From Pigmentiphaga humi (GTDB lineage: Bacteria; Pseudomonadota; Gammaproteobacteria; Burkholderiales; Burkholderiaceae_B): a stretch of DNA of 62,670 nt. This document shows, in pieces, positions 1-62,670 of this stretch. The notes beneath the pieces are model-generated. The model was not told the DNA's origin, ran no database searches, and was given only the letters and a program-made list of their open reading frames with translations. The stretch covers positions 1 through 62,670 of the forward strand of contig NZ_UWPJ01000031.1 of NCBI RefSeq assembly GCF_900606115.1, given 5' to 3'. The translations under genes and the position numbers were made by a program. How positions within the stretch are numbered: the first letter of the stretch is position 1; each line of letters opens with the position of its first letter.

Positions 1-313
1 CGGCGCCGCGCCGGCGGCGGGCCCCCGCGCCCCCCCGGGGGGGGGCGGCGCCGGTGCCGGGCGGGGGCACCGCGGGGGGCTTGGGCACGGAAACTCCGGT
101 TGCGCCCGCCGCGGGGCGGCATGGGCGTCCTGGCGCAATTCTAGCTGAAAGTGTACAAACCCATGGATTTCAGGTGTGATGTGTACAAAAAATTGATTTT
201 GGAAAAAATGTATATAAAATGTCGGCACCCACAGGAGTTCGACACGGAAGCCGCACGGGTGCATCGCGGCGGCTTTCTTCCTATCGTTAGCACGTACATA
301 CCGGAGTCTTGAG
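1..313. other. Window start: low-complexity G/C tract, then AT-rich upstream region
   Basis: Bases 1 to about 115 are almost pure G and C runs with no readable gene, which looks like a poor-quality contig end. From about 140 the sequence becomes A/T-rich and looks like the promoter region of the gene at 314. The 9-base word GTGTACAAA occurs at 151-159 and again at 181-189, exactly 30 bases apart on the same strand. TATATAAAAT at 211-220 is a possible -10 region; no convincing -35 box is placed at normal spacing. GGAG at 303-306 is the probable ribosome binding site. Confidence 0.6.
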
Positions 314-1174
314 ATGAAATTCGTGTCTTTCCGCAAAGACGGCGCCGTGCGCCTGGGCGTCCTGGCCGATGACGGCGTCATCGACCTGAACCAGGCCCAG
401 CCCCAGGTGCCGGCCGACCTCGGCGCCGCCCTGCAAGCCGGCGTAGACCTGCAGGCCGCCGGCAAGGCCGCGATCGCCTCGAACGCTCCGCGCCTGCCGC
501 TCGACTCGATCGCCTATGCGCCGGTCGTGCCGCGTCCCGGCAAGATCGTCTGCCTCGGCCTGAACTACTTCGACCATGCCAAGGAAGGCGGCCGCGACAA
601 GCCCGACTACCCCTGGTTCTTCTTCCGCGGCGCGACCTCGCTGCTGGCCCATGGCGAGCCCACCATCCGCCCGCGCGTGTCCGACAAGTTCGACTACGAA
701 GCCGAACTGGCCGTGGTGATCGGCAAGGCGGGCCGCCACGTCAAGAAAGACAAGGCGCTCGACCTGGTGTTCGGCTATGCATGCTTCAACGACATCTCGG
801 TGCGCGACTACCAGAAGCGCACCCCGCAGTGGACCATCGGCAAGAACTTCGACGCCACCGGCGGCTTCGGCCCCGCGCTGGTCACCGCCGACGAACTGCC
901 GGAAGCCGCCCGCGGCCTGTCGATCAAGTGCCGCCTGAACGGCCAGGTCATGCAGGATGCCAACACCAGCGACATGATCTTCGACATTCCCGAGACCATC
1001 GAACTGCTGACCGAAGTGCTGACCCTGGAGCCGGGCGACGTGATCGTCATGGGCACGCCCGCGGGCGTGGGCCAGGCGCGCAATCCGCAAGTCTGGATGA
1101 AGCCGGGCGACGTGGTCGAGATCGAGATCGAGAAGGTCGGCGTGCTGCGCAACCCGGTGCAAGCCGAGGGCTGA
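314..1174 (+). CDS. Fumarylacetoacetate hydrolase family protein
   Basis: Predicted cytosolic FAH-fold enzyme of 286 aa. The N-terminal ~70 residues match the small cap domain of bacterial members, and the catalytic FAHD domain covers about residues 75-280. Visible family features are the GLNYFDHAKE segment (residues 82-91), the DYEAE metal-binding pair (E129, E131), the FND acid near D160 and the GKNFDATGGFGP loop (about 176-187). Relatives hydrolyse acylpyruvates or fumarylpyruvate, or isomerise or decarboxylate catabolic intermediates, so the exact reaction cannot be told. The ATG follows GGAG by 7 bases. The gene stands alone, and a strong terminator follows. The repeated GTGTACAAA upstream suggests regulated expression. 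Confidence 0.9.
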   Translation: MKFVSFRKDGAVRLGVLADDGVIDLNQAQPQVPADLGAALQAGVDLQAAGKAAIASNAPRLPLDSIAYAPVVPRPGKIVCLGLNYFDHAKEGGRDKPDYPWFFFRGATSLLAHGEPTIRPRVSDKFDYEAELAVVIGKAGRHVKKDKALDLVFGYACFNDISVRDYQKRTPQWTIGKNFDATGGFGPALVTADELPEAARGLSIKCRLNGQVMQDANTSDMIFDIPETIELLTEVLTLEPGDVIVMGTPAGVGQARNPQVWMKPGDVVEIEIEKVGVLRNPVQAEG

Positions 1175-1227
1175 TCGGCCGCGGGCGAGGCCGCTCCCGC
1201 TCCTCGCTTGCCTGTCTTGTCGTTCCG

Positions 1228-1266
1228 AGCCGCTGCGGCACGAAAGCCGCAGCGGCTTTTCATTTT
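1228..1266 (+). terminator. Rho-independent terminator of the FAH-family gene
   Basis: A perfect 12-bp stem (1228-1239 with 1246-1257) has a 6-base loop ACGAAA and is followed by TTTT-C-ATTTT. It sits 54 bases after the stop codon and before the convergent nhaA gene. Confidence 0.9.
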
Positions 1267-1301
1267 CCTGGATGCCCCCGATGACCGAGGGCATGTCCGC
1301 A

Positions 1302-2651
1302 TCAGTCCGGCTTGACCGTGCGCCGGTACACGACACCCCAGGCCAGGCCGAGCACGGCCGCCGCCAGCGAGCCCACCAGCACGCCGAGCTTGGCGGCGCC
1401 GAGGAGGTTCTCGTCGGCGAAAGCGAGCATCGCGATGAAGATGGACATGGTGAAGCCGATGCCGGCCAGCAGGCCGATCAGGCAGATGCCGCCCCAGGAT
1501 ACGCCTGGCGGCAGCCGGCACAGGCCCAGCCGCACCAGTATCCAGCTGACGCCGATCACGCCCAGCGGCTTGCCCGCTGCGAGCGCCAGCGCGACGCCGG
1601 CCAGCACCCATTGCGGTCCGGCGGCCGACAGATCCATGCCGTCCATGCTGACGCCGGCGTTGGCCAGGGCGAAGACCGGCATGATGCCGTAGGCGACCCA
1701 GGGATGCAGTGCCATTTGCACCCGCACCACGGGCGGCAGCACTTCGCGCTGGGCCGTCCGGAGTTGCCTGAGCGGCGCGGCGAGGCGGCTGGCGTCCCCG
1801 GCGGCTTCCTTCTGGCGGCGCAGTTTCTCTGCGGCGCGGGCGAGCAAGTCCAGGGGGTGTTCCCGGGTGCGCATCGGCACCGCCGGGGTCATCATGCCGA
1901 GCACGACGCCGGCGAGCGTCGGATGCGCCCCGGTCATGAGCAGCCCGATCCAGATGACCGCGCCGGGGAGTATGTAGGCATGGGCGGATCCGATGCCGAT
2001 GCGCTGCAGGCCGAGCACGATCAGGATGCCCAGCGCGGCGATGATGAAGCCGTGGTAGTCGAGCCCGCCGGAATAGAACAGCGCGATGATGAGCACTGCG
2101 ATGATGTCGTCGATGATCGCCAGCGCCAGCAGGAATACCCGTACGTTGCCGGGGATGCCGCGGCCCAGCAGGGCCAGGACGCCCACGGCGAAGGCGATGT
2201 CGGTGGCGGTCGGCACCGCCCAGCCGTGCTGGCGCGCCGGTTCGACGTTCAGGGCCAGGTACACGAGCGCGGGCACGGCCACGCCGCCCATCGCGGCCAT
2301 GATGGGCAGGCTGGCCTGTCTCAGGTCGCTGAGCGCGCCTTCGTGGACTTCGCGGCGGATCTCCATCCCGACCACGAGGAAGAAGACCGTCATCAAGGCG
2401 TCGTTGATCCAGAAGTGCAGGGACTGGGCGTACACGAAGCTGCCGATGCCGATCGACACCGGCACGTGCCATAGCGCATGGTAGCTGTGCGCGAACGGCG
2501 AGTTGGCCCAGATCAGCGCCACCGCGGCGGCGAACAGCAGGACGATGCCGCTGGCGGCTTCGATGTGCAGGAAGCGCTCGACGGTGGCGAAGGCGCGTTC
2601 GGCGAGGCGTTGGGCGCGTGGAAGATCGCGCCCCGAGACGGGGTGAGGCAT
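1302..2651 (-). CDS. nhaA: Na+/H+ antiporter NhaA
   Basis: Inner-membrane NhaA-type antiporter of 449 aa, exchanging cytoplasmic Na+ or Li+ for protons in pH and salt homeostasis. The family core is clear: about a dozen hydrophobic segments, the TATDIAF motif (residues 148-154) that forms part of the crossed unwound helices, and the adjacent aspartates D181-D182 in AIIDDIIAV, equivalent to the ion-binding pair of E. coli NhaA (D163/D164). It is longer than the E. coli protein (388 aa). The extra length is an N-terminal extension of about 25 residues and a basic cytoplasmic loop of about 40 residues (around residues 255-310). It is convergent with the FAH-family gene and has no operon partner. 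Confidence 0.95.
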
Positions 2652-2768
2652 GGTCGCATGAGCTCCGCGTGGCGGCCCGACCGACGCATGAACCTGTCCC
2701 GCTGCGGAATGCAGCTAACACCCGTCGTGGATTTTACCGTGTGCCGGGAGAATGATCGACGGCTGCGG

Positions 2769-2996
2769 CTATTGGATATGCTGCCGGTGGGTCCGGATCG
2801 CGGCGCGCGCCATGTCGTTCAGTTCGTCGTCGCCGTGCGCATCGACGTGCGCAAGCAGCGTGCGCAGCATGCGCGGCTCCCAGAAGCGCTTGAGGTGGTC
2901 GGCGACGTCGGCGACGGCCTGGTCGCGGTCGGGCATGGTCCCGAAGAAGTCCCCGATCTGGTTGGCCATGCGGATCAGGCTGTCGGCGGTATTCAC
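2769..2996 (-). CDS. fdsD: NAD-dependent formate dehydrogenase delta subunit
   Basis: Small 75-aa protein, last gene of the fds operon, beginning 10 bases after fdhD ends. It matches FdsD-type subunits in size, position and features: an N-terminal helix MANQIGDFF, then a helix ending HLKRFWEPRML, and a tail typical of the family. In Cupriavidus and Rhodobacter enzymes this subunit helps assemble or stabilise the cytosolic formate dehydrogenase. The start is GTG (CAC at 2994-2996) behind GAGGAA; an internal ATG at residue 10 is less likely because it would remove the first helix. Confidence 0.85.
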   Translation of the reverse strand: MNTADSLIRMANQIGDFFGTMPDRDQAVADVADHLKRFWEPRMLRTLLAHVDAHGDDELNDMARAAIRTHRQHIQ

Positions 2997-3006
2997 GATG
3001 CGTTCC

Positions 3007-3831
3007 TCAGGTTGCGCCGGGCAGGCGCCGCGCGTGGGTGTAGACGACGTGGCTGTGCGGGCGCACGAAGCCGGCCAGGGTGACGCCGGTTTCCTCGGCC
3101 AGCCGGATGGCGAGCGCAGTCGGCGCGGACACGGCGGCCAGCATGCCTATGCCCAGCGTGGCGGTCTTCTGCACCATTTCATAGCTGGCGCGGCTGGTGA
3201 CCAGCACCGCGCCGCCGGCGAAGTCGGCGCCGGCCGAGGCCAGCGCGCCGAGCAGCTTGTCCAGAGCATTGTGGCGGCCGACGTCCTCGCGCACCAGGTC
3301 GACCGAGCCGTCCGCCTGCATCCAGGCTGCCGCGTGCGTGGCGCCGCAGCGCTGCTGCAGCTGCTGCAAGTCCTGCATGGCGTGCAGGCCGCGGTGCAGC
3401 GTGGCGGCGTCGAAGACGGCATGGCCGCGCACCGGGGGCGGGTGGCGCACCGCCTGCTGCAGGCTTTCCGTGCCGCACAGCCCGCAGCCGGTGCGGCCCG
3501 TCAGATTGCGCCGCCGGTCTTTCAGGCGCACGAAACGTTCCGAGGCGATCTCCAGCTGCACGCGTATGCCCTCGTCGGCCTGCACGATTTCGCAGTCGTA
3601 CAGTTCGCCCGGCCGCGACAGGATGCCTTCGCTCAGCGAGAAGCCCAGCGCGAAGTCTTCCAGGTCGCAGGGCGAGGCCAGCATGACGGCATGCGAGATG
3701 CCGTTGTATTCCAGCGCGACGGGGACTTCTTCGGCAACTTCGTCGATGCGCGCATCTTCCGCGCCGTCCTGCCAGCGCCGCACCGGCACCGCTGCGAGCG
3801 GCGCATGGCCGGCCTTGCTCGGGCTGTCCAT
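3007..3831 (-). CDS. fdhD: Formate dehydrogenase accessory sulfurtransferase FdhD
   Basis: Cytosolic FdhD-family protein of 274 aa (called FdsC in fds operons). It passes sulfur from a cysteine desulfurase to the bis-MGD molybdenum cofactor so that formate dehydrogenase becomes active. The sulfur-carrying CGLC motif is present (C116, C119) inside TGRTGCGLCGT, as are the DVGRHNALDK stretch and the C-terminal segment ending in FVRPHSHVVYTHARR. Seven bases separate it from the end of fdsA and ten from fdsD, so it is co-transcribed with the enzyme it matures. The ATG has only a weak upstream ribosome binding site and may rely on translational coupling to fdsA. Confidence 0.93.
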   Translation of the reverse strand: MDSPSKAGHAPLAAVPVRRWQDGAEDARIDEVAEEVPVALEYNGISHAVMLASPCDLEDFALGFSLSEGILSRPGELYDCEIVQADEGIRVQLEIASERFVRLKDRRRNLTGRTGCGLCGTESLQQAVRHPPPVRGHAVFDAATLHRGLHAMQDLQQLQQRCGATHAAAWMQADGSVDLVREDVGRHNALDKLLGALASAGADFAGGAVLVTSRASYEMVQKTATLGIGMLAAVSAPTALAIRLAEETGVTLAGFVRPHSHVVYTHARRLPGAT

Positions 3832-3838
3832 GGCCGGG

Positions 3839-6700
3839 CTACTTGGTCACCAGCGCCGGGCTGGATGCGGGCGTGGACGCCAGCCGGACCTGTTCTTCGC
3901 TGAAGCGCCGGTATTGCTGCTGCCATGCCGAGGGTTGGGCCACCGGCATGACCTGCACCGCCGTGACCTTGTATTCGGGGCAGTTGGTGGCCCAGTCGGA
4001 ACTGTCGGTGGTAATCACGTTGGCACCCGATTCGGGGAAGTGGAAGGTCGTGTATACCACGCCCGGCTGCACCCGTTCGGTGATGGTGGCGCGCAGCACC
4101 GTCTGGCCGGCGCGCGATTCGATGCCGACCCAGTCGTCCTGCGCGATGCCGCGCTCTTCGGCGTCTTGCGGATGGATTTCGAGCCGGTCTTCGGCATGCC
4201 ACCGGTTGTTGTGGGTGCGGCGCGTCTGCGCGCCGACGTTGTATTGCGAGAGGATGCGGCCCGTCGTCAGCAGCAGCGGATAGCGCCGCGTGACTTTCTC
4301 GGGCGAGGCGAAGAACTGCGTGATGATGAAACGTCCCTGGCCGCGCACGAAGCGGTCGATGTGCATGGTGGGCGTGCCGTGCGGCGCGTCCTCGTTGCAG
4401 GGCCACTGCAGGCTGCCCAGGCGGTCCAGCTTTTCGTAGCTGACGCCGTGGAAGGTCGGCGTCAGGCGCGCGATCTCGTCCATGATCTCGGACGGATGGC
4501 GGTAGTCCATGGGATAGCCGAGCGCCTCGGCCAGCGCCACGGTCACTTCCCAGTCCGACTTGCCGGACAGCGGCGGCATGACCTTGCGCACGCGCGAGAT
4601 GCGCCGCTCGGCATTGGTGAAGGTCCCGTCCTTTTCCAGGAACGAGGAACCCGGCAGGAAGACGTGCGCGTACTTGGCGGTCTCGTTCAGGAAGATGTCC
4701 TGCACGACGATGCATTCCATGGCCGACAGCGCGGCGGTGACGTGCTGCGTGTTCGGGTCGGACTGGACGATGTCCTCGCCCTCGCAGTACAGGCCCATGA
4801 AGCTGCCGTCCAGCGCCGCATCGAACATGTTGGGCAGGCGCAGGCCGGGATGCGGGCTGAGCTCGACGTTCCATTCGGCCTCGAACTGGCTGCGCACGGT
4901 GGTGTCCGAGATGTGGCGGTAGCCGGGCAGCTCGTGCGGGAACGATCCCATGTCGCACGAGCCCTGGACGTTGTTCTGGCCGCGCAGCGGGTTCACGCCC
5001 ACGCCTTCGCGGCCGACGTTGCCGGTGGCCATGGCGAGGTTGGCGATGCCCATGACCGCGGTGGAGCCCTGCGCGTGCTCGGTCACGCCCAGCCCGTAGT
5101 AGATCGCGCCGTTGCCGGCGGCGGCATACAGGCGCGCCGCGCCGCGGATCTCGGCGGCCGGCACGCCGGTAACGGCTTCGGTGGCCTCCGGCGAATTCTC
5201 GGGCCGCAGCACGAAGTTCTTCCAGTCCTCGAAGGATTGCGTCTCGCAGCGCTGGGCGATGTAGTCGGCGTCGTGCAGGCCTTCGCTCATGATCACGTGC
5301 GCCAGCGCGGTGACCACGGCGACGTTGGTGCCCGGACGCAGCTTCAGGTGGTAGGCCGCCTCGACGTGCGGCGACTTGACCATCTCGGTGGTGCGCGGGT
5401 CGATCACGATGAGTTTGGCGCCCTGGCGCAGCCTGCGCTTCATCTGCGAGGCGAACACGGGATGCGCGGCGGCGGGGTTGGCGCCGATCACCATGACCAC
5501 GTCGGCCTGCATGACCGAATCGAAGGACTGCGTGCCGGCCGATTCGCCCAGGGTCTGCTTCAGGCCGTAGCCGGTGGGCGAGTGGCACACGCGCGCGCAG
5601 GTATCGACGTTGTTGTTGCCGAAGGCGGCGCGCACCAGTTTCTGGACCAGGTAGGTTTCTTCGTTGGTGCAGCGCGAAGACGTGATGCCGCCGATGGCGT
5701 CCTTGCCGTGCTTGGCCTGGATGCGGCGGAATTCGCCGGCCGCGTACGCCAGCGCCTCGTCCCACGAGACTTCGCGCCACGGGTCGGTGATGCGGCTGCG
5801 TATCATGGGCTTGGTGATGCGGTCCTGGTGGGTCGCATAGCCCCAGGCGAAGCGGCCCTTTACGCAGGAGTGTCCGTGGTTGGCGTGGCCGTCCTTGTGC
5901 GGCACCATGCGCACCACTTCATTGCCCTTCATCTCGGCCTTGAACGAGCATCCCACGCCGCAGTAGGCGCAGGTGGTGATCACGCTGTGCTCGGCCTGGC
6001 CCATCATGATCACGGTTTTCTCGGTGAGCGTGGCGGTCGGGCAGGCCTGCACGCAGGCGCCGCAGGACACGCATTCGGAATCCATGAAGTCCTGCGCCTG
6101 GCCCGCCGCCACGCGCGACTCGAAGCCGCGTCCGTCGATGGTCAGCGCGAAGGTGCCCTGGGTTTCCTCGCAGGCGCGCACGCAGCGGTTGCAGACGATG
6201 CACTTGGACGGGTCGTAGGTGAAGTACGGATTGGATTCGTCCTTCTTGGCGTCGAAGTGGTTCTTGCCTTCATAGCCGTATCGCACTTCGCGCAGGCCGA
6301 CCACGCCGGCCATGTCCTGCAGCTCGCAGTTGCCGTTGGTGGGGCAGGTCAGGCAGTCGAGCGGGTGGTCGGAGATGTACAGCTCCATCGTGCCGCGCCG
6401 CAGCTCGGCCAGCCGGGGCGACTGCGTGCGCACGCGCATGCCGGGTTCGCAGGGCGTGGTGCACGAGGCCGGATAGCCGCGCCGTCCTTCGATTTCCACC
6501 ATGCACAGGCGACAGGAGCCGAAGGGTTCCAGGCTGTCGGTGGCGCACAGCTTGGGCACGTTGATGCCGGCTTCGGCGGCGGCGCGCATTACCGACGTGC
6601 CGGCCGGCACCTGCACCGCGACGCCGTCGATCTCCAGCGTGACGGCCTGCGCCGAGATGCGTGCGGGGGTGCCGTAGTCGAGGTCGTTGAGCTGGTTCAT
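3839..6700 (-). CDS. fdsA: NAD-dependent formate dehydrogenase alpha (molybdenum) subunit
   Basis: Catalytic subunit of 953 aa, oxidising formate to CO2 at a bis-MGD molybdenum centre. In order it holds: an N-terminal ferredoxin-like [2Fe-2S] domain (C52, C63, C66, C80); a NuoG-type cluster with one histidine (H112, C116, C119, C125); two [4Fe-4S] clusters (C167-C177 in CIVCNRCVRAC, and C210-C220 in CVSCGACVQAC); a further cluster with CAYCGVGC (C244, C247, C251) plus C279; then the molybdopterin domains. C372 in RVCHSPTG is the likely molybdenum ligand, so this is a cysteine enzyme, not a selenocysteine one. The ATG is preceded by AAGGAA. The gene lies 18 bases after fdsB, as expected for the soluble FdsABG complex. 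Confidence 0.97.
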   Translation of the reverse strand: MNQLNDLDYGTPARISAQAVTLEIDGVAVQVPAGTSVMRAAAEAGINVPKLCATDSLEPFGSCRLCMVEIEGRRGYPASCTTPCEPGMRVRTQSPRLAELRRGTMELYISDHPLDCLTCPTNGNCELQDMAGVVGLREVRYGYEGKNHFDAKKDESNPYFTYDPSKCIVCNRCVRACEETQGTFALTIDGRGFESRVAAGQAQDFMDSECVSCGACVQACPTATLTEKTVIMMGQAEHSVITTCAYCGVGCSFKAEMKGNEVVRMVPHKDGHANHGHSCVKGRFAWGYATHQDRITKPMIRSRITDPWREVSWDEALAYAAGEFRRIQAKHGKDAIGGITSSRCTNEETYLVQKLVRAAFGNNNVDTCARVCHSPTGYGLKQTLGESAGTQSFDSVMQADVVMVIGANPAAAHPVFASQMKRRLRQGAKLIVIDPRTTEMVKSPHVEAAYHLKLRPGTNVAVVTALAHVIMSEGLHDADYIAQRCETQSFEDWKNFVLRPENSPEATEAVTGVPAAEIRGAARLYAAAGNGAIYYGLGVTEHAQGSTAVMGIANLAMATGNVGREGVGVNPLRGQNNVQGSCDMGSFPHELPGYRHISDTTVRSQFEAEWNVELSPHPGLRLPNMFDAALDGSFMGLYCEGEDIVQSDPNTQHVTAALSAMECIVVQDIFLNETAKYAHVFLPGSSFLEKDGTFTNAERRISRVRKVMPPLSGKSDWEVTVALAEALGYPMDYRHPSEIMDEIARLTPTFHGVSYEKLDRLGSLQWPCNEDAPHGTPTMHIDRFVRGQGRFIITQFFASPEKVTRRYPLLLTTGRILSQYNVGAQTRRTHNNRWHAEDRLEIHPQDAEERGIAQDDWVGIESRAGQTVLRATITERVQPGVVYTTFHFPESGANVITTDSSDWATNCPEYKVTAVQVMPVAQPSAWQQQYRRFSEEQVRLASTPASSPALVTK

Positions 6701-6718
6701 GGTTGTTCCTTGTCGCGC

Positions 6719-8293
6719 TCAGGCGGCCTGCTGCGCATCGCGCGGCGCGCCGAAATCTTCGGGGAAATGGTCCAGCGCCGACAGCACCGGGTAGGGGGTC
6801 ATGCCGCCCATCGCGCACAGCGAACCGTGCAGCATCAGATCGCACAGGTCGCGCAGCAGGTGGATCTGCTGCGGGCGGTTCTGGTTGGCGATGATGCGGT
6901 CCACGACTTCCACGCCGCGCGTCGAGCCGATCCGGCAGGGCGTGCATTTGCCGCAGGATTCCAGCGCGCAGAATTCCATGGCATAGCGCGCCTGCCTGGC
7001 CATGTCGACGGTGTCGTCGAAGGCCACGATGCCGCCGTGGCCCAGCACCGCGCCGATGGCGGCGAAGGCTTCGTAGTCGATGGGCGTGTCGAAAGCCGAC
7101 TCGGGCAGGTAGGCCCCCAGCGGGCCGCCGACCTGCACCGCGCGGATGGGGCGATCCGTTTCGGCGCCGCCGCCGTAGCCGAACAGCAGTTCGCGCAGCG
7201 TGATGCCGAAGGCCTTCTCGACCAGGCCGCCGTATTTCAGGTTGCCGGCCAGCTGCAGCGGCAGCGTGCCGCGCGAACGGCCCATGCCGTAATCGCGGTA
7301 GAACGCCGCACCGCGCGCCAGCACGATGGGCACGGTGGCCAGCGAGATGACGTTGTTGATGACCGTGGGCTGGCCGAACAGGCCTTGCAGCGCCGGCAGC
7401 GGCGGCTTGGCGCGGACGATGCCGCGCTTGCCTTCCAGGCTTTCGAGCAGGGCGGTTTCCTCGCCGCAGACGTAGGCGCCCGCGCCCTTGCGCACTTCCA
7501 GGTGGAACGCGCGTCCCGAACCGAGGAGGTCGGCGCCGAGGTAGCCGCGGCTCCCGGCATGGGCGATGGCTTCGTTCAGCGCGGCGATGGCGTGCGGATA
7601 CTCCGAGCGGACGTAGATGTAGCCTTGCGTGGCCCCCACCGCCAGGCCGGCGATGGTCATGCCCTCGATCAGCACGTAGGGGTCGTCTTCCATGATCATG
7701 CGGTCGGAGAAGGTGCCCGAGTCGCCTTCGTCGGCATTGCAGACCACGTACTTCTGCGCGGCCTGCGCGCCCAGCACGGTCTTCCACTTGATCCCGGTGG
7801 GAAAGGCCGCGCCGCCGCGCCCGCGCAGCCCGGAATCCAGCACTTCCTGCACGATGGCCTCGGGGCTCATGCTGAGCGCGCGATCCAGGCCCGCGTAGCC
7901 CTCGTGGGCGAGATAGTCGTCGAGCGAAACCGGATCGGTAATGCCTACGCGCGCGAAGGTCAGCCGTTCCTGGCGTTTCAGGTAGGGGATCTCTTGCGTC
8001 GGGCCCTGGCGCAGCGGATGCGCGCCGCCTTGCAGCAGGCCGGCGTCGAGCAGGCCGGCCACGTCGTCTTCGCTTACCGGGCCGTAGGCGATCCGCCCCT
8101 GGGGCGTGGCGACCTCGACCAGCGGCTCGAGCCAGAACATGCCGTGCGAGCCGTTGCGCACCACGTTGATGTCGGCGCCGCGCGCGGCGGCCTGCTCGCG
8201 CAGGGCCAGGGCGACTTCATCGGCCCCCAGCGCCAGCGCGGTGGAGTCGCGCGGCACGTAGACCGTGACCGTACAGGAAGGCGTCGCGTTCAT
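6719..8293 (-). CDS. fdsB: NAD-dependent formate dehydrogenase beta (NADH-binding) subunit
   Basis: 524-aa NuoF-type flavoprotein that accepts electrons from the alpha subunit and reduces NAD+. The NAD/FMN site shows GRGGAAFPTG (residues 158-167) and NADEGD (186-191). The [4Fe-4S] cluster site is ESCGKCTPC (C447, C450, C453) with C493. The N-terminal ~90 residues match the thioredoxin-like extension usual in FdsB. The chosen ATG (CAT at 8291-8293) overlaps the stop of fdsG in an ATGA arrangement, showing translational coupling. Earlier in-frame starts would run into fdsG and were not used. Confidence 0.96.
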   Translation of the reverse strand: MNATPSCTVTVYVPRDSTALALGADEVALALREQAAARGADINVVRNGSHGMFWLEPLVEVATPQGRIAYGPVSEDDVAGLLDAGLLQGGAHPLRQGPTQEIPYLKRQERLTFARVGITDPVSLDDYLAHEGYAGLDRALSMSPEAIVQEVLDSGLRGRGGAAFPTGIKWKTVLGAQAAQKYVVCNADEGDSGTFSDRMIMEDDPYVLIEGMTIAGLAVGATQGYIYVRSEYPHAIAALNEAIAHAGSRGYLGADLLGSGRAFHLEVRKGAGAYVCGEETALLESLEGKRGIVRAKPPLPALQGLFGQPTVINNVISLATVPIVLARGAAFYRDYGMGRSRGTLPLQLAGNLKYGGLVEKAFGITLRELLFGYGGGAETDRPIRAVQVGGPLGAYLPESAFDTPIDYEAFAAIGAVLGHGGIVAFDDTVDMARQARYAMEFCALESCGKCTPCRIGSTRGVEVVDRIIANQNRPQQIHLLRDLCDLMLHGSLCAMGGMTPYPVLSALDHFPEDFGAPRDAQQAA

Positions 8294-8778
8294 TCCATGC
8301 TCCTTGCGGCATCCACCAGCTTGTCGAAGCGGGCGGGCGTGACGCGGGCATACTGCTTGCCGTCGATGGCGATGTTGGGGCCGACCGAGCAATGGCCCAG
8401 GCAATAGGCCGCTTCCAGCGTGACGCCGCCGTCGGCGGTGGTGTGGTGGAAATCGCAGCCCAGGGCGCGGGCGGCATGGGCCGCGAGCGCGTCGGAGCCG
8501 CGCGCCTGACAGGCCTCGGCCCGGCAGACCTGGACACGGTGCGCGCCGGCGGGTTCCTGGCGGAAGTCGTGGTAGTAGCTGATGACGCCGTGGACCTCGG
8601 CGCGCGAGACGTTCAGCCCGCCCGCGATCAGCGGGACGGCCGCGCCGGGGATGTAGCCGACGCGGTCCTGGATGTCGTGCAGGATGGGCAGCATGGCGCC
8701 GGGCTGGCTGCGCCGCGCCGCGACGATTCGTTCGACGGCGGCGACGTCCTGGTCGGCGTCTGGTCGCGCGTCTGGCAT
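8290..8778 (-). CDS. fdsG: NAD-dependent formate dehydrogenase gamma subunit
   Basis: 162-aa NuoE-type [2Fe-2S] protein and first gene of the operon. Cluster ligands are C85, C90, C126 and C130 (VCRAEAC and YCLGHC), the C-x4-C...C-x3-C pattern of this thioredoxin-like subunit. It relays electrons next to FdsB. The start at 8778 was chosen because GGAGAC lies 6 bases upstream and the protein then has the usual family length; a longer frame reaching 8898 would include promoter DNA. Confidence 0.95.
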   Translation of the reverse strand: MPDARPDADQDVAAVERIVAARRSQPGAMLPILHDIQDRVGYIPGAAVPLIAGGLNVSRAEVHGVISYYHDFRQEPAGAHRVQVCRAEACQARGSDALAAHAARALGCDFHHTTADGGVTLEAAYCLGHCSVGPNIAIDGKQYARVTPARFDKLVDAARSME

Positions 8779-8955
8779 GGCAGTCTCCTGATGGCGGCCG
8801 GGAAATCGTCTCCCGGCAGCTGAATATGCAAAAATTTGCGTATTATTTCCTTGGTTCGCCATCATAGTCGCTAGTTTTCCCATAGAAAATATGAGCATCT
8901 ATACACATATTTATGCGTAAATTTGTGCCGATTAAATATGAAAATAAATGCATAA
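8779..8955. promoter_or_regulatory. Divergent promoter region between fds operon and its regulator, with candidate operators
   Basis: This 177-bp region is far more A/T-rich than its surroundings. It contains a 20-bp imperfect palindrome at 8825-8844 with TTTGCG/GCAAA arms, a related word TATGCGTAAATTTG at 8912-8925, and AAATGCATAAAT at 8946-8957 overlapping the regulator's start. The shared core is ATGC-(N)-AAATTT-like. These are reasonable binding sites for the divergent ModE/LysR-type protein. The sites are seen; binding is inferred. Confidence 0.55.
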
Positions 8956-10044
8956 ATGAAGATCGAGATCCGGCCCAGCCTGTACTTGGTAGACGGCGAG
9001 GCCAAACCCGTATCGCTGGTGCGCGGCGTGCAATTGCTGCGCGCGGTCGAGGATGCCGGCAACCTGCAGGCGGCCAGCCGCATCCTGGGCATTTCCTATC
9101 GCCATGCGTGGAATGCGCTGGCCGAGCTGGATACCCTGCTGGGCGGCCGGGTGGTGGAAAAAACGCGCGGGCGCGGCGCCGAACTGACCGAGCTGGGCCG
9201 GCGCCTGGTCGGCGCCCAGAAGCTCATCCATGCGCGGGTCGATCCGCTGTTCGACAGCATGGCGACCGAGATCGAGGCGGAATTGCGCGCGGCCGTCTCG
9301 CAAGAGCGCCATGCCCTGAAGGTCTACGCCAGCCATGGCTTCGCGATCGAGGCATTCAGCCGCGCGGCGCAGCGGCGCGGCATCGCGCTGGAGATGAGCT
9401 ACCGCGGCAGCGTCGAGGCCTTGAACGCCTTCAACCGCGGCAATTGCGACGTCGCCGGCTTCCACGTTCCCATCGGGGCGCTGGAGGGGCCGGTGCTGGC
9501 GCAGTTCTCGCGGCTGCTGCACGCCAACCACCGCATCGTCAGCCTGGCCACGAGGCGCCAGGGCATCATGGTGGCCAAGGGCAACCCCCGGCACATCTGG
9601 GGCATCCAGGATCTGATGCAGCCGGACGTGCAATTCGTCAACCGCCAGCAGGGCTCCGGCACCCGCGCCATCTTCGACCTGCTGCTGGCGCAGGCCGGTA
9701 AGTCCGGCCGCGACATCAACGGCTATGAAAACGTCGAACTGACCCACGCCGCCATCGCCGCCTACATCCTGTGCGGCAAGGCCGACGCCGGCCTGGGCGT
9801 GGAAACCGCGGCGCGCCGATTCGACCTGGACTTCGTGCCGCTGCTGAGCGAACGCTACCTGTTCGTGTGCCGGCCCGGCGTGCTGGACGATCCGCGCTTC
9901 ACGCCCGTCATGGCGCTATTGCAAAGCAGCGAGTTCCGCGCGGAGATCAATACGCTGCCGGGCTACGATGCGGTGGATACCGGGACGGTGTCGACGATGC
10001 GCGAAGCGTTTCCGCCATTCGCCGGCACTGTCCGCAAATCCTAG
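8956..10044 (+). CDS. ModE-like winged-helix regulator with periplasmic-binding-type ligand domain (FdsR-like)
   Basis: Transcription regulator of 362 aa. Residues about 20-95 are a ModE/LysR-type winged helix (RAVEDAGNLQAASRILGISY is the helix-turn-helix). Residues about 115-350 resemble the substrate-binding-protein domain of ModA/PBP-like one-component regulators, including NRQQGSGTRAIFD. Regulators of this architecture lie divergent from formate dehydrogenase operons (FdsR in Cupriavidus) and respond to formate or molybdate availability. It shares a 177-bp A/T-rich promoter region with fdsG. The ligand cannot be read from the sequence. The ATG at 8956 begins inside an A/T-rich repeat; the frame is open to the stop at 10044. 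Confidence 0.85.
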   Translation: MKIEIRPSLYLVDGEAKPVSLVRGVQLLRAVEDAGNLQAASRILGISYRHAWNALAELDTLLGGRVVEKTRGRGAELTELGRRLVGAQKLIHARVDPLFDSMATEIEAELRAAVSQERHALKVYASHGFAIEAFSRAAQRRGIALEMSYRGSVEALNAFNRGNCDVAGFHVPIGALEGPVLAQFSRLLHANHRIVSLATRRQGIMVAKGNPRHIWGIQDLMQPDVQFVNRQQGSGTRAIFDLLLAQAGKSGRDINGYENVELTHAAIAAYILCGKADAGLGVETAARRFDLDFVPLLSERYLFVCRPGVLDDPRFTPVMALLQSSEFRAEINTLPGYDAVDTGTVSTMREAFPPFAGTVRKS

Positions 10045-10089
10045 CCGGAGCGGTATGCCGTGGCGGCGGAGCGCCTTCTGCCGGGCCGC

Positions 10090-11049
10090 TCAGTTCGCCG
10101 TCACCCCCGCCGTGCCGACCATGTCCGCGTAGCGCTTCAATTCGTCCTGGATGACGCGGGCGTACGCCGCCGGCCCGTCGGCAACGACGTCCATGCCGAG
10201 TTCTTCGATTTTTTTCGACAAGGAGGGGGAGCGGGCGACGGCGGCCAGATCCGCGCCGAGTTTTTCCACGATATCGCGCGGCGTTTCGCTTCTGACCAGC
10301 AAGCCTATCGTCGCGCCGACGAGGATAGGCGGGGAGATGCCCGCTTCGCCGAACGTGGGGGCGTCGGGTTGTGCCGGAGAACGCGCAGGCGTGGCAATGG
10401 CGAGCGCACGCGCCCGGCCGGATTCGGTCAAGGGGCGCGCCCCGACCGAACTCGTGCAGACCAGATCTATTTCTTTCCCCATCATGGCCTGGACGATGTC
10501 GGCAACCGACTTGAACGGGATATGGGTCAGCTGCGTTCCGGTCCTGCTGGCAAAGATGCTTGCGCACAGATGGTGGGGGCTGCCGTTCCCGACGGATCCA
10601 TAATTGAGCTTGCCGGGTGCGCGCCTGGCGGACGAGACGAGGGCGTCCACCGAGCCGATCCCGAGGTCGGAGCGCACGTACAGCAGGAAAGGCTGGCTGA
10701 CGATCTGGGTCAGCGGTGCAAACGTCCCGGTAGGGGAATAGGGCAGCGTTTTGTTCAGGCTCGGGTTGATGGCGAGCAGTCCGTTGTCCGCAAGCAGGAT
10801 CGTGTATCCGTCCGCAGGTGCGTGCATGACGTTCTGGGCGGCGATCACGCCGCTGGCCCCGGGCTTGTTCTGGACGACCACGGGCTGCCCGATTCTTTCG
10901 GCCAGCCCTTCCGCAAGCAGGCGGGCCACGAGATTGGGCGTGCCGCCTGCGCCGAAGGGGACGACTATCGTGAGGGGCCTTGAAGGAAAGTCCGCCCCAG
11001 CGGCGGCGAGCGGCATGAGGAAGCCCAGGAGCGCGATCCGAATTTTCAT
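10090..11049 (-). CDS. Bug-family periplasmic binding protein (TTT substrate-binding)
   Basis: Secreted solute-binding protein of 319 aa. It has a short signal peptide (hydrophobic IALLGFLMPLAAAGA, cleavage near residue 19), then the family's PSRPLTIVVPFGAGGTPNLVAR opening and the QPVVVQNKPGASG ligand-binding loop. Family members bind carboxylates, amino acids or aromatic acids. It follows the M24-family gene by 51 bases on the same strand, so the pair is probably one operon serving uptake and hydrolysis of one compound. No TctA or TctB membrane gene is nearby. The start is supported by AGGGA 7 bases upstream. Confidence 0.93.
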   Translation of the reverse strand: MKIRIALLGFLMPLAAAGADFPSRPLTIVVPFGAGGTPNLVARLLAEGLAERIGQPVVVQNKPGASGVIAAQNVMHAPADGYTILLADNGLLAINPSLNKTLPYSPTGTFAPLTQIVSQPFLLYVRSDLGIGSVDALVSSARRAPGKLNYGSVGNGSPHHLCASIFASRTGTQLTHIPFKSVADIVQAMMGKEIDLVCTSSVGARPLTESGRARALAIATPARSPAQPDAPTFGEAGISPPILVGATIGLLVRSETPRDIVEKLGADLAAVARSPSLSKKIEELGMDVVADGPAAYARVIQDELKRYADMVGTAGVTAN

Positions 11050-11100
11050 GGTGGTATCCCTGTGGTACCGGATGGTCGAGCCGAGACGCGCCGGCAGGCG

Positions 11101-12291
11101 CTAGCTCAGTTCGAAGATCTTCTGCGGAGTCTCGTGCAGGCGTTCGGCGCCGTGCGGCCGGATGAGGAAGTTGTCGCACGTCCAGCTATAAACGGACGGC
11201 GTGGCATAGGTGGGGTGGACGACGATGTTCATGTCCGGCGCCACCAGCATCGTGTCGTCGTCCCGCAAGGTCGGCCGCTCGACCAGATCGTAGCCTTGTC
11301 CGTGGCAGAACAGCCGCGCTTCTTCCGGCCGTCCGCGGCCGCGCATGTAGGCGTTGTGTTCGCTCCAGATGCCGGCCGGGCTGGCGCCGGGCGTGAGCCG
11401 AGCAGCCGTTGCCTCTTGCGCGGCCACGGCGATTCCGTACTCGTCCAGCAATTCCGTCGAAGCCTTTCCCAGCACGCAGGTGCGGCCGAGTTCGGTGTAA
11501 TAGCCGCCCATGCCGTTGACCTCGATCAGCATCGTGAATTGATCGCCTTGCCGCAGCACGCGGTTCTGCAAATGGCGATGTCCCTTGACGGCGGCCTGGC
11601 CGAGCGGGGCGGAGCCCGACAGGATGAGCCCGTCCGTGCTGCCGCGGAGCTGGCACTGGCGGTAGGCGTGAGTCGTGATCTCGTATTCACGCAGGCCGGG
11701 GCGTATGAAGTTCAGGACATCCAGCCAGACTTCGTCCTGGAGCCGCGCCGACTGGCGGATCAACGAGATTTCTTCCTCGCTCTTGATCGCTTTCAGCCGG
11801 TCGACCAGGTCGGATGCATTGACGAATTCGGCTCCGGGGAGCCGGCGCTGGATGTGGGCGCCGAAGCTGTAGCGCATCGTGCCCTGGCCGACCAGCCCGA
11901 TACGTTCGTGACGAACCGACGACAGCGCCTCTACGGCCAGTTCTCCGTCGATATGGTCGGTATTGCAGTCCGCGATCGAGTAGGGAGAAGTCAACACCTG
12001 GCCGACGCCCCGGTAGAGGCTGCCCGGTGCCGGCGTCCGGCGCCCGTGTCTGGCGCCGGACGTGATGAACGTCATAGGCTCGTCAACCGGGAAAATGACG
12101 GTGGACGGGCCGTCGAATTTCGCGGCCACGTCCGTGAACCACCTGATATAGCCGCCTTTGAACTCATTGCTGTTCTGCATGACCAGGACGTCTATCCCGT
12201 GCGCTTTCATCTGCGCACGGACGGCCTGCCAGCGGCGTTCCAATTCGGTATCGGATATACGGAAAACCAGTCGTTCTTCCAGCATGGGCAT
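11101..12291 (-). CDS. M24-family protein, creatinase-like (metal ligands replaced)
   Basis: 396-aa protein with a creatinase/prolidase N-terminal domain (about residues 10-160) and a pita-bread M24 domain (about 170-390). In metal-dependent M24 peptidases the first ligands are aspartates in ID-x-G and D-I-T-R-T; here these positions read IEVNG (E257) and TELGRT (E267). This glutamate pattern resembles metal-free creatinase, so a C-N hydrolase acting on a small guanidino or amide substrate is more likely than an Xaa-Pro aminopeptidase. CHGQGYD supplies a conserved histidine. It is first gene of an operon with a Bug receptor and divergent from a LysR gene. The substrate is unknown. Confidence 0.82.
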   Translation of the reverse strand: MPMLEERLVFRISDTELERRWQAVRAQMKAHGIDVLVMQNSNEFKGGYIRWFTDVAAKFDGPSTVIFPVDEPMTFITSGARHGRRTPAPGSLYRGVGQVLTSPYSIADCNTDHIDGELAVEALSSVRHERIGLVGQGTMRYSFGAHIQRRLPGAEFVNASDLVDRLKAIKSEEEISLIRQSARLQDEVWLDVLNFIRPGLREYEITTHAYRQCQLRGSTDGLILSGSAPLGQAAVKGHRHLQNRVLRQGDQFTMLIEVNGMGGYYTELGRTCVLGKASTELLDEYGIAVAAQEATAARLTPGASPAGIWSEHNAYMRGRGRPEEARLFCHGQGYDLVERPTLRDDDTMLVAPDMNIVVHPTYATPSVYSWTCDNFLIRPHGAERLHETPQKIFELS

Positions 12292-12425
12292 CCCTATTCA
12301 GTGGCCGGACTCGTCCTATCATGGCGGAACCCGCCTTTCCGCCTGCGGCGGGGAGTCGGCGAGACCGTGCCGGTATGCTATCGAGCGGATGCACTGCGCA
12401 GAACAGCGATTTCCTATTAATAGTC

Positions 12426-13364
12426 ATGAAAAAAACGATGACTCGTTTTCCGGATGTGGGAGAGCTGCGGGCCATCCTGGCCGTGATGAAGCTGGGTTCG
12501 CTGACGAAGGCCGCCACGCACCTGGGAACCACGCAATCCACGCTGAGCTATCTGCTCGAACGGCTTCGGCTGCGGATGGGCGATCCCTTGTTCGTGCGCG
12601 TAGGCAATCGCATGGAGCCCACGCCTTATGCCGAGCGGCTCGCCGAGTCCGCGGAGCACATCCTGGCGTTCATGGAGGCGGAGTTCGATCGCATCGAACA
12701 GTTCGACCCCTCCACCACGGCTCGTGAATTCCACGTGGTATTGACCGAGATCGGCGCGGTGACCATGCTGCCTGCGATCGTCAAGCAGTTGGCCCAGCTG
12801 GCTCCATGCGCTTCCCTGGTCCCCTCGTACCCACGGGCCGTCGATCTGGAGCAGGCGCTGTCGGACAAGACGGTCGATCTGGTGATTGGCAACCATCGCG
12901 AGCTGGCGGGGGATCACTTGTTCAGGCAATTGCTGTTCCGGCGCAGCTATGTCTGCATCGCCAGCAGGGAGCATCCCGCTATCGGAGAGCGCCTCTCTCT
13001 TGCCGAGTTCGCCGCTGCGCCTCAGGTGAGGAACTTCGTCGCCCCGCAAGCCTTCAGGTGGATGCAGGCCCACATGCAGCAGCAAAACCTGGAAATGAAC
13101 GTGCAGATGGTCCTGGAGCACGCCACTGCGGTTCCATTCCTCGTCGGTGCGTCCAACATGATCGCGCTCGTTTCCGGCGAACTCTACGAGCTGTTCGGGG
13201 CGGTCGCCAACATCAAGATCGTCGCATTGCCCGTCGAATTGCCGGAAGGGCAGATTTGCCAATACTGGCATCCGGCCATGAACAGAGATCCCGCCGTCAC
13301 TTTCCTGCGCGGAATGGTGCATAGGCTTTTTTCATCGCCGGACCGGCAATCGATATTTTCATGA
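12426..13364 (+). CDS. LysR-family transcriptional regulator
   Basis: LysR-type regulator of 312 aa from the ATG at 12426 (a second ATG lies at 12438). The N-terminal winged helix covers about residues 10-70 with the helix-turn-helix GSLTKAATHLGTTQSTLSYL. The rest is the two-lobed effector domain, including a VIGNH motif. It is divergent from the creatinase-like/Bug operon across about 135 bp and is followed by a D-2-hydroxyacid dehydrogenase after 81 bases, so it probably controls one or both. No clear ribosome binding site precedes the ATG, which leaves the start uncertain by a few codons. Confidence 0.88.
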   Translation: MKKTMTRFPDVGELRAILAVMKLGSLTKAATHLGTTQSTLSYLLERLRLRMGDPLFVRVGNRMEPTPYAERLAESAEHILAFMEAEFDRIEQFDPSTTAREFHVVLTEIGAVTMLPAIVKQLAQLAPCASLVPSYPRAVDLEQALSDKTVDLVIGNHRELAGDHLFRQLLFRRSYVCIASREHPAIGERLSLAEFAAAPQVRNFVAPQAFRWMQAHMQQQNLEMNVQMVLEHATAVPFLVGASNMIALVSGELYELFGAVANIKIVALPVELPEGQICQYWHPAMNRDPAVTFLRGMVHRLFSSPDRQSIFS

Positions 13365-13445
13365 CCGCAAACGGAGGTCTGGCGTTCGCAAGGCCGTACC
13401 GGGCGCGTAGACTCGGCTCTCCAGCGACTGAAAATCGGGTTGGGC

Positions 13446-14429
13446 ATGCGAGCACATTCATCGAGGCGTTCCGGCGATGGGGAAATCGTCGTCTGCGACA
13501 AGGACGCCGAGTTCTATTGTTCGGAATTGGGCAACGCGTATGCGCAGTTGCGTTTTCGGCCGCTCGTGCCGCCTGTCGCAGAGGAGCAGGACTTCGGACG
13601 CTGCGAGGCCCTCGTGTCGTTCGGCAATAGTCTCCCGGACCGGTTGTTCCAGCGCGCGCCCCGGCTGCGCTGGGTGCAGATGCTGGGCGCCGGAACGGAC
13701 AGGATCATGTCGCTGCCGGGATTGCCGCCTTCGCTCTGGGTCAGCTCCGCCAGCGGCATCCACGGCCCCATGCTGGCGGAGATGGTGGTCTACCTGATGC
13801 TTGCCTTGGCCAGGCGTGGCAAGACGCTTTTTCAGAACCAGGCGCAAGGAGTCTGGAAGCGCGAGGAGGGCATGCTGCTGTGCGGGAAAAATGTGCTGGT
13901 GGCGGGAACCGGCGCATCCGGCATGCACATACGCAGGCTATGCGAGGCGCTGGGCATGTGCGTCGTCGCCGCGAGCGGCGCGCCGCGCCCGGTCGAGCAT
14001 GCCGAGGCATGCATCGCCATGCAGGAAATCGACGGCCATCTGGCCGACGTCGATTTCCTCGTCCTGGCGACGCCTTATTCGGACCGGACCCGGGGATTGA
14101 TCGGCCCGGCTTCGTTCTCGGCCATGAAGCGGAGCGCCTATCTGGTCAACGTATCGCGCGGCGGCATCGTCGATGAAGGGGCGCTGGTTGAAGCCCTGGA
14201 CCGGGAGCGTATCGCGGGAGCCGCCCTGGACGTTTTCCAGCAGGAACCGCTGCCGCGGGAGCACGCGCTCTGGCGGCATCCCCGGGTTCTGGCCACTCCC
14301 CATGTGGCCGGCCTGGTGCGGGAGTATCCGATGCTCGTGCTCCCCCTGCTCAAGCACAACGTGGGTTGCTTTGCGCGTGGCGACGCATCTGGGCTAAGAA
14401 ACCTCGTCAAGCTCGGCGAGCCATGCTGA
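13446..14429 (+). CDS. D-2-hydroxyacid dehydrogenase family protein
   Basis: NAD(P)-dependent oxidoreductase of 327 aa, interconverting a 2-hydroxy acid and a 2-oxo acid in the cytosol. The Rossmann motif GTGASG lies near residue 155. The catalytic arginine is in NVSRGGIVDE, the acidic residue near AALDVFQQEPL and the catalytic histidine in ATPHVAG. The length fits the GyaR/PdxB-like superfamily. A TTG at 13440 could also be the start, two codons earlier. The gene lies downstream of a LysR regulator and convergent with the glutamate-synthase-like gene. The substrate is not evident; context links it to the adjacent creatinase-like/Bug locus. Confidence 0.88.
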   Translation: MRAHSSRRSGDGEIVVCDKDAEFYCSELGNAYAQLRFRPLVPPVAEEQDFGRCEALVSFGNSLPDRLFQRAPRLRWVQMLGAGTDRIMSLPGLPPSLWVSSASGIHGPMLAEMVVYLMLALARRGKTLFQNQAQGVWKREEGMLLCGKNVLVAGTGASGMHIRRLCEALGMCVVAASGAPRPVEHAEACIAMQEIDGHLADVDFLVLATPYSDRTRGLIGPASFSAMKRSAYLVNVSRGGIVDEGALVEALDRERIAGAALDVFQQEPLPREHALWRHPRVLATPHVAGLVREYPMLVLPLLKHNVGCFARGDASGLRNLVKLGEPC

Positions 14430-14459
14430 AGTTTTGCCGATGGGCAGGCCGGGCGGCGT

Positions 14460-18265
<3,806 letters not shown>

Positions 18266-18321
18266 TAGAGGCATGGAACCAGAACGCGGCTCGAGCATCG
18301 AAGTCGTTGGCATCCCTGCCT

Positions 18322-18349
18322 GACCGGGCCGTTTCCGCCCGGTCTTTTT
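18322..18349 (+). terminator. Rho-independent terminator after purB
   Basis: GACCGGGC (18322-18329) pairs with GCCCGGTC (18337-18344) around a 7-base loop, followed by TTTTT. It lies between purB and the cytochrome gene. Confidence 0.88.
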
Positions 18350-18377
18350 CCAGCCCGCCCCTCGAGGAGAGTCCCCG

Positions 18378-18836
18378 ATGAAGAGACTTCTGCACGTTTT
18401 GTCCGTCGCCTGTATCGCCGTCGCTCCGATGCTGCTGCCCGCCACCGCGGCCGCCCAGTTCGCCAAACCCGAAGACGCAGTCAAGTACCGCCAGTCGGTG
18501 CTCACTGTCATGTCCAACCACTTCGGCCGCCTCGCGCCCGTGGTGCGTGGGCAGCAGCCCTACGATCCGGCCCAGGTGAAGGCCGACGTGGCCTTGGTCG
18601 CGACGCTGTCCAAGCTGCCGTGGAGCGCGTTCGGCCCGGGCACGGAAGGCGGCGGGGCCCGGCCGGCGGTCTGGGCCGACAATGCCAAGTTCAAGCAGGG
18701 CCAGGAACGTCTGCATGCGGATATCGCCAAGCTGGTGGCGGCGGCCGATGCCGGCGATCTGGCGCAGGTGCGTACCGCCTACGGCGCCGTCGGCGCGAGC
18801 TGCAAGGCCTGCCACGACAATTTCCGCAACCGGTAA
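18378..18836 (+). CDS. Cytochrome c' (c556-like)
   Basis: Periplasmic monohaem cytochrome of 152 aa. It has a signal peptide (hydrophobic to about residue 25, cleavage after ATAAAQ or just before), a four-helix-bundle body and a C-terminal haem site CKACH at residues 142-146, the class II cytochrome arrangement. Members bind or buffer NO and CO or shuttle electrons, often next to a cytochrome b561, and one is encoded about 1.7 kb downstream. GAGGAGA stands just before the ATG. It has its own terminator. Confidence 0.92.
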   Translation: MKRLLHVLSVACIAVAPMLLPATAAAQFAKPEDAVKYRQSVLTVMSNHFGRLAPVVRGQQPYDPAQVKADVALVATLSKLPWSAFGPGTEGGGARPAVWADNAKFKQGQERLHADIAKLVAAADAGDLAQVRTAYGAVGASCKACHDNFRNR

Positions 18837-18879
18837 TCGTTGGAAATAGGTTTTGGGCGCCGACAAGCCCGTTGTTTCA

Positions 18880-18908
18880 AAAAAAGCCAGGCAGTCCCTG
18901 GCTTTTTT
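18880..18908 (+). terminator. Rho-independent terminator after cytochrome c'
   Basis: The stem AAAAAAGCCAGG (18880-18891) pairs with CCTGGCTTTTTT (18897-18908). The A and T tracts at both ends would allow it to act in either direction. Confidence 0.9.
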
Positions 18909-18960
18909 CCTGTGCCGGCGGTCGAATACACGTGTATTCCTGATAAATGGGGGGCCCGTC

Positions 18961-20490
18961 ATGGCTTCCGTATCGAAAATCGCCTTGTGCGTGGCCGCCG
19001 CCTTCGCCACCGTGGCCGGCATGCCCATTTCCGCCCTGGCCCAGGCCACCGCGGTGTCGACGCGCAGCAGCAGCGTCGCGCAGACGGCGGAGCTGGAACA
19101 ACTGGTGGCGCCCATCGCCCTCTATCCCGATGCGCTGCTTTCGCAGGTCCTGATGGCCTCCACCTATCCCCTGGAGGTGGTCGAGGCCGCGCGCTGGCAG
19201 AAAAGCCATCCCGATCTCCAGGGTGCGGCGCTCGAAGCCGCGCTGCAGGGCGAGGACTGGGATCCCAGCATCAAGTCGCTGGTGGCGTTTCCCAACGTGC
19301 TGGACATGATGAACGACCGCCTGAGCTGGACTTCCCGCCTGGGCGACGTTTTCCTGGTCCAGCAGACCGAATTGATGGATCAGGTCCAGGTCCTGCGCGC
19401 GCGGGCCCAGGCCGCTGGCAACCTGAGTTCCGGCGCGGAGCAGACGGTGACCGTCGTGCCGTCGCGGCCGAGCACGGTCATCCGCATCGAACCGACCCGG
19501 CCCGAATACGTCTACGTGCCGGTCTACAACCCGCTGGCGGTCTACGGCCCGTGGCTGTATCCGGCCTACGTGCCGTTCTACTGGTACCCGTCGGGCTATT
19601 ACGGCGCCGGCCTGGTGTTCTCGTTCGGCGCCGGACTGGTCATCGGCCATGCCTTGTGGGGCGGCTACGATTGGCACAGCCATCGCGTCAACGTCGTCAA
19701 CGTCTACAACTACAACCGTTTCAACGGCACCCGTTTCTCGCGGGTGGACTGGGCGCACGACCCCTATCACCGCCGCAACGTCGGCTACGGCATGCCCGCC
19801 GGCCCGGGGCGGCCGTTCCACGCCGACACGGGCGGCCGCTTCGCCGCGCGCGAAGCCTTTCGCCCGCAGGCCGACGCCTGGCGCCGGGACTTGCCCAGGG
19901 TCGATCGCGCCACCTTGCGCGACCGTGGCGGGCCTGGGTTCGGCGACCGTTCGTTCGCGGGCAGTCCGCCTGCGCGCGGCGGTGACCGCGGCGCCTCGCC
20001 GGGAGCTTGGGCCGGCGCCGGCCAGGGGAACGACAGGCCTGACCGGGGCGGTCCCGGCGCGGGCGGGTCTGCGCCTGGCGGCAGCCGGCCTGGCAATGCG
20101 ATAGGCACGGGCGGACGTCCCGACGGCGGCCAGCCGGGATCGGTGCGCGGCGCCGATACGCCAAGGTGGTCGGGTGCGGGCACGCCCGGCATGCGCGGCA
20201 GCGAGCGCAGCCCCGGGACGCCGTCGCCCGGCGCGGGCAACTGGAATGGCGGCCGGGGCAGTGCGCCGTCGGGCAATTTCGGCGGCACGCGCGCCGAATC
20301 GGGAGCGGGCCGCAACTGGAGCGGCGGCATGCCGCAAGCGCAGGGCGGGCGTGAATTCGGCGGCAGGATGGAAGGCAGCCGCGGCGGCTTTCGTGCCGGC
20401 GGCGGTGGCGGGGGAAGCCGCGGCGGCAGCGTGGGCATGGCGGGCGGCGGAGGCGGCGGGGGCGGCCATCACGGCGGCCGCGTCAACTGA
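18961..20490 (+). CDS. DUF3300 domain protein with glycine-rich tail
   Basis: Exported protein of 509 aa. A signal peptide (to about residue 27, ALAQA) is followed by the DUF3300 domain (about residues 40-260), recognisable from LVAPIALYPDALLSQVLMAS, the RPEYVYVPVYNP segment and the tyrosine/tryptophan-rich stretch near 195-215. The rest, about 235 residues, is low-complexity Gly/Arg/Ser/Pro and ends in a poly-glycine run and GGHHGGRVN. It is probably periplasmic or outer-membrane associated; no function is known for the family. The ATG at 18961 gives a clean signal peptide. It sits between two cytochrome genes but after a terminator, so it has its own promoter. Confidence 0.85.
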   Translation: MASVSKIALCVAAAFATVAGMPISALAQATAVSTRSSSVAQTAELEQLVAPIALYPDALLSQVLMASTYPLEVVEAARWQKSHPDLQGAALEAALQGEDWDPSIKSLVAFPNVLDMMNDRLSWTSRLGDVFLVQQTELMDQVQVLRARAQAAGNLSSGAEQTVTVVPSRPSTVIRIEPTRPEYVYVPVYNPLAVYGPWLYPAYVPFYWYPSGYYGAGLVFSFGAGLVIGHALWGGYDWHSHRVNVVNVYNYNRFNGTRFSRVDWAHDPYHRRNVGYGMPAGPGRPFHADTGGRFAAREAFRPQADAWRRDLPRVDRATLRDRGGPGFGDRSFAGSPPARGGDRGASPGAWAGAGQGNDRPDRGGPGAGGSAPGGSRPGNAIGTGGRPDGGQPGSVRGADTPRWSGAGTPGMRGSERSPGTPSPGAGNWNGGRGSAPSGNFGGTRAESGAGRNWSGGMPQAQGGREFGGRMEGSRGGFRAGGGGGGSRGGSVGMAGGGGGGGGHHGGRVN

Positions 20491-20523
20491 GGCGGGCGGC
20501 CGCGCCAGCCTCGCACGCAGAAC

Positions 20524-21204
20524 TCAGAAGCCGGCCGGGCGCAGCGAAACGATGCCGTAGACCACGGCCGCGGCAATGAGGGCGATCACGAGGGCCAGCG
20601 CCCAGGTGCCGGCGCCTTCGCGTATCGGCTGCGCATCGGCTGGAAATTCGTCGGCCGGCGCGTTGCCGGTCACCATGGCGCCTATCAGTTTCTGCTTCTT
20701 CACCAGGCGATACCAGAGCACGGCGGCGATGTGCAGCCCCAGCAGAATCAGGATCGGCAATTCATCGAGCTTGTGCAGCCGGGTGAGCTGATCGGACAAC
20801 CGGGTATCGACCAGAGCGGCCAGCGGCCCTTGCATGAAAATTTCGTCGTTGGCGAACAGCCCGGTCACTGCCTGATAGCCCAGCAGCAGGATCATCGCAA
20901 TCACCGAGAGCGCGCCCAGCGGATTGTGGCCCGGCGTGCGCGGCAGCCTGCCTCGCAGGTAGCCGAGGACGGAGCCGGGGCCGCGCACGAAACGGCTGAA
21001 GCGCGCATTGGCGCTGCCCACCAGGCCCCAGACGATGCGAAACAGGATCAGGCCCAGCACCGAATAGCCGAACAGCATGTGGTACTCGGCCCAGAGGCCG
21101 CCCGCCTTGATGGTGGCGAACGCGCCGATCACACAGGCCACGAGCAGCCAGTGGAAGAGACGGGTGGGAAGATCCCAGACGCGGATTTTCTTCGGAGCGG
21201 ACAT
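20524..21204 (-). CDS. Cytochrome b561 family protein
   Basis: Inner-membrane dihaem b-type cytochrome of 226 aa. It begins with the family phrase KIRVWDLPTRLFHWLLV (His near residue 18 as haem ligand). It has four main hydrophobic helices, further histidines (H45 in YHMLFG, and LHKLDELPILILLGLH in helix 4), and a fifth C-terminal hydrophobic segment after a polar linker. Such proteins receive electrons for periplasmic cytochromes, and the nearby cytochrome c' gene is a plausible partner. The ATG at 21204 was chosen by homology-like N-terminus; upstream in-frame sequence is basic and not protein-like. Confidence 0.9.
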   Translation of the reverse strand: MSAPKKIRVWDLPTRLFHWLLVACVIGAFATIKAGGLWAEYHMLFGYSVLGLILFRIVWGLVGSANARFSRFVRGPGSVLGYLRGRLPRTPGHNPLGALSVIAMILLLGYQAVTGLFANDEIFMQGPLAALVDTRLSDQLTRLHKLDELPILILLGLHIAAVLWYRLVKKQKLIGAMVTGNAPADEFPADAQPIREGAGTWALALVIALIAAAVVYGIVSLRPAGF

Positions 21205-21379
21205 GGCGTCATCGGCAGTTTGCGGAGCCCTTATTGTGCCATCGCGCTCGTCGCCGCCGAGAGCGACAGCATCGGCGCCCAGACCGCGCATCTGAGCGAT
21301 TGGTCCCGCAGCGTTCGTGCTTGAACAGGAAATCCGGCGCTTCCGGATCGCCTGAGCAGCCACGGCAGGTTAGCGCGAT

Positions 21380-22351
21380 TCAATCCTGCAGTTCGATCTT
21401 CGCTTCCCGGATGACCTGCGCCCACTGGGCCGTCTCGGCCTTGATCTGGGCTTCGAATTCCGCGGGGCGCGATGCGACGATCGCCATGCCCAGGCCTTCC
21501 ACGCGCTGCTTGACGGCGGGCAGCGCGAGCGCCGCGGCCGCATCGCGCTGGATCTTGTCGATGATGGGCGCGGGCGTGCCGGCGGGTACCACCAGGCCGA
21601 TGAAGGCCTGGACCGCGAAGCCGGGGTATTTCTCCGCGACCGTGGCGTAATTCGGATAGGCGGGCTCGCGCTGGGTGCCGGTCGTGGCCAGCATCTTCAA
21701 GCGGCCGGACTGGATGTGCGGCATGAGCGAGAAAATGGGGTCGATCATCACCATGACCCGCCCGCCGATGACGTCGGTATGGGCCGGCGCGCTGCCTTTG
21801 TAGGGGATGTGGGTGAGTTCCACGCCCGCTTGCCGGGCGAGCAGGGCGCCGGCCAGGTGCGAGGTGCCGCCGGTGCCGGGGCTCGCGAAGGTGACGGCAT
21901 CCGGATGGCGCTTGGCGTATTCGATCATCTGCTCGAGCGTGTCGAACGGCGCCTGCGGATTGGCGGCGATGGCCAGCGGCACGCGTATCAGCTGCGTGAC
22001 GGCCGCCAGGTCCTCGTTCTTGTAAGGCAGTTTTTTCTGCAGGCTCGGGTTGATGACGTAGGCGGGATTGACCACGCCGATGGTGTAGCCGTCCGGGGCG
22101 GCCTTGGCCACCGCGGCCGTGCCCAGCATGGTGCTGGCGCCCGGTTTGTAATCCACGATGACCGGGTGTTTCCAGGTTTCGGCCAGTTGCTGGCTGACGA
22201 TGCGGGCCAGCACGTCCGTGGGGCCGCCGGCGGGGAAGGGAACGATCATCGTGGATGGGCCCTGGGGGTAGGCCGTATCCGCTGCGGCGTGGCCGCTCAG
22301 CAGCGCCGCCGCTGCCAGCGCGGCGCCCAGGATGCTTCGACGTGTCGACAT
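21380..22351 (-). CDS. Bug-family periplasmic binding protein (TTT substrate-binding)
   Basis: Secreted receptor of 323 aa. It has a Tat-like or Sec signal (RRSILGAALAAAALLSGHAAA), then the Bug core STMIVPFPAGGPTDVLAR and HPVIVDYKPGAST loops. The ATG follows GGAGAC. It is the last gene of the operon with the two oxygenase subunits (32 bases after the alpha subunit), so it probably captures the oxygenase substrate or a related aromatic acid. No membrane components of a TTT transporter are encoded beside it. Confidence 0.93.
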   Translation of the reverse strand: MSTRRSILGAALAAAALLSGHAAADTAYPQGPSTMIVPFPAGGPTDVLARIVSQQLAETWKHPVIVDYKPGASTMLGTAAVAKAAPDGYTIGVVNPAYVINPSLQKKLPYKNEDLAAVTQLIRVPLAIAANPQAPFDTLEQMIEYAKRHPDAVTFASPGTGGTSHLAGALLARQAGVELTHIPYKGSAPAHTDVIGGRVMVMIDPIFSLMPHIQSGRLKMLATTGTQREPAYPNYATVAEKYPGFAVQAFIGLVVPAGTPAPIIDKIQRDAAAALALPAVKQRVEGLGMAIVASRPAEFEAQIKAETAQWAQVIREAKIELQD

Positions 22352-22383
22352 GCTTGTCTCCGATGTTGTTGTAAGGAAAGGCG

Positions 22384-23748
22384 CTAGCGGTTCAGCCCGC
22401 GCCGCATCAGCCGATGCCAGGCGCGATAGCCGTCGTGGAAGCAGGTTTCGTCGCCCAGCGTCCTGGGGCCCAGGCGGCCGTCGATATGGCGCATGCCGAG
22501 TTCCGCCGCATAAGGGTCGATGGACTGCATGCCGCTGGTGTCCAGGCCGCGCAGGTAGCCCGCCGTCCAGCCCGCCGCCCGGGCCGCGAAGCCCGCCTGG
22601 CTATGCTCGTACGCCACGTTGTCGTCGGGCGTGGCCAGGCCGCTGGCATTGAAGAAGTCCTCGTAGTCGCGGATGCGCGCGGCCCGCAGGTCCGCTTCCT
22701 CGCCCTTGGGAGCGAGGCAGTGCGTGCGCATTTCCGTCTGGTCCGCCGCGAGCGGGTGGATGACGCGCAGCATGACGCTGGTGACGTTGTCCACGATCTG
22801 CAGGTTGGGGAATATGGTGAGATTGCGCGCGCGCAGTGCCCAGCGGACGCGGGTGTCGTCCATGGCGGCCGCACAGGCGGCGCGGCGGCGGGCCAGCAGG
22901 GCGGCCGAGGCGCGGCTCTCGCGCCAGGTCACCGCGTGGCCGTGGCCGAAGCTGAACGTGCCCTGGACCTCGGCCTGGGCCGGCGGCATGCCGCCCGCAA
23001 ACGCATCCGTCTCGCGCCGCGCCAGCAGCTCCACGTAAGAAGCGTGCGTGGACGAGAAGTGATACATGTCCAGCGAATTTTCCAACTGCAGCTTCCAGTT
23101 GGCCTGGAAGGTGTAGCCGGCGTTCCCGGGCACGAACTCCAGGCCTTGCGGCCCTTGGTCGACGATCAGGTCCAGGAAGGCGCGGGCATCGCCCAGATAT
23201 TCGTCGAGCGGAGGCACGTCTTCCGACAGGCTGGCGAAGAGAAAGCCGCGATAGCTGCCGAAGCGCGCGACGGGCGCGAGTCCGTGGTCCGAGGCCTGGA
23301 ACCAGCCCGGATAGCGGCCTTCGGCCTGGTTGGAGACATACTGGTTGGCGCCGTCGCTGCCGTACACCCAGCCGTGGTAGCGACAGGTGTGAGTGCGCCG
23401 GTTGCCGCTGCGCTGAGTGGCGACCATCATGCCGCGGTGGCGGCACGAGTTCAGCAGGCAATGCAGCCGGCCTTCGCCGTCGCGGGTGACCAGGACGGGT
23501 TGGCGGCCGATGCGCGTGGTAAGGAAGTCGTGCGCACGGGGCAACTGGCTATCCAGTCCCACGAAGACCCAGGTGCTTTCGAAGACGGACGCCTGCTCGT
23601 GCTCGAAGACGGCGGGGTCCGTGAACGCATCGCGGTGGACGCGGAAAATGCCCTGCTCGGCCCGGTCGTCGAGCAGCCGGTCCAGGTCCGCTCCGGTGAG
23701 CGGCGCGCGGGCGTCGGAGGGGGCGTCTCCCCGAGGATTCATCGACAT
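22384..23748 (-). CDS. Aromatic ring-hydroxylating oxygenase, alpha subunit
   Basis: Rieske non-haem iron oxygenase large subunit of 454 aa. The Rieske [2Fe-2S] site is SCRHRG (C102, H104) with CRYHGW (C122, H125). The mononuclear iron site is DMYHFSSTH (D227, H230, H235). It pairs with the small subunit encoded 10 bases upstream, so an (alpha-beta)n dioxygenase of the benzoate/anthranilate/salicylate-like group is expected. Neither a ferredoxin nor a reductase is encoded in the cluster, so electrons must come from elsewhere. The ATG is behind AGGAGC. The substrate is not readable. Confidence 0.92.
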   Translation of the reverse strand: MSMNPRGDAPSDARAPLTGADLDRLLDDRAEQGIFRVHRDAFTDPAVFEHEQASVFESTWVFVGLDSQLPRAHDFLTTRIGRQPVLVTRDGEGRLHCLLNSCRHRGMMVATQRSGNRRTHTCRYHGWVYGSDGANQYVSNQAEGRYPGWFQASDHGLAPVARFGSYRGFLFASLSEDVPPLDEYLGDARAFLDLIVDQGPQGLEFVPGNAGYTFQANWKLQLENSLDMYHFSSTHASYVELLARRETDAFAGGMPPAQAEVQGTFSFGHGHAVTWRESRASAALLARRRAACAAAMDDTRVRWALRARNLTIFPNLQIVDNVTSVMLRVIHPLAADQTEMRTHCLAPKGEEADLRAARIRDYEDFFNASGLATPDDNVAYEHSQAGFAARAAGWTAGYLRGLDTSGMQSIDPYAAELGMRHIDGRLGPRTLGDETCFHDGYRAWHRLMRRGLNR

Positions 23749-23758
23749 GGCTGCTCCT

Positions 23759-24259
23759 TCAGATGCAATAGAAATCGAGCACGGTCGGAACCTTGTCGTT
23801 GATCAGCACGGCCTTCTTGCGCGCGATGCGCGGCGAGCCGTCCCGCATCACGAGCGTATGCTCGCAGCGACAGGCGGCGGTCCGCAGCAGTTCGGTGCGC
23901 AGGTCGTAGATCTGGGTGACGCAGTACGAGCGCACCAGCCATGCGCCGTCCGCGTCGGCCGGAACGACCATGGGATTGCTGATGCATCGCAGGGTGCGGG
24001 GCAGCGGCTGCGACGCCAGCGACTTCGTGCCGGTTGCGCGCTTGACCCGCTCTTCCAGCCGTTGGCGCCCGGCTGCGTAGATCAGGGAGATTTCACAGGA
24101 GGGATCGTCCGTGGCGACGTGGTCGTCTTTCCAGGCGGGCACCCAGAACACGGCGTCGGGCTCATAGAGGGACAGCCACTCTTGCCAGCGCTGTTCGTCG
24201 AGACATCGCGCTTCGGTATAGAGCAGTTCGATCAGTGAGGTGTTCGTGGTTTCCGTCAT
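23759..24259 (-). CDS. Aromatic ring-hydroxylating oxygenase, beta subunit
   Basis: Small structural subunit of 166 aa with the SnoaL/NTF2-like fold. Characteristic parts are LIELLYTEARCLDEQRWQEW (split over helices 1-2), LYEPDAVFWVPAW and the region RTLRCISNPMV. It is the first gene of the operon; the alpha subunit follows after 10 bases. The order beta-alpha is less usual than alpha-beta. The ATG at 24259 matches the family N-terminus. Confidence 0.88.
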   Translation of the reverse strand: MTETTNTSLIELLYTEARCLDEQRWQEWLSLYEPDAVFWVPAWKDDHVATDDPSCEISLIYAAGRQRLEERVKRATGTKSLASQPLPRTLRCISNPMVVPADADGAWLVRSYCVTQIYDLRTELLRTAACRCEHTLVMRDGSPRIARKKAVLINDKVPTVLDFYCI

Positions 24260-24337
24260 GGCTGCGCCGCATGCAAGATCCGGGCGGCAGCTCGTCCATG
24301 GCGCCGCGATCGGAACGGCGCCATTAGACGGCCGGTG

Positions 24338-24388
24338 GTTTAACAAGTAAAGTCATGAAGTCTTGTTAACCTACAAGAACAGCTTGTG
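24338..24388. promoter_or_regulatory. Candidate LysR operator, inverted repeats with CTTGT/ACAAG half-sites
   Basis: TTAACAAG (24340-24347) is the exact inverse of CTTGTTAA (24362-24369). A second pair, ACAAG (24373-24377) and CTTGT (24383-24387), follows and overlaps the regulator's GTG start. The arrangement suits LysR-type binding with autoregulation and activation of the oxygenase operon. Confidence 0.55.
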
Positions 24389-25303
24389 AATATATCCACC
24401 CGCCAGATGAAGGCCTTCCTCTGCCTGGCGCGCCTGCAGAGCTTCACGCGCGCGGCCGAGCAATTGCACATCACGCAGGCCGGCCTGAGCGCGATGATGC
24501 GCGATCTCGAAACCCAGTTCGATTGCCGGCTGTTCGATCGCACCACGCGAGCGGTGTCGCTGACCCCGGCCGGACTGCAGCTCGTTCCGCGCGTGGAGCG
24601 CATGCTGGCCGAATTCGGCGACGCCTGTCTGGCGCTGGGCAAGATCAGCGCGCACGCCAAGCGCGTGCTGACCGTGGCCGTCGCGCCCGTGGTCGCGTCC
24701 AGCCTTTTCGCCGAAGTCTGCGAGCATTTCGGCAGAAAGGAGCCGGAGGTGACGGTCAGGCTCCGCGACGTCAACAAGGAGCGCATCCTGGCCATGGTCG
24801 AAAGCGGCGAGGTCGACGTCGGCTTCTGCGCCCAACCCAATCCCGCCGCCGCCACCGAACGCCTGCCGCTGTTCAAGTGCCACTTGCTGTGCATCGCCAA
24901 GCCCGGCGTGCTCAAGCTCGCGCCCTCGCGCGACGGCGGACTGCCCACGGTGACCTGGGCGCAGTTGCCGGCCTTGCCCATTCTCGCGTCCGCCGATCCC
25001 AGCCAGGGCTTGATCGACGCCTATCTGGACCGGATCGGCCGGGCGCACGAAGAGCGGCCGGCCTACGAAAGCATGCCCACCATCATCGCGATGGCCGCGA
25101 GCGGCTTCGGCATAGGCTTCGTGCCGTCCTTCGCCTTGCCGACCTGTCTGCGCCTGGGCGTCGAGGTCGCGCGCCTGCAGCGGCCCTCGGTGGCCGTCGA
25201 TTTCTACCGCATTACCAAGAAGGGGCGCGAAGTGCCGCGCCTGGTCGATCCGTTCGTGGCTTCCCTGGTCGAGGTGGCGCACCAGGTGGGCGTGGCGCGC
25301 TAG
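24386..25303 (+). CDS. LysR-family regulator of the oxygenase operon
   Basis: LysR-type regulator of 305 aa. The helix-turn-helix is SFTRAAEQLHITQAGLSAMM (residues about 18-37), and the C-terminal two-lobed effector domain follows. The start is GTG at 24386 (an ATG lies at residue 8). It is divergent from the beta-alpha-Bug operon, and the 126-bp gap holds paired inverted repeats with the LysR look. It very probably activates the oxygenase genes in response to the aromatic substrate. Confidence 0.9.
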   Translation: MNISTRQMKAFLCLARLQSFTRAAEQLHITQAGLSAMMRDLETQFDCRLFDRTTRAVSLTPAGLQLVPRVERMLAEFGDACLALGKISAHAKRVLTVAVAPVVASSLFAEVCEHFGRKEPEVTVRLRDVNKERILAMVESGEVDVGFCAQPNPAAATERLPLFKCHLLCIAKPGVLKLAPSRDGGLPTVTWAQLPALPILASADPSQGLIDAYLDRIGRAHEERPAYESMPTIIAMAASGFGIGFVPSFALPTCLRLGVEVARLQRPSVAVDFYRITKKGREVPRLVDPFVASLVEVAHQVGVAR

Positions 25304-25360
25304 GGCGCGGGCGAACCAGCCCACGCAGCCCAGGCTGTCCGCCACGGTTTCTCGGCCGGG

Positions 25361-28267
25361 TCATTCCAGCAGCAGTGCCAGCTTGTTGATGATGCCGAGG
25401 CTGCTGGGGTTGACGATGTCCAGGGGCGTACGCTCGGGCGCGAAGTTCAACGCCTTCTTCAGGCCGTCGCCCACGGTCGTGGCGCTCAGCGGCAGCAGCA
25501 TCACGTAGGTATCGCCACCGGCCATGGCCTGGGCGATGTCCACCGCCGCGCCGTCGCTCATGCGCCGCACCGTGCGCTGGGCGGAGGGGTTGTTGCTTGG
25601 CCGGAAGGCACTATAGGCTCCGTCGGAGTAATGGGCGAGCATGGTCTCGTTGAGGTAGCGCTGCGCAACCGAGTACCGGTTGCCGCGGACGATCTGATCG
25701 GGGTCGGGGTCCGCGGCACGGTAGGACAGCGGGACGACCATGAGCACGTTGAACTTGGCCAGGCGCGCGGGGTCGTTGCCGGACTGCGGGAAGTTCACCG
25801 AGTAGTTCCAGCTCAACCGCTCCAGAAACGAGTTCTCCTGGGCCGCCACGACCTCGCGCATGGGCTTGCTTGCGAAAAACGGGAACGACTCTTCCAGACC
25901 CAGCACCTGGTAGCCCTCGTACTTCGGGTTCAGCGCGGGTTTCAAGGCGAGGCCGGTCCAGTCGTAGGGCCGCAGCGTCCAGCTGGCGCCATAGATCGCC
26001 TGGTAGGCGCCGAAGTTCTGCACGAACACCAGCGTCGGCGGGCTGCCCTGATTGAAGATATAGACCGGGTACCAGGGGGTCTGGATGGATTTTGCGCTGC
26101 GGTAGAGCGAGAGCGGATCGGTGTTGGGATTGCTGAAATCCACCGTCGCCAGATCGTCGCTTCCTATCTGCAGCGAGGTCCAGGTGACCAGTTGCGCGCC
26201 GCCGTCGGCGGTCCAGCGCAGCGGCATGTAGCCGCCGGGCGCGACCGCCCATGCCTTGCCCTTGACGGGGTCGAGCAGGGTGCCCATCACGTAGTCGTAG
26301 TAGTCCAGGTCCTGCAGGCTCTTGTACAGCTCGCTCTGCGCCTTGGTGCTGCTCGTGCCCAGGACCGCCTTTTTGTAGCCAGCCAGCACCGCCGTGGTCA
26401 GGTCCGTGCCCTGCTGGAGCGTCAGGGTGACCAGCTCATAGGCCCGGGCCGATGCCGCCAGGTAGAACTGGTGGTAGCGCGCGCTCATCTCGGGCGTGAC
26501 GTTGCTGGCCGAGAAATTGGCCAGGAAGCGCAGGTAGGAGTCGAGCCTGCCGAGTTTTTCCACCCCCAGCATCAAGTCCATCAGATGGGGAAAGCTGCCG
26601 ATGGTTTTGGTGGCGCCGGGAATGTCGAGGTTGGGGCGCAGCTGGGGAATGACGCCGTCATAGGGTAGGGTCTCGAAGCCGTTGACGTACATTTTGTCGA
26701 AACGCACGAGATTGCCTTCGCTGGCCTGCGGCGGTTGCTGGAGTTGCTTGGCGCGCTGATTCAGTGTGTCCAGCTCGGCGACGAGCTGGAGATAGGCATT
26801 GCTGCTGTCCTGGCCGGCTTGCAGCAGCGTGCTGTCGTCAGCATCGAGTATCACCAGTCCGCTGTCGGCCCGCTTGCGCGAACGCTCCAGTTGGTCCGCG
26901 TCCTTGGCGGCCTTCTTGTCCGCCTGGTATTGCTTCCACTGGTCATAGGAGGTGAACGCCGTGTCCGGCGGGACGTCCTGTTCAGGGTGCTTGGGGCCCA
27001 CCGGTTCGGGCAGCTTCACCCCGGGATCCTTGGGCAGGCTGCCCATGGGCGGCACTTCGGACGTGCTCTGGTCCTTCAGCATGGTATGCAGGCTGTTGAC
27101 CCAGGCCGCGGTGTCCGCCACGCCGGCGGGCATGGACTCGGCCGAGACCTGAACGTTCTGGACGGCCGAGGCCCAGCCGTTCTGCTTGTAGTACTGGAAC
27201 GATCCCGATGCCCCGGCGCCGGAGTTCAGCGTCTCGTACTCGACCGAGAGCGACGCGCCGTATTGCGCCTCGGTGTTGCCGCTGGCCTTGCTGAAGGTGA
27301 GCTGGCCCTTGGCGATGCCCCGGTTCATCGAGGTGGTCCTGGAGACGAACGAGTCGCCGTTGAAGGCGTAGAAGTCGGCGATGGCGCTCACGATCTTGCG
27401 GCGCAGCTCGGTCATCTCGCCGACCAGCAGCGCCTGGATGGACGCGTCGGTGCACAGCCCGTGCTGCGTCCGCAGATCGGAGAAGACGGTCTCCATGCGC
27501 GTCAGCAGCTGGATGTTGGCGTAGGGTTCCGTGTCCGCCTGCTTGTAGCGGTCGACCTTGACGCTGGCAATGTAGGGCTTGCCGGCGCAGGCGGCGGTGG
27601 GCGCGCTTTCGGTGGTAGCGACGTAGCTCTGCAGTTGCTCATCGGTCAGTTTGGTGCCGATGAGGTAGGGCGTCAGGTTCTCGGTGCCTGTGAACCCGGA
27701 GTTCAAGAGGGCGACGACGTTGTTGGTGTTGGCGGACACCATCTGGACGCTGATGGTGCCATCGGAATTGGTGCTCTCCCAGGCGTTGGCCTGGTGGTAA
27801 GCCCCCGCGGCCCTGAAGCCCGAGTAGGTGCCGGATACCGAGCCGTCGATGGTGGTCTGGCTGCTGGCCGAGCTGGCGGTCTTGTTGCTGGTGAGCCTGA
27901 GCTCGGTCTTTTCTTGCGAACCCGTGGTGTCCACGTTCAGCCGGTTGTCCTCCTTCAGCCGGCCCAGGTCGAAGATGGGGCGCAGGTTGTAGGTGGAGGC
28001 GGCGGAGTCGATGCTGGAGCCGACCGACAGCGACTTGATGCTGTCCGGCGTGATGTCCGTGCCTCGGCTGGCGTTCAGCAGATAGCGGTTGAAATCCTCC
28101 TCGTCCATGGACGCGTTCGCGGCCAGGGCGGGGTAGAGCGAGGTGTTGGACGGCTCAGGCTCGGTCGAGCCGCCGCCGCAACTGGCCAGGCAGGCCAGGC
28201 AGGCCAGCGCCGCCGGCCGCAGGGCCGGGGCGACGAGAGCGGAGCGGCCCGTGCGCGTTTGTTGCAT
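25361..28267 (-). CDS. Large secreted lipoprotein of unknown function (possible MACPF-like region)
   Basis: 968-aa lipoprotein. The signal peptide ends in the lipobox LASC (C30), followed by GGGS, so it should be anchored in a membrane, probably the outer one. I do not recognise the family with confidence. Residues about 240-330 contain a helix-rich lead-in and then FNGDSFVSR (302-310), which recalls the YGxxFV segment of MACPF/perforin proteins, followed by alternating beta-rich sequence. Around 440-470 there is a charged Lys/Asp helix, and the C-terminal half is Tyr/Trp/Asn-rich. It follows the other lipoprotein gene by 82 bases, and they are probably co-transcribed. The ATG at 28267 has AGGAAC upstream; an in-frame ATG at 28306 lies in a hairpin loop. 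Confidence 0.7.
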   Translation of the reverse strand: MQQTRTGRSALVAPALRPAALACLACLASCGGGSTEPEPSNTSLYPALAANASMDEEDFNRYLLNASRGTDITPDSIKSLSVGSSIDSAASTYNLRPIFDLGRLKEDNRLNVDTTGSQEKTELRLTSNKTASSASSQTTIDGSVSGTYSGFRAAGAYHQANAWESTNSDGTISVQMVSANTNNVVALLNSGFTGTENLTPYLIGTKLTDEQLQSYVATTESAPTAACAGKPYIASVKVDRYKQADTEPYANIQLLTRMETVFSDLRTQHGLCTDASIQALLVGEMTELRRKIVSAIADFYAFNGDSFVSRTTSMNRGIAKGQLTFSKASGNTEAQYGASLSVEYETLNSGAGASGSFQYYKQNGWASAVQNVQVSAESMPAGVADTAAWVNSLHTMLKDQSTSEVPPMGSLPKDPGVKLPEPVGPKHPEQDVPPDTAFTSYDQWKQYQADKKAAKDADQLERSRKRADSGLVILDADDSTLLQAGQDSSNAYLQLVAELDTLNQRAKQLQQPPQASEGNLVRFDKMYVNGFETLPYDGVIPQLRPNLDIPGATKTIGSFPHLMDLMLGVEKLGRLDSYLRFLANFSASNVTPEMSARYHQFYLAASARAYELVTLTLQQGTDLTTAVLAGYKKAVLGTSSTKAQSELYKSLQDLDYYDYVMGTLLDPVKGKAWAVAPGGYMPLRWTADGGAQLVTWTSLQIGSDDLATVDFSNPNTDPLSLYRSAKSIQTPWYPVYIFNQGSPPTLVFVQNFGAYQAIYGASWTLRPYDWTGLALKPALNPKYEGYQVLGLEESFPFFASKPMREVVAAQENSFLERLSWNYSVNFPQSGNDPARLAKFNVLMVVPLSYRAADPDPDQIVRGNRYSVAQRYLNETMLAHYSDGAYSAFRPSNNPSAQRTVRRMSDGAAVDIAQAMAGGDTYVMLLPLSATTVGDGLKKALNFAPERTPLDIVNPSSLGIINKLALLLE

Positions 28268-28290
28268 GTTGAGGTTCCTGCTTCGACAGC

Positions 28291-28319
28291 TCCCATCGGT
28301 TGCCATGCAAACGATGGGA
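28291..28319 (-). promoter_or_regulatory. Hairpin between the two lipoprotein genes
   Basis: The 13-base arm at 28291-28303 pairs with 28307-28319 with one mismatch and a 3-base loop. No T tract follows on the minus strand, so it is more likely an mRNA stability, processing or translation element than a terminator. The loop holds the alternative ATG (28304-28306) of the downstream gene. Confidence 0.5.
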
Positions 28320-28349
28320 GCATATTTGACGGGTAGGGTGCTGCCGGTC

Positions 28350-30455
28350 CTAGTTGTCGTACTTCACCGGTACAGGGAAGCTTAGGTGGTTCTTGACCAC
28401 AGCCTGGTCGTTCTCCCGCTGCTGGTTGGGGTCTGCGCTATCGCACCAGGTGTCGGACTTGGGATGCTTGACGCCCTTGGCGGTCATGACGCTGCACGCG
28501 GACTTGTCGACGATCTGCGCGCGATTGGTGGGGCAGCTCTTCAGGTCGCCGGTGCACTTGGCGAACTTCTCCCGGACGTAGATGGTGTAGACGTTGTCTT
28601 CCATGTCGGTGAAACGGGCCTTCAGGGGGTACGACGGCACGGTGCCGACGCGGAATCCGCTGATCTGGCTGTTGGTCGGCATGATCACGTCCTGCTTGTC
28701 CTGGTTGCAGTTCGGGTCGGCGGGGTCGGTGTTCAGCGAGCAGACGCCGTACTTCTTGAGGATCGGCACATTGATGCGGCCAGCCAGCGCCTGGGGCACG
28801 CCCAGTCCCACCGAGAAACCATCGGCGTAGTTGAAGGATTTTTCGTTCTCCAGACCCTGCGTGCCGCCCACGGTGAACACCAGGCCGTCGCCCAGCTCGC
28901 TCATGAAGCCCACGGCGTCATCCACCGAGAAGGCGTAGGCGCTCATGTCCAGATCGTCGTGGATCAGCTTGACGTAGGGGTTGAAGGCCAGCTTGGTGTT
29001 GGCCTGGACGTCGGCCTGCCTGTAGTTGTATTGCAGATCCTCGATGTAAAGGGCCTGCAGGTAGGCGTGGTCGTGGCCGTTGACCTTGGTGTCGACCAGC
29101 TTGTTGGCGTCCGAGCCGCAGCCTTCGTTGAACGGCACCCAGCCGTAGATGTGCTTGATGGCTTCCCAGAACTTGAACTCGGCGACGTGCGCCGGTATCT
29201 TGCCCGAGCCCGCGGGATCGCCGGTGCACTGCTTGTTGGCGTACATGGTCAGGTACTTCTTGTGGTTCTCGGCGAAGAAGTCCTTGACCAGGGCCAGGTC
29301 CTCCTGCATCGCCTGCGGGGCGGGGCAGTCCTGGGGGTACTTCTTGCTCGTGTAGGCGCTGATGTCCTCGCTGCCCCAATCGACGCAGGAGCCCCACAGG
29401 TCCTGAATGTTCTGCACCGCCTGGCCCCATTGCATGGTGCGTTGTTCCTCGGGGGTGCATTGCCCTTCGATGCATTTCATCACCGTCAGCACCGGCGGGT
29501 TCTTGCCGTCGGCCGGCTTGACGGGCACGTCGGGATCCTCGATCAGGTAGCCGTTGCGCTGGGCGAAGATGTTGTAGCCGCCGGGCAGGCGCAGTTCGCT
29601 CATGTTGTAGACCGGCCAGCCCTCGCCCAGGCCGCCGGTTTTGACGAAATTGCTCAGGGCGGTGCGGAATTCGGCCGGCTTTTTCGCCGAGCCGCTGTAG
29701 CCGATGTAGGGATTGCTGCGCACGCCGATGGCCACGGGCATGTAGACGTGATCGACGTAGGAGATGTTGTAGCCCACGTTCTCGGGCTTGAGCATCCGCG
29801 TGGTCTGCTTGGGGGGGACGATGGAATCGCCGAAGGTGTATTCCGACAACTGGGCGAACACGTCCTCCTGGAACTGCACCGGGCTGGTGTAGGTGCTCAG
29901 GGTGCACGCCGTGCCCTGCCCCTTGCAGGTCACGCCTGCCGGCGTGGTCGCGGGCTTGTCGTCGCCGTTGCGCAGCCGCTTGTTGCGGTCGGCCAGCAAC
30001 ACGCGGCCGCCGTTCCACCAGGTGACGTAGTTGCCCGGCGACAATTGGCTGTACAGCGGCAGCGTGAGGGTGACCTCCGAGTCCGGCGGGATGCCTTTGC
30101 CGTCGTTGACGTAGAGCTTGTAGACCGCCTCGGTGGGAAAGGGGTCGGTGGAGCGCAGGCAGCCCTGCACCCACTGGTTGACACTGTTCATGCTGGTAGC
30201 CAGCACGGGGTAGATCTGCTCGTCGGAGTTGTTGCGGATGGTGATGGTCTTGGCTTTGACCACCACGCTCTTGCCGTCGTAGTCCTTGCAGGTGATGGGT
30301 GCGCTGCCCGTGGGCAGGCCATCAGGGTCGCTGCTGCTTGTCGGCTCGGAGGCGCCGTCGCCGCCGCAGGCCGCCAGGGCGAGGGTGAGCGCCAGCGCGA
30401 CGGCGGCGGCGGGCACCGGGGATGGGGCCTTGCCAAGTGGAGGAGAGGCGCGCAT
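28350..30455 (-). CDS. Large secreted lipoprotein of unknown function (possible thaumatin/GH64-like domain)
   Basis: 701-aa lipoprotein with a long hydrophobic signal and lipobox LAAC (C30), then GGDGASEP and a Ser-rich linker. It has many cysteines (about 18 after the lipobox), consistent with a disulfide-bonded extracytoplasmic protein. Residues about 55-330 contain beta-sandwich-like phrases such as ITIRNNS, WWNGGRVLLADR, YNISYVDHVYMPVAIG and LPGGYNIFAQRNGYL, which recall thaumatin-like or GH64-type proteins. This is a weak resemblance, not a firm call. The C-terminal part includes CSLNTDPADPNC. It is first gene of the pair, transcribed away from the LuxR-type regulator across 479 bp. Confidence 0.7.
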   Translation of the reverse strand: MRASPPLGKAPSPVPAAAVALALTLALAACGGDGASEPTSSSDPDGLPTGSAPITCKDYDGKSVVVKAKTITIRNNSDEQIYPVLATSMNSVNQWVQGCLRSTDPFPTEAVYKLYVNDGKGIPPDSEVTLTLPLYSQLSPGNYVTWWNGGRVLLADRNKRLRNGDDKPATTPAGVTCKGQGTACTLSTYTSPVQFQEDVFAQLSEYTFGDSIVPPKQTTRMLKPENVGYNISYVDHVYMPVAIGVRSNPYIGYSGSAKKPAEFRTALSNFVKTGGLGEGWPVYNMSELRLPGGYNIFAQRNGYLIEDPDVPVKPADGKNPPVLTVMKCIEGQCTPEEQRTMQWGQAVQNIQDLWGSCVDWGSEDISAYTSKKYPQDCPAPQAMQEDLALVKDFFAENHKKYLTMYANKQCTGDPAGSGKIPAHVAEFKFWEAIKHIYGWVPFNEGCGSDANKLVDTKVNGHDHAYLQALYIEDLQYNYRQADVQANTKLAFNPYVKLIHDDLDMSAYAFSVDDAVGFMSELGDGLVFTVGGTQGLENEKSFNYADGFSVGLGVPQALAGRINVPILKKYGVCSLNTDPADPNCNQDKQDVIMPTNSQISGFRVGTVPSYPLKARFTDMEDNVYTIYVREKFAKCTGDLKSCPTNRAQIVDKSACSVMTAKGVKHPKSDTWCDSADPNQQRENDQAVVKNHLSFPVPVKYDN

Positions 30456-30934
30456 TTCAGACTCCTTTGTAGATGTCGGATGTGAGTTTTTCTGGGAAGC
30501 GGGGGCTCGTCATGGGCCAGCCCGCTCGCCGAAGGCCTGGGCGGCGGCGTCGGCCGGGCCGCGCGGCTTGCCATTGCCGGGCAAGCGCTGAAAGCCGGAT
30601 CGACCGCCTTCATTGGCGTGTTTGTAAATTCTAGTGAGCTGTGGTCCGCGTGCCATGGGCGACGTTAGGTTCGTGCGTCCCAGTTTGGAGCTTGGCGTCC
30701 CACCGCGTGCGCCGGCGCGTCATGCCATCCATTCCCCGTCTTTCTTCTAGACCGTGAGCGGCAGACGACCCGGAGTTAATAACCAAGATAAATGCCGCCA
30801 TTCAATTAAAAATAGGCAGGCCGTGCCCGCCTTCTGATGCGCGAGCTTATAGTAGAAATTACACTGTCCCTATCCACTGATGTGTAGGGGTCGGCCTTTG
30901 TCCACCCGACGGGTAGCTGCATCAACAAGAGGAA
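30456..30934. promoter_or_regulatory. 479-bp divergent intergenic region (lipoproteins / LuxR regulator)
   Basis: No gene-like frame is seen. The stretch 30770-30870 is A/T-rich (for example TTATAGTAGAAATT near 30847) and probably holds the promoters. An imperfect 22-bp palindrome with CCCTA/TAGGG arms lies at 30868-30889, about 45-65 bases before the regulator's start. Confidence 0.55.
30868..30889. promoter_or_regulatory. Candidate lux-box-like palindrome
   Basis: CCCTA (30868-30872) and TAGGG (30885-30889) flank an inner region with partial dyad symmetry. The total length of 22 bp is close to that of LuxR-family operators. It sits upstream of the LuxR-type gene. Confidence 0.4.
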
Positions 30935-31723
30935 ATGGGCGTGCTGGATCAGAGTGTTCAAGAGGATATTCACCGCTTGTGGGATGAACTCACCGATTTC
31001 GACGCGGGCCAGACCGATGCCGCCGCCCGGCATTTGCAGGAACGTCTGTGCCGCATGGTGGGGGCATGGAACTCGACCTGGGGCGGAGCCGCCCGGCTCG
31101 ACCCGGGCCCCGGCAGCGACGATCCGCTGCAAGGCTGGCGCGTGGCCGTGACCCGGCTTCTGTACCCCTTTGAAGCGCCCGCGGAGGACGGTCCATTCAA
31201 AGAACTGCAAAAGCGCTGGAACAGCCGCGAAATGGATGTTTCCTTTTTGCAGCCCATGCACGGCATCGGCCAATTCCGTACCTACGGACACCGGCGCGAT
31301 TTACCGCCGGAGTGGTTCGACGGCCCCATTTACCAGATGTTCAGCGCCCGCTACGGCACGGTGGACTCGCTGTGGGTAGGATTCCCGATCAATGGCGATG
31401 CGGAATCGCATTTCGGCTTCTACGCCCGCAAGGTGTTCACCGATGGAGACTACGAATTGCTGGCCTACGCGCTGCGCGGCATCAAATGGTTTCATCGCCA
31501 GCTCATGCTCACCAGCGGGCCGCTGGTGGCCAAGTCGCCCTTGACACCTACCGAGCGCAAGGTGCTCGGGCTGCTGCTGACCAAGGCATCGGAACGTGTG
31601 ATCGCCGATCAATTGGGGCTGGCCGTCTCCACCACCCATCAGCACATCGTCTCCGTGTTCCGTAAATTTGCCGTGCGCAGCCGCGCCGAGTTGATGAGCC
31701 TGTGGCTGAGCCGCCCTTGCTGA
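30935..31723 (+). CDS. LuxR-family transcriptional regulator
   Basis: 262-aa protein with a C-terminal LuxR/GerE helix-turn-helix (about residues 204-258: LTPTERKVLGLLLTKASERV followed by the recognition helix VSTTHQHIVSVF). The N-terminal ~190 residues do not show obvious autoinducer-binding signatures; they contain aromatic-rich sequence that could be a PAS/GAF-like sensor. No luxI synthase is nearby. It is divergent from the two lipoprotein genes and is their likely regulator. The start could be ATG 30935 or GTG 30941; the AGAGG at 30928-30932 is better spaced for GTG. Confidence 0.85.
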   Translation: MGVLDQSVQEDIHRLWDELTDFDAGQTDAAARHLQERLCRMVGAWNSTWGGAARLDPGPGSDDPLQGWRVAVTRLLYPFEAPAEDGPFKELQKRWNSREMDVSFLQPMHGIGQFRTYGHRRDLPPEWFDGPIYQMFSARYGTVDSLWVGFPINGDAESHFGFYARKVFTDGDYELLAYALRGIKWFHRQLMLTSGPLVAKSPLTPTERKVLGLLLTKASERVIADQLGLAVSTTHQHIVSVFRKFAVRSRAELMSLWLSRPC

Positions 31724-31767
31724 GGGCGGCCGCGCGATAGCCCCCGCCGCCCGCACTGCTTCGCCAT

Positions 31768-31812
31768 AAAAAAACACCCCAAACGCTGGATTCGCGTCCA
31801 GCTTTTGGGGTG
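31768..31812 (-). terminator. Rho-independent terminator of the secDF operon
   Basis: CACCCCAAACGCTGGA (31775-31790) pairs with 31797-31812 with one mismatch. Seven A residues at 31768-31774 form a U tract when read on the minus strand, downstream of secF. Confidence 0.9.
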
Positions 31813-31836
31813 CGGTTCGGCCTTGCCGGGGCGGGG

Positions 31837-32769
31837 TCAGCCCACGACTTCGCCCGTATCCTTCTTGAGCGGCTTGACCAGGTCCTCGCGTTTGACGCCC
31901 AGCCACATGGCGATGGCGGCGGCGACGAACACCGACGAGTAGATGCCGAACCAGATGCCGATGGTCAGCGCCAATGCGAAATAATGCAGCGACGGGCCGC
32001 CGAAGATCAGCATCGCGATCACCATCATCTGGGTCGAACCGTGGGTGATGACGGTGCGTGAGATGGTGGCCGTGATGGCGCTGTCGATGACTTCCTTGAC
32101 CGTCGCCTTGCGCTGCTTGCGGAAGTTCTCGCGGATCCGGTCCATGATCACCACGGATTCGTTCACCGAGTAGCCCAGCACCGCCAGCACCGCGGCCAGC
32201 ACCGGCAGCGAGAATTCCCACTGGAAGAAAGCGAAGAAGCCCAGGATGATGACCACGTCGTGCAGGTTGGCCACCACCCCGGCCACGGCGAACTTCCATT
32301 CGAAGCGGAAGGCGAGGTAGATCATGATGCCGATCACCACGAACAGCAGCGCCAGCAGGCCGTCGTGCGCCAACTCCTTGCCGATCTGGGGGCCGACGTA
32401 CTCGACGCGCCGCAGCTCGACGCTGGGGTCGGAAGCCTTGAGGGCTTCGATGACCTCGTTGCTCTGCTGGGTCGAGGACTTGCCCTCGATGTTGGGCAGC
32501 CGGATCATCACGTCGCGCGAGGTGCCGAAGTTTTGCACCTGGAAGTCGGCATAGCCTTTCTGCGCGATGGTGGCGCGAACCTTGTCCAGCTCGGCCGCCT
32601 GCGAGTAGGCCACTTCCATGACCGTGCCGCCGGTGAACTCGATGGACAGGTGGAAGCCCTTGGTGGCGATGAAGAACACCGCCGCCAGGAAGGTCACCAG
32701 ACTGATCAGGTTCAGCACCAGCGCATGGCGCATGAACGGGATGGTCTTGTGGATGCGGAAGAATTCCAT
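31837..32769 (-). CDS. secF: Protein translocase subunit SecF
   Basis: Inner-membrane protein of 310 aa which, with SecD and YajC, uses the proton gradient to help SecYEG complete protein export. It has six membrane helices with the large periplasmic domain after helix 1 (about residues 40-130). Family motifs include GGTVMEV near residue 47, the LAALLAVLGYSVNESVVIMDRIREN-type region in helix 4/5 (DR near residue 209) and SRTVITHGST. It begins 5 bases after the end of secD, and a terminator follows. Confidence 0.96.
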   Translation of the reverse strand: MEFFRIHKTIPFMRHALVLNLISLVTFLAAVFFIATKGFHLSIEFTGGTVMEVAYSQAAELDKVRATIAQKGYADFQVQNFGTSRDVMIRLPNIEGKSSTQQSNEVIEALKASDPSVELRRVEYVGPQIGKELAHDGLLALLFVVIGIMIYLAFRFEWKFAVAGVVANLHDVVIILGFFAFFQWEFSLPVLAAVLAVLGYSVNESVVIMDRIRENFRKQRKATVKEVIDSAITATISRTVITHGSTQMMVIAMLIFGGPSLHYFALALTIGIWFGIYSSVFVAAAIAMWLGVKREDLVKPLKKDTGEVVG

Positions 32770-32774
32770 GGCGT

Positions 32775-34646
32775 TCAGACCTCTTTGGGTTTCCAGACCT
32801 GACCGATGGATATCTTGGTCAGTTTCTTGCGGCGGCCGTACCAGAGGTTGGCCAGCGCGCGGGCACCCACGACTGCCGAGAACATCGAGGTCAGGATACC
32901 GATGGTGTGGACGATGGCGAAGCCGCGCACCGGGCCGGAACCGAAGGCCAGCAGCGCCACGGCGGCGATCAGCGTGGTGACGTTGGAGTCCAGGATGGTG
33001 CCCCAGGCGCGCTCGAAGCCGAGGTGGATGGCCTGCTGCGGCGTGGCGCCGTTGCGCAACTCCTCGCGTATGCGCTCATTGATCAGCACGTTGGCGTCGA
33101 TCGCCATGCCCAGCGTCAGCGCGATGGCCGCGATGCCGGGCAGGGTGAGGGTCGCCTGCAGCATGGACAGCAGCGCGATCAGCAGCAGCAGGTTCACCGC
33201 CAGCGCGATCACCGAGAAGATGCCGAACAGGCCGTAGTACAGCGCGATGAAGACGGCGATGGCGGCAAAGCCGTAGACCACCGAGTGGAAGCCCTTCTCG
33301 ATGTTATCGGCGCCCAGGCTGGGGCCGATGGTGCGTTCCTCGATGATCTCCATGGGCGCGGCCAGCGAGCCGGCGCGCAGCAGCAGCGCGGTGTCGTTGG
33401 CCTCGACCGTGCTCATGCTGCCCGAGATCTGCACCCGGCCGCCGCCGATCTCGGTGCGGATCACCGGCGCGGTGACGACCTCGCCTTTGCCCTTTTCGAA
33501 CAGCAGGATGGCCATGCGCTTGCCGACGTTGTCGCGGGTCACGTCGCGGAAGATGCGCGCGCCCTTGGAGTCCAGCGTCAGGTGCACGGCGGGCTGCTGG
33601 TTCTGGCTGTCGAAGCCGGCCTGGGCATCCTGCAGGTTCTCGCCGGTCAGGATGACCTGGCGGCGCACCAGCACCGGGCGGCCGTCGCGGTCGGTGTAGC
33701 GCTCCAGCCCGAAAGGCACGGTGCCGCTGGCCAGCGCGCTGGTCGCCTCGGGCGAGTCGTCCACCAGCCGCACTTCCAGGGTGGCGGTGCGGCCCAGGAT
33801 GTCCTTGGCCTTGGCGACGTCCTGCACGCCCGGCAGCTGGACCACGATGCGGTCGGCGCCTTGCTGCTGGATGACCGGCTCGGCCACGCCCAGTTCGTTG
33901 ATGCGGTTGTGCAGCGTCGTGATGTTCTGGCGCAGCGCGTTGTCCTGCGCGGTCTTGATCGCCTGCGGGCTGAGCGCGCCGGCCAGCTTGAATTCGCCGC
34001 TGGCGTCCTGGTCGTTCAGCTGCAGGTCGGGCAGGCCGGTGCGCAGAACGTCGCGGGCGGCGTCACGGGTGGCGGCGTCGCGGAGCTTGATCTCGATGCT
34101 CTGGCCGACGCGGTCGATGCCGTTGTGGCGGATGTTCTTGTCGCGCAGCAGCGTGCGCACGTCGCCGGTCATGGCATCGTAGCGCTTGGTCAGCGCGCCT
34201 TGCATGTCCACCTGCAGCAGGAAGTGCACGCCGCCGCGCAGGTCCAGGCCCAGGTACATGGGCAAGGCGTGCAGCGAGCGCAGCCAGGCGGGGGAGGCCG
34301 ACAGCAGGTTCAGCGCGACCACGTAGTTCGGGTCGGCGGCGTCTGGGTTCAGGGTTTTTTCCAGCACGTCGCGCGCGCGCAGTTGCTGGTCGGTCGAGGC
34401 CAGGCGCGCCCGCACCGTGCCGACCGGGCCGTTCTGCTCGAAGTACAGCCCCGTATTGGAAATGCCGGCGTCCTGCAGGATCTGCTCGACGCGGCCCGCC
34501 ATGGCATTGTCGACCTTGACGGTCGCCTTGACGCTGGATACCTGCACGGCGGGGGATTCGCCGAAGAAGTTCGGCAGGGTGTAGACGAAGCCGACCACGA
34601 CCGCCACGGCGACCATGATGTACTTCCAGAGAGGGTAGCGATTCAT
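32775..34646 (-). CDS. secD: Protein translocase subunit SecD
   Basis: 623-aa inner-membrane partner of SecF. Helix 1 is at residues about 7-27, the periplasmic region includes LGLDLRGGVHFLLQVDM (around residues 130-146, the conserved D-L-R-G-G motif), and the C-terminal half has five helices with AIDANVLINERIREELRNG, the region important for proton-driven function. The length is typical for SecD. It lies upstream of secF with a 5-base gap, and 153 bp after yajC. Confidence 0.97.
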   Translation of the reverse strand: MNRYPLWKYIMVAVAVVVGFVYTLPNFFGESPAVQVSSVKATVKVDNAMAGRVEQILQDAGISNTGLYFEQNGPVGTVRARLASTDQQLRARDVLEKTLNPDAADPNYVVALNLLSASPAWLRSLHALPMYLGLDLRGGVHFLLQVDMQGALTKRYDAMTGDVRTLLRDKNIRHNGIDRVGQSIEIKLRDAATRDAARDVLRTGLPDLQLNDQDASGEFKLAGALSPQAIKTAQDNALRQNITTLHNRINELGVAEPVIQQQGADRIVVQLPGVQDVAKAKDILGRTATLEVRLVDDSPEATSALASGTVPFGLERYTDRDGRPVLVRRQVILTGENLQDAQAGFDSQNQQPAVHLTLDSKGARIFRDVTRDNVGKRMAILLFEKGKGEVVTAPVIRTEIGGGRVQISGSMSTVEANDTALLLRAGSLAAPMEIIEERTIGPSLGADNIEKGFHSVVYGFAAIAVFIALYYGLFGIFSVIALAVNLLLLIALLSMLQATLTLPGIAAIALTLGMAIDANVLINERIREELRNGATPQQAIHLGFERAWGTILDSNVTTLIAAVALLAFGSGPVRGFAIVHTIGILTSMFSAVVGARALANLWYGRRKKLTKISIGQVWKPKEV

Positions 34647-34799
34647 CGGTAATCAAACCTCGGAAGGCTGGCGCACCGGCGCCTGTGCCGCTGGAACAAG
34701 CCGCAAGATGCGAAAAAGGGGGCCGAGGCGCCTGGCGCCCGCCCCCGGGTGCATCGATGCCGCCGGGAGGAACCGGCGGCCAGCGATGAGACGCCCGGC
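34647..34799 (-). other. yajC-secD spacer with strong hairpin
   Basis: GCCGCCGG (34759-34766) pairs perfectly with CCGGCGGC (34773-34780) around GAGGAA. No T tract follows on the minus strand, so it may be an mRNA processing or partial-attenuation element that tunes YajC relative to SecD. Confidence 0.4.
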
Positions 34800-35150
34800 C
34801 TACAGCGCCTTGATCGTGCCCTTGGGCAGCACGGTCTGGACGGCGGTCTTCTGGACCAGCACTTCCACGGCGCGCTCGCCTTCACGAGCGACTTCCAGCG
34901 AAATATAGGTATCGTTGACCTGGACGACCTTGCCCAGGATGCCGCCCGCCGTGACCACTTCGTCGCCCTTGGCCAGGGCGGCGACCAAGTTCTTGTGTTC
35001 CTTCTGGCGCTTCATCTGAGGACGGATCATCAGGAAATAGAGGATCACGAACATCAGAAGGATGGGCAGCATGCCCATCAGGGCGCCTTCGCCGCCCGCC
35101 GCAGGGGCAGCTTGCGCCAGGACGTTGGCGAGCGCGTTGGATGTCAGCAT
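34800..35150 (-). CDS. yajC: Sec translocon accessory protein YajC
   Basis: 116-aa single-span inner-membrane protein. The helix at residues about 23-45 (LMGMLPILLMFVILYFLMIR) is followed by RPQMKRQKEHKN and a small cytosolic domain with GDEVVTAGGILGKV. It associates with SecDF. The ATG at 35150 follows a strong GGAGAAG. TACAAT (35193-35198 on the minus strand) could be its own -10 box, between tgt and yajC. Confidence 0.95.
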   Translation of the reverse strand: MLTSNALANVLAQAAPAAGGEGALMGMLPILLMFVILYFLMIRPQMKRQKEHKNLVAALAKGDEVVTAGGILGKVVQVNDTYISLEVAREGERAVEVLVQKTAVQTVLPKGTIKAL

Positions 35151-35322
35151 TTCTTCTCCGGAATCAATGACTTGCGTCGAAAACAACTCAAAATTGTAGC
35201 CCAGCCCGCCTGGGGCGGTTCCGGGCACTGTCTAGGGATAACCCACATCGGGCCTCCGCGCCGCCCGGTAGCCGCGAGCACCTGCCGGCGCGCTGCCGGA
35301 TTGTACAGGTCCGTAGCGGAGC

Positions 35323-37520
<2,198 letters not shown>

Positions 37521-37603
37521 GGCGTAAGGGCTTGAAAGAAAAGCGGAAAAACCGCCTATGTTAACCCGCCGGCCGCTGGTGGGCGGTAAATGGCTCGAAC
37601 GCT

Positions 37604-37632
37604 GGACCTACGCATCAAGCGTCCGTAGGTCC
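37604..37632. promoter_or_regulatory. Perfect inverted repeat in the queA/proQ divergent region
   Basis: GGACCTACG (37604-37612) and CGTAGGTCC (37624-37632) are exact inverses separated by 11 bases. The 228-bp gap otherwise shows no gene. It could be a protein-binding site or an RNA hairpin in one of the two leaders; there is no T tract. Confidence 0.4.
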
Positions 37633-37748
37633 TACCCGCGCCGCCATCGGCATTGCGGATATTCGGGCAAACTTCCATTGCCGCGACGCCATATGGCGAG
37701 GCGACGGGCTACACTGTTTTCCATCCCCCCAGACACAGACGGACAGAC

Positions 37749-38246
37749 ATGGGATTCGAAGCGCTGGCGGCGCTCAAGCAGCAGCTCGCCGAACAGAAGA
37801 AGCAGCAAACCCGCGCCCCGCGCAAACCCCCATCGCGGCCGCGCGCCGCCGCACAGCCTGCGGTCGACCCCGTGGTGGTGGCGATTTCGCGGCTGCAGCG
37901 CCACTTTCCAGGCGTGTTCCCCAAACATCCTGCGCCCAAGCTGCCGCTGAAGATCGGCATCTTCGACGACCTCAAGCAGAACGCCGCGCATGGCCTGGAT
38001 GCGGAGATTCTCAAGCAGGCCCTGGCCGCTTGGTGCCAAGGCAAACGCTATTGGAGCTGCCTGACGGAAGGCAGCGCGCGCGTGGACCTGGCCGGCGCGC
38101 CCAGCGGTACGGTCACCGCTGCTGAAGCGCAGCGAGCCAGGATGCTGGCCCGGCGGCAGCAGCGCCAGACCAAGAAACCGGCCAAGACCCCGTCGCCCGC
38201 GAACGCGGGCGACGCGCCTTCTTCCGAGCCTGGCGACGCGTCCTAG
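37749..38246 (+). CDS. ProQ/FinO-domain RNA chaperone
   Basis: 165-aa cytosolic RNA-binding protein. An N-terminal helix and Lys/Arg/Pro-rich linker (residues 1-40) are followed by the ProQ/FinO domain (about 45-130), seen in HFPGVFPKHPAPKLPLKIGI, and the ALAAWCQGKRYWSCLTEGSARVDL region. The basic C-terminal tail (RRQQRQTKKPAK) is typical. Such proteins stabilise small RNAs and mRNA 3' ends. The chosen ATG matches the domain boundary. It is divergent from queA. Confidence 0.9.
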   Translation: MGFEALAALKQQLAEQKKQQTRAPRKPPSRPRAAAQPAVDPVVVAISRLQRHFPGVFPKHPAPKLPLKIGIFDDLKQNAAHGLDAEILKQALAAWCQGKRYWSCLTEGSARVDLAGAPSGTVTAAEAQRARMLARRQQRQTKKPAKTPSPANAGDAPSSEPGDAS

Positions 38247-38313
38247 CCTTGGCATGACGCCTCGCTGATTCCGGGGCGCCCTGCGCTACTCTCGCGGGTT
38301 CGGCGTCCTCGGC

Positions 38314-39303
38314 TCAGAAGTTGTCCTGCATTTGCAGGATGGAGATGCCTTCGCCGATGCGGATGCGCATCAAGTCCTCGCCGACGGCGAGCGGGCCCGC
38401 GTAGGCGGTGCGCGTGCGCTTCACCAGGTCTTCCAGCGTCGCCCGGCCGCGCGGTCCGGGCAGCCGCGAAATATGCGAGTAGACGGCCAGCCGCGGCGCC
38501 GCGCGCCGGAACAGCGCGCCGGCCTCCTCCGGCGAGGTGTGGTGGGCGAGCACTTCGCGGATGCGCGGCGTCAATTCGATGTCGCCGGGCGCCAGCGCGA
38601 CTTCGTGGATCAGCACGTCCGCGCCCGCTCCGAATTTCTCCACATTGGGGTGGGGCTGCGTATCCCCGCTGAGCGTGACCGAGCGGCCGGCGTAGTCGAC
38701 CCGGTAGCCCATGGCGGGCTCGATCTCCGCGCCGTGGAACACCTGGAACATCGTCACCTTGACCCCGGCCCGCTCGAACACCACGCCCGGAGCGGCGTCC
38801 CGCGCGGCGATCCGCGAGGCGGGCAGGGCAGACGGCTCATCGGCGAAGCGGATCGTCGCATCGGCCTGGTAGGTCTCCATCATGCCGCGCGCGAGCTTCT
38901 CCGTCCCGTGCGGGCCGTAAAGCTCGAGCGGCATCTTCCTGCCGTTGCGGCCCGCGCCCAGATAGCCCGTCATCCAGAGATCGGCCAGGCCATTGATATG
39001 GTCGGAGTGGAAATGCGTCAGGAATACCGCATCCACCTCCGACGGCCGCATGCGCAACTGCCCCAGCCTGATCGCCGCGCCGCGTCCGGCGTCGAAAACC
39101 AGATTGAGCCCGCCGGCCTGCACCAACACGGAAAAGCCGAAGCGCCGCTCCGACAGATCCGGCGTGCTCGTGCCCAGCAGCGTCACCACCATTTCCGGCG
39201 GCCCCGATTGCACAGGCGGCGCCGCGCCGGCTGCTTCGCGCGCGTTCGCGGCGGCGCTCATCAGGCAGGCGATCGCCAGGATGCAGAAGTTGCGGATAGT
39301 CAT
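38314..39303 (-). CDS. Exported metallo-beta-lactamase-fold hydrolase
   Basis: 329-aa MBL-fold protein with a signal peptide (FCILAIACLMSAAANA), so periplasmic. The zinc motif is THFHSDH (around residues 96-102), with a further DTQPHPN aspartate region and an AHHTSPEEAG histidine pair. It resembles the RNase Z/arylsulfatase-like MBL branch (tRNase Z-type GxDxLIHE phrase appears as GADVLIHE), but export points to a phosphodiester or ester substrate outside the cytosol. The ATG at 39303 follows GAGGAG. It is convergent with proQ and monocistronic. Confidence 0.88.
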   Translation of the reverse strand: MTIRNFCILAIACLMSAAANAREAAGAAPPVQSGPPEMVVTLLGTSTPDLSERRFGFSVLVQAGGLNLVFDAGRGAAIRLGQLRMRPSEVDAVFLTHFHSDHINGLADLWMTGYLGAGRNGRKMPLELYGPHGTEKLARGMMETYQADATIRFADEPSALPASRIAARDAAPGVVFERAGVKVTMFQVFHGAEIEPAMGYRVDYAGRSVTLSGDTQPHPNVEKFGAGADVLIHEVALAPGDIELTPRIREVLAHHTSPEEAGALFRRAAPRLAVYSHISRLPGPRGRATLEDLVKRTRTAYAGPLAVGEDLMRIRIGEGISILQMQDNF

Positions 39304-39441
39304 GGGCTCCTCCTCGGTGCTCGGCGCGCGGGCGGCCGATGCTTTTATTGGCAAGGAGTGCAGACTAAGAGAGGGAGGGAAGGCGGTTCAAGCCGGCGTC
39401 TCGGCCGTTGAGATGCCTGGAGCGTGCCGAGCGGCAGCGGG

Positions 39442-39474
39442 GGAAAACACAAGGCCGCGCGTGCGGCGCGGCCT
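39442..39474 (-). terminator. Rho-independent terminator of the parvulin gene
   Basis: AGGCCGCGC (39452-39460) pairs with GCGCGGCCT (39466-39474). Reading on the minus strand, the hairpin is followed by TGTGTTTTCC. It lies 40 bases after the stop of the parvulin gene. Confidence 0.75.
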
Positions 39475-39513
39475 GGATGACAGCCTGGCGCCTTGGGCGC
39501 CAAGCGTCGGGCG

Positions 39514-39795
39514 TCAGTCCTGGCGGCTGGTGACTTCCACCAGGTGATAGCCGAACTGGGTCTTGACGGGACCTTGTACGACATTGACGGGCGCGCTGAA
39601 CACGACCTTGTCGAACTCGGGCACCATCTGGCCGGGGCCGAACGTCCCCAGATTGCCGCCGTCCGCGCGCGACGGGCAGGACGAGTGCTCGCGGGCCAAT
39701 TGCGCGAAATCGGCGCCGCCTTCGATGGCGGCCTTCAGTTCGTTGCACTGGGCCTCGGACGAGACCAGGATGTGGCGGGCACTTGCGTGGGCCAT
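39514..39795 (-). CDS. ppiC: Parvulin-type peptidyl-prolyl isomerase
   Basis: 93-aa single-domain cytosolic parvulin, the same size as E. coli PpiC. It shows ARHILVSSE at the start, FAQLAREHSSCPS in the middle, GGNLGTFGPGQMVPEFD, and FGYHLVEV at the end, with the two conserved histidines (about H8 and H84) and the cysteine at about 40. It catalyses cis-trans isomerisation of prolyl bonds. No signal peptide is present. Confidence 0.95.
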   Translation of the reverse strand: MAHASARHILVSSEAQCNELKAAIEGGADFAQLAREHSSCPSRADGGNLGTFGPGQMVPEFDKVVFSAPVNVVQGPVKTQFGYHLVEVTSRQD

Positions 39796-39843
39796 GGTTT
39801 GCTCCGTTTAGGTAAGAAGGACAGAGTACCGCAAAATTGTGGC

Positions 39844-39849
39844 TATAAT
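39844..39849 (+). promoter_or_regulatory. -10 box of the tRNA-Leu gene
   Basis: A perfect TATAAT lies 39 bases before the mature tRNA 5' end. No good -35 hexamer is seen at 16-18 bases upstream. Confidence 0.6.
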
Positions 39850-39888
39850 CTGCGGCTCACTCCCTTCGGCCGCTCGCGCCGAAGCCCT

Positions 39889-39973
39889 GCCCGGGTGGTG
39901 AAATTGGTAGACGCAGGGGACTCAAAATCCCCCGCCGCAAGGCGTGCCGGTTCGATTCCGGCCCCGGGCACCA
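39889..39973 (+). tRNA. tRNA-Leu (anticodon CAA)
   Basis: 85 nt with an encoded CCA. The acceptor stem GCCCGGG pairs with CCCGGGC. The anticodon stem GGGGA/TCCCC encloses the loop CTCAAAA, giving anticodon CAA (reads UUG). A class II variable arm follows (CGCCGCAAGGCG), then the T arm GCCGGTTCGATTCCGGC. All elements are intact. Confidence 0.97.
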
Positions 39974-39983
39974 GCACAAGAAG

Positions 39984-40018
39984 AAGCCGTTCCTGCTTAG
40001 GCGGGAACGGCTTTTTTG
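39984..40018 (+). terminator. Rho-independent terminator after tRNA-Leu
   Basis: AAGCCGTTCC (39984-39993) pairs with GGAACGGCTT (40003-40012), followed by TTTTT. Confidence 0.92.
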
Positions 40019-40105
40019 TTCTATCCCGACGGCCGCTTGTGGCCCCAAGCCGATGTTCAATCTGCAGAGACAGCTTCTGATAGCGAAGTACAGCGTCTGT
40101 CTTGA

Positions 40106-40477
40106 TCACCTGCGTATCGCATGGCCTTGGATGTGTGCAAGGATGTTGACCAGCTTTCCAAACGGATCGCGTACGTAGAACCGGCGAACCCCCCACGGTT
40201 CATCAACTGGCCCGTACTCGACGGAAAAGCCTGAATCCTTCATAAGCTGGAGCGCCTCGTCTACATTGTCCACTTCGATGGATAGGTCCGGCACGGGGGT
40301 CATGGATCCGCCTTCCGCCGCGAAGCTCAATTGAACGGTCATTTCGGCACGAGATCCATAGGTTTGAATCCAGCCGTGATCCATCAAAAGCTCGAGGCCG
40401 AGAATGTCTTGATAAAAGGTGCGGGCTCGACTGGGATCGGGCGTCTCAACGTTGGCCACTACACGTTTGACTTGCAA
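40106..40477 (-). CDS. VOC-superfamily (glyoxalase/bleomycin-resistance fold) protein
   Basis: 123-aa protein with two beta-alpha-beta-beta-beta modules. The N-terminal module has VVANVETPDPSRARTFYQDILGLE; the second has LSIEVDNVDEALQLMKDSGF and ends in RFYVRDPFGKLVNIL, the usual metal-site region. The function within the VOC family (lyase, dioxygenase or drug binding) is unknown. The start is TTG (CAA at 40475-40477), supported by a strong AAGGAG 8 bases upstream. It is the first gene of the A/T-richer accessory stretch after the tRNA. Confidence 0.87.
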   Translation of the reverse strand: MQVKRVVANVETPDPSRARTFYQDILGLELLMDHGWIQTYGSRAEMTVQLSFAAEGGSMTPVPDLSIEVDNVDEALQLMKDSGFSVEYGPVDEPWGVRRFYVRDPFGKLVNILAHIQGHAIRR

Positions 40478-40509
40478 TTCGGACTCCTTCGCACTTAATG
40501 GGGGGCTGC

Positions 40510-40616
40510 GCAGGGCAGTTTCAACAGGTTAGTTGATGCGTCAGTCTTTCTTTTCCTGCAATCAAATCGTTAGGAATTTGATCTGCCGTGCAAATGAATG
40601 AATAGCGGTGGATGGC
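40510..40616. repeat. Direct repeat copy A: degenerate 3' end of a GNAT gene
   Basis: About 105 bp that match 41741-41847 with scattered substitutions and a 1-base gap. The conserved blocks are CAGTTTCAACAGG, TTCCTGCAATCAAATCGTTAGGA and GATGAATGAATAGCGGTGGATG. On the minus strand it corresponds to the final ~15 codons plus downstream sequence of the acetyltransferase at 41801, but no coding region precedes it. Confidence 0.8.
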
Positions 40617-40693
40617 ACTCAACTTTAGTCAATTGAGTAATGGCGGAGATCTATCCCCGGACAGAAGCCGCGGGTGAAGCGCCAAGGAACACC

Positions 40694-41113
40694 ATGACAA
40701 CCAACTACGTAGCAACCTTTATCACGGTTTCACCCGACAGTACGGTCACCATGGGCCAGGCGCCGTCGAAAGCAGGCTCCACCGCGCAGATCCAGCACCA
40801 GCTCTTGACTGCGCAGCCTTACTACTTCACCAGCGACGAGTTGCTGTTCGAGGTGCACGCCATTCGCCAGGGCATTGCCCCGGAAGATCGCGCGCGTGCG
40901 CGCGAGGCGTTCTTCGCGAAGCCCCAGGCCTGCCTGCGCGCCTCGCCGCTGGTCAAGCAGTTCGGCTGGGGTGTCCACCACGATGCCGATTCGAAGATCG
41001 CCGCCTACGGCATTGAAACCGATGCCTACCGCGAACTAAGCACACGCAAGGACCTGAAAATCGTGGCCGGAATGCGCAGCCAGCGACAGCCAGGGGGATC
41101 CCTAGAAAAGTGA
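40694..41113 (+). CDS. DUF6157-like family protein
   Basis: 139-aa protein of uncharacterised type. It has TTNYVATFITVSPDST at the N-terminus, then a GSTAQIQHQLLTAQPYYFTSDEL-like stretch (helix and strand) and KQFGWGVHHDADSKIAAYG near the end. The overall pattern fits a small cytosolic domain family found in many soil bacteria with no known activity. The ATG at 40694 was chosen because AAGGAA lies 6 bases upstream; 18 codons of further open frame precede it. It lies between two copies of an acetyltransferase gene end, so it may be an inserted gene. Confidence 0.7.
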   Translation: MTTNYVATFITVSPDSTVTMGQAPSKAGSTAQIQHQLLTAQPYYFTSDELLFEVHAIRQGIAPEDRARAREAFFAKPQACLRASPLVKQFGWGVHHDADSKIAAYGIETDAYRELSTRKDLKIVAGMRSQRQPGGSLEK

Positions 41114-41179
41114 ACCGGGGCGTTCTGAACAGAGTAGCGGTGTCCCTGAATAGCCCCTCAGATCCGGGAGTACGTACAT

Positions 41180-41207
41180 GTAGAACGGCCGAACGGCCCC
41201 GTTCTAC
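41180..41207. repeat. Perfect hairpin after the DUF6157-like gene
   Basis: GTAGAACGG (41180-41188) and CCGTTCTAC (41199-41207) are exact inverses, with a further CGGCC/GGCC pairing inside. It may end transcription of the gene at 40694, although no T tract follows. Confidence 0.45.
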
Positions 41208-41286
41208 CGCATCCAGGCAACAGCGACTTCCCGAGCCTGCTTGTTGATCCGTATCGGCCCGGCTGCTACGCCCGCGGACGTCATTG

Positions 41287-41430
41287 CTACGTATGCGATA
41301 AAACCGCTCGGATGAGCGCTCCCAGCCCGGCTACCGCTGCCGCCCCAGCGCCAGCCACGAGGCGGCGCGGCGCATAGCTCAAGCCCAGGGCCGTCATCGC
41401 GGCGCCGCACGACAGCAGGCCCAGCCAGGC
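41287..41430 (-). pseudogene. C-terminal fragment of a membrane protein, cut by an IS end
   Basis: A frame open from the IS boundary to TAG at 41287 encodes 47 residues beginning AWLGLLSCGAAMTALGLSY. It is hydrophobic and looks like the last one or two helices of a transporter-type protein. It starts exactly where the IS inverted repeat begins (41431), so the rest of the gene has been lost. The family cannot be told from this length. Confidence 0.6.
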
Positions 41431-41748
41431 TGACCTGCCCCCGGATTTAGTACTAAGTTGATTTAGAGTCCGGGGTTAAAAATCTCTTCTTGCCGATAGC
41501 CCTTGGCGAACTGCGCCGGCGCCAGATAGCCCAGAGAGCTATGTGGCCGTTCGGTGTTGTACTCGATGCGCCATGCTTCTATCAACGATTTGGCCTGCCG
41601 CAATGACAGGAACCAATGTTCGTTTAACGCTTGCATCGGCTTCCTTGAGCACTCCGATGATCTGTTCTTCCGTGAATCGCTTTTTCATTGCCGTTCCTCT
41701 TGGAACGGACCCTACATCGTTTTGGTACTAATCACGGGGAGCAGGTCA
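41431..41748 (-). mobile_element. Decayed IS3-family (IS407-like) element with internal deletion
   Basis: A 318-bp remnant with both terminal inverted repeats: TGACCTGCCCCCGG at 41431 and its inverse ending GAGCAGGTCA at 41748. OrfA starts at 41688 (MKKRFTEEQIIGVLKEADAS) and stops being OrfA after about 22 codons near 41625. The rest is the C-terminus of OrfB (LRQAKSLIEAWRIEYNTERP, then HSSLGYLAPAQF), stopping at 41463. The catalytic DDE region is missing and the two parts are joined out of frame. Flanking 4-mers (AGGC and GTTT) differ, so no target duplication remains. Confidence 0.85.
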
Positions 41749-41847
41749 GTTTCAACAGGCAGGTCGATGCGCGGGCCGTTCTCTTCCTGCAATCAAATCG
41801 TTAGGAGTTTTCCCTGCCGTTGCGGATGAATGAATAGCGGTGGATGT
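41741..41847. repeat. Direct repeat copy B (at the GNAT gene end)
   Basis: Partner of 40510-40616. It begins inside the last 8 bases of the IS remnant and runs through the final 15 codons of the acetyltransferase gene on the minus strand. Confidence 0.8.
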
Positions 41848-42241
41848 CGGTTCTTAAAATCCACCCTCGATGCTCCCAGTATTTTTGAGCATCGAGATTT
41901 GTTTTGATCACATCGATATGGCTTTTTGTTATGCCGATCGATTCAAGGCGGGCGAGGCAGGATTCAACGAGCGCATTCGCTATGCCTTTTCGTCTGTGTG
42001 CCAGCGCAACGACGAGATGTTGAAGGTATCCGCGCCGCCCGTCGTGGCCGGACATAATAAAACCCCCCACTTCGCTCTCGATCTTCGCAATGAAGCTCAG
42101 CTCGGGATTTCTCTCCAGGTAACGGCGGGTATTTTCATAGGAGTCTGCGTCGCGGAAGGTGGTTCCGGGCGTCTTTTTCATTAAATCCATGACCGAATCA
42201 TAGTCATCGATCGTCATTGGAATAATTGAGAACATTGGCAC
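41801..42241 (-). CDS. GNAT-family N-acetyltransferase
   Basis: 146-aa acetyltransferase. It has an N-terminal strand-helix region (SIIPMTIDDYDSVMDLMKKT), a central GGFIMSGHDGRRGYLQHLVV strand pair, and the acetyl-CoA loop RRKGIANALVESCL (around residues 95-108), followed by the typical WEHRGW end of the fold. The substrate is unknown. The start is GTG at 42241 or ATG at 42235. It belongs to the A/T-richer stretch, and its last codons are duplicated 1.2 kb away. Confidence 0.88.
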   Translation of the reverse strand: MPMFSIIPMTIDDYDSVMDLMKKTPGTTFRDADSYENTRRYLERNPELSFIAKIESEVGGFIMSGHDGRRGYLQHLVVALAHRRKGIANALVESCLARLESIGITKSHIDVIKTNLDAQKYWEHRGWILRTDIHRYSFIRNGRENS

Positions 42242-42442
42242 GTTGTACGTTGTTTTGCGCGTACCTCTATGATGTCATGAACATGCAGTCCGGGCGGAGC
42301 TGCAGCTCGCAGACCGCCTGTATTACCGCCAGGACGATGCACAACAGCGCGATGTACGCCTTGGCATGGAGGCAGTCGGGAGTCTTGGCGATCGCCGTGC
42401 CGGCGGCGTTCGCCAGTTGACGCCGCGTGGCTGGCGCACCTC
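42242..42442. other. Gap with a hydrophobic reading frame, no clear gene
   Basis: A minus-strand frame ending at 42267 contains a membrane-like segment (AYIALLCIVLAVIQAVCEL), but it has no start codon of its own before running into the next gene. It may be a remnant of a small membrane protein; a complete gene cannot be supported. Confidence 0.3.
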
Positions 42443-43120
42443 TTAAACGGCTCCCGCGTCCAGATGCGCGATAAATTCGTCCCCGTTCATGACGTAACCG
42501 AAGAATGCCTGGAACGTGTCGAGCGAGGCACCGTGTTCCGATTCGGTCAGTGCGGCATTCGCGTTTGAGATCATGATGGACCTGTAGTTCTTCATCATGG
42601 CGTCCCGGGCTGTCGAGTCGCAGCATACGTTGGTCAACGTGCCGCAGATCGCCGTGGTCTCGATGCCGCGCTCTTTCAGAATGGCGTCCAGGCGGGACGA
42701 TTCCTCCGCAAATGCGCTGAACTTTATTTTCTTGACGTAGATATCTTCCTGCCGGTGATCCAATCCCTCATAAAGGGAGAAACCGGAGCTGTCCTCGCTG
42801 AGCCCTTCGAGTCTCAGGCCGCGCGCACGTGCGTTGAGCCCTTCCGCATGATGGCGCCACCAGTGCAGAAGCGCGCCTTCGGCCGTCGTCTGGATCCAGA
42901 CGACCATCCCCCCGCTTCCGCGAACCGCCTCGGCCACTTTGTTGATTTCGTCTACGATGCCGCGCGCGGCATGCGAGCGGGGAGCATAGTCCTCGCGGAC
43001 GAAATAATTCTGCATATCGACGATAACGAGCGCGGTGGTCGCCGGATCGAGAGCCGGGACGGTCTGCCCACGGCGGCGTTCGATTCTTTCGATAATGCTG
43101 GGGGGAGTGGTGTAGGGCAC
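42443..43120 (-). CDS. Isochorismatase-like cysteine hydrolase
   Basis: 225-aa cytosolic hydrolase of the isochorismatase/nicotinamidase superfamily. The triad is visible: Asp in VIVDMQNYF (about D34), Lys in KKIKFSAF (about K132) and Cys in GTLTNVCCDST (about C167). Members hydrolyse amides such as N-carbamoylsarcosine, biuret or maleamate, or vinyl ethers. The start is GTG with GAGGA 8 bases before. It is divergent from a Bug receptor across 167 bp, which suggests the pair handles one amide-type substrate. Confidence 0.9.
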   Translation of the reverse strand: MPYTTPPSIIERIERRRGQTVPALDPATTALVIVDMQNYFVREDYAPRSHAARGIVDEINKVAEAVRGSGGMVVWIQTTAEGALLHWWRHHAEGLNARARGLRLEGLSEDSSGFSLYEGLDHRQEDIYVKKIKFSAFAEESSRLDAILKERGIETTAICGTLTNVCCDSTARDAMMKNYRSIMISNANAALTESEHGASLDTFQAFFGYVMNGDEFIAHLDAGAV

Positions 43121-43287
43121 TGTATCGTCCTCGAAGCTGATCGCGGACTAGGCTATCAGATCGATGCTTTACGTGCCCGTGGCGGCGCAATGATATTTTT
43201 TCATAGGCGCTACAAAGAATTTTAGTTGGACATCCGATTTTGGCGATGCCTAACATCGGTCCGGTAACGTAAATAAAAGAGATAGAA

Positions 43288-44256
43288 ATGTTCCGAGACA
43301 CTATTCGATCGTGCGCCATTGCCGCGGTCTTCATGGCGCCGTCGCTGCTGCAGGCGCAAACGAATTGGCCTACTCGCCCCATCACCCTCGTGGTGCCTTT
43401 CGCACCCGGCGGTGTTGCGGACAAAATCGCTCGCCCGGTTGCGGAAGCTTTGCAGACATCCTTGGGGAAACCCGTGGTGGTGGAAAATCGGGTGGGAGCA
43501 GGCGGCGGGATCGGTATGGCGCATGTGGCGAATTCAGCGCCGGACGGCTATACCTTGTTGCTCGCGCTGAATTCGATCTCGGTCATTCCCGAGGCCGACA
43601 AGATCATGAACCGCAAGCCGATGTACTCGATGAACCAGTTCGAGGGAATCGCGCGTTTCACGGCCGAGACGGTTGTGTTGGTCGTCAACGCCAATAGCAA
43701 GTGGCGGAGCGTGGCGGATTTCGTCAAGACGGGGGGTGAACGGGAGATCAGCTATGCCTCTTCCGGCACTTATGGCACGCAGCATATTTTCATGGAAGCG
43801 CTACGCCAGCAGGCAGATTTGAAAATGGTCCACGTGCCGTACACGGGAGCGGCCCCCGCGACCATGGCGCTGCTCGGCGGCCAGGTAGAGGCGTTGGTCA
43901 CCTCTCCCGCGTCGGTGGTGGAGCATGTCAAAGCAGGCAAGCTGCGGGTGCTCGCCCATTACGGCACCGCGCCCGTCGATGTTTTTCCCGATGTTCCCAG
44001 TTTGATCGCATCAGGCTACAACGTGCAGTTTCCGCAATGGGCGGGCCTGTTTGCGCCGAAAGGCATTCCGGATAATGTCCGGCAGCGCTTGCGCACCGCT
44101 GCAAGAGAGGCCGCCCAAAGTTCACGGGTAAAAGAACTGGTATTGGCCGCCGGATCCGAAATCGCGTTTCTGGACGGTCCTGAATTCCAAAAATACTGGG
44201 CCGAGGACGCAAGCATGCTCACCGCGACGGTGCAGAAAATCGGGCGTATTGATTAA
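43288..44256 (+). CDS. Bug-family periplasmic binding protein (TTT substrate-binding)
   Basis: 322-aa secreted receptor. The signal peptide ends near LLQAQ (residue 23), followed by WPTRPITLVVPFAPGGVADK and KPVVVENRVGAGGG. GAGATAG precedes the ATG. It is divergent from the cysteine hydrolase, which is its likely partner gene. It has no transporter membrane subunits nearby. Confidence 0.93.
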   Translation: MFRDTIRSCAIAAVFMAPSLLQAQTNWPTRPITLVVPFAPGGVADKIARPVAEALQTSLGKPVVVENRVGAGGGIGMAHVANSAPDGYTLLLALNSISVIPEADKIMNRKPMYSMNQFEGIARFTAETVVLVVNANSKWRSVADFVKTGGEREISYASSGTYGTQHIFMEALRQQADLKMVHVPYTGAAPATMALLGGQVEALVTSPASVVEHVKAGKLRVLAHYGTAPVDVFPDVPSLIASGYNVQFPQWAGLFAPKGIPDNVRQRLRTAAREAAQSSRVKELVLAAGSEIAFLDGPEFQKYWAEDASMLTATVQKIGRID

Positions 44257-44380
44257 TCGATTGCCGCCGTCCGTATTGTCGGCCTGGCCCGGAAATTTGG
44301 TGGAAGAGCGTGAACGGGGCAGGCCACTCCCATCTAAGAAACTGACGATCAGCGGTTCAGCGGGGTAGTGCCGCCACAAA

Positions 44381-44434
44381 AATAGGTTGCATGCGAACTA
44401 TTTATCAAGCAAAATAGTTCGCATGCAACCTATT
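44381..44434. promoter_or_regulatory. Perfect 23-bp inverted repeat over the MarR gene start
   Basis: Bases 44381-44403 are the exact reverse complement of 44412-44434, separated by 8 bases. Each arm has GCATGC at its centre (44389-44394 and 44421-44426), 32 bases apart, about three helical turns. The right arm contains the ATG at 44423. It is very probably a double operator for autorepression by the MarR protein; as RNA it could also fold into a hairpin that hides the start. Confidence 0.75.
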
Positions 44435-44908
44435 TCCGCTCCCACACCACCCCCCTTCGACCCCGACCAGGCCCATGCCCGCTTCGGCCGCCTGCTGGGC
44501 GCCGTCTACCGGAAATGGCGCCGTTCGGTCGATCTGCACTTCAAGGAAATGGGGCTGTCCGACGCGTCGCGCGCGCCGCTGCTGGCGCTGTACGACCGGG
44601 GCGAAGCGATGCGCCAGAAGGACCTGGCGGAGATCCTGTCGCTGGAGAAGTCGTCGCTGGTGCGGGTCTTGACCCAGCTGCGGCAGATGGGGCTGGTGGA
44701 GTGGGAGGTCGAGGAGTCGGACCGGCGGGCGAAGGCGATATGCCTGACCCGGCAGGGGCAGGCCAGGGTCGAACAGTTGCTGGCCAAGAGCATGGAGATC
44801 GAGCACAGCATACTGGCCGGCCTGAGCGCGGACGAGTTGCGGGTGACGCGGCAGACGCTGGAGAAGATCGCCCGCCGTTTCGATGCGCTGAAGGGGCGGG
44901 ATGCATGA
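44423..44908 (+). CDS. MarR-family regulator
   Basis: 161-aa winged-helix repressor type. The helix-turn-helix is at about residues 60-85 (MRQKDLAEILSLEKSSLVRV) and the wing includes EESDRRAKAICLT. The ATG at 44423 lies inside a long perfect inverted repeat and has no clear ribosome binding site, so the mRNA may be leaderless or the start could be the TTG at 44387. Its stop overlaps the next gene's start (ATGA), so it is co-transcribed with an MFS exporter that it probably represses. Confidence 0.9.
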   Translation: MQPISAPTPPPFDPDQAHARFGRLLGAVYRKWRRSVDLHFKEMGLSDASRAPLLALYDRGEAMRQKDLAEILSLEKSSLVRVLTQLRQMGLVEWEVEESDRRAKAICLTRQGQARVEQLLAKSMEIEHSILAGLSADELRVTRQTLEKIARRFDALKGRDA

Positions 44909-46128
44909 AGAAGTCTATCCAGGCGCCTCCAGCGTCGGGGCCTTTTTCGCCGTCCGTTCGCGCTCCCCTGTGGCTGCTGGTGCTGGTCACGCTGAGCGGC
45001 ACGATGGCCATGCATATTTTCATGCCGGCGCTGCCGCTGGCCGGCGCTGATCTGAGAGCCAGCCCGGCCGGCATGCAGCAGACCATTACGCTCTATGTGG
45101 TGGGGCTGGCGTTCGGGCAGCTCATCTACGGTCCGGTTTCCGACACGATCGGGCGCAAGCCGACGCTGCTGGTGGGCTTGGGGCTGTACCTGGTGTCGAG
45201 CGTTTTCGCGCTGTTCGCGCCGACGCTGGAGTGGCTGCTGGCGGCCCGCCTGGCCCAGGCGCTGGGCGGGGCGGCGGGCATTACGCTGGGCCGTTCCATC
45301 GTGCGCGATATTTCCACGCCGGAGCGCGCGACCAAGGATCTGGCGCTGCTGAACCTGCTGACGCTGGTCGGGCCGGGCCTGTCGCCCATTCTCGGGTCTT
45401 TTCTGGCCGGCCAGTTCGGCTGGCGGTCGATCTACGTATTCCTGGTGGGCATCGCCGCGGTGATGGTGCTGTGCGCCTGGCGGCTGCTGCCGGAAACGAA
45501 TCAGAACCGGTCGGCGCTGGCCTTCGGCAAGATCGCGAAGGACTATGGCAGGCTGACGGCGAATCGGCGTTTCGTGGGCTTTATGCTCGGCGGCGCCTGT
45601 TCCAGCACGGCGCTCTATCCTTATCTGGCGACGGCGCCCTATATCGTGCATGGGCAGTTGAATCTGCCGATTTCGCAGATAGGCTGGTTCGCCGCCGTGA
45701 CCATCGTCGGCGCCAGCCTGGGATCGTCGCTGACGCGGCGCCTGGTCGGCCGCTTGCAGACCGAGCTTTTCCTCTACATGGGGGTGTGCCTGAGCCTGAG
45801 CATGGCGGTGCTGTTCCTGATCGTGCAGACGATGGGATGGCTGAACGTGCCGCTGCTGATCGCGCTTACTTTTACGCTGACGATGGGCGCGGGCATGGCC
45901 AGCCCGGCGGCGCTGTCCCGTTCGCTGTCGGTGGCGCCCGGGCTGACGGGGTCGGCGGCGGGCCTGTATGGTTTCGGGCAGATGGCGGCGGGGGCCGTGG
46001 GTACCCGGCTGGTGGGCTATGGCAGCGATCCGGCCATCGCCTGCGCGCTGGTGCAGATTTTCCTCACGCTGGCGGGGCTGGCGGCGTTCCGGATGGCGAC
46101 CCGCGGGCCCGCGGCGGCTCCGGCGTAG
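44905..46128 (+). CDS. Bcr/CflA-type MFS drug exporter
   Basis: 407-aa inner-membrane antiporter with 12 predicted helices. Family signs are MHIFMPALPLAGADL in helix 1, GPVSDTIGRKPTLLVG (the MFS motif A) after helix 2, and GRSIVRDI in helix 4, as in Bcr/CflA. It probably expels a toxic small molecule such as an antibiotic or an aromatic acid. Translation is coupled to the MarR gene by a 4-base overlap. Confidence 0.92.
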   Translation: MKKSIQAPPASGPFSPSVRAPLWLLVLVTLSGTMAMHIFMPALPLAGADLRASPAGMQQTITLYVVGLAFGQLIYGPVSDTIGRKPTLLVGLGLYLVSSVFALFAPTLEWLLAARLAQALGGAAGITLGRSIVRDISTPERATKDLALLNLLTLVGPGLSPILGSFLAGQFGWRSIYVFLVGIAAVMVLCAWRLLPETNQNRSALAFGKIAKDYGRLTANRRFVGFMLGGACSSTALYPYLATAPYIVHGQLNLPISQIGWFAAVTIVGASLGSSLTRRLVGRLQTELFLYMGVCLSLSMAVLFLIVQTMGWLNVPLLIALTFTLTMGAGMASPAALSRSLSVAPGLTGSAAGLYGFGQMAAGAVGTRLVGYGSDPAIACALVQIFLTLAGLAAFRMATRGPAAAPA

Positions 46129-46207
46129 AAGGCGCGGCCGCCTCGACCCGGCTGCGGTAAGCTATTCCCGCTCGTTATTCGTCGTTCCTCTGCAAGGATT
46201 TTTCACC

Positions 46208-47188
46208 ATGAAACCGCTTCTTCCGTTCCGCGCGATGGCGCTGGCCCTGGCCGCCGTGCTGGCAGGCTCAGCCGCGCCGGCCAGCGCGGCCGATGCGCCC
46301 ATCCGCATTCTCGTGGGCTTCGCGCCGGGCGGCAGCACGGACGTAATCGCGCGTCATCTTGCGCTGGGCATGCAGCAGGCGCTGAACCGGCCGGTGGTGG
46401 TGGAGAACAAGCCGGGCGCGGGCGGCCAGATCGCGGCGCAGGCCTTGAAGGCGTCGCGGCCGGACGGCCTGACGCTGTTCCTGTCCAACAGCCACTCGGT
46501 ATCGATGATTCCGCTCACGCTGCTCAAGCCGGGCTACGACCCGGAGGCGGATTTCGCGCCGGTGGGGCTGGTGGCGATCAATCCCGACGTATTCGCGATC
46601 AATCCCGCCGTGGCGGGCAACGTGTCCGGGCTGCGCGAGTTCGGCCAATGGGCGGCGGCGCATCCGGGCCAGGGCAATGTGGGCGTGCCGGCGCCGGCCA
46701 GCGCGCCGGATTTCGCGGTGGGCATCGTGGGCAAGGCCTTGAAGGCCGATCTGAAGGCGGTGCCGTATCGGGGCGATGGGCCCGTGGCCCAGGACGTGGT
46801 GGCGGGCCAGGTTCCCGCCGGCATCGGCTCGGTGGGGGCGATGCTGCCGTTCGCACAGGCCGGCCGGCTGCGCATTGCGGCCGTGAACGGCACGCAGCGG
46901 CTGGCCATCCTGCCCGAGGTGCCGACGTATGCGGAACTGGGCATCAAGGGCTACGAAGAGGTCATCTTCACCGCCATGTTCGCGCCGGCGGGCACGCCGG
47001 AAGCCACGATCCAGCACTACAACGCCATTATTTCCCGGCTGGTGAAGGCGCCGGAGTTCGCGGAGAAGATCTCGGCGCTGGGCATCATCCCGGCCGCCAG
47101 CACTCCCGCGGAATTGGCGGCGCGCGTGCGCAATACCAACAGGATCTGGGCGGGCATGGTCAAGGACGCCGGCTACCAGCCGCAATGA
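46208..47188 (+). CDS. Bug-family periplasmic binding protein (TTT substrate-binding)
   Basis: 326-aa secreted receptor. A long signal peptide ends near PASAADA (residue 28), then comes IRILVGFAPGGSTDVIAR and RPVVVENKPGAGGQ. AAGGA precedes the ATG by about 10 bases. It lies 79 bases after the exporter and may be on its own transcript. The ligand is unknown. Confidence 0.92.
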   Translation: MKPLLPFRAMALALAAVLAGSAAPASAADAPIRILVGFAPGGSTDVIARHLALGMQQALNRPVVVENKPGAGGQIAAQALKASRPDGLTLFLSNSHSVSMIPLTLLKPGYDPEADFAPVGLVAINPDVFAINPAVAGNVSGLREFGQWAAAHPGQGNVGVPAPASAPDFAVGIVGKALKADLKAVPYRGDGPVAQDVVAGQVPAGIGSVGAMLPFAQAGRLRIAAVNGTQRLAILPEVPTYAELGIKGYEEVIFTAMFAPAGTPEATIQHYNAIISRLVKAPEFAEKISALGIIPAASTPAELAARVRNTNRIWAGMVKDAGYQPQ

Positions 47189-47246
47189 CGAAAGCTTCCG
47201 CCGTGGCGCGCCGGCCGAGGCGGGAGCCTGGAAAGGCCTGCCCGGC

Positions 47247-48266
47247 CTAGGAGCGCTTGCCGTCCTGGCGCTTGCGCTGGAAGGGGTAGGCGCCGCGCGG
47301 CGAGGGAGGATGGCGGGGCGATACCAGCAGCGACAGGACCATGGTCGCGCCCAGGATCAGCACCGTGCCGAGCAGCGACCACTGCACGGGGATCTTGTAC
47401 AGGTCGATCAGCAGCATCTTCGCGCCGATGAGCACGAGCACCAGCGCCAGGCCGTAGGGCAGCAGGTGGAAGCGCTCGTGCATGCCCGCCAGCAGGAAAT
47501 ACATGGCGCGCAACCCCAGGATCGCGAAGACGTTCGAGGTCAGCACGATGAACGGGTCGGTGGTGATGGCGAAGATGGCGGGGATGGAGTCGACCGCGAA
47601 GACGACGTCGACGACGCCGATCAGCAAGACGACCAGCAGCATGGGCGTGGCGGTCCGGTGGCCGTCGATCCGCGTGAAGAACCGCTCGCCGTCGTAGTCG
47701 TCAGATACTTTCAGGTGCTTGCGGAACCACAGCAGGGCGGGGTTGGCGTCGAGGTCGGGCTCCTGGCCCGCGGCCAGCCACATCTTGATGCCGGTGAAGA
47801 CGAGGAAGGCGCCGAATACGTACAGGATCCAGTGGAAGGAGGCGATCATCCAGGCGCCGATGAGGATGAGCAGGCCGCGCAGCACCAGCGCGGCCAGGAT
47901 GCCGATCATCAGCACGCGCTTCTGGAACTCGGGCGGGACCGCGAAGTAGGTGAACAGCATCAGGAACACGAAGATGTTGTCCACCGCGAGGGCTTTCTCG
48001 ACCAGGTAGCCGGTGACGAATTCCAGCGCCTTGGCGTTGGCCAGTTCGCGCGCCACCGCGTCGCCGCCCAGGCCGCCCAGGCGCCACCACAGCAGCCCGA
48101 CGAAGACGAAGCTGACGGCGACCCAGATGGCCGACCAGATGGCGGCGGCGCGCAGGGTGACCTTGCGCGCGCCTTGGCGGTTCAGTGCGAGGAAGTCCAC
48201 CGCCAGCGCGACGGCGACGAAAAGTGCGAACAGCGACCACAGCAGCGGGGTGCCGATGGAGACCAT
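47247..48266 (-). CDS. TerC-family integral membrane protein (Alx-like)
   Basis: 339-aa inner-membrane protein with about nine helices. Typical family segments are EKALAVDNIFVFLMLF (acidic residue and Asn in the membrane), DVVFAVDSIPAIFAIT and SNVFAILGLRAMYFLL. Alx/MntP-like TerC proteins export or handle manganese and other metals, including for metalated exoenzymes. A yybP-ykoY riboswitch precedes it, so it should be switched on by Mn2+ and possibly alkaline pH. Confidence 0.93.
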   Translation of the reverse strand: MVSIGTPLLWSLFALFVAVALAVDFLALNRQGARKVTLRAAAIWSAIWVAVSFVFVGLLWWRLGGLGGDAVARELANAKALEFVTGYLVEKALAVDNIFVFLMLFTYFAVPPEFQKRVLMIGILAALVLRGLLILIGAWMIASFHWILYVFGAFLVFTGIKMWLAAGQEPDLDANPALLWFRKHLKVSDDYDGERFFTRIDGHRTATPMLLVVLLIGVVDVVFAVDSIPAIFAITTDPFIVLTSNVFAILGLRAMYFLLAGMHERFHLLPYGLALVLVLIGAKMLLIDLYKIPVQWSLLGTVLILGATMVLSLLVSPRHPPSPRGAYPFQRKRQDGKRS

Positions 48267-48284
48267 GGCGATCTTCTCCTGAAA

Positions 48285-48428
48285 GGATGAGGTCTGGTCC
48301 GGTCTCGCCTTCCGCCGCGTGGGCGGGTCGCGCTGCCGGGACCCCGGCCGTGTCTGGCCGAGGATCCGTGTTGACGGCAGTTGCGTGAGCCAGGCTGGCT
48401 CCGGCTACTCCCCGTGGGAGTCCCGATT
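48285..48428 (-). ncRNA. yybP-ykoY (manganese) riboswitch upstream of the TerC gene
   Basis: On the minus strand, 5' to 3', the conserved elements appear in the usual order and spacing: GGGGAGTAG (48405-48413), CCGTCAACACGG (about 48366-48377), the GGCCGGGGTCCCGGC hairpin (about 48336-48351), and GGCGGAAGGCGAGACC (48301-48316). The TerC start codon is about 35 bases further on, with a CAGGAGAAG ribosome binding site. The outer ends are approximate. Confidence 0.85.
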
Positions 48429-48458
48429 ACAGCAATGCCGTGCGATGGTGTCAATCAT

Positions 48459-49025
48459 CTACGGCTGGTCCGGCTCGTCTTCGGCGATGCCGTAGCGGGT
48501 CGACGCCACGGCTTCCAGCAGCGGGGCGCGGGCATTGCGCGGCGCTTTGGAGGCGGCGCGCTTGCCCATGCGCTTGACCGGGACGCGGCTGGCTTCGTTG
48601 TTGACGTCCACCAGCTTGGCCAGGATGCGTTCGAATTCGGCCGCTTCCTGCTGGGTGAGGCCGCGCAGCAGCCGTTCGCGGATGCGGTCGGGCAGGGGGC
48701 TCGTTTCCTGGACCAGGGCCTGGCCCGCAGGGGTCAGCTGGAGCAGGCGCGCGCGCCGGTCGTGCGCGTCCACGTAGCGCTGGATCAGTCCCTTGGATTC
48801 CAGGCGCTCGACCACGCCGGCAATGGTGGTGCGGTCGAAGCCTACCGAATAGGACAGCTTGAGCTGGTCTATGCCGGGATATTCGTAAATGGACATCAGG
48901 GCGGCGAACTGGGCCGGCGTGATGTCGAACGCCGCGGCCTCGTCGACGAAGATGGAAACGGCGATCTGTTGCAGGCGCCGGATCAAGTGGGCCGGATGTG
49001 AGCTGATCAACTCCATGGACTCCAT
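48459..49025 (-). CDS. MarR-family regulator of the aromatic gene cluster
   Basis: 188-aa winged-helix regulator. DITPAQFAALMSIYEYPGID begins the DNA-binding domain, with SVGFDRTTIAGVVERLESKG as the recognition region and DAHDRRARLLQLT as the wing. The C-terminus carries an extra ~40-residue basic and Ala-rich tail (KRMGKRAASKAPRNAR), unusual for MarR. The ATG at 49025 was chosen; an ATG three codons later is possible. It ends the minus-strand gene series (Rieske oxygenase, amidohydrolase, dioxygenase, MarR) and is a good candidate to bind the palindromes at 52661 and 52744. Confidence 0.88.
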   Translation of the reverse strand: MESMELISSHPAHLIRRLQQIAVSIFVDEAAAFDITPAQFAALMSIYEYPGIDQLKLSYSVGFDRTTIAGVVERLESKGLIQRYVDAHDRRARLLQLTPAGQALVQETSPLPDRIRERLLRGLTQQEAAEFERILAKLVDVNNEASRVPVKRMGKRAASKAPRNARAPLLEAVASTRYGIAEDEPDQP

Positions 49026-49168
49026 GGTACCGCCGGGGCAGATGGGAACGGGGGCGCAGGCGCCGGACGGCGGCGCGCCCGCCAAGGTGCCGGGAATCAT
49101 AGCACCGCGGGCTCCGCCGGCATCCGGGCCAGCGCGCGGTCCGGACGCCGGACGGTTGGCCGGCGGGC

Positions 49169-50197
49169 TTATGCGGCCTTGTCCGCGGACCAGGCGGCAA
49201 AGGCCATGGCATTGCCCGTGCCGGCTTCCGAGCGGTAGCACGGCACGTAGTCGATGACCTGCATGGGCAGGCCGCATGCCGCCATCGCGCCGGCCACCGG
49301 GAGCCAGTTCTTGATCTCCGCCGTGCCGCCGGCCGCGAACGCGGTTTCTTCCAGTTCCGCCAATCCGGCGCGGTCGCCCGTGCGCATCAACTCCAGCAGC
49401 CGCAGGTCGAAGGACTCGTCGATGACGTAGTGCGTCATGCCGCCGCTGGCGATCAGCGCCACCCGCAGCGACCCCGGCCAGGCCGACAGCGCCTGGCCCA
49501 GCGCCACGCCGAAGTCGTAGCAGCGCGCGGCGCGCGGCCGGTTGGGCGCGTAATGAGTGTTGACCATCACGGGCACGGTGGGGATGGGACGATCGTCCAT
49601 CAGCCTGCGGTACACGAAGCCGTAGGCATGCGGCACCGAGTCGTTGCCGTGCGGGCCCGTCGGCAGCCGGCTGGACTGCGCGGTGTCGAAGCCGTGGTCC
49701 ATCATGGCTTCGAGCAGGTAGTCGGCGAGCTCGGGGTGGCAGGGGTAGCGCGCGTCGGCGGGTGGGCTGTAGGCGTCCTGGGCCTGCAGGATGCCGGGCG
49801 GCAGCGCCCGCGCCACGTGCTCGGGCAGCGGCCGGTTCTCGACGTGGGCGCCGCGGTAGATGCTGAAGGCGGGGATGTTGGCCTCGGTGTAGATCTCCAG
49901 TTGATCGTTGCCGACGATCACGGCGATATCCGGCGCGCTGTCGATATAGGCCTGGCGCACTTGCCGCAGCGCCGCCTGGGCGCGTTCGAAGTGCGCGGCC
50001 TGCGCCTCCGGCGTCAGATGGCGCGGCAAGGCTTCGTCCCGCCGCAGGCGCGCCAGGGTCTCGAAGTCGTAGACGCCGCCGCGATAGTGCAGCGAGGCGT
50101 TCTTCCGGTCGGCCTCCACGCGCAGCTTCCACAGTTCCGGCGGGACGATCAGTTGCGGGCCGTGCGCCGTGCCCAGGCCCAGGGTTACCGTTGCCAT
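49169..50197 (-). CDS. Class III extradiol (LigB-type) ring-cleavage dioxygenase
   Basis: 342-aa non-haem iron enzyme of the protocatechuate 4,5-dioxygenase beta-subunit (LigB) superfamily. The first iron histidine is in GTAHGPQL (H12), another conserved histidine lies in VPHAYGFVYRR, and SGGMTHYVIDE is the C-terminal active-site region. IAVIVGNDQLEIY is the usual core strand. No separate LigA-like subunit is encoded. It should open a catechol- or protocatechuate-like ring. It overlaps the upstream amidohydrolase by 13 bases, showing coupling. Confidence 0.88.
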   Translation of the reverse strand: MATVTLGLGTAHGPQLIVPPELWKLRVEADRKNASLHYRGGVYDFETLARLRRDEALPRHLTPEAQAAHFERAQAALRQVRQAYIDSAPDIAVIVGNDQLEIYTEANIPAFSIYRGAHVENRPLPEHVARALPPGILQAQDAYSPPADARYPCHPELADYLLEAMMDHGFDTAQSSRLPTGPHGNDSVPHAYGFVYRRLMDDRPIPTVPVMVNTHYAPNRPRAARCYDFGVALGQALSAWPGSLRVALIASGGMTHYVIDESFDLRLLELMRTGDRAGLAELEETAFAAGGTAEIKNWLPVAGAMAACGLPMQVIDYVPCYRSEAGTGNAMAFAAWSADKAA

Positions 50198-51288
50198 GTG
50201 CCCTCCTTGCCTTGCAGCAGCGGGAAGATGCGCAGCGGGTTGTCGTGCACGATCTGGATTTTCTGCGCCTCGCTCAGGAAGTCGAAGCTGTCCAGGGTGG
50301 CCAGGATGTCGTCGGCCGGCCTGCCGGTGCGCGGGTTGAGCAGGGCCGAGCCCGATCCCGGCGTCTCGGTGCCGAACACCATGCGCGCGGGACCGCGCTG
50401 GCGCACCGCCGCTTCCAGGTAGAAGGGGTCGTAGGCGCAGGTGTCGAAGAACAGATTGGCCGACGTGTCGGGCAGCGTGTCGGTTTCCTCGGAGCCGGGC
50501 ATGCCGACCTGTCCGCCGGCTTTTTCGCCGCTGGCCGCGATGGTGTTGGACGGCCCCGGCGGCTGGCTCGCGTCCAGCGTGTCGCCCGCGGCCAGCAGCC
50601 TGCGCGGCGCGCCGCCGCAATGGCACACCACCACGCGCAGGCGCGGGTAGCGGCCGAAGACTTCGCCGCGCTCGAGCAATGCAGTGGCCAGCGTCTCTTC
50701 GGTCAGGTTGTTGTACTGGTAGGAGTGCGGCAGCTTCTCGATGCGCCGGTCGAAGCTGACCGAGGGGTGGACGACCAGCGTGGCGTCCAGTTTTTCCGCC
50801 GCGGCGTAGAGCGGGAACCAGGCCGGGTCGTCCATGCCGGGCGCGCAGCGGTCGCCGCCCGGATCCGGGTTGAGCAGGGCGCCGACGAAGCCCAGTTCTT
50901 CGACGCTGCGGTGCAGTTCCTCGACGCACGCGCCGATGTTCAGTTCGCGCGTCTGCGGCAGCTGGGCGATGCCGGCGAAGCGCGTGGAATGCAGCGCGCA
51001 CTGGTCGGCGATGACGTTGTTGGTGATCTGCGTCCAGTTCTCGACCAGGTGCGGGCGTTCCCAGTGCATCATCGCCACCGGCCTGGGCGAGATGAGCTGC
51101 ATATCCACCTGGCGTTCATCGAGCAGGCGCAGATGGCGTTCGAGCGCGGCCTGCTGGGCGGCCTCGGGCATCTTGACCCGGGTGCCGGACGGGGTGCGCA
51201 GCGCGGTCAGGTTGTAGGCGAGGGCCCGGAAATGGGGCGGCGTGGACATGTGGCCGTGCATGTCGATCACGGCTTTGTTCTTGAACAT
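50185..51288 (-). CDS. Amidohydrolase family protein (ACMSD/LigJ-like)
   Basis: 367-aa TIM-barrel metal enzyme. The H-x-H metal motif is IDMHGHMST (residues 8-16), another metal histidine is in LVVHPSVS, a fourth in VVVCHCGGA, and the C-terminal acid is in FGTETPGSGS. The HGH start recalls LigJ/4-oxalomesaconate hydratase and ACMSD decarboxylases, which act on ring-cleavage products, and this fits its place beside the extradiol dioxygenase. A Ser/Gly/Pro-rich loop of about 40 residues is inserted after VVCHCGGAPRRL. The ATG follows AAGGAGAC. Confidence 0.87.
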   Translation of the reverse strand: MFKNKAVIDMHGHMSTPPHFRALAYNLTALRTPSGTRVKMPEAAQQAALERHLRLLDERQVDMQLISPRPVAMMHWERPHLVENWTQITNNVIADQCALHSTRFAGIAQLPQTRELNIGACVEELHRSVEELGFVGALLNPDPGGDRCAPGMDDPAWFPLYAAAEKLDATLVVHPSVSFDRRIEKLPHSYQYNNLTEETLATALLERGEVFGRYPRLRVVVCHCGGAPRRLLAAGDTLDASQPPGPSNTIAASGEKAGGQVGMPGSEETDTLPDTSANLFFDTCAYDPFYLEAAVRQRGPARMVFGTETPGSGSALLNPRTGRPADDILATLDSFDFLSEAQKIQIVHDNPLRIFPLLQGKEGTWQR

Positions 51289-51354
51289 GGTGTCTCCTTG
51301 GGGGACGAGGCGGGCAGGGGGTCGGTTCAATACCGGTGTGCGGCAGGCACGGCG

Positions 51355-52632
51355 TCATGCATGGATGGATTCCCGGCGCTTGGCCAGGGCGGAGGCGACC
51401 AGTTCCTGGTTGCTCGCCTCGGTGTCCAGCATGGTCGAGTGCACGATCATGTCGGCCAGCGGAGAAGCCTCGCCGTCCAGCCCGGCGGCAAGCGGCGGCT
51501 GTCCTTCCTGCTGGGCGCGGATGTTGTTCAGCAGCTGCTTGCGCAGCGCGATGATCACGCGGTCGGTCGCGCCCAGGTGCTCCCTGGTGCGGTCCATGAT
51601 GGCTCCCATGCTCTCGGTGGCATACAGGTCGTGGTTGTAGAAGCCGTGGCCCATGCCTGCGAAGCAGCGGTCCATGGTGCCGCGGTCTTGCAGATAGCGG
51701 TTGGCGGCGTTGCGGCTGGATTTGAAGTCGGGGCCGACTTCGTCGAAGTTGCGGTCGAGGAAGGCCGTGTCCACGGGACCGTCCTCGCGGAAGATCACCA
51801 CGTATTTCCAGTGGTGGGTGTCGTCGATGGGCACGGCCCAGTTCAGGGAATAGCCGCGCGCCGCGATGCGCCTGGCCGGGTCGACCACCGGATCGCCGTC
51901 GAAGGCCGCGCCGTTGGGGAACAGGTAGTTGCTGATGCGTACATAGCGCGAGCCGTCGCCGAACTGGCGGGTCGAGAAGATGCGCAGGCCGTACGCGGTT
52001 TCTTCCAGGTCGATGCGCGGCGAACTGTCGGCCGAGAACAGGCTGGTGGCGCCCGGATCCGGCGAAGCCTCGCGCTCGAAGCGATGCAGGTAGGAGAGGT
52101 GTTGCGGGTCGCAATAGCCTTCCAGCCCCTGGAGGTAATTACAGCTGTGGAACAGCTTGCTCACGTAGAGCTGGCCGGGGTCGGCCCGGAAGAAGGCGTG
52201 GTCCGGGCGCGGCGGAGGCGCGCCTTCTCCCAGGTAGGCGAAAACCAGCCCGCCCGCTTCGAAGCAGGGATAGGCGGGTTGGCGGATGCGGTCTTTCTGG
52301 GTGCTGGTGGACGGCTCGCCCGGCTGGTCCAGGCAGCGGCCGTCGTGGTCGAGCAGCCAGCCGTGGTACAGGCAGCGCAGCGCCTTGCCTTCGATGCGCG
52401 CGTAGCTCAGGTCCACGCCGCGGTGCGGACAATGGCGATCCATCAGCGCCGGCGCGCCGTCATCCATGCGGTACAGAACGAGGGCGTCGCCCAGCAGCGT
52501 GACGGGCAGCGGCGTGCCGGCCTGCAGTTCGCGCGATAGCGCCACCGGCTGCCAGTAGCGGCGGAACAGCTTGCCGCCCGGCGTGTCGGCGCTGGTGCGG
52601 GTGACCAGGTCGTTGTTGGTGTGGGATAGCAA
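51355..52632 (-). CDS. Rieske non-haem iron oxygenase, phthalate dioxygenase-type
   Basis: 425-aa oxygenase. The Rieske site is HCPHRG (C68, H70) with CLYHGW (C87, H90). The catalytic iron region is near DPQHLSYLH (around residues 165-175). The architecture is that of homomultimeric group I enzymes (phthalate 4,5-dioxygenase, vanillate demethylase), so no beta subunit is needed, but a reductase is, and none is encoded here. The start is TTG at 52632 behind a perfect AGGAG. It is first gene of the minus-strand arm, 67 bases upstream of the amidohydrolase. Confidence 0.9.
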   Translation of the reverse strand: MLSHTNNDLVTRTSADTPGGKLFRRYWQPVALSRELQAGTPLPVTLLGDALVLYRMDDGAPALMDRHCPHRGVDLSYARIEGKALRCLYHGWLLDHDGRCLDQPGEPSTSTQKDRIRQPAYPCFEAGGLVFAYLGEGAPPPRPDHAFFRADPGQLYVSKLFHSCNYLQGLEGYCDPQHLSYLHRFEREASPDPGATSLFSADSSPRIDLEETAYGLRIFSTRQFGDGSRYVRISNYLFPNGAAFDGDPVVDPARRIAARGYSLNWAVPIDDTHHWKYVVIFREDGPVDTAFLDRNFDEVGPDFKSSRNAANRYLQDRGTMDRCFAGMGHGFYNHDLYATESMGAIMDRTREHLGATDRVIIALRKQLLNNIRAQQEGQPPLAAGLDGEASPLADMIVHSTMLDTEASNQELVASALAKRRESIHA

Positions 52633-52660
52633 ATCGATCTCCTGCTGTTTTCCATTGTTT

Positions 52661-52679
52661 AATACTGATGATCAGTATT
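52661..52679. promoter_or_regulatory. Operator-like palindrome 1 (ACTGATNATCAGT core)
   Basis: AATACTGATGATCAGTATT is a perfect 19-bp palindrome about the central G at 52670, placed 29 bases before the Rieske oxygenase start codon. Confidence 0.8.
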
Positions 52680-52743
52680 ATGCTTACGTCCGAAGCAGAA
52701 ACCGCCGCGCCGATTCATGGGGTGGATCCGGCATTGATTTAGT

Positions 52744-52761
52744 ATACTGATCATCAGTGAT
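52744..52761. promoter_or_regulatory. Operator-like palindrome 2 (ACTGATNATCAGT core)
   Basis: ATACTGATCATCAGTGAT carries the same core as palindrome 1, with its centre at 52752. That is 82 bases away, about eight helical turns. It lies 22 bases before the RidA-family start codon. Confidence 0.8.
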
Positions 52762-52782
52762 ATGTTCAATTGGAGGCGAAGC

Positions 52783-53166
52783 ATGCGAAGAACCAGTGCC
52801 GTCCTGGAAGGGATGGCGCACGGCGCCCAGCCGATTCCCAATGTCTGCCGGGTCGGTTCCCTGGTGACCACGGGCAATGTCGGCGGCCAGCATCCAGGGG
52901 GCGAGCTGCCGGACACCCTCGCGGCGCAATGCCGGCTCATGTTCGAGAACCTGGCGGCCATGCTGGCCCGGGTAGGCGCCGGGCTCGAGGACGTGGTCCA
53001 CGTGAACGTGGGCCTGGCCGACAGGAGCGGCCGCGAGGCGCTTAACGACGCCTGGCTCGCGGTGTTCCCGGACGGCCGTTCGTGCCCGACGCGCATCACG
53101 CGCGTCCAGGATCTCGGCCGCGGATTGTTGGTGCAGTGCGACGCGATCGCTTGTTGCGAGCGTTGA
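52783..53166 (+). CDS. RidA/YjgF-family protein (possible enamine or imine deaminase)
   Basis: 127-aa chorismate-mutase-like fold protein. Typical features are GSLVTTGNVGGQ near residue 34 and the NDAWLAVFPDGRSCPTRITR end. The usual catalytic arginine position is present in PTRITR (about R107). Family members hydrolyse reactive enamines and imines or act as 2-aminomuconate deaminases in aromatic amine catabolism, which fits the adjacent ring-cleavage genes. GGAGG is 8 bases before the ATG. It is divergent from the Rieske oxygenase and shares its operator region. Confidence 0.88.
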   Translation: MRRTSAVLEGMAHGAQPIPNVCRVGSLVTTGNVGGQHPGGELPDTLAAQCRLMFENLAAMLARVGAGLEDVVHVNVGLADRSGREALNDAWLAVFPDGRSCPTRITRVQDLGRGLLVQCDAIACCER

Positions 53167-53221
53167 TGGCCCGAGGGTCGCGATAGCCGCGACAATCGAA
53201 TCAGAATAAGGAGGAGTAGAC

Positions 53222-54196
53222 ATGGACAAGAAAACATCGGGCCGGATCGCCGGCGGAATGCTGGCGCTGGCGTGCTCGTTCGCCGCCTGTGCCCAGGATT
53301 ATCCGAACCGGCCGGTGCGCTGGATCGTGGCAGCCGCCACCGGGACTCCCATCGACCATGCCGCCCGCGTGGTGGCGCCCGAACTGAGCACGGTGCTGGG
53401 GCAGAGCGTGGTGGTGGAGAACCGCCCGGGCGCGTCCGGCGTGACGGGCGTGCGGGAGGTGCTGCGCATGCCGGCCGACGGCTACACCATCTTCAGCGTG
53501 ACGCTGCCGCTCACCGCCGGACAGAGCATCTACCGCTCCGCCGATTACGACATCGCCAACGATTTCACCGGCATCGGCCAGATCAGCGAGTCGCCCAACA
53601 TCCTGGTGGTCCTGCCGTCCTCGGGCATTGGCTCGGTCAAGGAAATGATCGAGCGCTACCGCGCCAGCACGGCGCCGATCAGCTATCCCTCCTCGGGCAT
53701 CGCCACCACGCCGTCGCTGGCGGGCGAGGCATTCACCGCGATGATGGGCATCCAGGCCAAGAACATTCCGTACTCGCGTATCCCCCAAGGTGTCACCGAC
53801 CTGCTGGGCGGGCAGCATCAGTTCATGTTCGGCGGCTCCTCCTACATCATGCCGCTGGTCCAGGCGGGCCGTTTGAAAGCCCTGGCGATCAACGGCCCCA
53901 AGCGGCTGGACGTGCTGCCGGCGGTGCCGACCATGGCGGAGCTGGGCTATCCGGAAATGTCGCGGTTCGCGGATTGGCAAGGGCTGGCCGTCCAGCGCGG
54001 GACGCCCGAGCCGGTGGTGCGCAAGCTCCAGTCGGCGCTCGCGGCCGCGTTGGCGTCGCCCAGGGTGGTTGCCGCGTTCGAGCAGATCGGCGCCGAGGCG
54101 GGAGGGCCGCAGGGCGAGGCCTTCCACCGCTTGATGATGGACGAAACCGCGCGCTGGAAGAAGTTCGCCGAGGAGCTGAAGATCAGCGCCGACTGA
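53222..54196 (+). CDS. Bug-family periplasmic binding protein (TTT substrate-binding)
   Basis: 324-aa secreted receptor. The signal peptide ends near AACAQ (residue 25), then YPNRPVRWIVAAATGTPIDH and QSVVVENRPGASG. AAGGAGG precedes the ATG. The usual VPF-xx-GG segment is replaced by VAAATGTPID, so the ligand pocket may differ. It follows the RidA gene by 55 bases and is probably in the same operon. Confidence 0.92.
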   Translation: MDKKTSGRIAGGMLALACSFAACAQDYPNRPVRWIVAAATGTPIDHAARVVAPELSTVLGQSVVVENRPGASGVTGVREVLRMPADGYTIFSVTLPLTAGQSIYRSADYDIANDFTGIGQISESPNILVVLPSSGIGSVKEMIERYRASTAPISYPSSGIATTPSLAGEAFTAMMGIQAKNIPYSRIPQGVTDLLGGQHQFMFGGSSYIMPLVQAGRLKALAINGPKRLDVLPAVPTMAELGYPEMSRFADWQGLAVQRGTPEPVVRKLQSALAAALASPRVVAAFEQIGAEAGGPQGEAFHRLMMDETARWKKFAEELKISAD

Positions 54197-54327
54197 GGCG
54201 CGGCGATCCGGCCCCCCGGCGCGAGGGGCCGGATTGCAAAGCGTAAGTCCCGATTCTTCTCCCTCTTCCTATGCGTTAGCGTTACGGAAGAGCGGACGGA
54301 GGAGGAGCTTGGGATGGAGAGGCAGGC

Positions 54328-55275
54328 ATGAAGGCGGGCGTCGAGAGCATAGACCTGAATCTCCTGATCGTTTTCAAGCACATCTTCGAATGCCGCAGCG
54401 TCAGCAAGGCGGCCGACAGGCTGGGCAGAAGCCAGTCCGTGATGAGCTACGACCTGGCCAAGCTCCGGCGGCATTTCGGCGATCCCTTGTTCACCAAGAC
54501 CGCCAGCGGCATGCAGCCGACCAAGCTGGCGGCCGAGCTGGCGGGCCCGATCGCCGATGCGCTCGGCATACTGGAAAGCCGGGTGGTCGGCCGCGAGCGA
54601 TTCGACCCGGCCACCAGCACCCGCGTCTTCAATCTGCAGATGAGCGACATCGCTGAGCTCAACTTCCTGCCCAGGCTGATCGACGTCTTCGCTCGCGAGG
54701 CGCCGGGCATACGGATCAAAACGCTGGACGTCGGGCGGAACGAGGCGGAAGGAGCGCTGATGGCCGGGGCGATCGATCTCCTGATCGGCTATTTCCCCAG
54801 CCTGCGGGCTGCCGGGATCTATCAGCAGCGCCTGTTCGAGCATTCCTACGCCTGCATCGCCCGCCGCGGGCATCCGCGCGTGGGCAACCGCATCGGCCTG
54901 AAGGCGCTGGCCACGGAACAGCACGTGGTGGTCAAGCCGGAAGGGCGGAGCGTCGATGCCGTCGACGAGGCGCTGCGGCAGCACGGCCTATCGCGCTCCG
55001 CGCTGATCGTGACGCCGCACTACATGGCGGTTCCTTTCATCGTGGGCGGCAGCGACCTGATTTCCATCGTGCCGGTCAGCATGGCCGAGGCGTTCGAGCG
55101 CGGCGCCGGGGACATCCGGCGGGTGGCGCTGCCGTTTCCCAGTCCGCGCTATCTCGTCCGCCAGCACTGGCACGAACGTTCGCACGATGACGCGGGATGC
55201 CGCTGGCTGCGCGCCACCATCGCGGCGGTGTTCGGCTCTGCCCGGAGCGGCGCCAAGCCGGTGTTATCTACCTGA
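54328..55275 (+). CDS. LysR-family regulator
   Basis: 315-aa regulator with helix-turn-helix SVSKAADRLGRSQSVMSYDL (about residues 25-44) and GDPLFTKTASGMQPT as the wing, close to the NahR/NodD branch of LysR proteins. The effector domain follows. GGAGAGG lies before the ATG. It sits between the RidA/Bug genes and the flavin reductase operon, all on the plus strand, and may control the second half of the cluster. Confidence 0.9.
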   Translation: MKAGVESIDLNLLIVFKHIFECRSVSKAADRLGRSQSVMSYDLAKLRRHFGDPLFTKTASGMQPTKLAAELAGPIADALGILESRVVGRERFDPATSTRVFNLQMSDIAELNFLPRLIDVFAREAPGIRIKTLDVGRNEAEGALMAGAIDLLIGYFPSLRAAGIYQQRLFEHSYACIARRGHPRVGNRIGLKALATEQHVVVKPEGRSVDAVDEALRQHGLSRSALIVTPHYMAVPFIVGGSDLISIVPVSMAEAFERGAGDIRRVALPFPSPRYLVRQHWHERSHDDAGCRWLRATIAAVFGSARSGAKPVLST

Positions 55276-55391
55276 TCGATAACGTTTATCCAGGCGCGGC
55301 CATTGTCCGGCCGGCGCGGGCTTTCTATCGTCTCGTCCATGCGCCATGCCCGCGACAGCGCGGGCCGTACAGGCTGGACGAAGGAGACGAG

Positions 55392-55982
55392 ATGAACGGG
55401 AAACCCCTGGTAGTGGGAATCGGCGGCACGCTGCGCGCCGATTCTTCCTCCGAGTGCGCGTTGAGACTGGCGCTGGCGGCGGCCAGGCAATGCGGCACGG
55501 AGGTGCTGCAGTTGAGCGGCGCCGACCTGGACCTGCCGCTGTATTCGCCCAATGAGGCGGCCAGAAGCGCATCGGCGAGGAAGCTGATCGCCGCCCTGCG
55601 CGAGGCCTCGGGCGTGATCATCGCCAGCCCTTCCTATCACGGCGGCATTTCCGGACTGGTCAAGAACGCGCTGGACTACGTCGAGGACCTGAGGACGGGC
55701 GAGCGGCCGTACCTGGACGGCATGCCCGTGGGCCTGATCAGCTGCGGAGGCGGCTGGCAGGGCGCCGCCTCCGCCCTGAGCAATCTGCGCGCCATCGTGC
55801 ATGCCTTGCGCGGATGGCCCACGCCGCTGGGCGGCGTGATCAATACCAGCCAGAAGATATTCGATCAACAAGGGCGCTGCCTGGACGAGGGCGCGGCGGC
55901 GCAGCTCGCCACGGTGGGGCGCCAGGTCGCGCAGCAGGTCCTGCTGGCGCACGAGCGGCACATGACGGCCATGTCGGCATAA
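55392..55982 (+). CDS. NADPH-dependent FMN reductase
   Basis: 196-aa flavodoxin-like reductase. The phosphate loop is GTLRADSSSECAL (residues about 13-25), SPSYHGGISGLVKNALDYV binds the flavin ring, and SCGGGWQGA follows. It would supply reduced FMN to a partner oxygenase, and the luciferase-like monooxygenase encoded 0.8 kb downstream in the same operon is the obvious candidate. AAGGAGACG stands 2-10 bases before the ATG. Confidence 0.92.
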   Translation: MNGKPLVVGIGGTLRADSSSECALRLALAAARQCGTEVLQLSGADLDLPLYSPNEAARSASARKLIAALREASGVIIASPSYHGGISGLVKNALDYVEDLRTGERPYLDGMPVGLISCGGGWQGAASALSNLRAIVHALRGWPTPLGGVINTSQKIFDQQGRCLDEGAAAQLATVGRQVAQQVLLAHERHMTAMSA

Positions 55983-56009
55983 GGGAGGAACGGGTATGGA
56001 GAGGCGAGC

Positions 56010-56792
56010 ATGCAACAGGAAATGAACATCGACGTGCGCGGCGTGGATCTGCACCTGCGCAAGAGCGGTTCGGGAGCCAGGCTTCTTTTTCTGCACGGGG
56101 CGGGCGGCGTGCGCAACTGGGGACAGGCATTCCAGAGCCTGGCGGAGCGCTACGAGGTCATCGTGCCGGATCATCCCGGATTCGGGCGCTCGGGCGACCT
56201 GCCCGGCGTCCGGACCGCGGGCGACGTCGCGATGTTCTATCTCGACCTGCTGGAGCAATTGGCGCCGGACGGCACGCCGGTGCACGTAGTCGGGCATTCG
56301 CTGGGGGGATGGATCGCCGCCGAGGCGGCCGTGCGCAACTGCTCGAACATCGCCAGCCTGACCCTGATCGCGCCGGCGGGCCTGGCCGCGTCCGGCGTCG
56401 AGGCCGGGGACGTGTTCATCTGGAACGACGACGAACTGCTGTCCAATTCCTATCACGACAGCGCGTACATCGAGTCGGCGCGTGCCGCGTCGGCGAATGT
56501 CGATGCCGACATCGCGGTGAGGAACAAGGTGGCGTTCGCCAAGCTGGCATGGGCGCCGAGGCTGCACAACCCCGGACTCAAACACTGGCTGCACCGGATC
56601 TCGGCGCCGGCGCAACTGGTATGGGGCGAGCAGGACAGGATCCTGCCGGCCGGTTTTGCCGATGAGTGGCGCAAATTCGTGGCCTTCCGGCGCGTGGACA
56701 TCCTGCCGGCATGCGGGCACATGCCGTTGATCGAGCGTCCCGACGCGGCCGTGCAGTGCATTTCCCAATTCATCGATGGTGTCCGCCCATGA
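56010..56792 (+). CDS. Alpha/beta-hydrolase fold protein
   Basis: 260-aa hydrolase. The nucleophile elbow is GHSLGG (S about residue 94), the oxyanion segment LHGAGGVRNW (about 28-37), the acid in WGEQDRILPA (D about 211) and the histidine in CGHMPLIERP (H about 239). The sequence resembles the meta-cleavage product (C-C bond) hydrolase branch, though esterases look similar. It lies 27 bases after the flavin reductase and overlaps the monooxygenase gene by 4 bases. Confidence 0.9.
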   Translation: MQQEMNIDVRGVDLHLRKSGSGARLLFLHGAGGVRNWGQAFQSLAERYEVIVPDHPGFGRSGDLPGVRTAGDVAMFYLDLLEQLAPDGTPVHVVGHSLGGWIAAEAAVRNCSNIASLTLIAPAGLAASGVEAGDVFIWNDDELLSNSYHDSAYIESARAASANVDADIAVRNKVAFAKLAWAPRLHNPGLKHWLHRISAPAQLVWGEQDRILPAGFADEWRKFVAFRRVDILPACGHMPLIERPDAAVQCISQFIDGVRP

Positions 56793-57952
56793 AGATCCTC
56801 AACTTCTCCCTGATGCCCTATCGCCCGCTCGATATTCCCGCATCGAAGGACTATCGCTCGGTCTGGGTCAATCTTCCCAACCGGTTCTTCGATCCCGAGA
56901 AGGGCGCCGCGGAATACGAGGCCTACATCGACCTGCTGGCGGGCTCCGAAGAGCTGGGTTTCGACGGCGTGTGCGTGAACGAGCACCACCAGACCGCCTA
57001 TGGCCTGATGCCGGCGCCCAATCTGATCGCCAGCGCGCTGATCCAGCGCACCAAGCGGATCAAGATCGCCATCCTCGGCCGGGCGCTTCCGCTGGTCAAC
57101 AATCCCATGACCATCGCGGAAGAGTTCTCCATGCTCGACTGCATGTCGCGCGGCCGGATCATCGCCGGGTTCGTGCGGGGCATCGGGGCCGAGTACCATT
57201 CGTCTCTCATCAATCCCACGGAATCCCACAGCCGCTTCCACGAGGCCCACGACCTGATCATCCGCGCGTGGACCGAGACCGGGCCGTTCGACTGGCGCGG
57301 CGAACATTACGAACTCAAGTATGCGAACCCATGGCCGCGGCCCTACCAGCAGCCGCATCCGCCGGTATGGGTGCCGTCGCAAGGCTCGCTGGAGACCATC
57401 GAGTGGGCGGCCGATCCGAAAAGAAAGTATCCCTTCCTGGTCACGTTCTCGGCGCGCGACACCGTCATCAAGAACTTGCTGGCCTATCGGCAGCAGGCCA
57501 GGGATTTCGGCTACGAGGCCGAGCCCGGACAACTGGGGTGGGCGGCGCCGGTCTACGTCGCGGAAACCGACGAACAGGCCATCGACGAGGCGCGCGCGGG
57601 CATGGAGGCGCTGTTCAACGACTATCTGAACCTCACGCCGGAAATGCTGCTGCCCCCTGGCTATAGTTCGATGGCCTCGATGAAGAAATTGATGGAAGCC
57701 AAGCGGGCCATCGGGCGCTCCGGCTTCGGCAAGGGCACGGGCAGGCAATCGATCGAGCGCCTCATCGACCAGGGGACGGCCATCGTCGGGTCGCCCAAGA
57801 CCGTGCTGGAAAAGATCCGTGCCGTGCAATCCGAAACCGGCCTGGGCAATTTCGTCGCCATGCTGCAGTTCGGCACTCTGGGCAACGAACCGGCCTGGCG
57901 CAACCAGAGGCTGTTCGCCAGCGAGGTGCTGCCGGCATTGAAAGCGCTCTAG
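56789..57952 (+). CDS. Luciferase-like flavin-dependent monooxygenase
   Basis: 387-aa TIM-barrel oxygenase of the bacterial luciferase superfamily using reduced FMN and O2. Seen are GFDGVCVNEHHQTAYG (about residues 57-72), the LPLVNNPMTIAEEFSMLDCM strand-helix, GRIIAGFVRGIGAEY (about 122-136) and the C-terminal GSPKTVLEKI region. Relatives include alkane, EDTA and pyrimidine-ring (RutA) oxygenases. Its start overlaps the hydrolase stop (ATGA), and the flavin reductase is in the same operon, so this is a two-component monooxygenase. Confidence 0.92.
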   Translation: MKILNFSLMPYRPLDIPASKDYRSVWVNLPNRFFDPEKGAAEYEAYIDLLAGSEELGFDGVCVNEHHQTAYGLMPAPNLIASALIQRTKRIKIAILGRALPLVNNPMTIAEEFSMLDCMSRGRIIAGFVRGIGAEYHSSLINPTESHSRFHEAHDLIIRAWTETGPFDWRGEHYELKYANPWPRPYQQPHPPVWVPSQGSLETIEWAADPKRKYPFLVTFSARDTVIKNLLAYRQQARDFGYEAEPGQLGWAAPVYVAETDEQAIDEARAGMEALFNDYLNLTPEMLLPPGYSSMASMKKLMEAKRAIGRSGFGKGTGRQSIERLIDQGTAIVGSPKTVLEKIRAVQSETGLGNFVAMLQFGTLGNEPAWRNQRLFASEVLPALKAL

Positions 57953-57994
57953 CGCCGGCCGGCGGCCACAACAATCATTAAAGGAGACGATTCC

Positions 57995-58956
57995 ATGCGC
58001 AATGTCATATCGTTTGGCGCTGCATTGGCCATCGCTTGCGGCGCCTGCGCCGCGCAGGCTGCGGAGGGGTGGCCGGTCAAACCCGTCAAGCTGGTCGCCG
58101 CCGCTTCCCCTGGGGGCACGACCGACCAACTGGCCAGGATGATCGGGCAGGAGCTGTCGGAGAAATTCGGCAAGCCTTTCGTCGTAGAGAACAAGGGCGG
58201 CGCGGGCGGAGGCGTGGCCGCGCAGCAGGTGCAGATGGCCGAGCCGGACGGCTATACCTTGCTCGTCACCAACGACCAGCTATCGATGAAGGCCAGTTTC
58301 GAGGACAAGATCGAATACGACGCGGTGAAGGGGTTCAAGCCGATCTCCACCATCGTCCGGGGTCCCGTCGTGCTGGGCGTCGGCAAGGGGGTGCCGGCCA
58401 ACGACCTGGGCGAACTGATCAAGCTCGCCAAGTCCAAGGATTCCCGGCTGGCCTTCGCCTCGTGCGGCAGCGGGACGATCCTGCACCTGACGGGGGAACT
58501 GCTCAACCTGAGCGCGGACACGAGCATCACGCACGTGCCTTACCGCGGCTGCGCCCCGGCCATGGTCGACGTGCTGGCGGGACAGGTCCCGGTCTTCGTC
58601 ACCGTGCTGGGCAATGCCGCGCCCTACGTCAAAGAGGGCAAGGTCAAACTGCTTGCCGTGACCTCGCGCAAGCGCCTGGTGCAATTCCCCGACGTGCCCA
58701 CCGCGCAGGAAGCGGGATTGGGCGAACTGGTGGCCGAGCCCTGGTTCGGCGTATTGGCGCCGGCGAATACGCCCGATGCCGTGGTGAACAAGCTGGCCGC
58801 GGCGATCAAGGCTTTCGTCGCGGATCCGGCAACCGCCGCCAAGCTGGAAGACATGTACCTGGCGCCGGAGGCGAGCACGCCGGCCGAGTTCGCCGCCATC
58901 ATCAAGTCTGACATCGACAAATGGAGCGCGGTGGTCCGCCGGGCCAAGGTTTCCGT

Positions 58957-58963
<7 letters not shown>
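57995..58963 (+). CDS. Bug-family periplasmic binding protein (TTT substrate-binding)
   Basis: 322-aa secreted receptor. The signal peptide ends near CAAQAAEG (residue 23), then [18 protein letters not shown] and [21 protein letters not shown] precedes the ATG. It is last gene of the reductase-hydrolase-monooxygenase operon and probably delivers their substrate. Its end overlaps the convergent hydantoinase gene by 7 bases. Confidence 0.93.
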
Positions 58964-62640
<3,677 letters not shown>

Positions 62641-62670
62641 TCACCGATGTCATCGGCCTGCGCCCGGACG

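What the first reader, a model, noticed from the sequence alone, without database searches (positions are those of the whole stretch)
25361..31723. Two giant unknown lipoproteins divergent from a LuxR-type regulator
Seen: genes for 701-aa and 968-aa lipoproteins (lipoboxes LAAC and LASC) lie in tandem, and a LuxR-type HTH regulator is divergent across 479 bp. Known: MACPF/perforin proteins carry a YGxxFV-like segment, and thaumatin/GH64-like proteins have Trp/Gly-rich beta sandwiches. Inference: the 968-aa protein has FNGDSFVSR and the 701-aa protein has thaumatin-like phrases, so the pair might be a regulated surface system that attacks or binds other cells or glucans. I recognise neither family firmly.
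Basis: partly seen in the sequence, partly recalled or inferred. Interest (0 to 1): 0.75.

Follow-up and report, generated by a model that had tools for sequence, protein, structure and literature searches.

The report
Regulated surface glucan-attack lipoprotein cassette
A bacterium has picked up a small gene cassette, found so far in few other bacteria, in which a regulator gene sits beside two big surface-anchored proteins; one looks like a very distant relative of enzymes and plant proteins that act on fungal-type cell-wall sugar (beta-1,3-glucan), while the other belongs to no known family.

Summary
The genes are real and placed as described. They form a horizontally acquired cassette: the same LuxR gene (88% identical) and both lipoproteins (69-71%) recur in Comamonas testosteroni JL40. 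The cassette is missing from the same spot in 9 of 9 congeners fetched; here it replaces genes kept in the nearest one. The 701-aa lipoprotein is a very divergent GH64/thaumatin-superfamily relative that the libraries used here do not recognise: the GH64 catalytic Glu/Asp pair aligns to E205/D235, invariant in 7 of 7 members, and the profile match beats 396 of 396 shuffles in two tests. One member joins this domain to a GH16-like beta-glucanase half in a lipoprotein. In a genome of another order, two LuxR genes of the same kind (63% and 39%) flank the domain gene; they are that genome's only hits at E up to 1e-10. The MACPF idea for the 968-aa protein failed: no Pfam or PDB match, and a profile score reached by 13 of 100 shuffles, while known MACPFs find each other. 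That protein is an orphan family with three members seen. Both structure predictions failed. Best reading: a LuxR-controlled outer-membrane lipoprotein pair that cuts or binds beta-1,3-glucan; the partner's role is open.

The parts
25361..28267 (-). 968-aa lipoprotein (981 aa if the upstream ATG at 28306 is used); family with three members seen and no library match over a cut-off
28350..30455 (-). 701-aa lipoprotein with a divergent GH64/thaumatin-superfamily domain; E205 and D235 align with the GH64 catalytic pair
30456..30934 (.). 479-bp divergent intergenic region, probable regulatory region; 30291-30925 (from inside the 5' end of the 701-aa gene to just before the LuxR gene) does not align with Comamonas at DNA level
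   Evidence: one weak promoter-like site at 30656-30628(-), no more than expected by chance
30935..31723 (+). 262-aa LuxR-type regulator with an N-terminal part of unknown type
25307..25347 (-). 41-bp remnant of an amidase gene at the left border of the cassette
   Evidence: 88% identical to L034 4858-4898, inside a frame that reads as an amidase in the nearest congener (my reading)
31724..31836 (.). right border: spacer to the end of the secF gene (31837-32769, minus strand; gene name by my reading), with a terminator-like hairpin at 31779-31801(-)

Best explanation
This is a horizontally acquired three-gene cassette. A LuxR-type regulator is transcribed divergently from two outer-membrane lipoproteins. 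The first lipoprotein (701 aa) carries a very divergent GH64/thaumatin-superfamily domain that most likely cuts beta-1,3-glucan, such as fungal, oomycete or algal wall or curdlan, with E205 as acid and D235 as base. The second lipoprotein (968 aa) is probably made with it and is a partner of unknown fold. Shown here: the gene layout, the lipoboxes, the homologous cassette in Comamonas, the replacement of resident DNA, the in-register catalytic pair, and the repeated linkage to one LuxR family. Inferred: co-transcription, regulation by this LuxR protein, outer-membrane location (Gly at +2), glucan as substrate, and partnership.
For: Cassette: Comamonas L004 holds LuxR (88%) and a 69% and a 71% identical lipoprotein. 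Absent at the locus in 9 of 9 fetched congeners (no DNA match of 80 bp or more at E up to 1e-10 between 25304 and 31826); the 968-aa gene is absent from 10 of 10 congeners. In the nearest congener the site holds frames that I read as LysR, PrpF-like, Bug-type binding protein and amidase; 41 bp of the last remain here. Domain: hhalign score of four members against five GH64 sequences is 30.1, reached by 0 of 200 column shuffles (top 22.7); with seven members 31.4, reached by 0 of 196 completed shuffles (top 22.0), and 16.0 for the reversed profile. The aligned block places E205/D235 on the GH64 Glu/Asp pair (alignments; a passage of PMC8394091 names Glu153 donor and Asp169 base); an earlier comparison with one GH64 protein gave the same register (E 0.028). 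Both residues are invariant in 7 of 7. Two sub-threshold Pfam GH64 matches are co-linear: P0006 218-240 to profile 132-154, P0002 490-515 to 321-347. Context: in a genome of the same order (G156) the domain is fused, in one lipoprotein, to an N-terminal half that matches solved GH16 beta-1,3-glucanases (best E 1e-4). Linkage: in G949 two LuxR homologues, 63% and 39% identical to P0003, flank the domain gene and are that genome's only two hits at E up to 1e-10; 2 of 50 genomes searched had any hit, one of them the window's own.
Against: No curated family cut-off is met (best 15.2 against 27 bits; the GH64 model finds no match in the window's genome). PDB searches with the 701-aa protein, the four-member profile and the seven-member profile (five chance-like chains) found no GH64. 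The significant profile block is only about 40 columns. AlphaFold2 models failed (pLDDT 31). G884, G1125 and G156 hold the domain but no such LuxR gene, and none is seen among the frames of at least 200 aa in the 12.7 kb read around the Kovacikia gene. No relative of the 968-aa protein lies in the loci read around the five divergent members. G949 was put in the LuxR search because it holds the domain, so the linkage rests on one distant case plus Comamonas.
Confidence: 0.55

Rival explanations
1. The 701-aa protein is a non-catalytic thaumatin-like binder or inhibitor: it anchors cells to glucan or another ligand, or blocks a foreign enzyme, without cutting anything.
For: GH64 and thaumatin-like proteins form one superfamily, and thaumatin-fold proteins include glucan binders (passages of PMC13251364) and an enzyme inhibitor (passages of PMC4960229). 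Divergence is extreme (23-28% identity between the window protein and the distant members).
Against: Both residues aligned with the GH64 catalytic pair are invariant in 7 of 7 members, and one member is fused to a GH16-like glucanase half.
Confidence: 0.27
2. One reading: the 968-aa protein is a MACPF/perforin-type pore-former that works with the wall-active 701-aa protein.
For: A FNGDSFV segment resembles the MACPF signature by eye. Surface lipoproteins with a MACPF domain exist as weapons: BSAPs (passages of PMC12853789). A two-component protein pair with an aegerolysin part occurs in an Alcaligenes strain (passages of PMC5465095).
Against: No MACPF match in Pfam for 3 of 3 members, none in the window's genome with the MACPF model, none in the PDB with the full or the central profile. 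Profile comparison with three known MACPFs scores 17.8, reached by 13 of 100 shuffles (an earlier comparison with two was as weak), whereas each known MACPF finds the other two at E 1.9e-4, 6.3e-8 and 3e-10. The signature itself, as recalled, is not matched.
Confidence: 0.1
3. A plain nutrient module: surface digestion of environmental beta-glucan for carbon, with no attack on other cells. This overlaps with the best explanation and differs only in purpose.
For: Comamonas adds an alpha/beta hydrolase and a beta-lactamase-family hydrolase between the LuxR gene and the lipoproteins.
Against: Among the frames listed, I see no transporter or sugar catabolism gene in the cassette here or on the Comamonas contig; the contig is short (10.5 kb).
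Confidence: 0.25
4. Unrelated neighbours: ordinary lipoproteins that merely travel together with a regulator of something else.
For: In four of the five carriers of the domain other than the window and Comamonas (G156, G884, G1125, and Kovacikia within the 12.7 kb read) no such LuxR gene is seen; the intergenic region is not conserved at DNA level.
Against: The same three genes keep together in Comamonas at 69-88% identity, and in G949 the only two LuxR relatives found in that genome flank the domain gene.
Confidence: 0.12

Closest known systems
GH64 endo-beta-1,3-glucanases (Streptomyces matensis LPHase 3GD0; GluY of Cellulosimicrobium)
   Same: Glu/Asp catalytic pair in an equivalent block and, by eye, a C-terminal N-x-[YFW]...H...Y-x-F-x-x-DD block
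   Different: Below the Pfam cut-off; lipoprotein; larger; 30 instead of 16 residues between Glu and Asp; activity untested
Thaumatin-like proteins (IPR001938)
   Same: Same superfamily as GH64 (passage of PMC13251364)
   Different: No Pfam thaumatin match listed up to E 5; bacterial lipoprotein; REDDD motif not tested
GH16 beta-1,3-glucanases
   Same: One member (L048 6108-8276) carries a GH16-like half next to the shared domain
   Different: The window protein has no GH16 match
Bacteroidales BSAPs (MACPF lipoproteins)
   Same: Surface lipoproteins (passages of PMC12853789)
   Different: No MACPF relationship found for the 968-aa protein
AfIP-1A/1B binary insecticidal proteins of an Alcaligenes strain
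   Same: A bacterial protein pair whose component B had no recognised family in that paper (passages of PMC5465095)
   Different: Component A is an aegerolysin, none seen here; I did not compare sequences
LuxR-type regulators without a recognised sensor domain
   Same: C-terminal GerE HTH
   Different: The N-terminal part reaches no Pfam cut-off, and no autoinducer-binding domain is listed

Membership tests
GH64 (PF16483) | curated Pfam score of 27 bits | tested here: not met
   15.2 bits, E 0.013 for the 701-aa protein; 12.8 bits for the Comamonas protein; no GH64 match up to E 1 for the five other members scanned; no match in the window's genome
GH64 (PF16483) | catalytic Glu (donor) and Asp (base) in register | tested here: met
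   E205/D235 aligned to the GH64 pair, 0 of 200 and 0 of 196 shuffles as good; invariant in 7 of 7
GH64 (PF16483) | barrel plus mixed domain fold (recalled) | tested here: inconclusive
   AlphaFold2 model failed, pLDDT 31
[quoted passage not shown]
   needs enzyme assay
Thaumatin-like proteins (PF00314) | Pfam thaumatin match | tested here: not met
   none listed up to E 5 (the tool's filters drop most matches above about 0.1)
Thaumatin-like proteins (PF00314) | REDDD motif and disulfide pattern | not tested
   no usable structure
MACPF (PF01823) | Pfam match or profile similarity | tested here: not met
   no Pfam match; profile score reached by 13 of 100 shuffles; positive control works; no PDB match
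MACPF (PF01823) | signature Y-x(6)-[FY]-G-T-H-[FY] (recalled) | tested here: not met
   the protein has YAFNGDSFVS
MACPF (PF01823) | pore-forming fold | tested here: inconclusive
   model failed, pLDDT 31
LuxR-type regulators | C-terminal GerE helix-turn-helix | tested here: met
   PF00196 E 4.2e-9, 36.3 against cut-off 23.5 bits
Bacterial lipoproteins | signal peptide with lipobox and Cys | tested here: met
   LAAC and LASC read in the sequence, kept in Comamonas; read by eye, no predictor was run

The most novel reading that the evidence does not exclude
A mobile, LuxR-governed two-lipoprotein surface machine for killing or feeding on glucan-walled cells: one lipoprotein of an unrecognised branch of the GH64/thaumatin superfamily opens the beta-1,3-glucan wall, and a second, of an entirely new family, acts on the exposed membrane or hands over the product. 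The unknown N-terminal part of the regulator would sense the prey.
Probability: 0.15. Interest if true: 0.8.

Novelty: new variant of a known kind. Interest (0 to 1): 0.5.

Why it matters
It points to a branch of the GH64/thaumatin superfamily that the Pfam and NCBIfam copies used here do not recognise. Its members are thinly spread (4 of 369 genomes of the class sample including the own; one cyanobacterial plasmid), share a conserved catalytic pair, and in three genomes lie beside one kind of LuxR gene. If active, it would be a regulated, transferable beta-1,3-glucan-directed surface system in Gram-negative bacteria and a lead for antifungal biology. The 968-aa partner is a large conserved family with no recognised relative.

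Tried and rejected
Structure route: both AlphaFold2 jobs were run on alignments of 2 and 3 sequences and gave pLDDT 31, so no fold search was made. MACPF route: rejected by sequence. Defence and phage libraries: for the two lipoproteins only matches of E 0.048 or worse; for the regulator matches to its HTH. Plasmids: none for the 968-aa protein; one cyanobacterial plasmid for the 701-aa protein. Viral contigs: no relative in three scans. Phylum sample for the 968-aa profile: 1 of 398, the own genome. Order sample for the 701-aa protein: 2 of 300, own and G156. Comamonas contig ends: a 59-nt inverted repeat, 98% complementary; L004 1-180 has no match among plasmids. PDB searches with profiles of the domain: no GH64. 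A search for more MACPF yardsticks gave 2 of 299, 1 of 48 and 2 of 99 genomes, three different genes in all, and none in plasmids.
Full report
Observation. The left gene reads 981 aa from ATG 28306 or 968 aa from ATG 28267; the Comamonas protein starts at the second. Both lipoprotein signals are clear by eye, each with Gly after the Cys, which by general knowledge of lipoprotein sorting favours the outer membrane. The LuxR-type HTH is confirmed (PF00196, E 4.2e-9), and the gap is 479 bp. The two lipoprotein genes are 82 bp apart if the 968-aa start is used (28268-28349).

Relatives of the cassette. A pattern scan of one genome per species, which finds close relatives only, found two relatives of the 968-aa protein: Comamonas testosteroni JL40 (L004, 71%) and a Rubrivivax metagenome assembly (L005, 63%; its contig begins inside the gene, so its upstream side is unknown). 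The Comamonas contig also holds the 701-aa homologue (69%) directly upstream and the LuxR gene (88%) pointing the other way, with an AraC-type regulator, an alpha/beta hydrolase and a beta-lactamase-family hydrolase between. So all three genes are linked in the only other locus that shows them all. DNA identity is 75.6%, 77.0% and 78.7% over the three genes; 30291-30925 does not align.

Acquisition. The 968-aa gene is found in 1 of 121 genomes (own plus 120 relatives, 10 of them congeners) and in 1 of 398 of the phylum sample (own). The locus was fetched from 9 of the 10 congeners; none has a DNA match of 80 bp or more at E up to 1e-10 between 25304 and 31826. In the congener nearest by the secF protein (G008, 97%) the place holds frames that read as LysR, PrpF-like, Bug-type binding protein and amidase (my reading); the window keeps 41 bp of that amidase frame at 25307-25347, next to the cassette. 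The cassette therefore replaced resident DNA, if G008 shows the older state. In Comamonas the contig is bounded by a 59-nt inverted repeat, 98% complementary, whose inner end overlaps the stop codon of the 968-aa homologue. This may mean a mobile unit or only an assembly break at a repeat.

What the 701-aa protein is. It reaches no curated cut-off. Sub-threshold GH64 matches occur at two co-linear places. Two remote relatives came from a plasmid of the cyanobacterium Kovacikia and from G156 of the same order (E 6.4e-4); a profile of four then found three more in a sample of 369 genomes of the class (4 of 369 including the own genome). Over seven members the invariant columns include E205, D235 and D512/D513 of the window protein. 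In GH64 sequences the corresponding blocks are SEYT...QVD in 3gd0 and [AS]YGFxxDD; a passage of PMC8394091 names Glu153 as proton donor and Asp169 as base in a GH64 enzyme, 16 residues apart, as in the 3gd0 block. In the window protein the two lie 30 apart. Profile comparison: four members against five GH64 sequences scored 30.1, against a top of 22.7 in 200 column shuffles; seven members, re-aligned, scored 31.4, against a top of 22.0 in the 196 shuffles of 200 that completed, and 16.0 for the reversed profile (29.6 with the first alignment of the same seven). In each case the best block puts Glu and Asp in register. Against this: the block is short (about 40 columns), PDB searches gave no GH64, the GH64 model finds nothing in the window's genome, and the fold model failed.

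Context of the domain. In G156 the domain is the C-terminal half of a 722-aa lipoprotein whose N-terminal half matches solved GH16 beta-1,3-glucanases (best E 1e-4; Pfam found nothing). In G949, of the same class but another order, the 1063-aa domain protein is flanked by two LuxR genes 63% and about 38-39% identical to the window's. P0003 searched in 50 genomes (own, the four other genomes with the domain that have handles, 10 congeners and 35 others that I picked from earlier lists) hit 2 of 50 at E up to 1e-10: the own genome once and G949 twice, exactly these two genes. G884, G1125 and G156 had no hit. No relative of the 968-aa protein was found in L055, L056, L057, L009, L048 or L034 (best E 0.13). 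So what recurs at distance is LuxR plus the glucan-type domain, in one distant genome; the 968-aa protein is known only from the window, Comamonas and Rubrivivax.

What the 968-aa protein is. Three members align over nearly full length. Library matches are all weak: best E 0.015 (NCBIfam, in the signal-peptide region), 0.028 (Pfam), 0.057 (PADLOC), 0.17 (PHROGs); PDB none for the protein and only chance-like for the profile. The MACPF proposal was tested directly: residues 80-440 of the family against three known bacterial MACPF domains scored 17.8, and 13 of 100 shuffles did as well, while each known MACPF found the other two at E 1.9e-4, 6.3e-8 and 3e-10. A fold-level relation is not excluded, since the model failed.

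Mechanism. Most likely the regulator, answering an unknown signal through its N-terminal part, switches on the lipoprotein pair; the 701-aa protein is displayed on the outer membrane and cuts (less likely only binds) beta-1,3-glucan, and the 968-aa protein assists. Only layout, homology, acquisition, linkage and the in-register catalytic pair are shown. The regulator is more conserved than the lipoproteins (88% against 69-71%; dN 0.07 against 0.19 and 0.21).

Literature. Listings: MACPF with aegerolysin, bacterial and Alcaligenes faecalis, three of four terms (26 papers, 20 listed); MACPF with glucanase, bacterial and lipoprotein (2, neither on such a pair by title and abstract start); GH64, thaumatin, laminaripentaose, two of three (35, 15 listed); bacterial MACPF with lipoprotein and antimicrobial (1); GH64 with Bordetella (0); thaumatin with LuxR, bacterial and lipoprotein (0); GH64 with Comamonas (1 review). 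None of the listed titles describes this cassette. The library holds open-licence papers only. PMC8394091, PMC5465095, PMC12853789, PMC13251364 and PMC4960229 were seen as passages only.

Noticed in passing
L004:1-59 and L004:10459-10517: A 59-nt inverted repeat (98% complementary) bounds the Comamonas contig that carries the cassette; its inner end overlaps the stop codon of the 968-aa homologue.
   Followed up: partly
window:25303-25347: A short amidase-like remnant marks where the cassette replaced resident DNA; a second junction at about 25303-25307 joins it to the LysR gene side.
   Followed up: yes
window:40001-44000: G+C falls to 56-58% just after a tRNA-Leu gene (39889-39973), against 62-73% in the other 2-kb steps: a possible island.
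   Followed up: no
window:2668-2723: An nhaA-I RNA (Rfam RF03057, minus strand) above the gathering score.
   Followed up: no
L048:6108-8276: A 722-aa lipoprotein with a GH16-like half fused to the GH64/thaumatin-like domain, in a small genome (1.7 Mb) of the same order.
   Followed up: partly
L009:19-5751: In Kovacikia a 1910-aa protein with sub-threshold FG-GAP and PQQ-propeller matches lies 30 bp upstream of the domain protein, perhaps a different partner.
   Followed up: no
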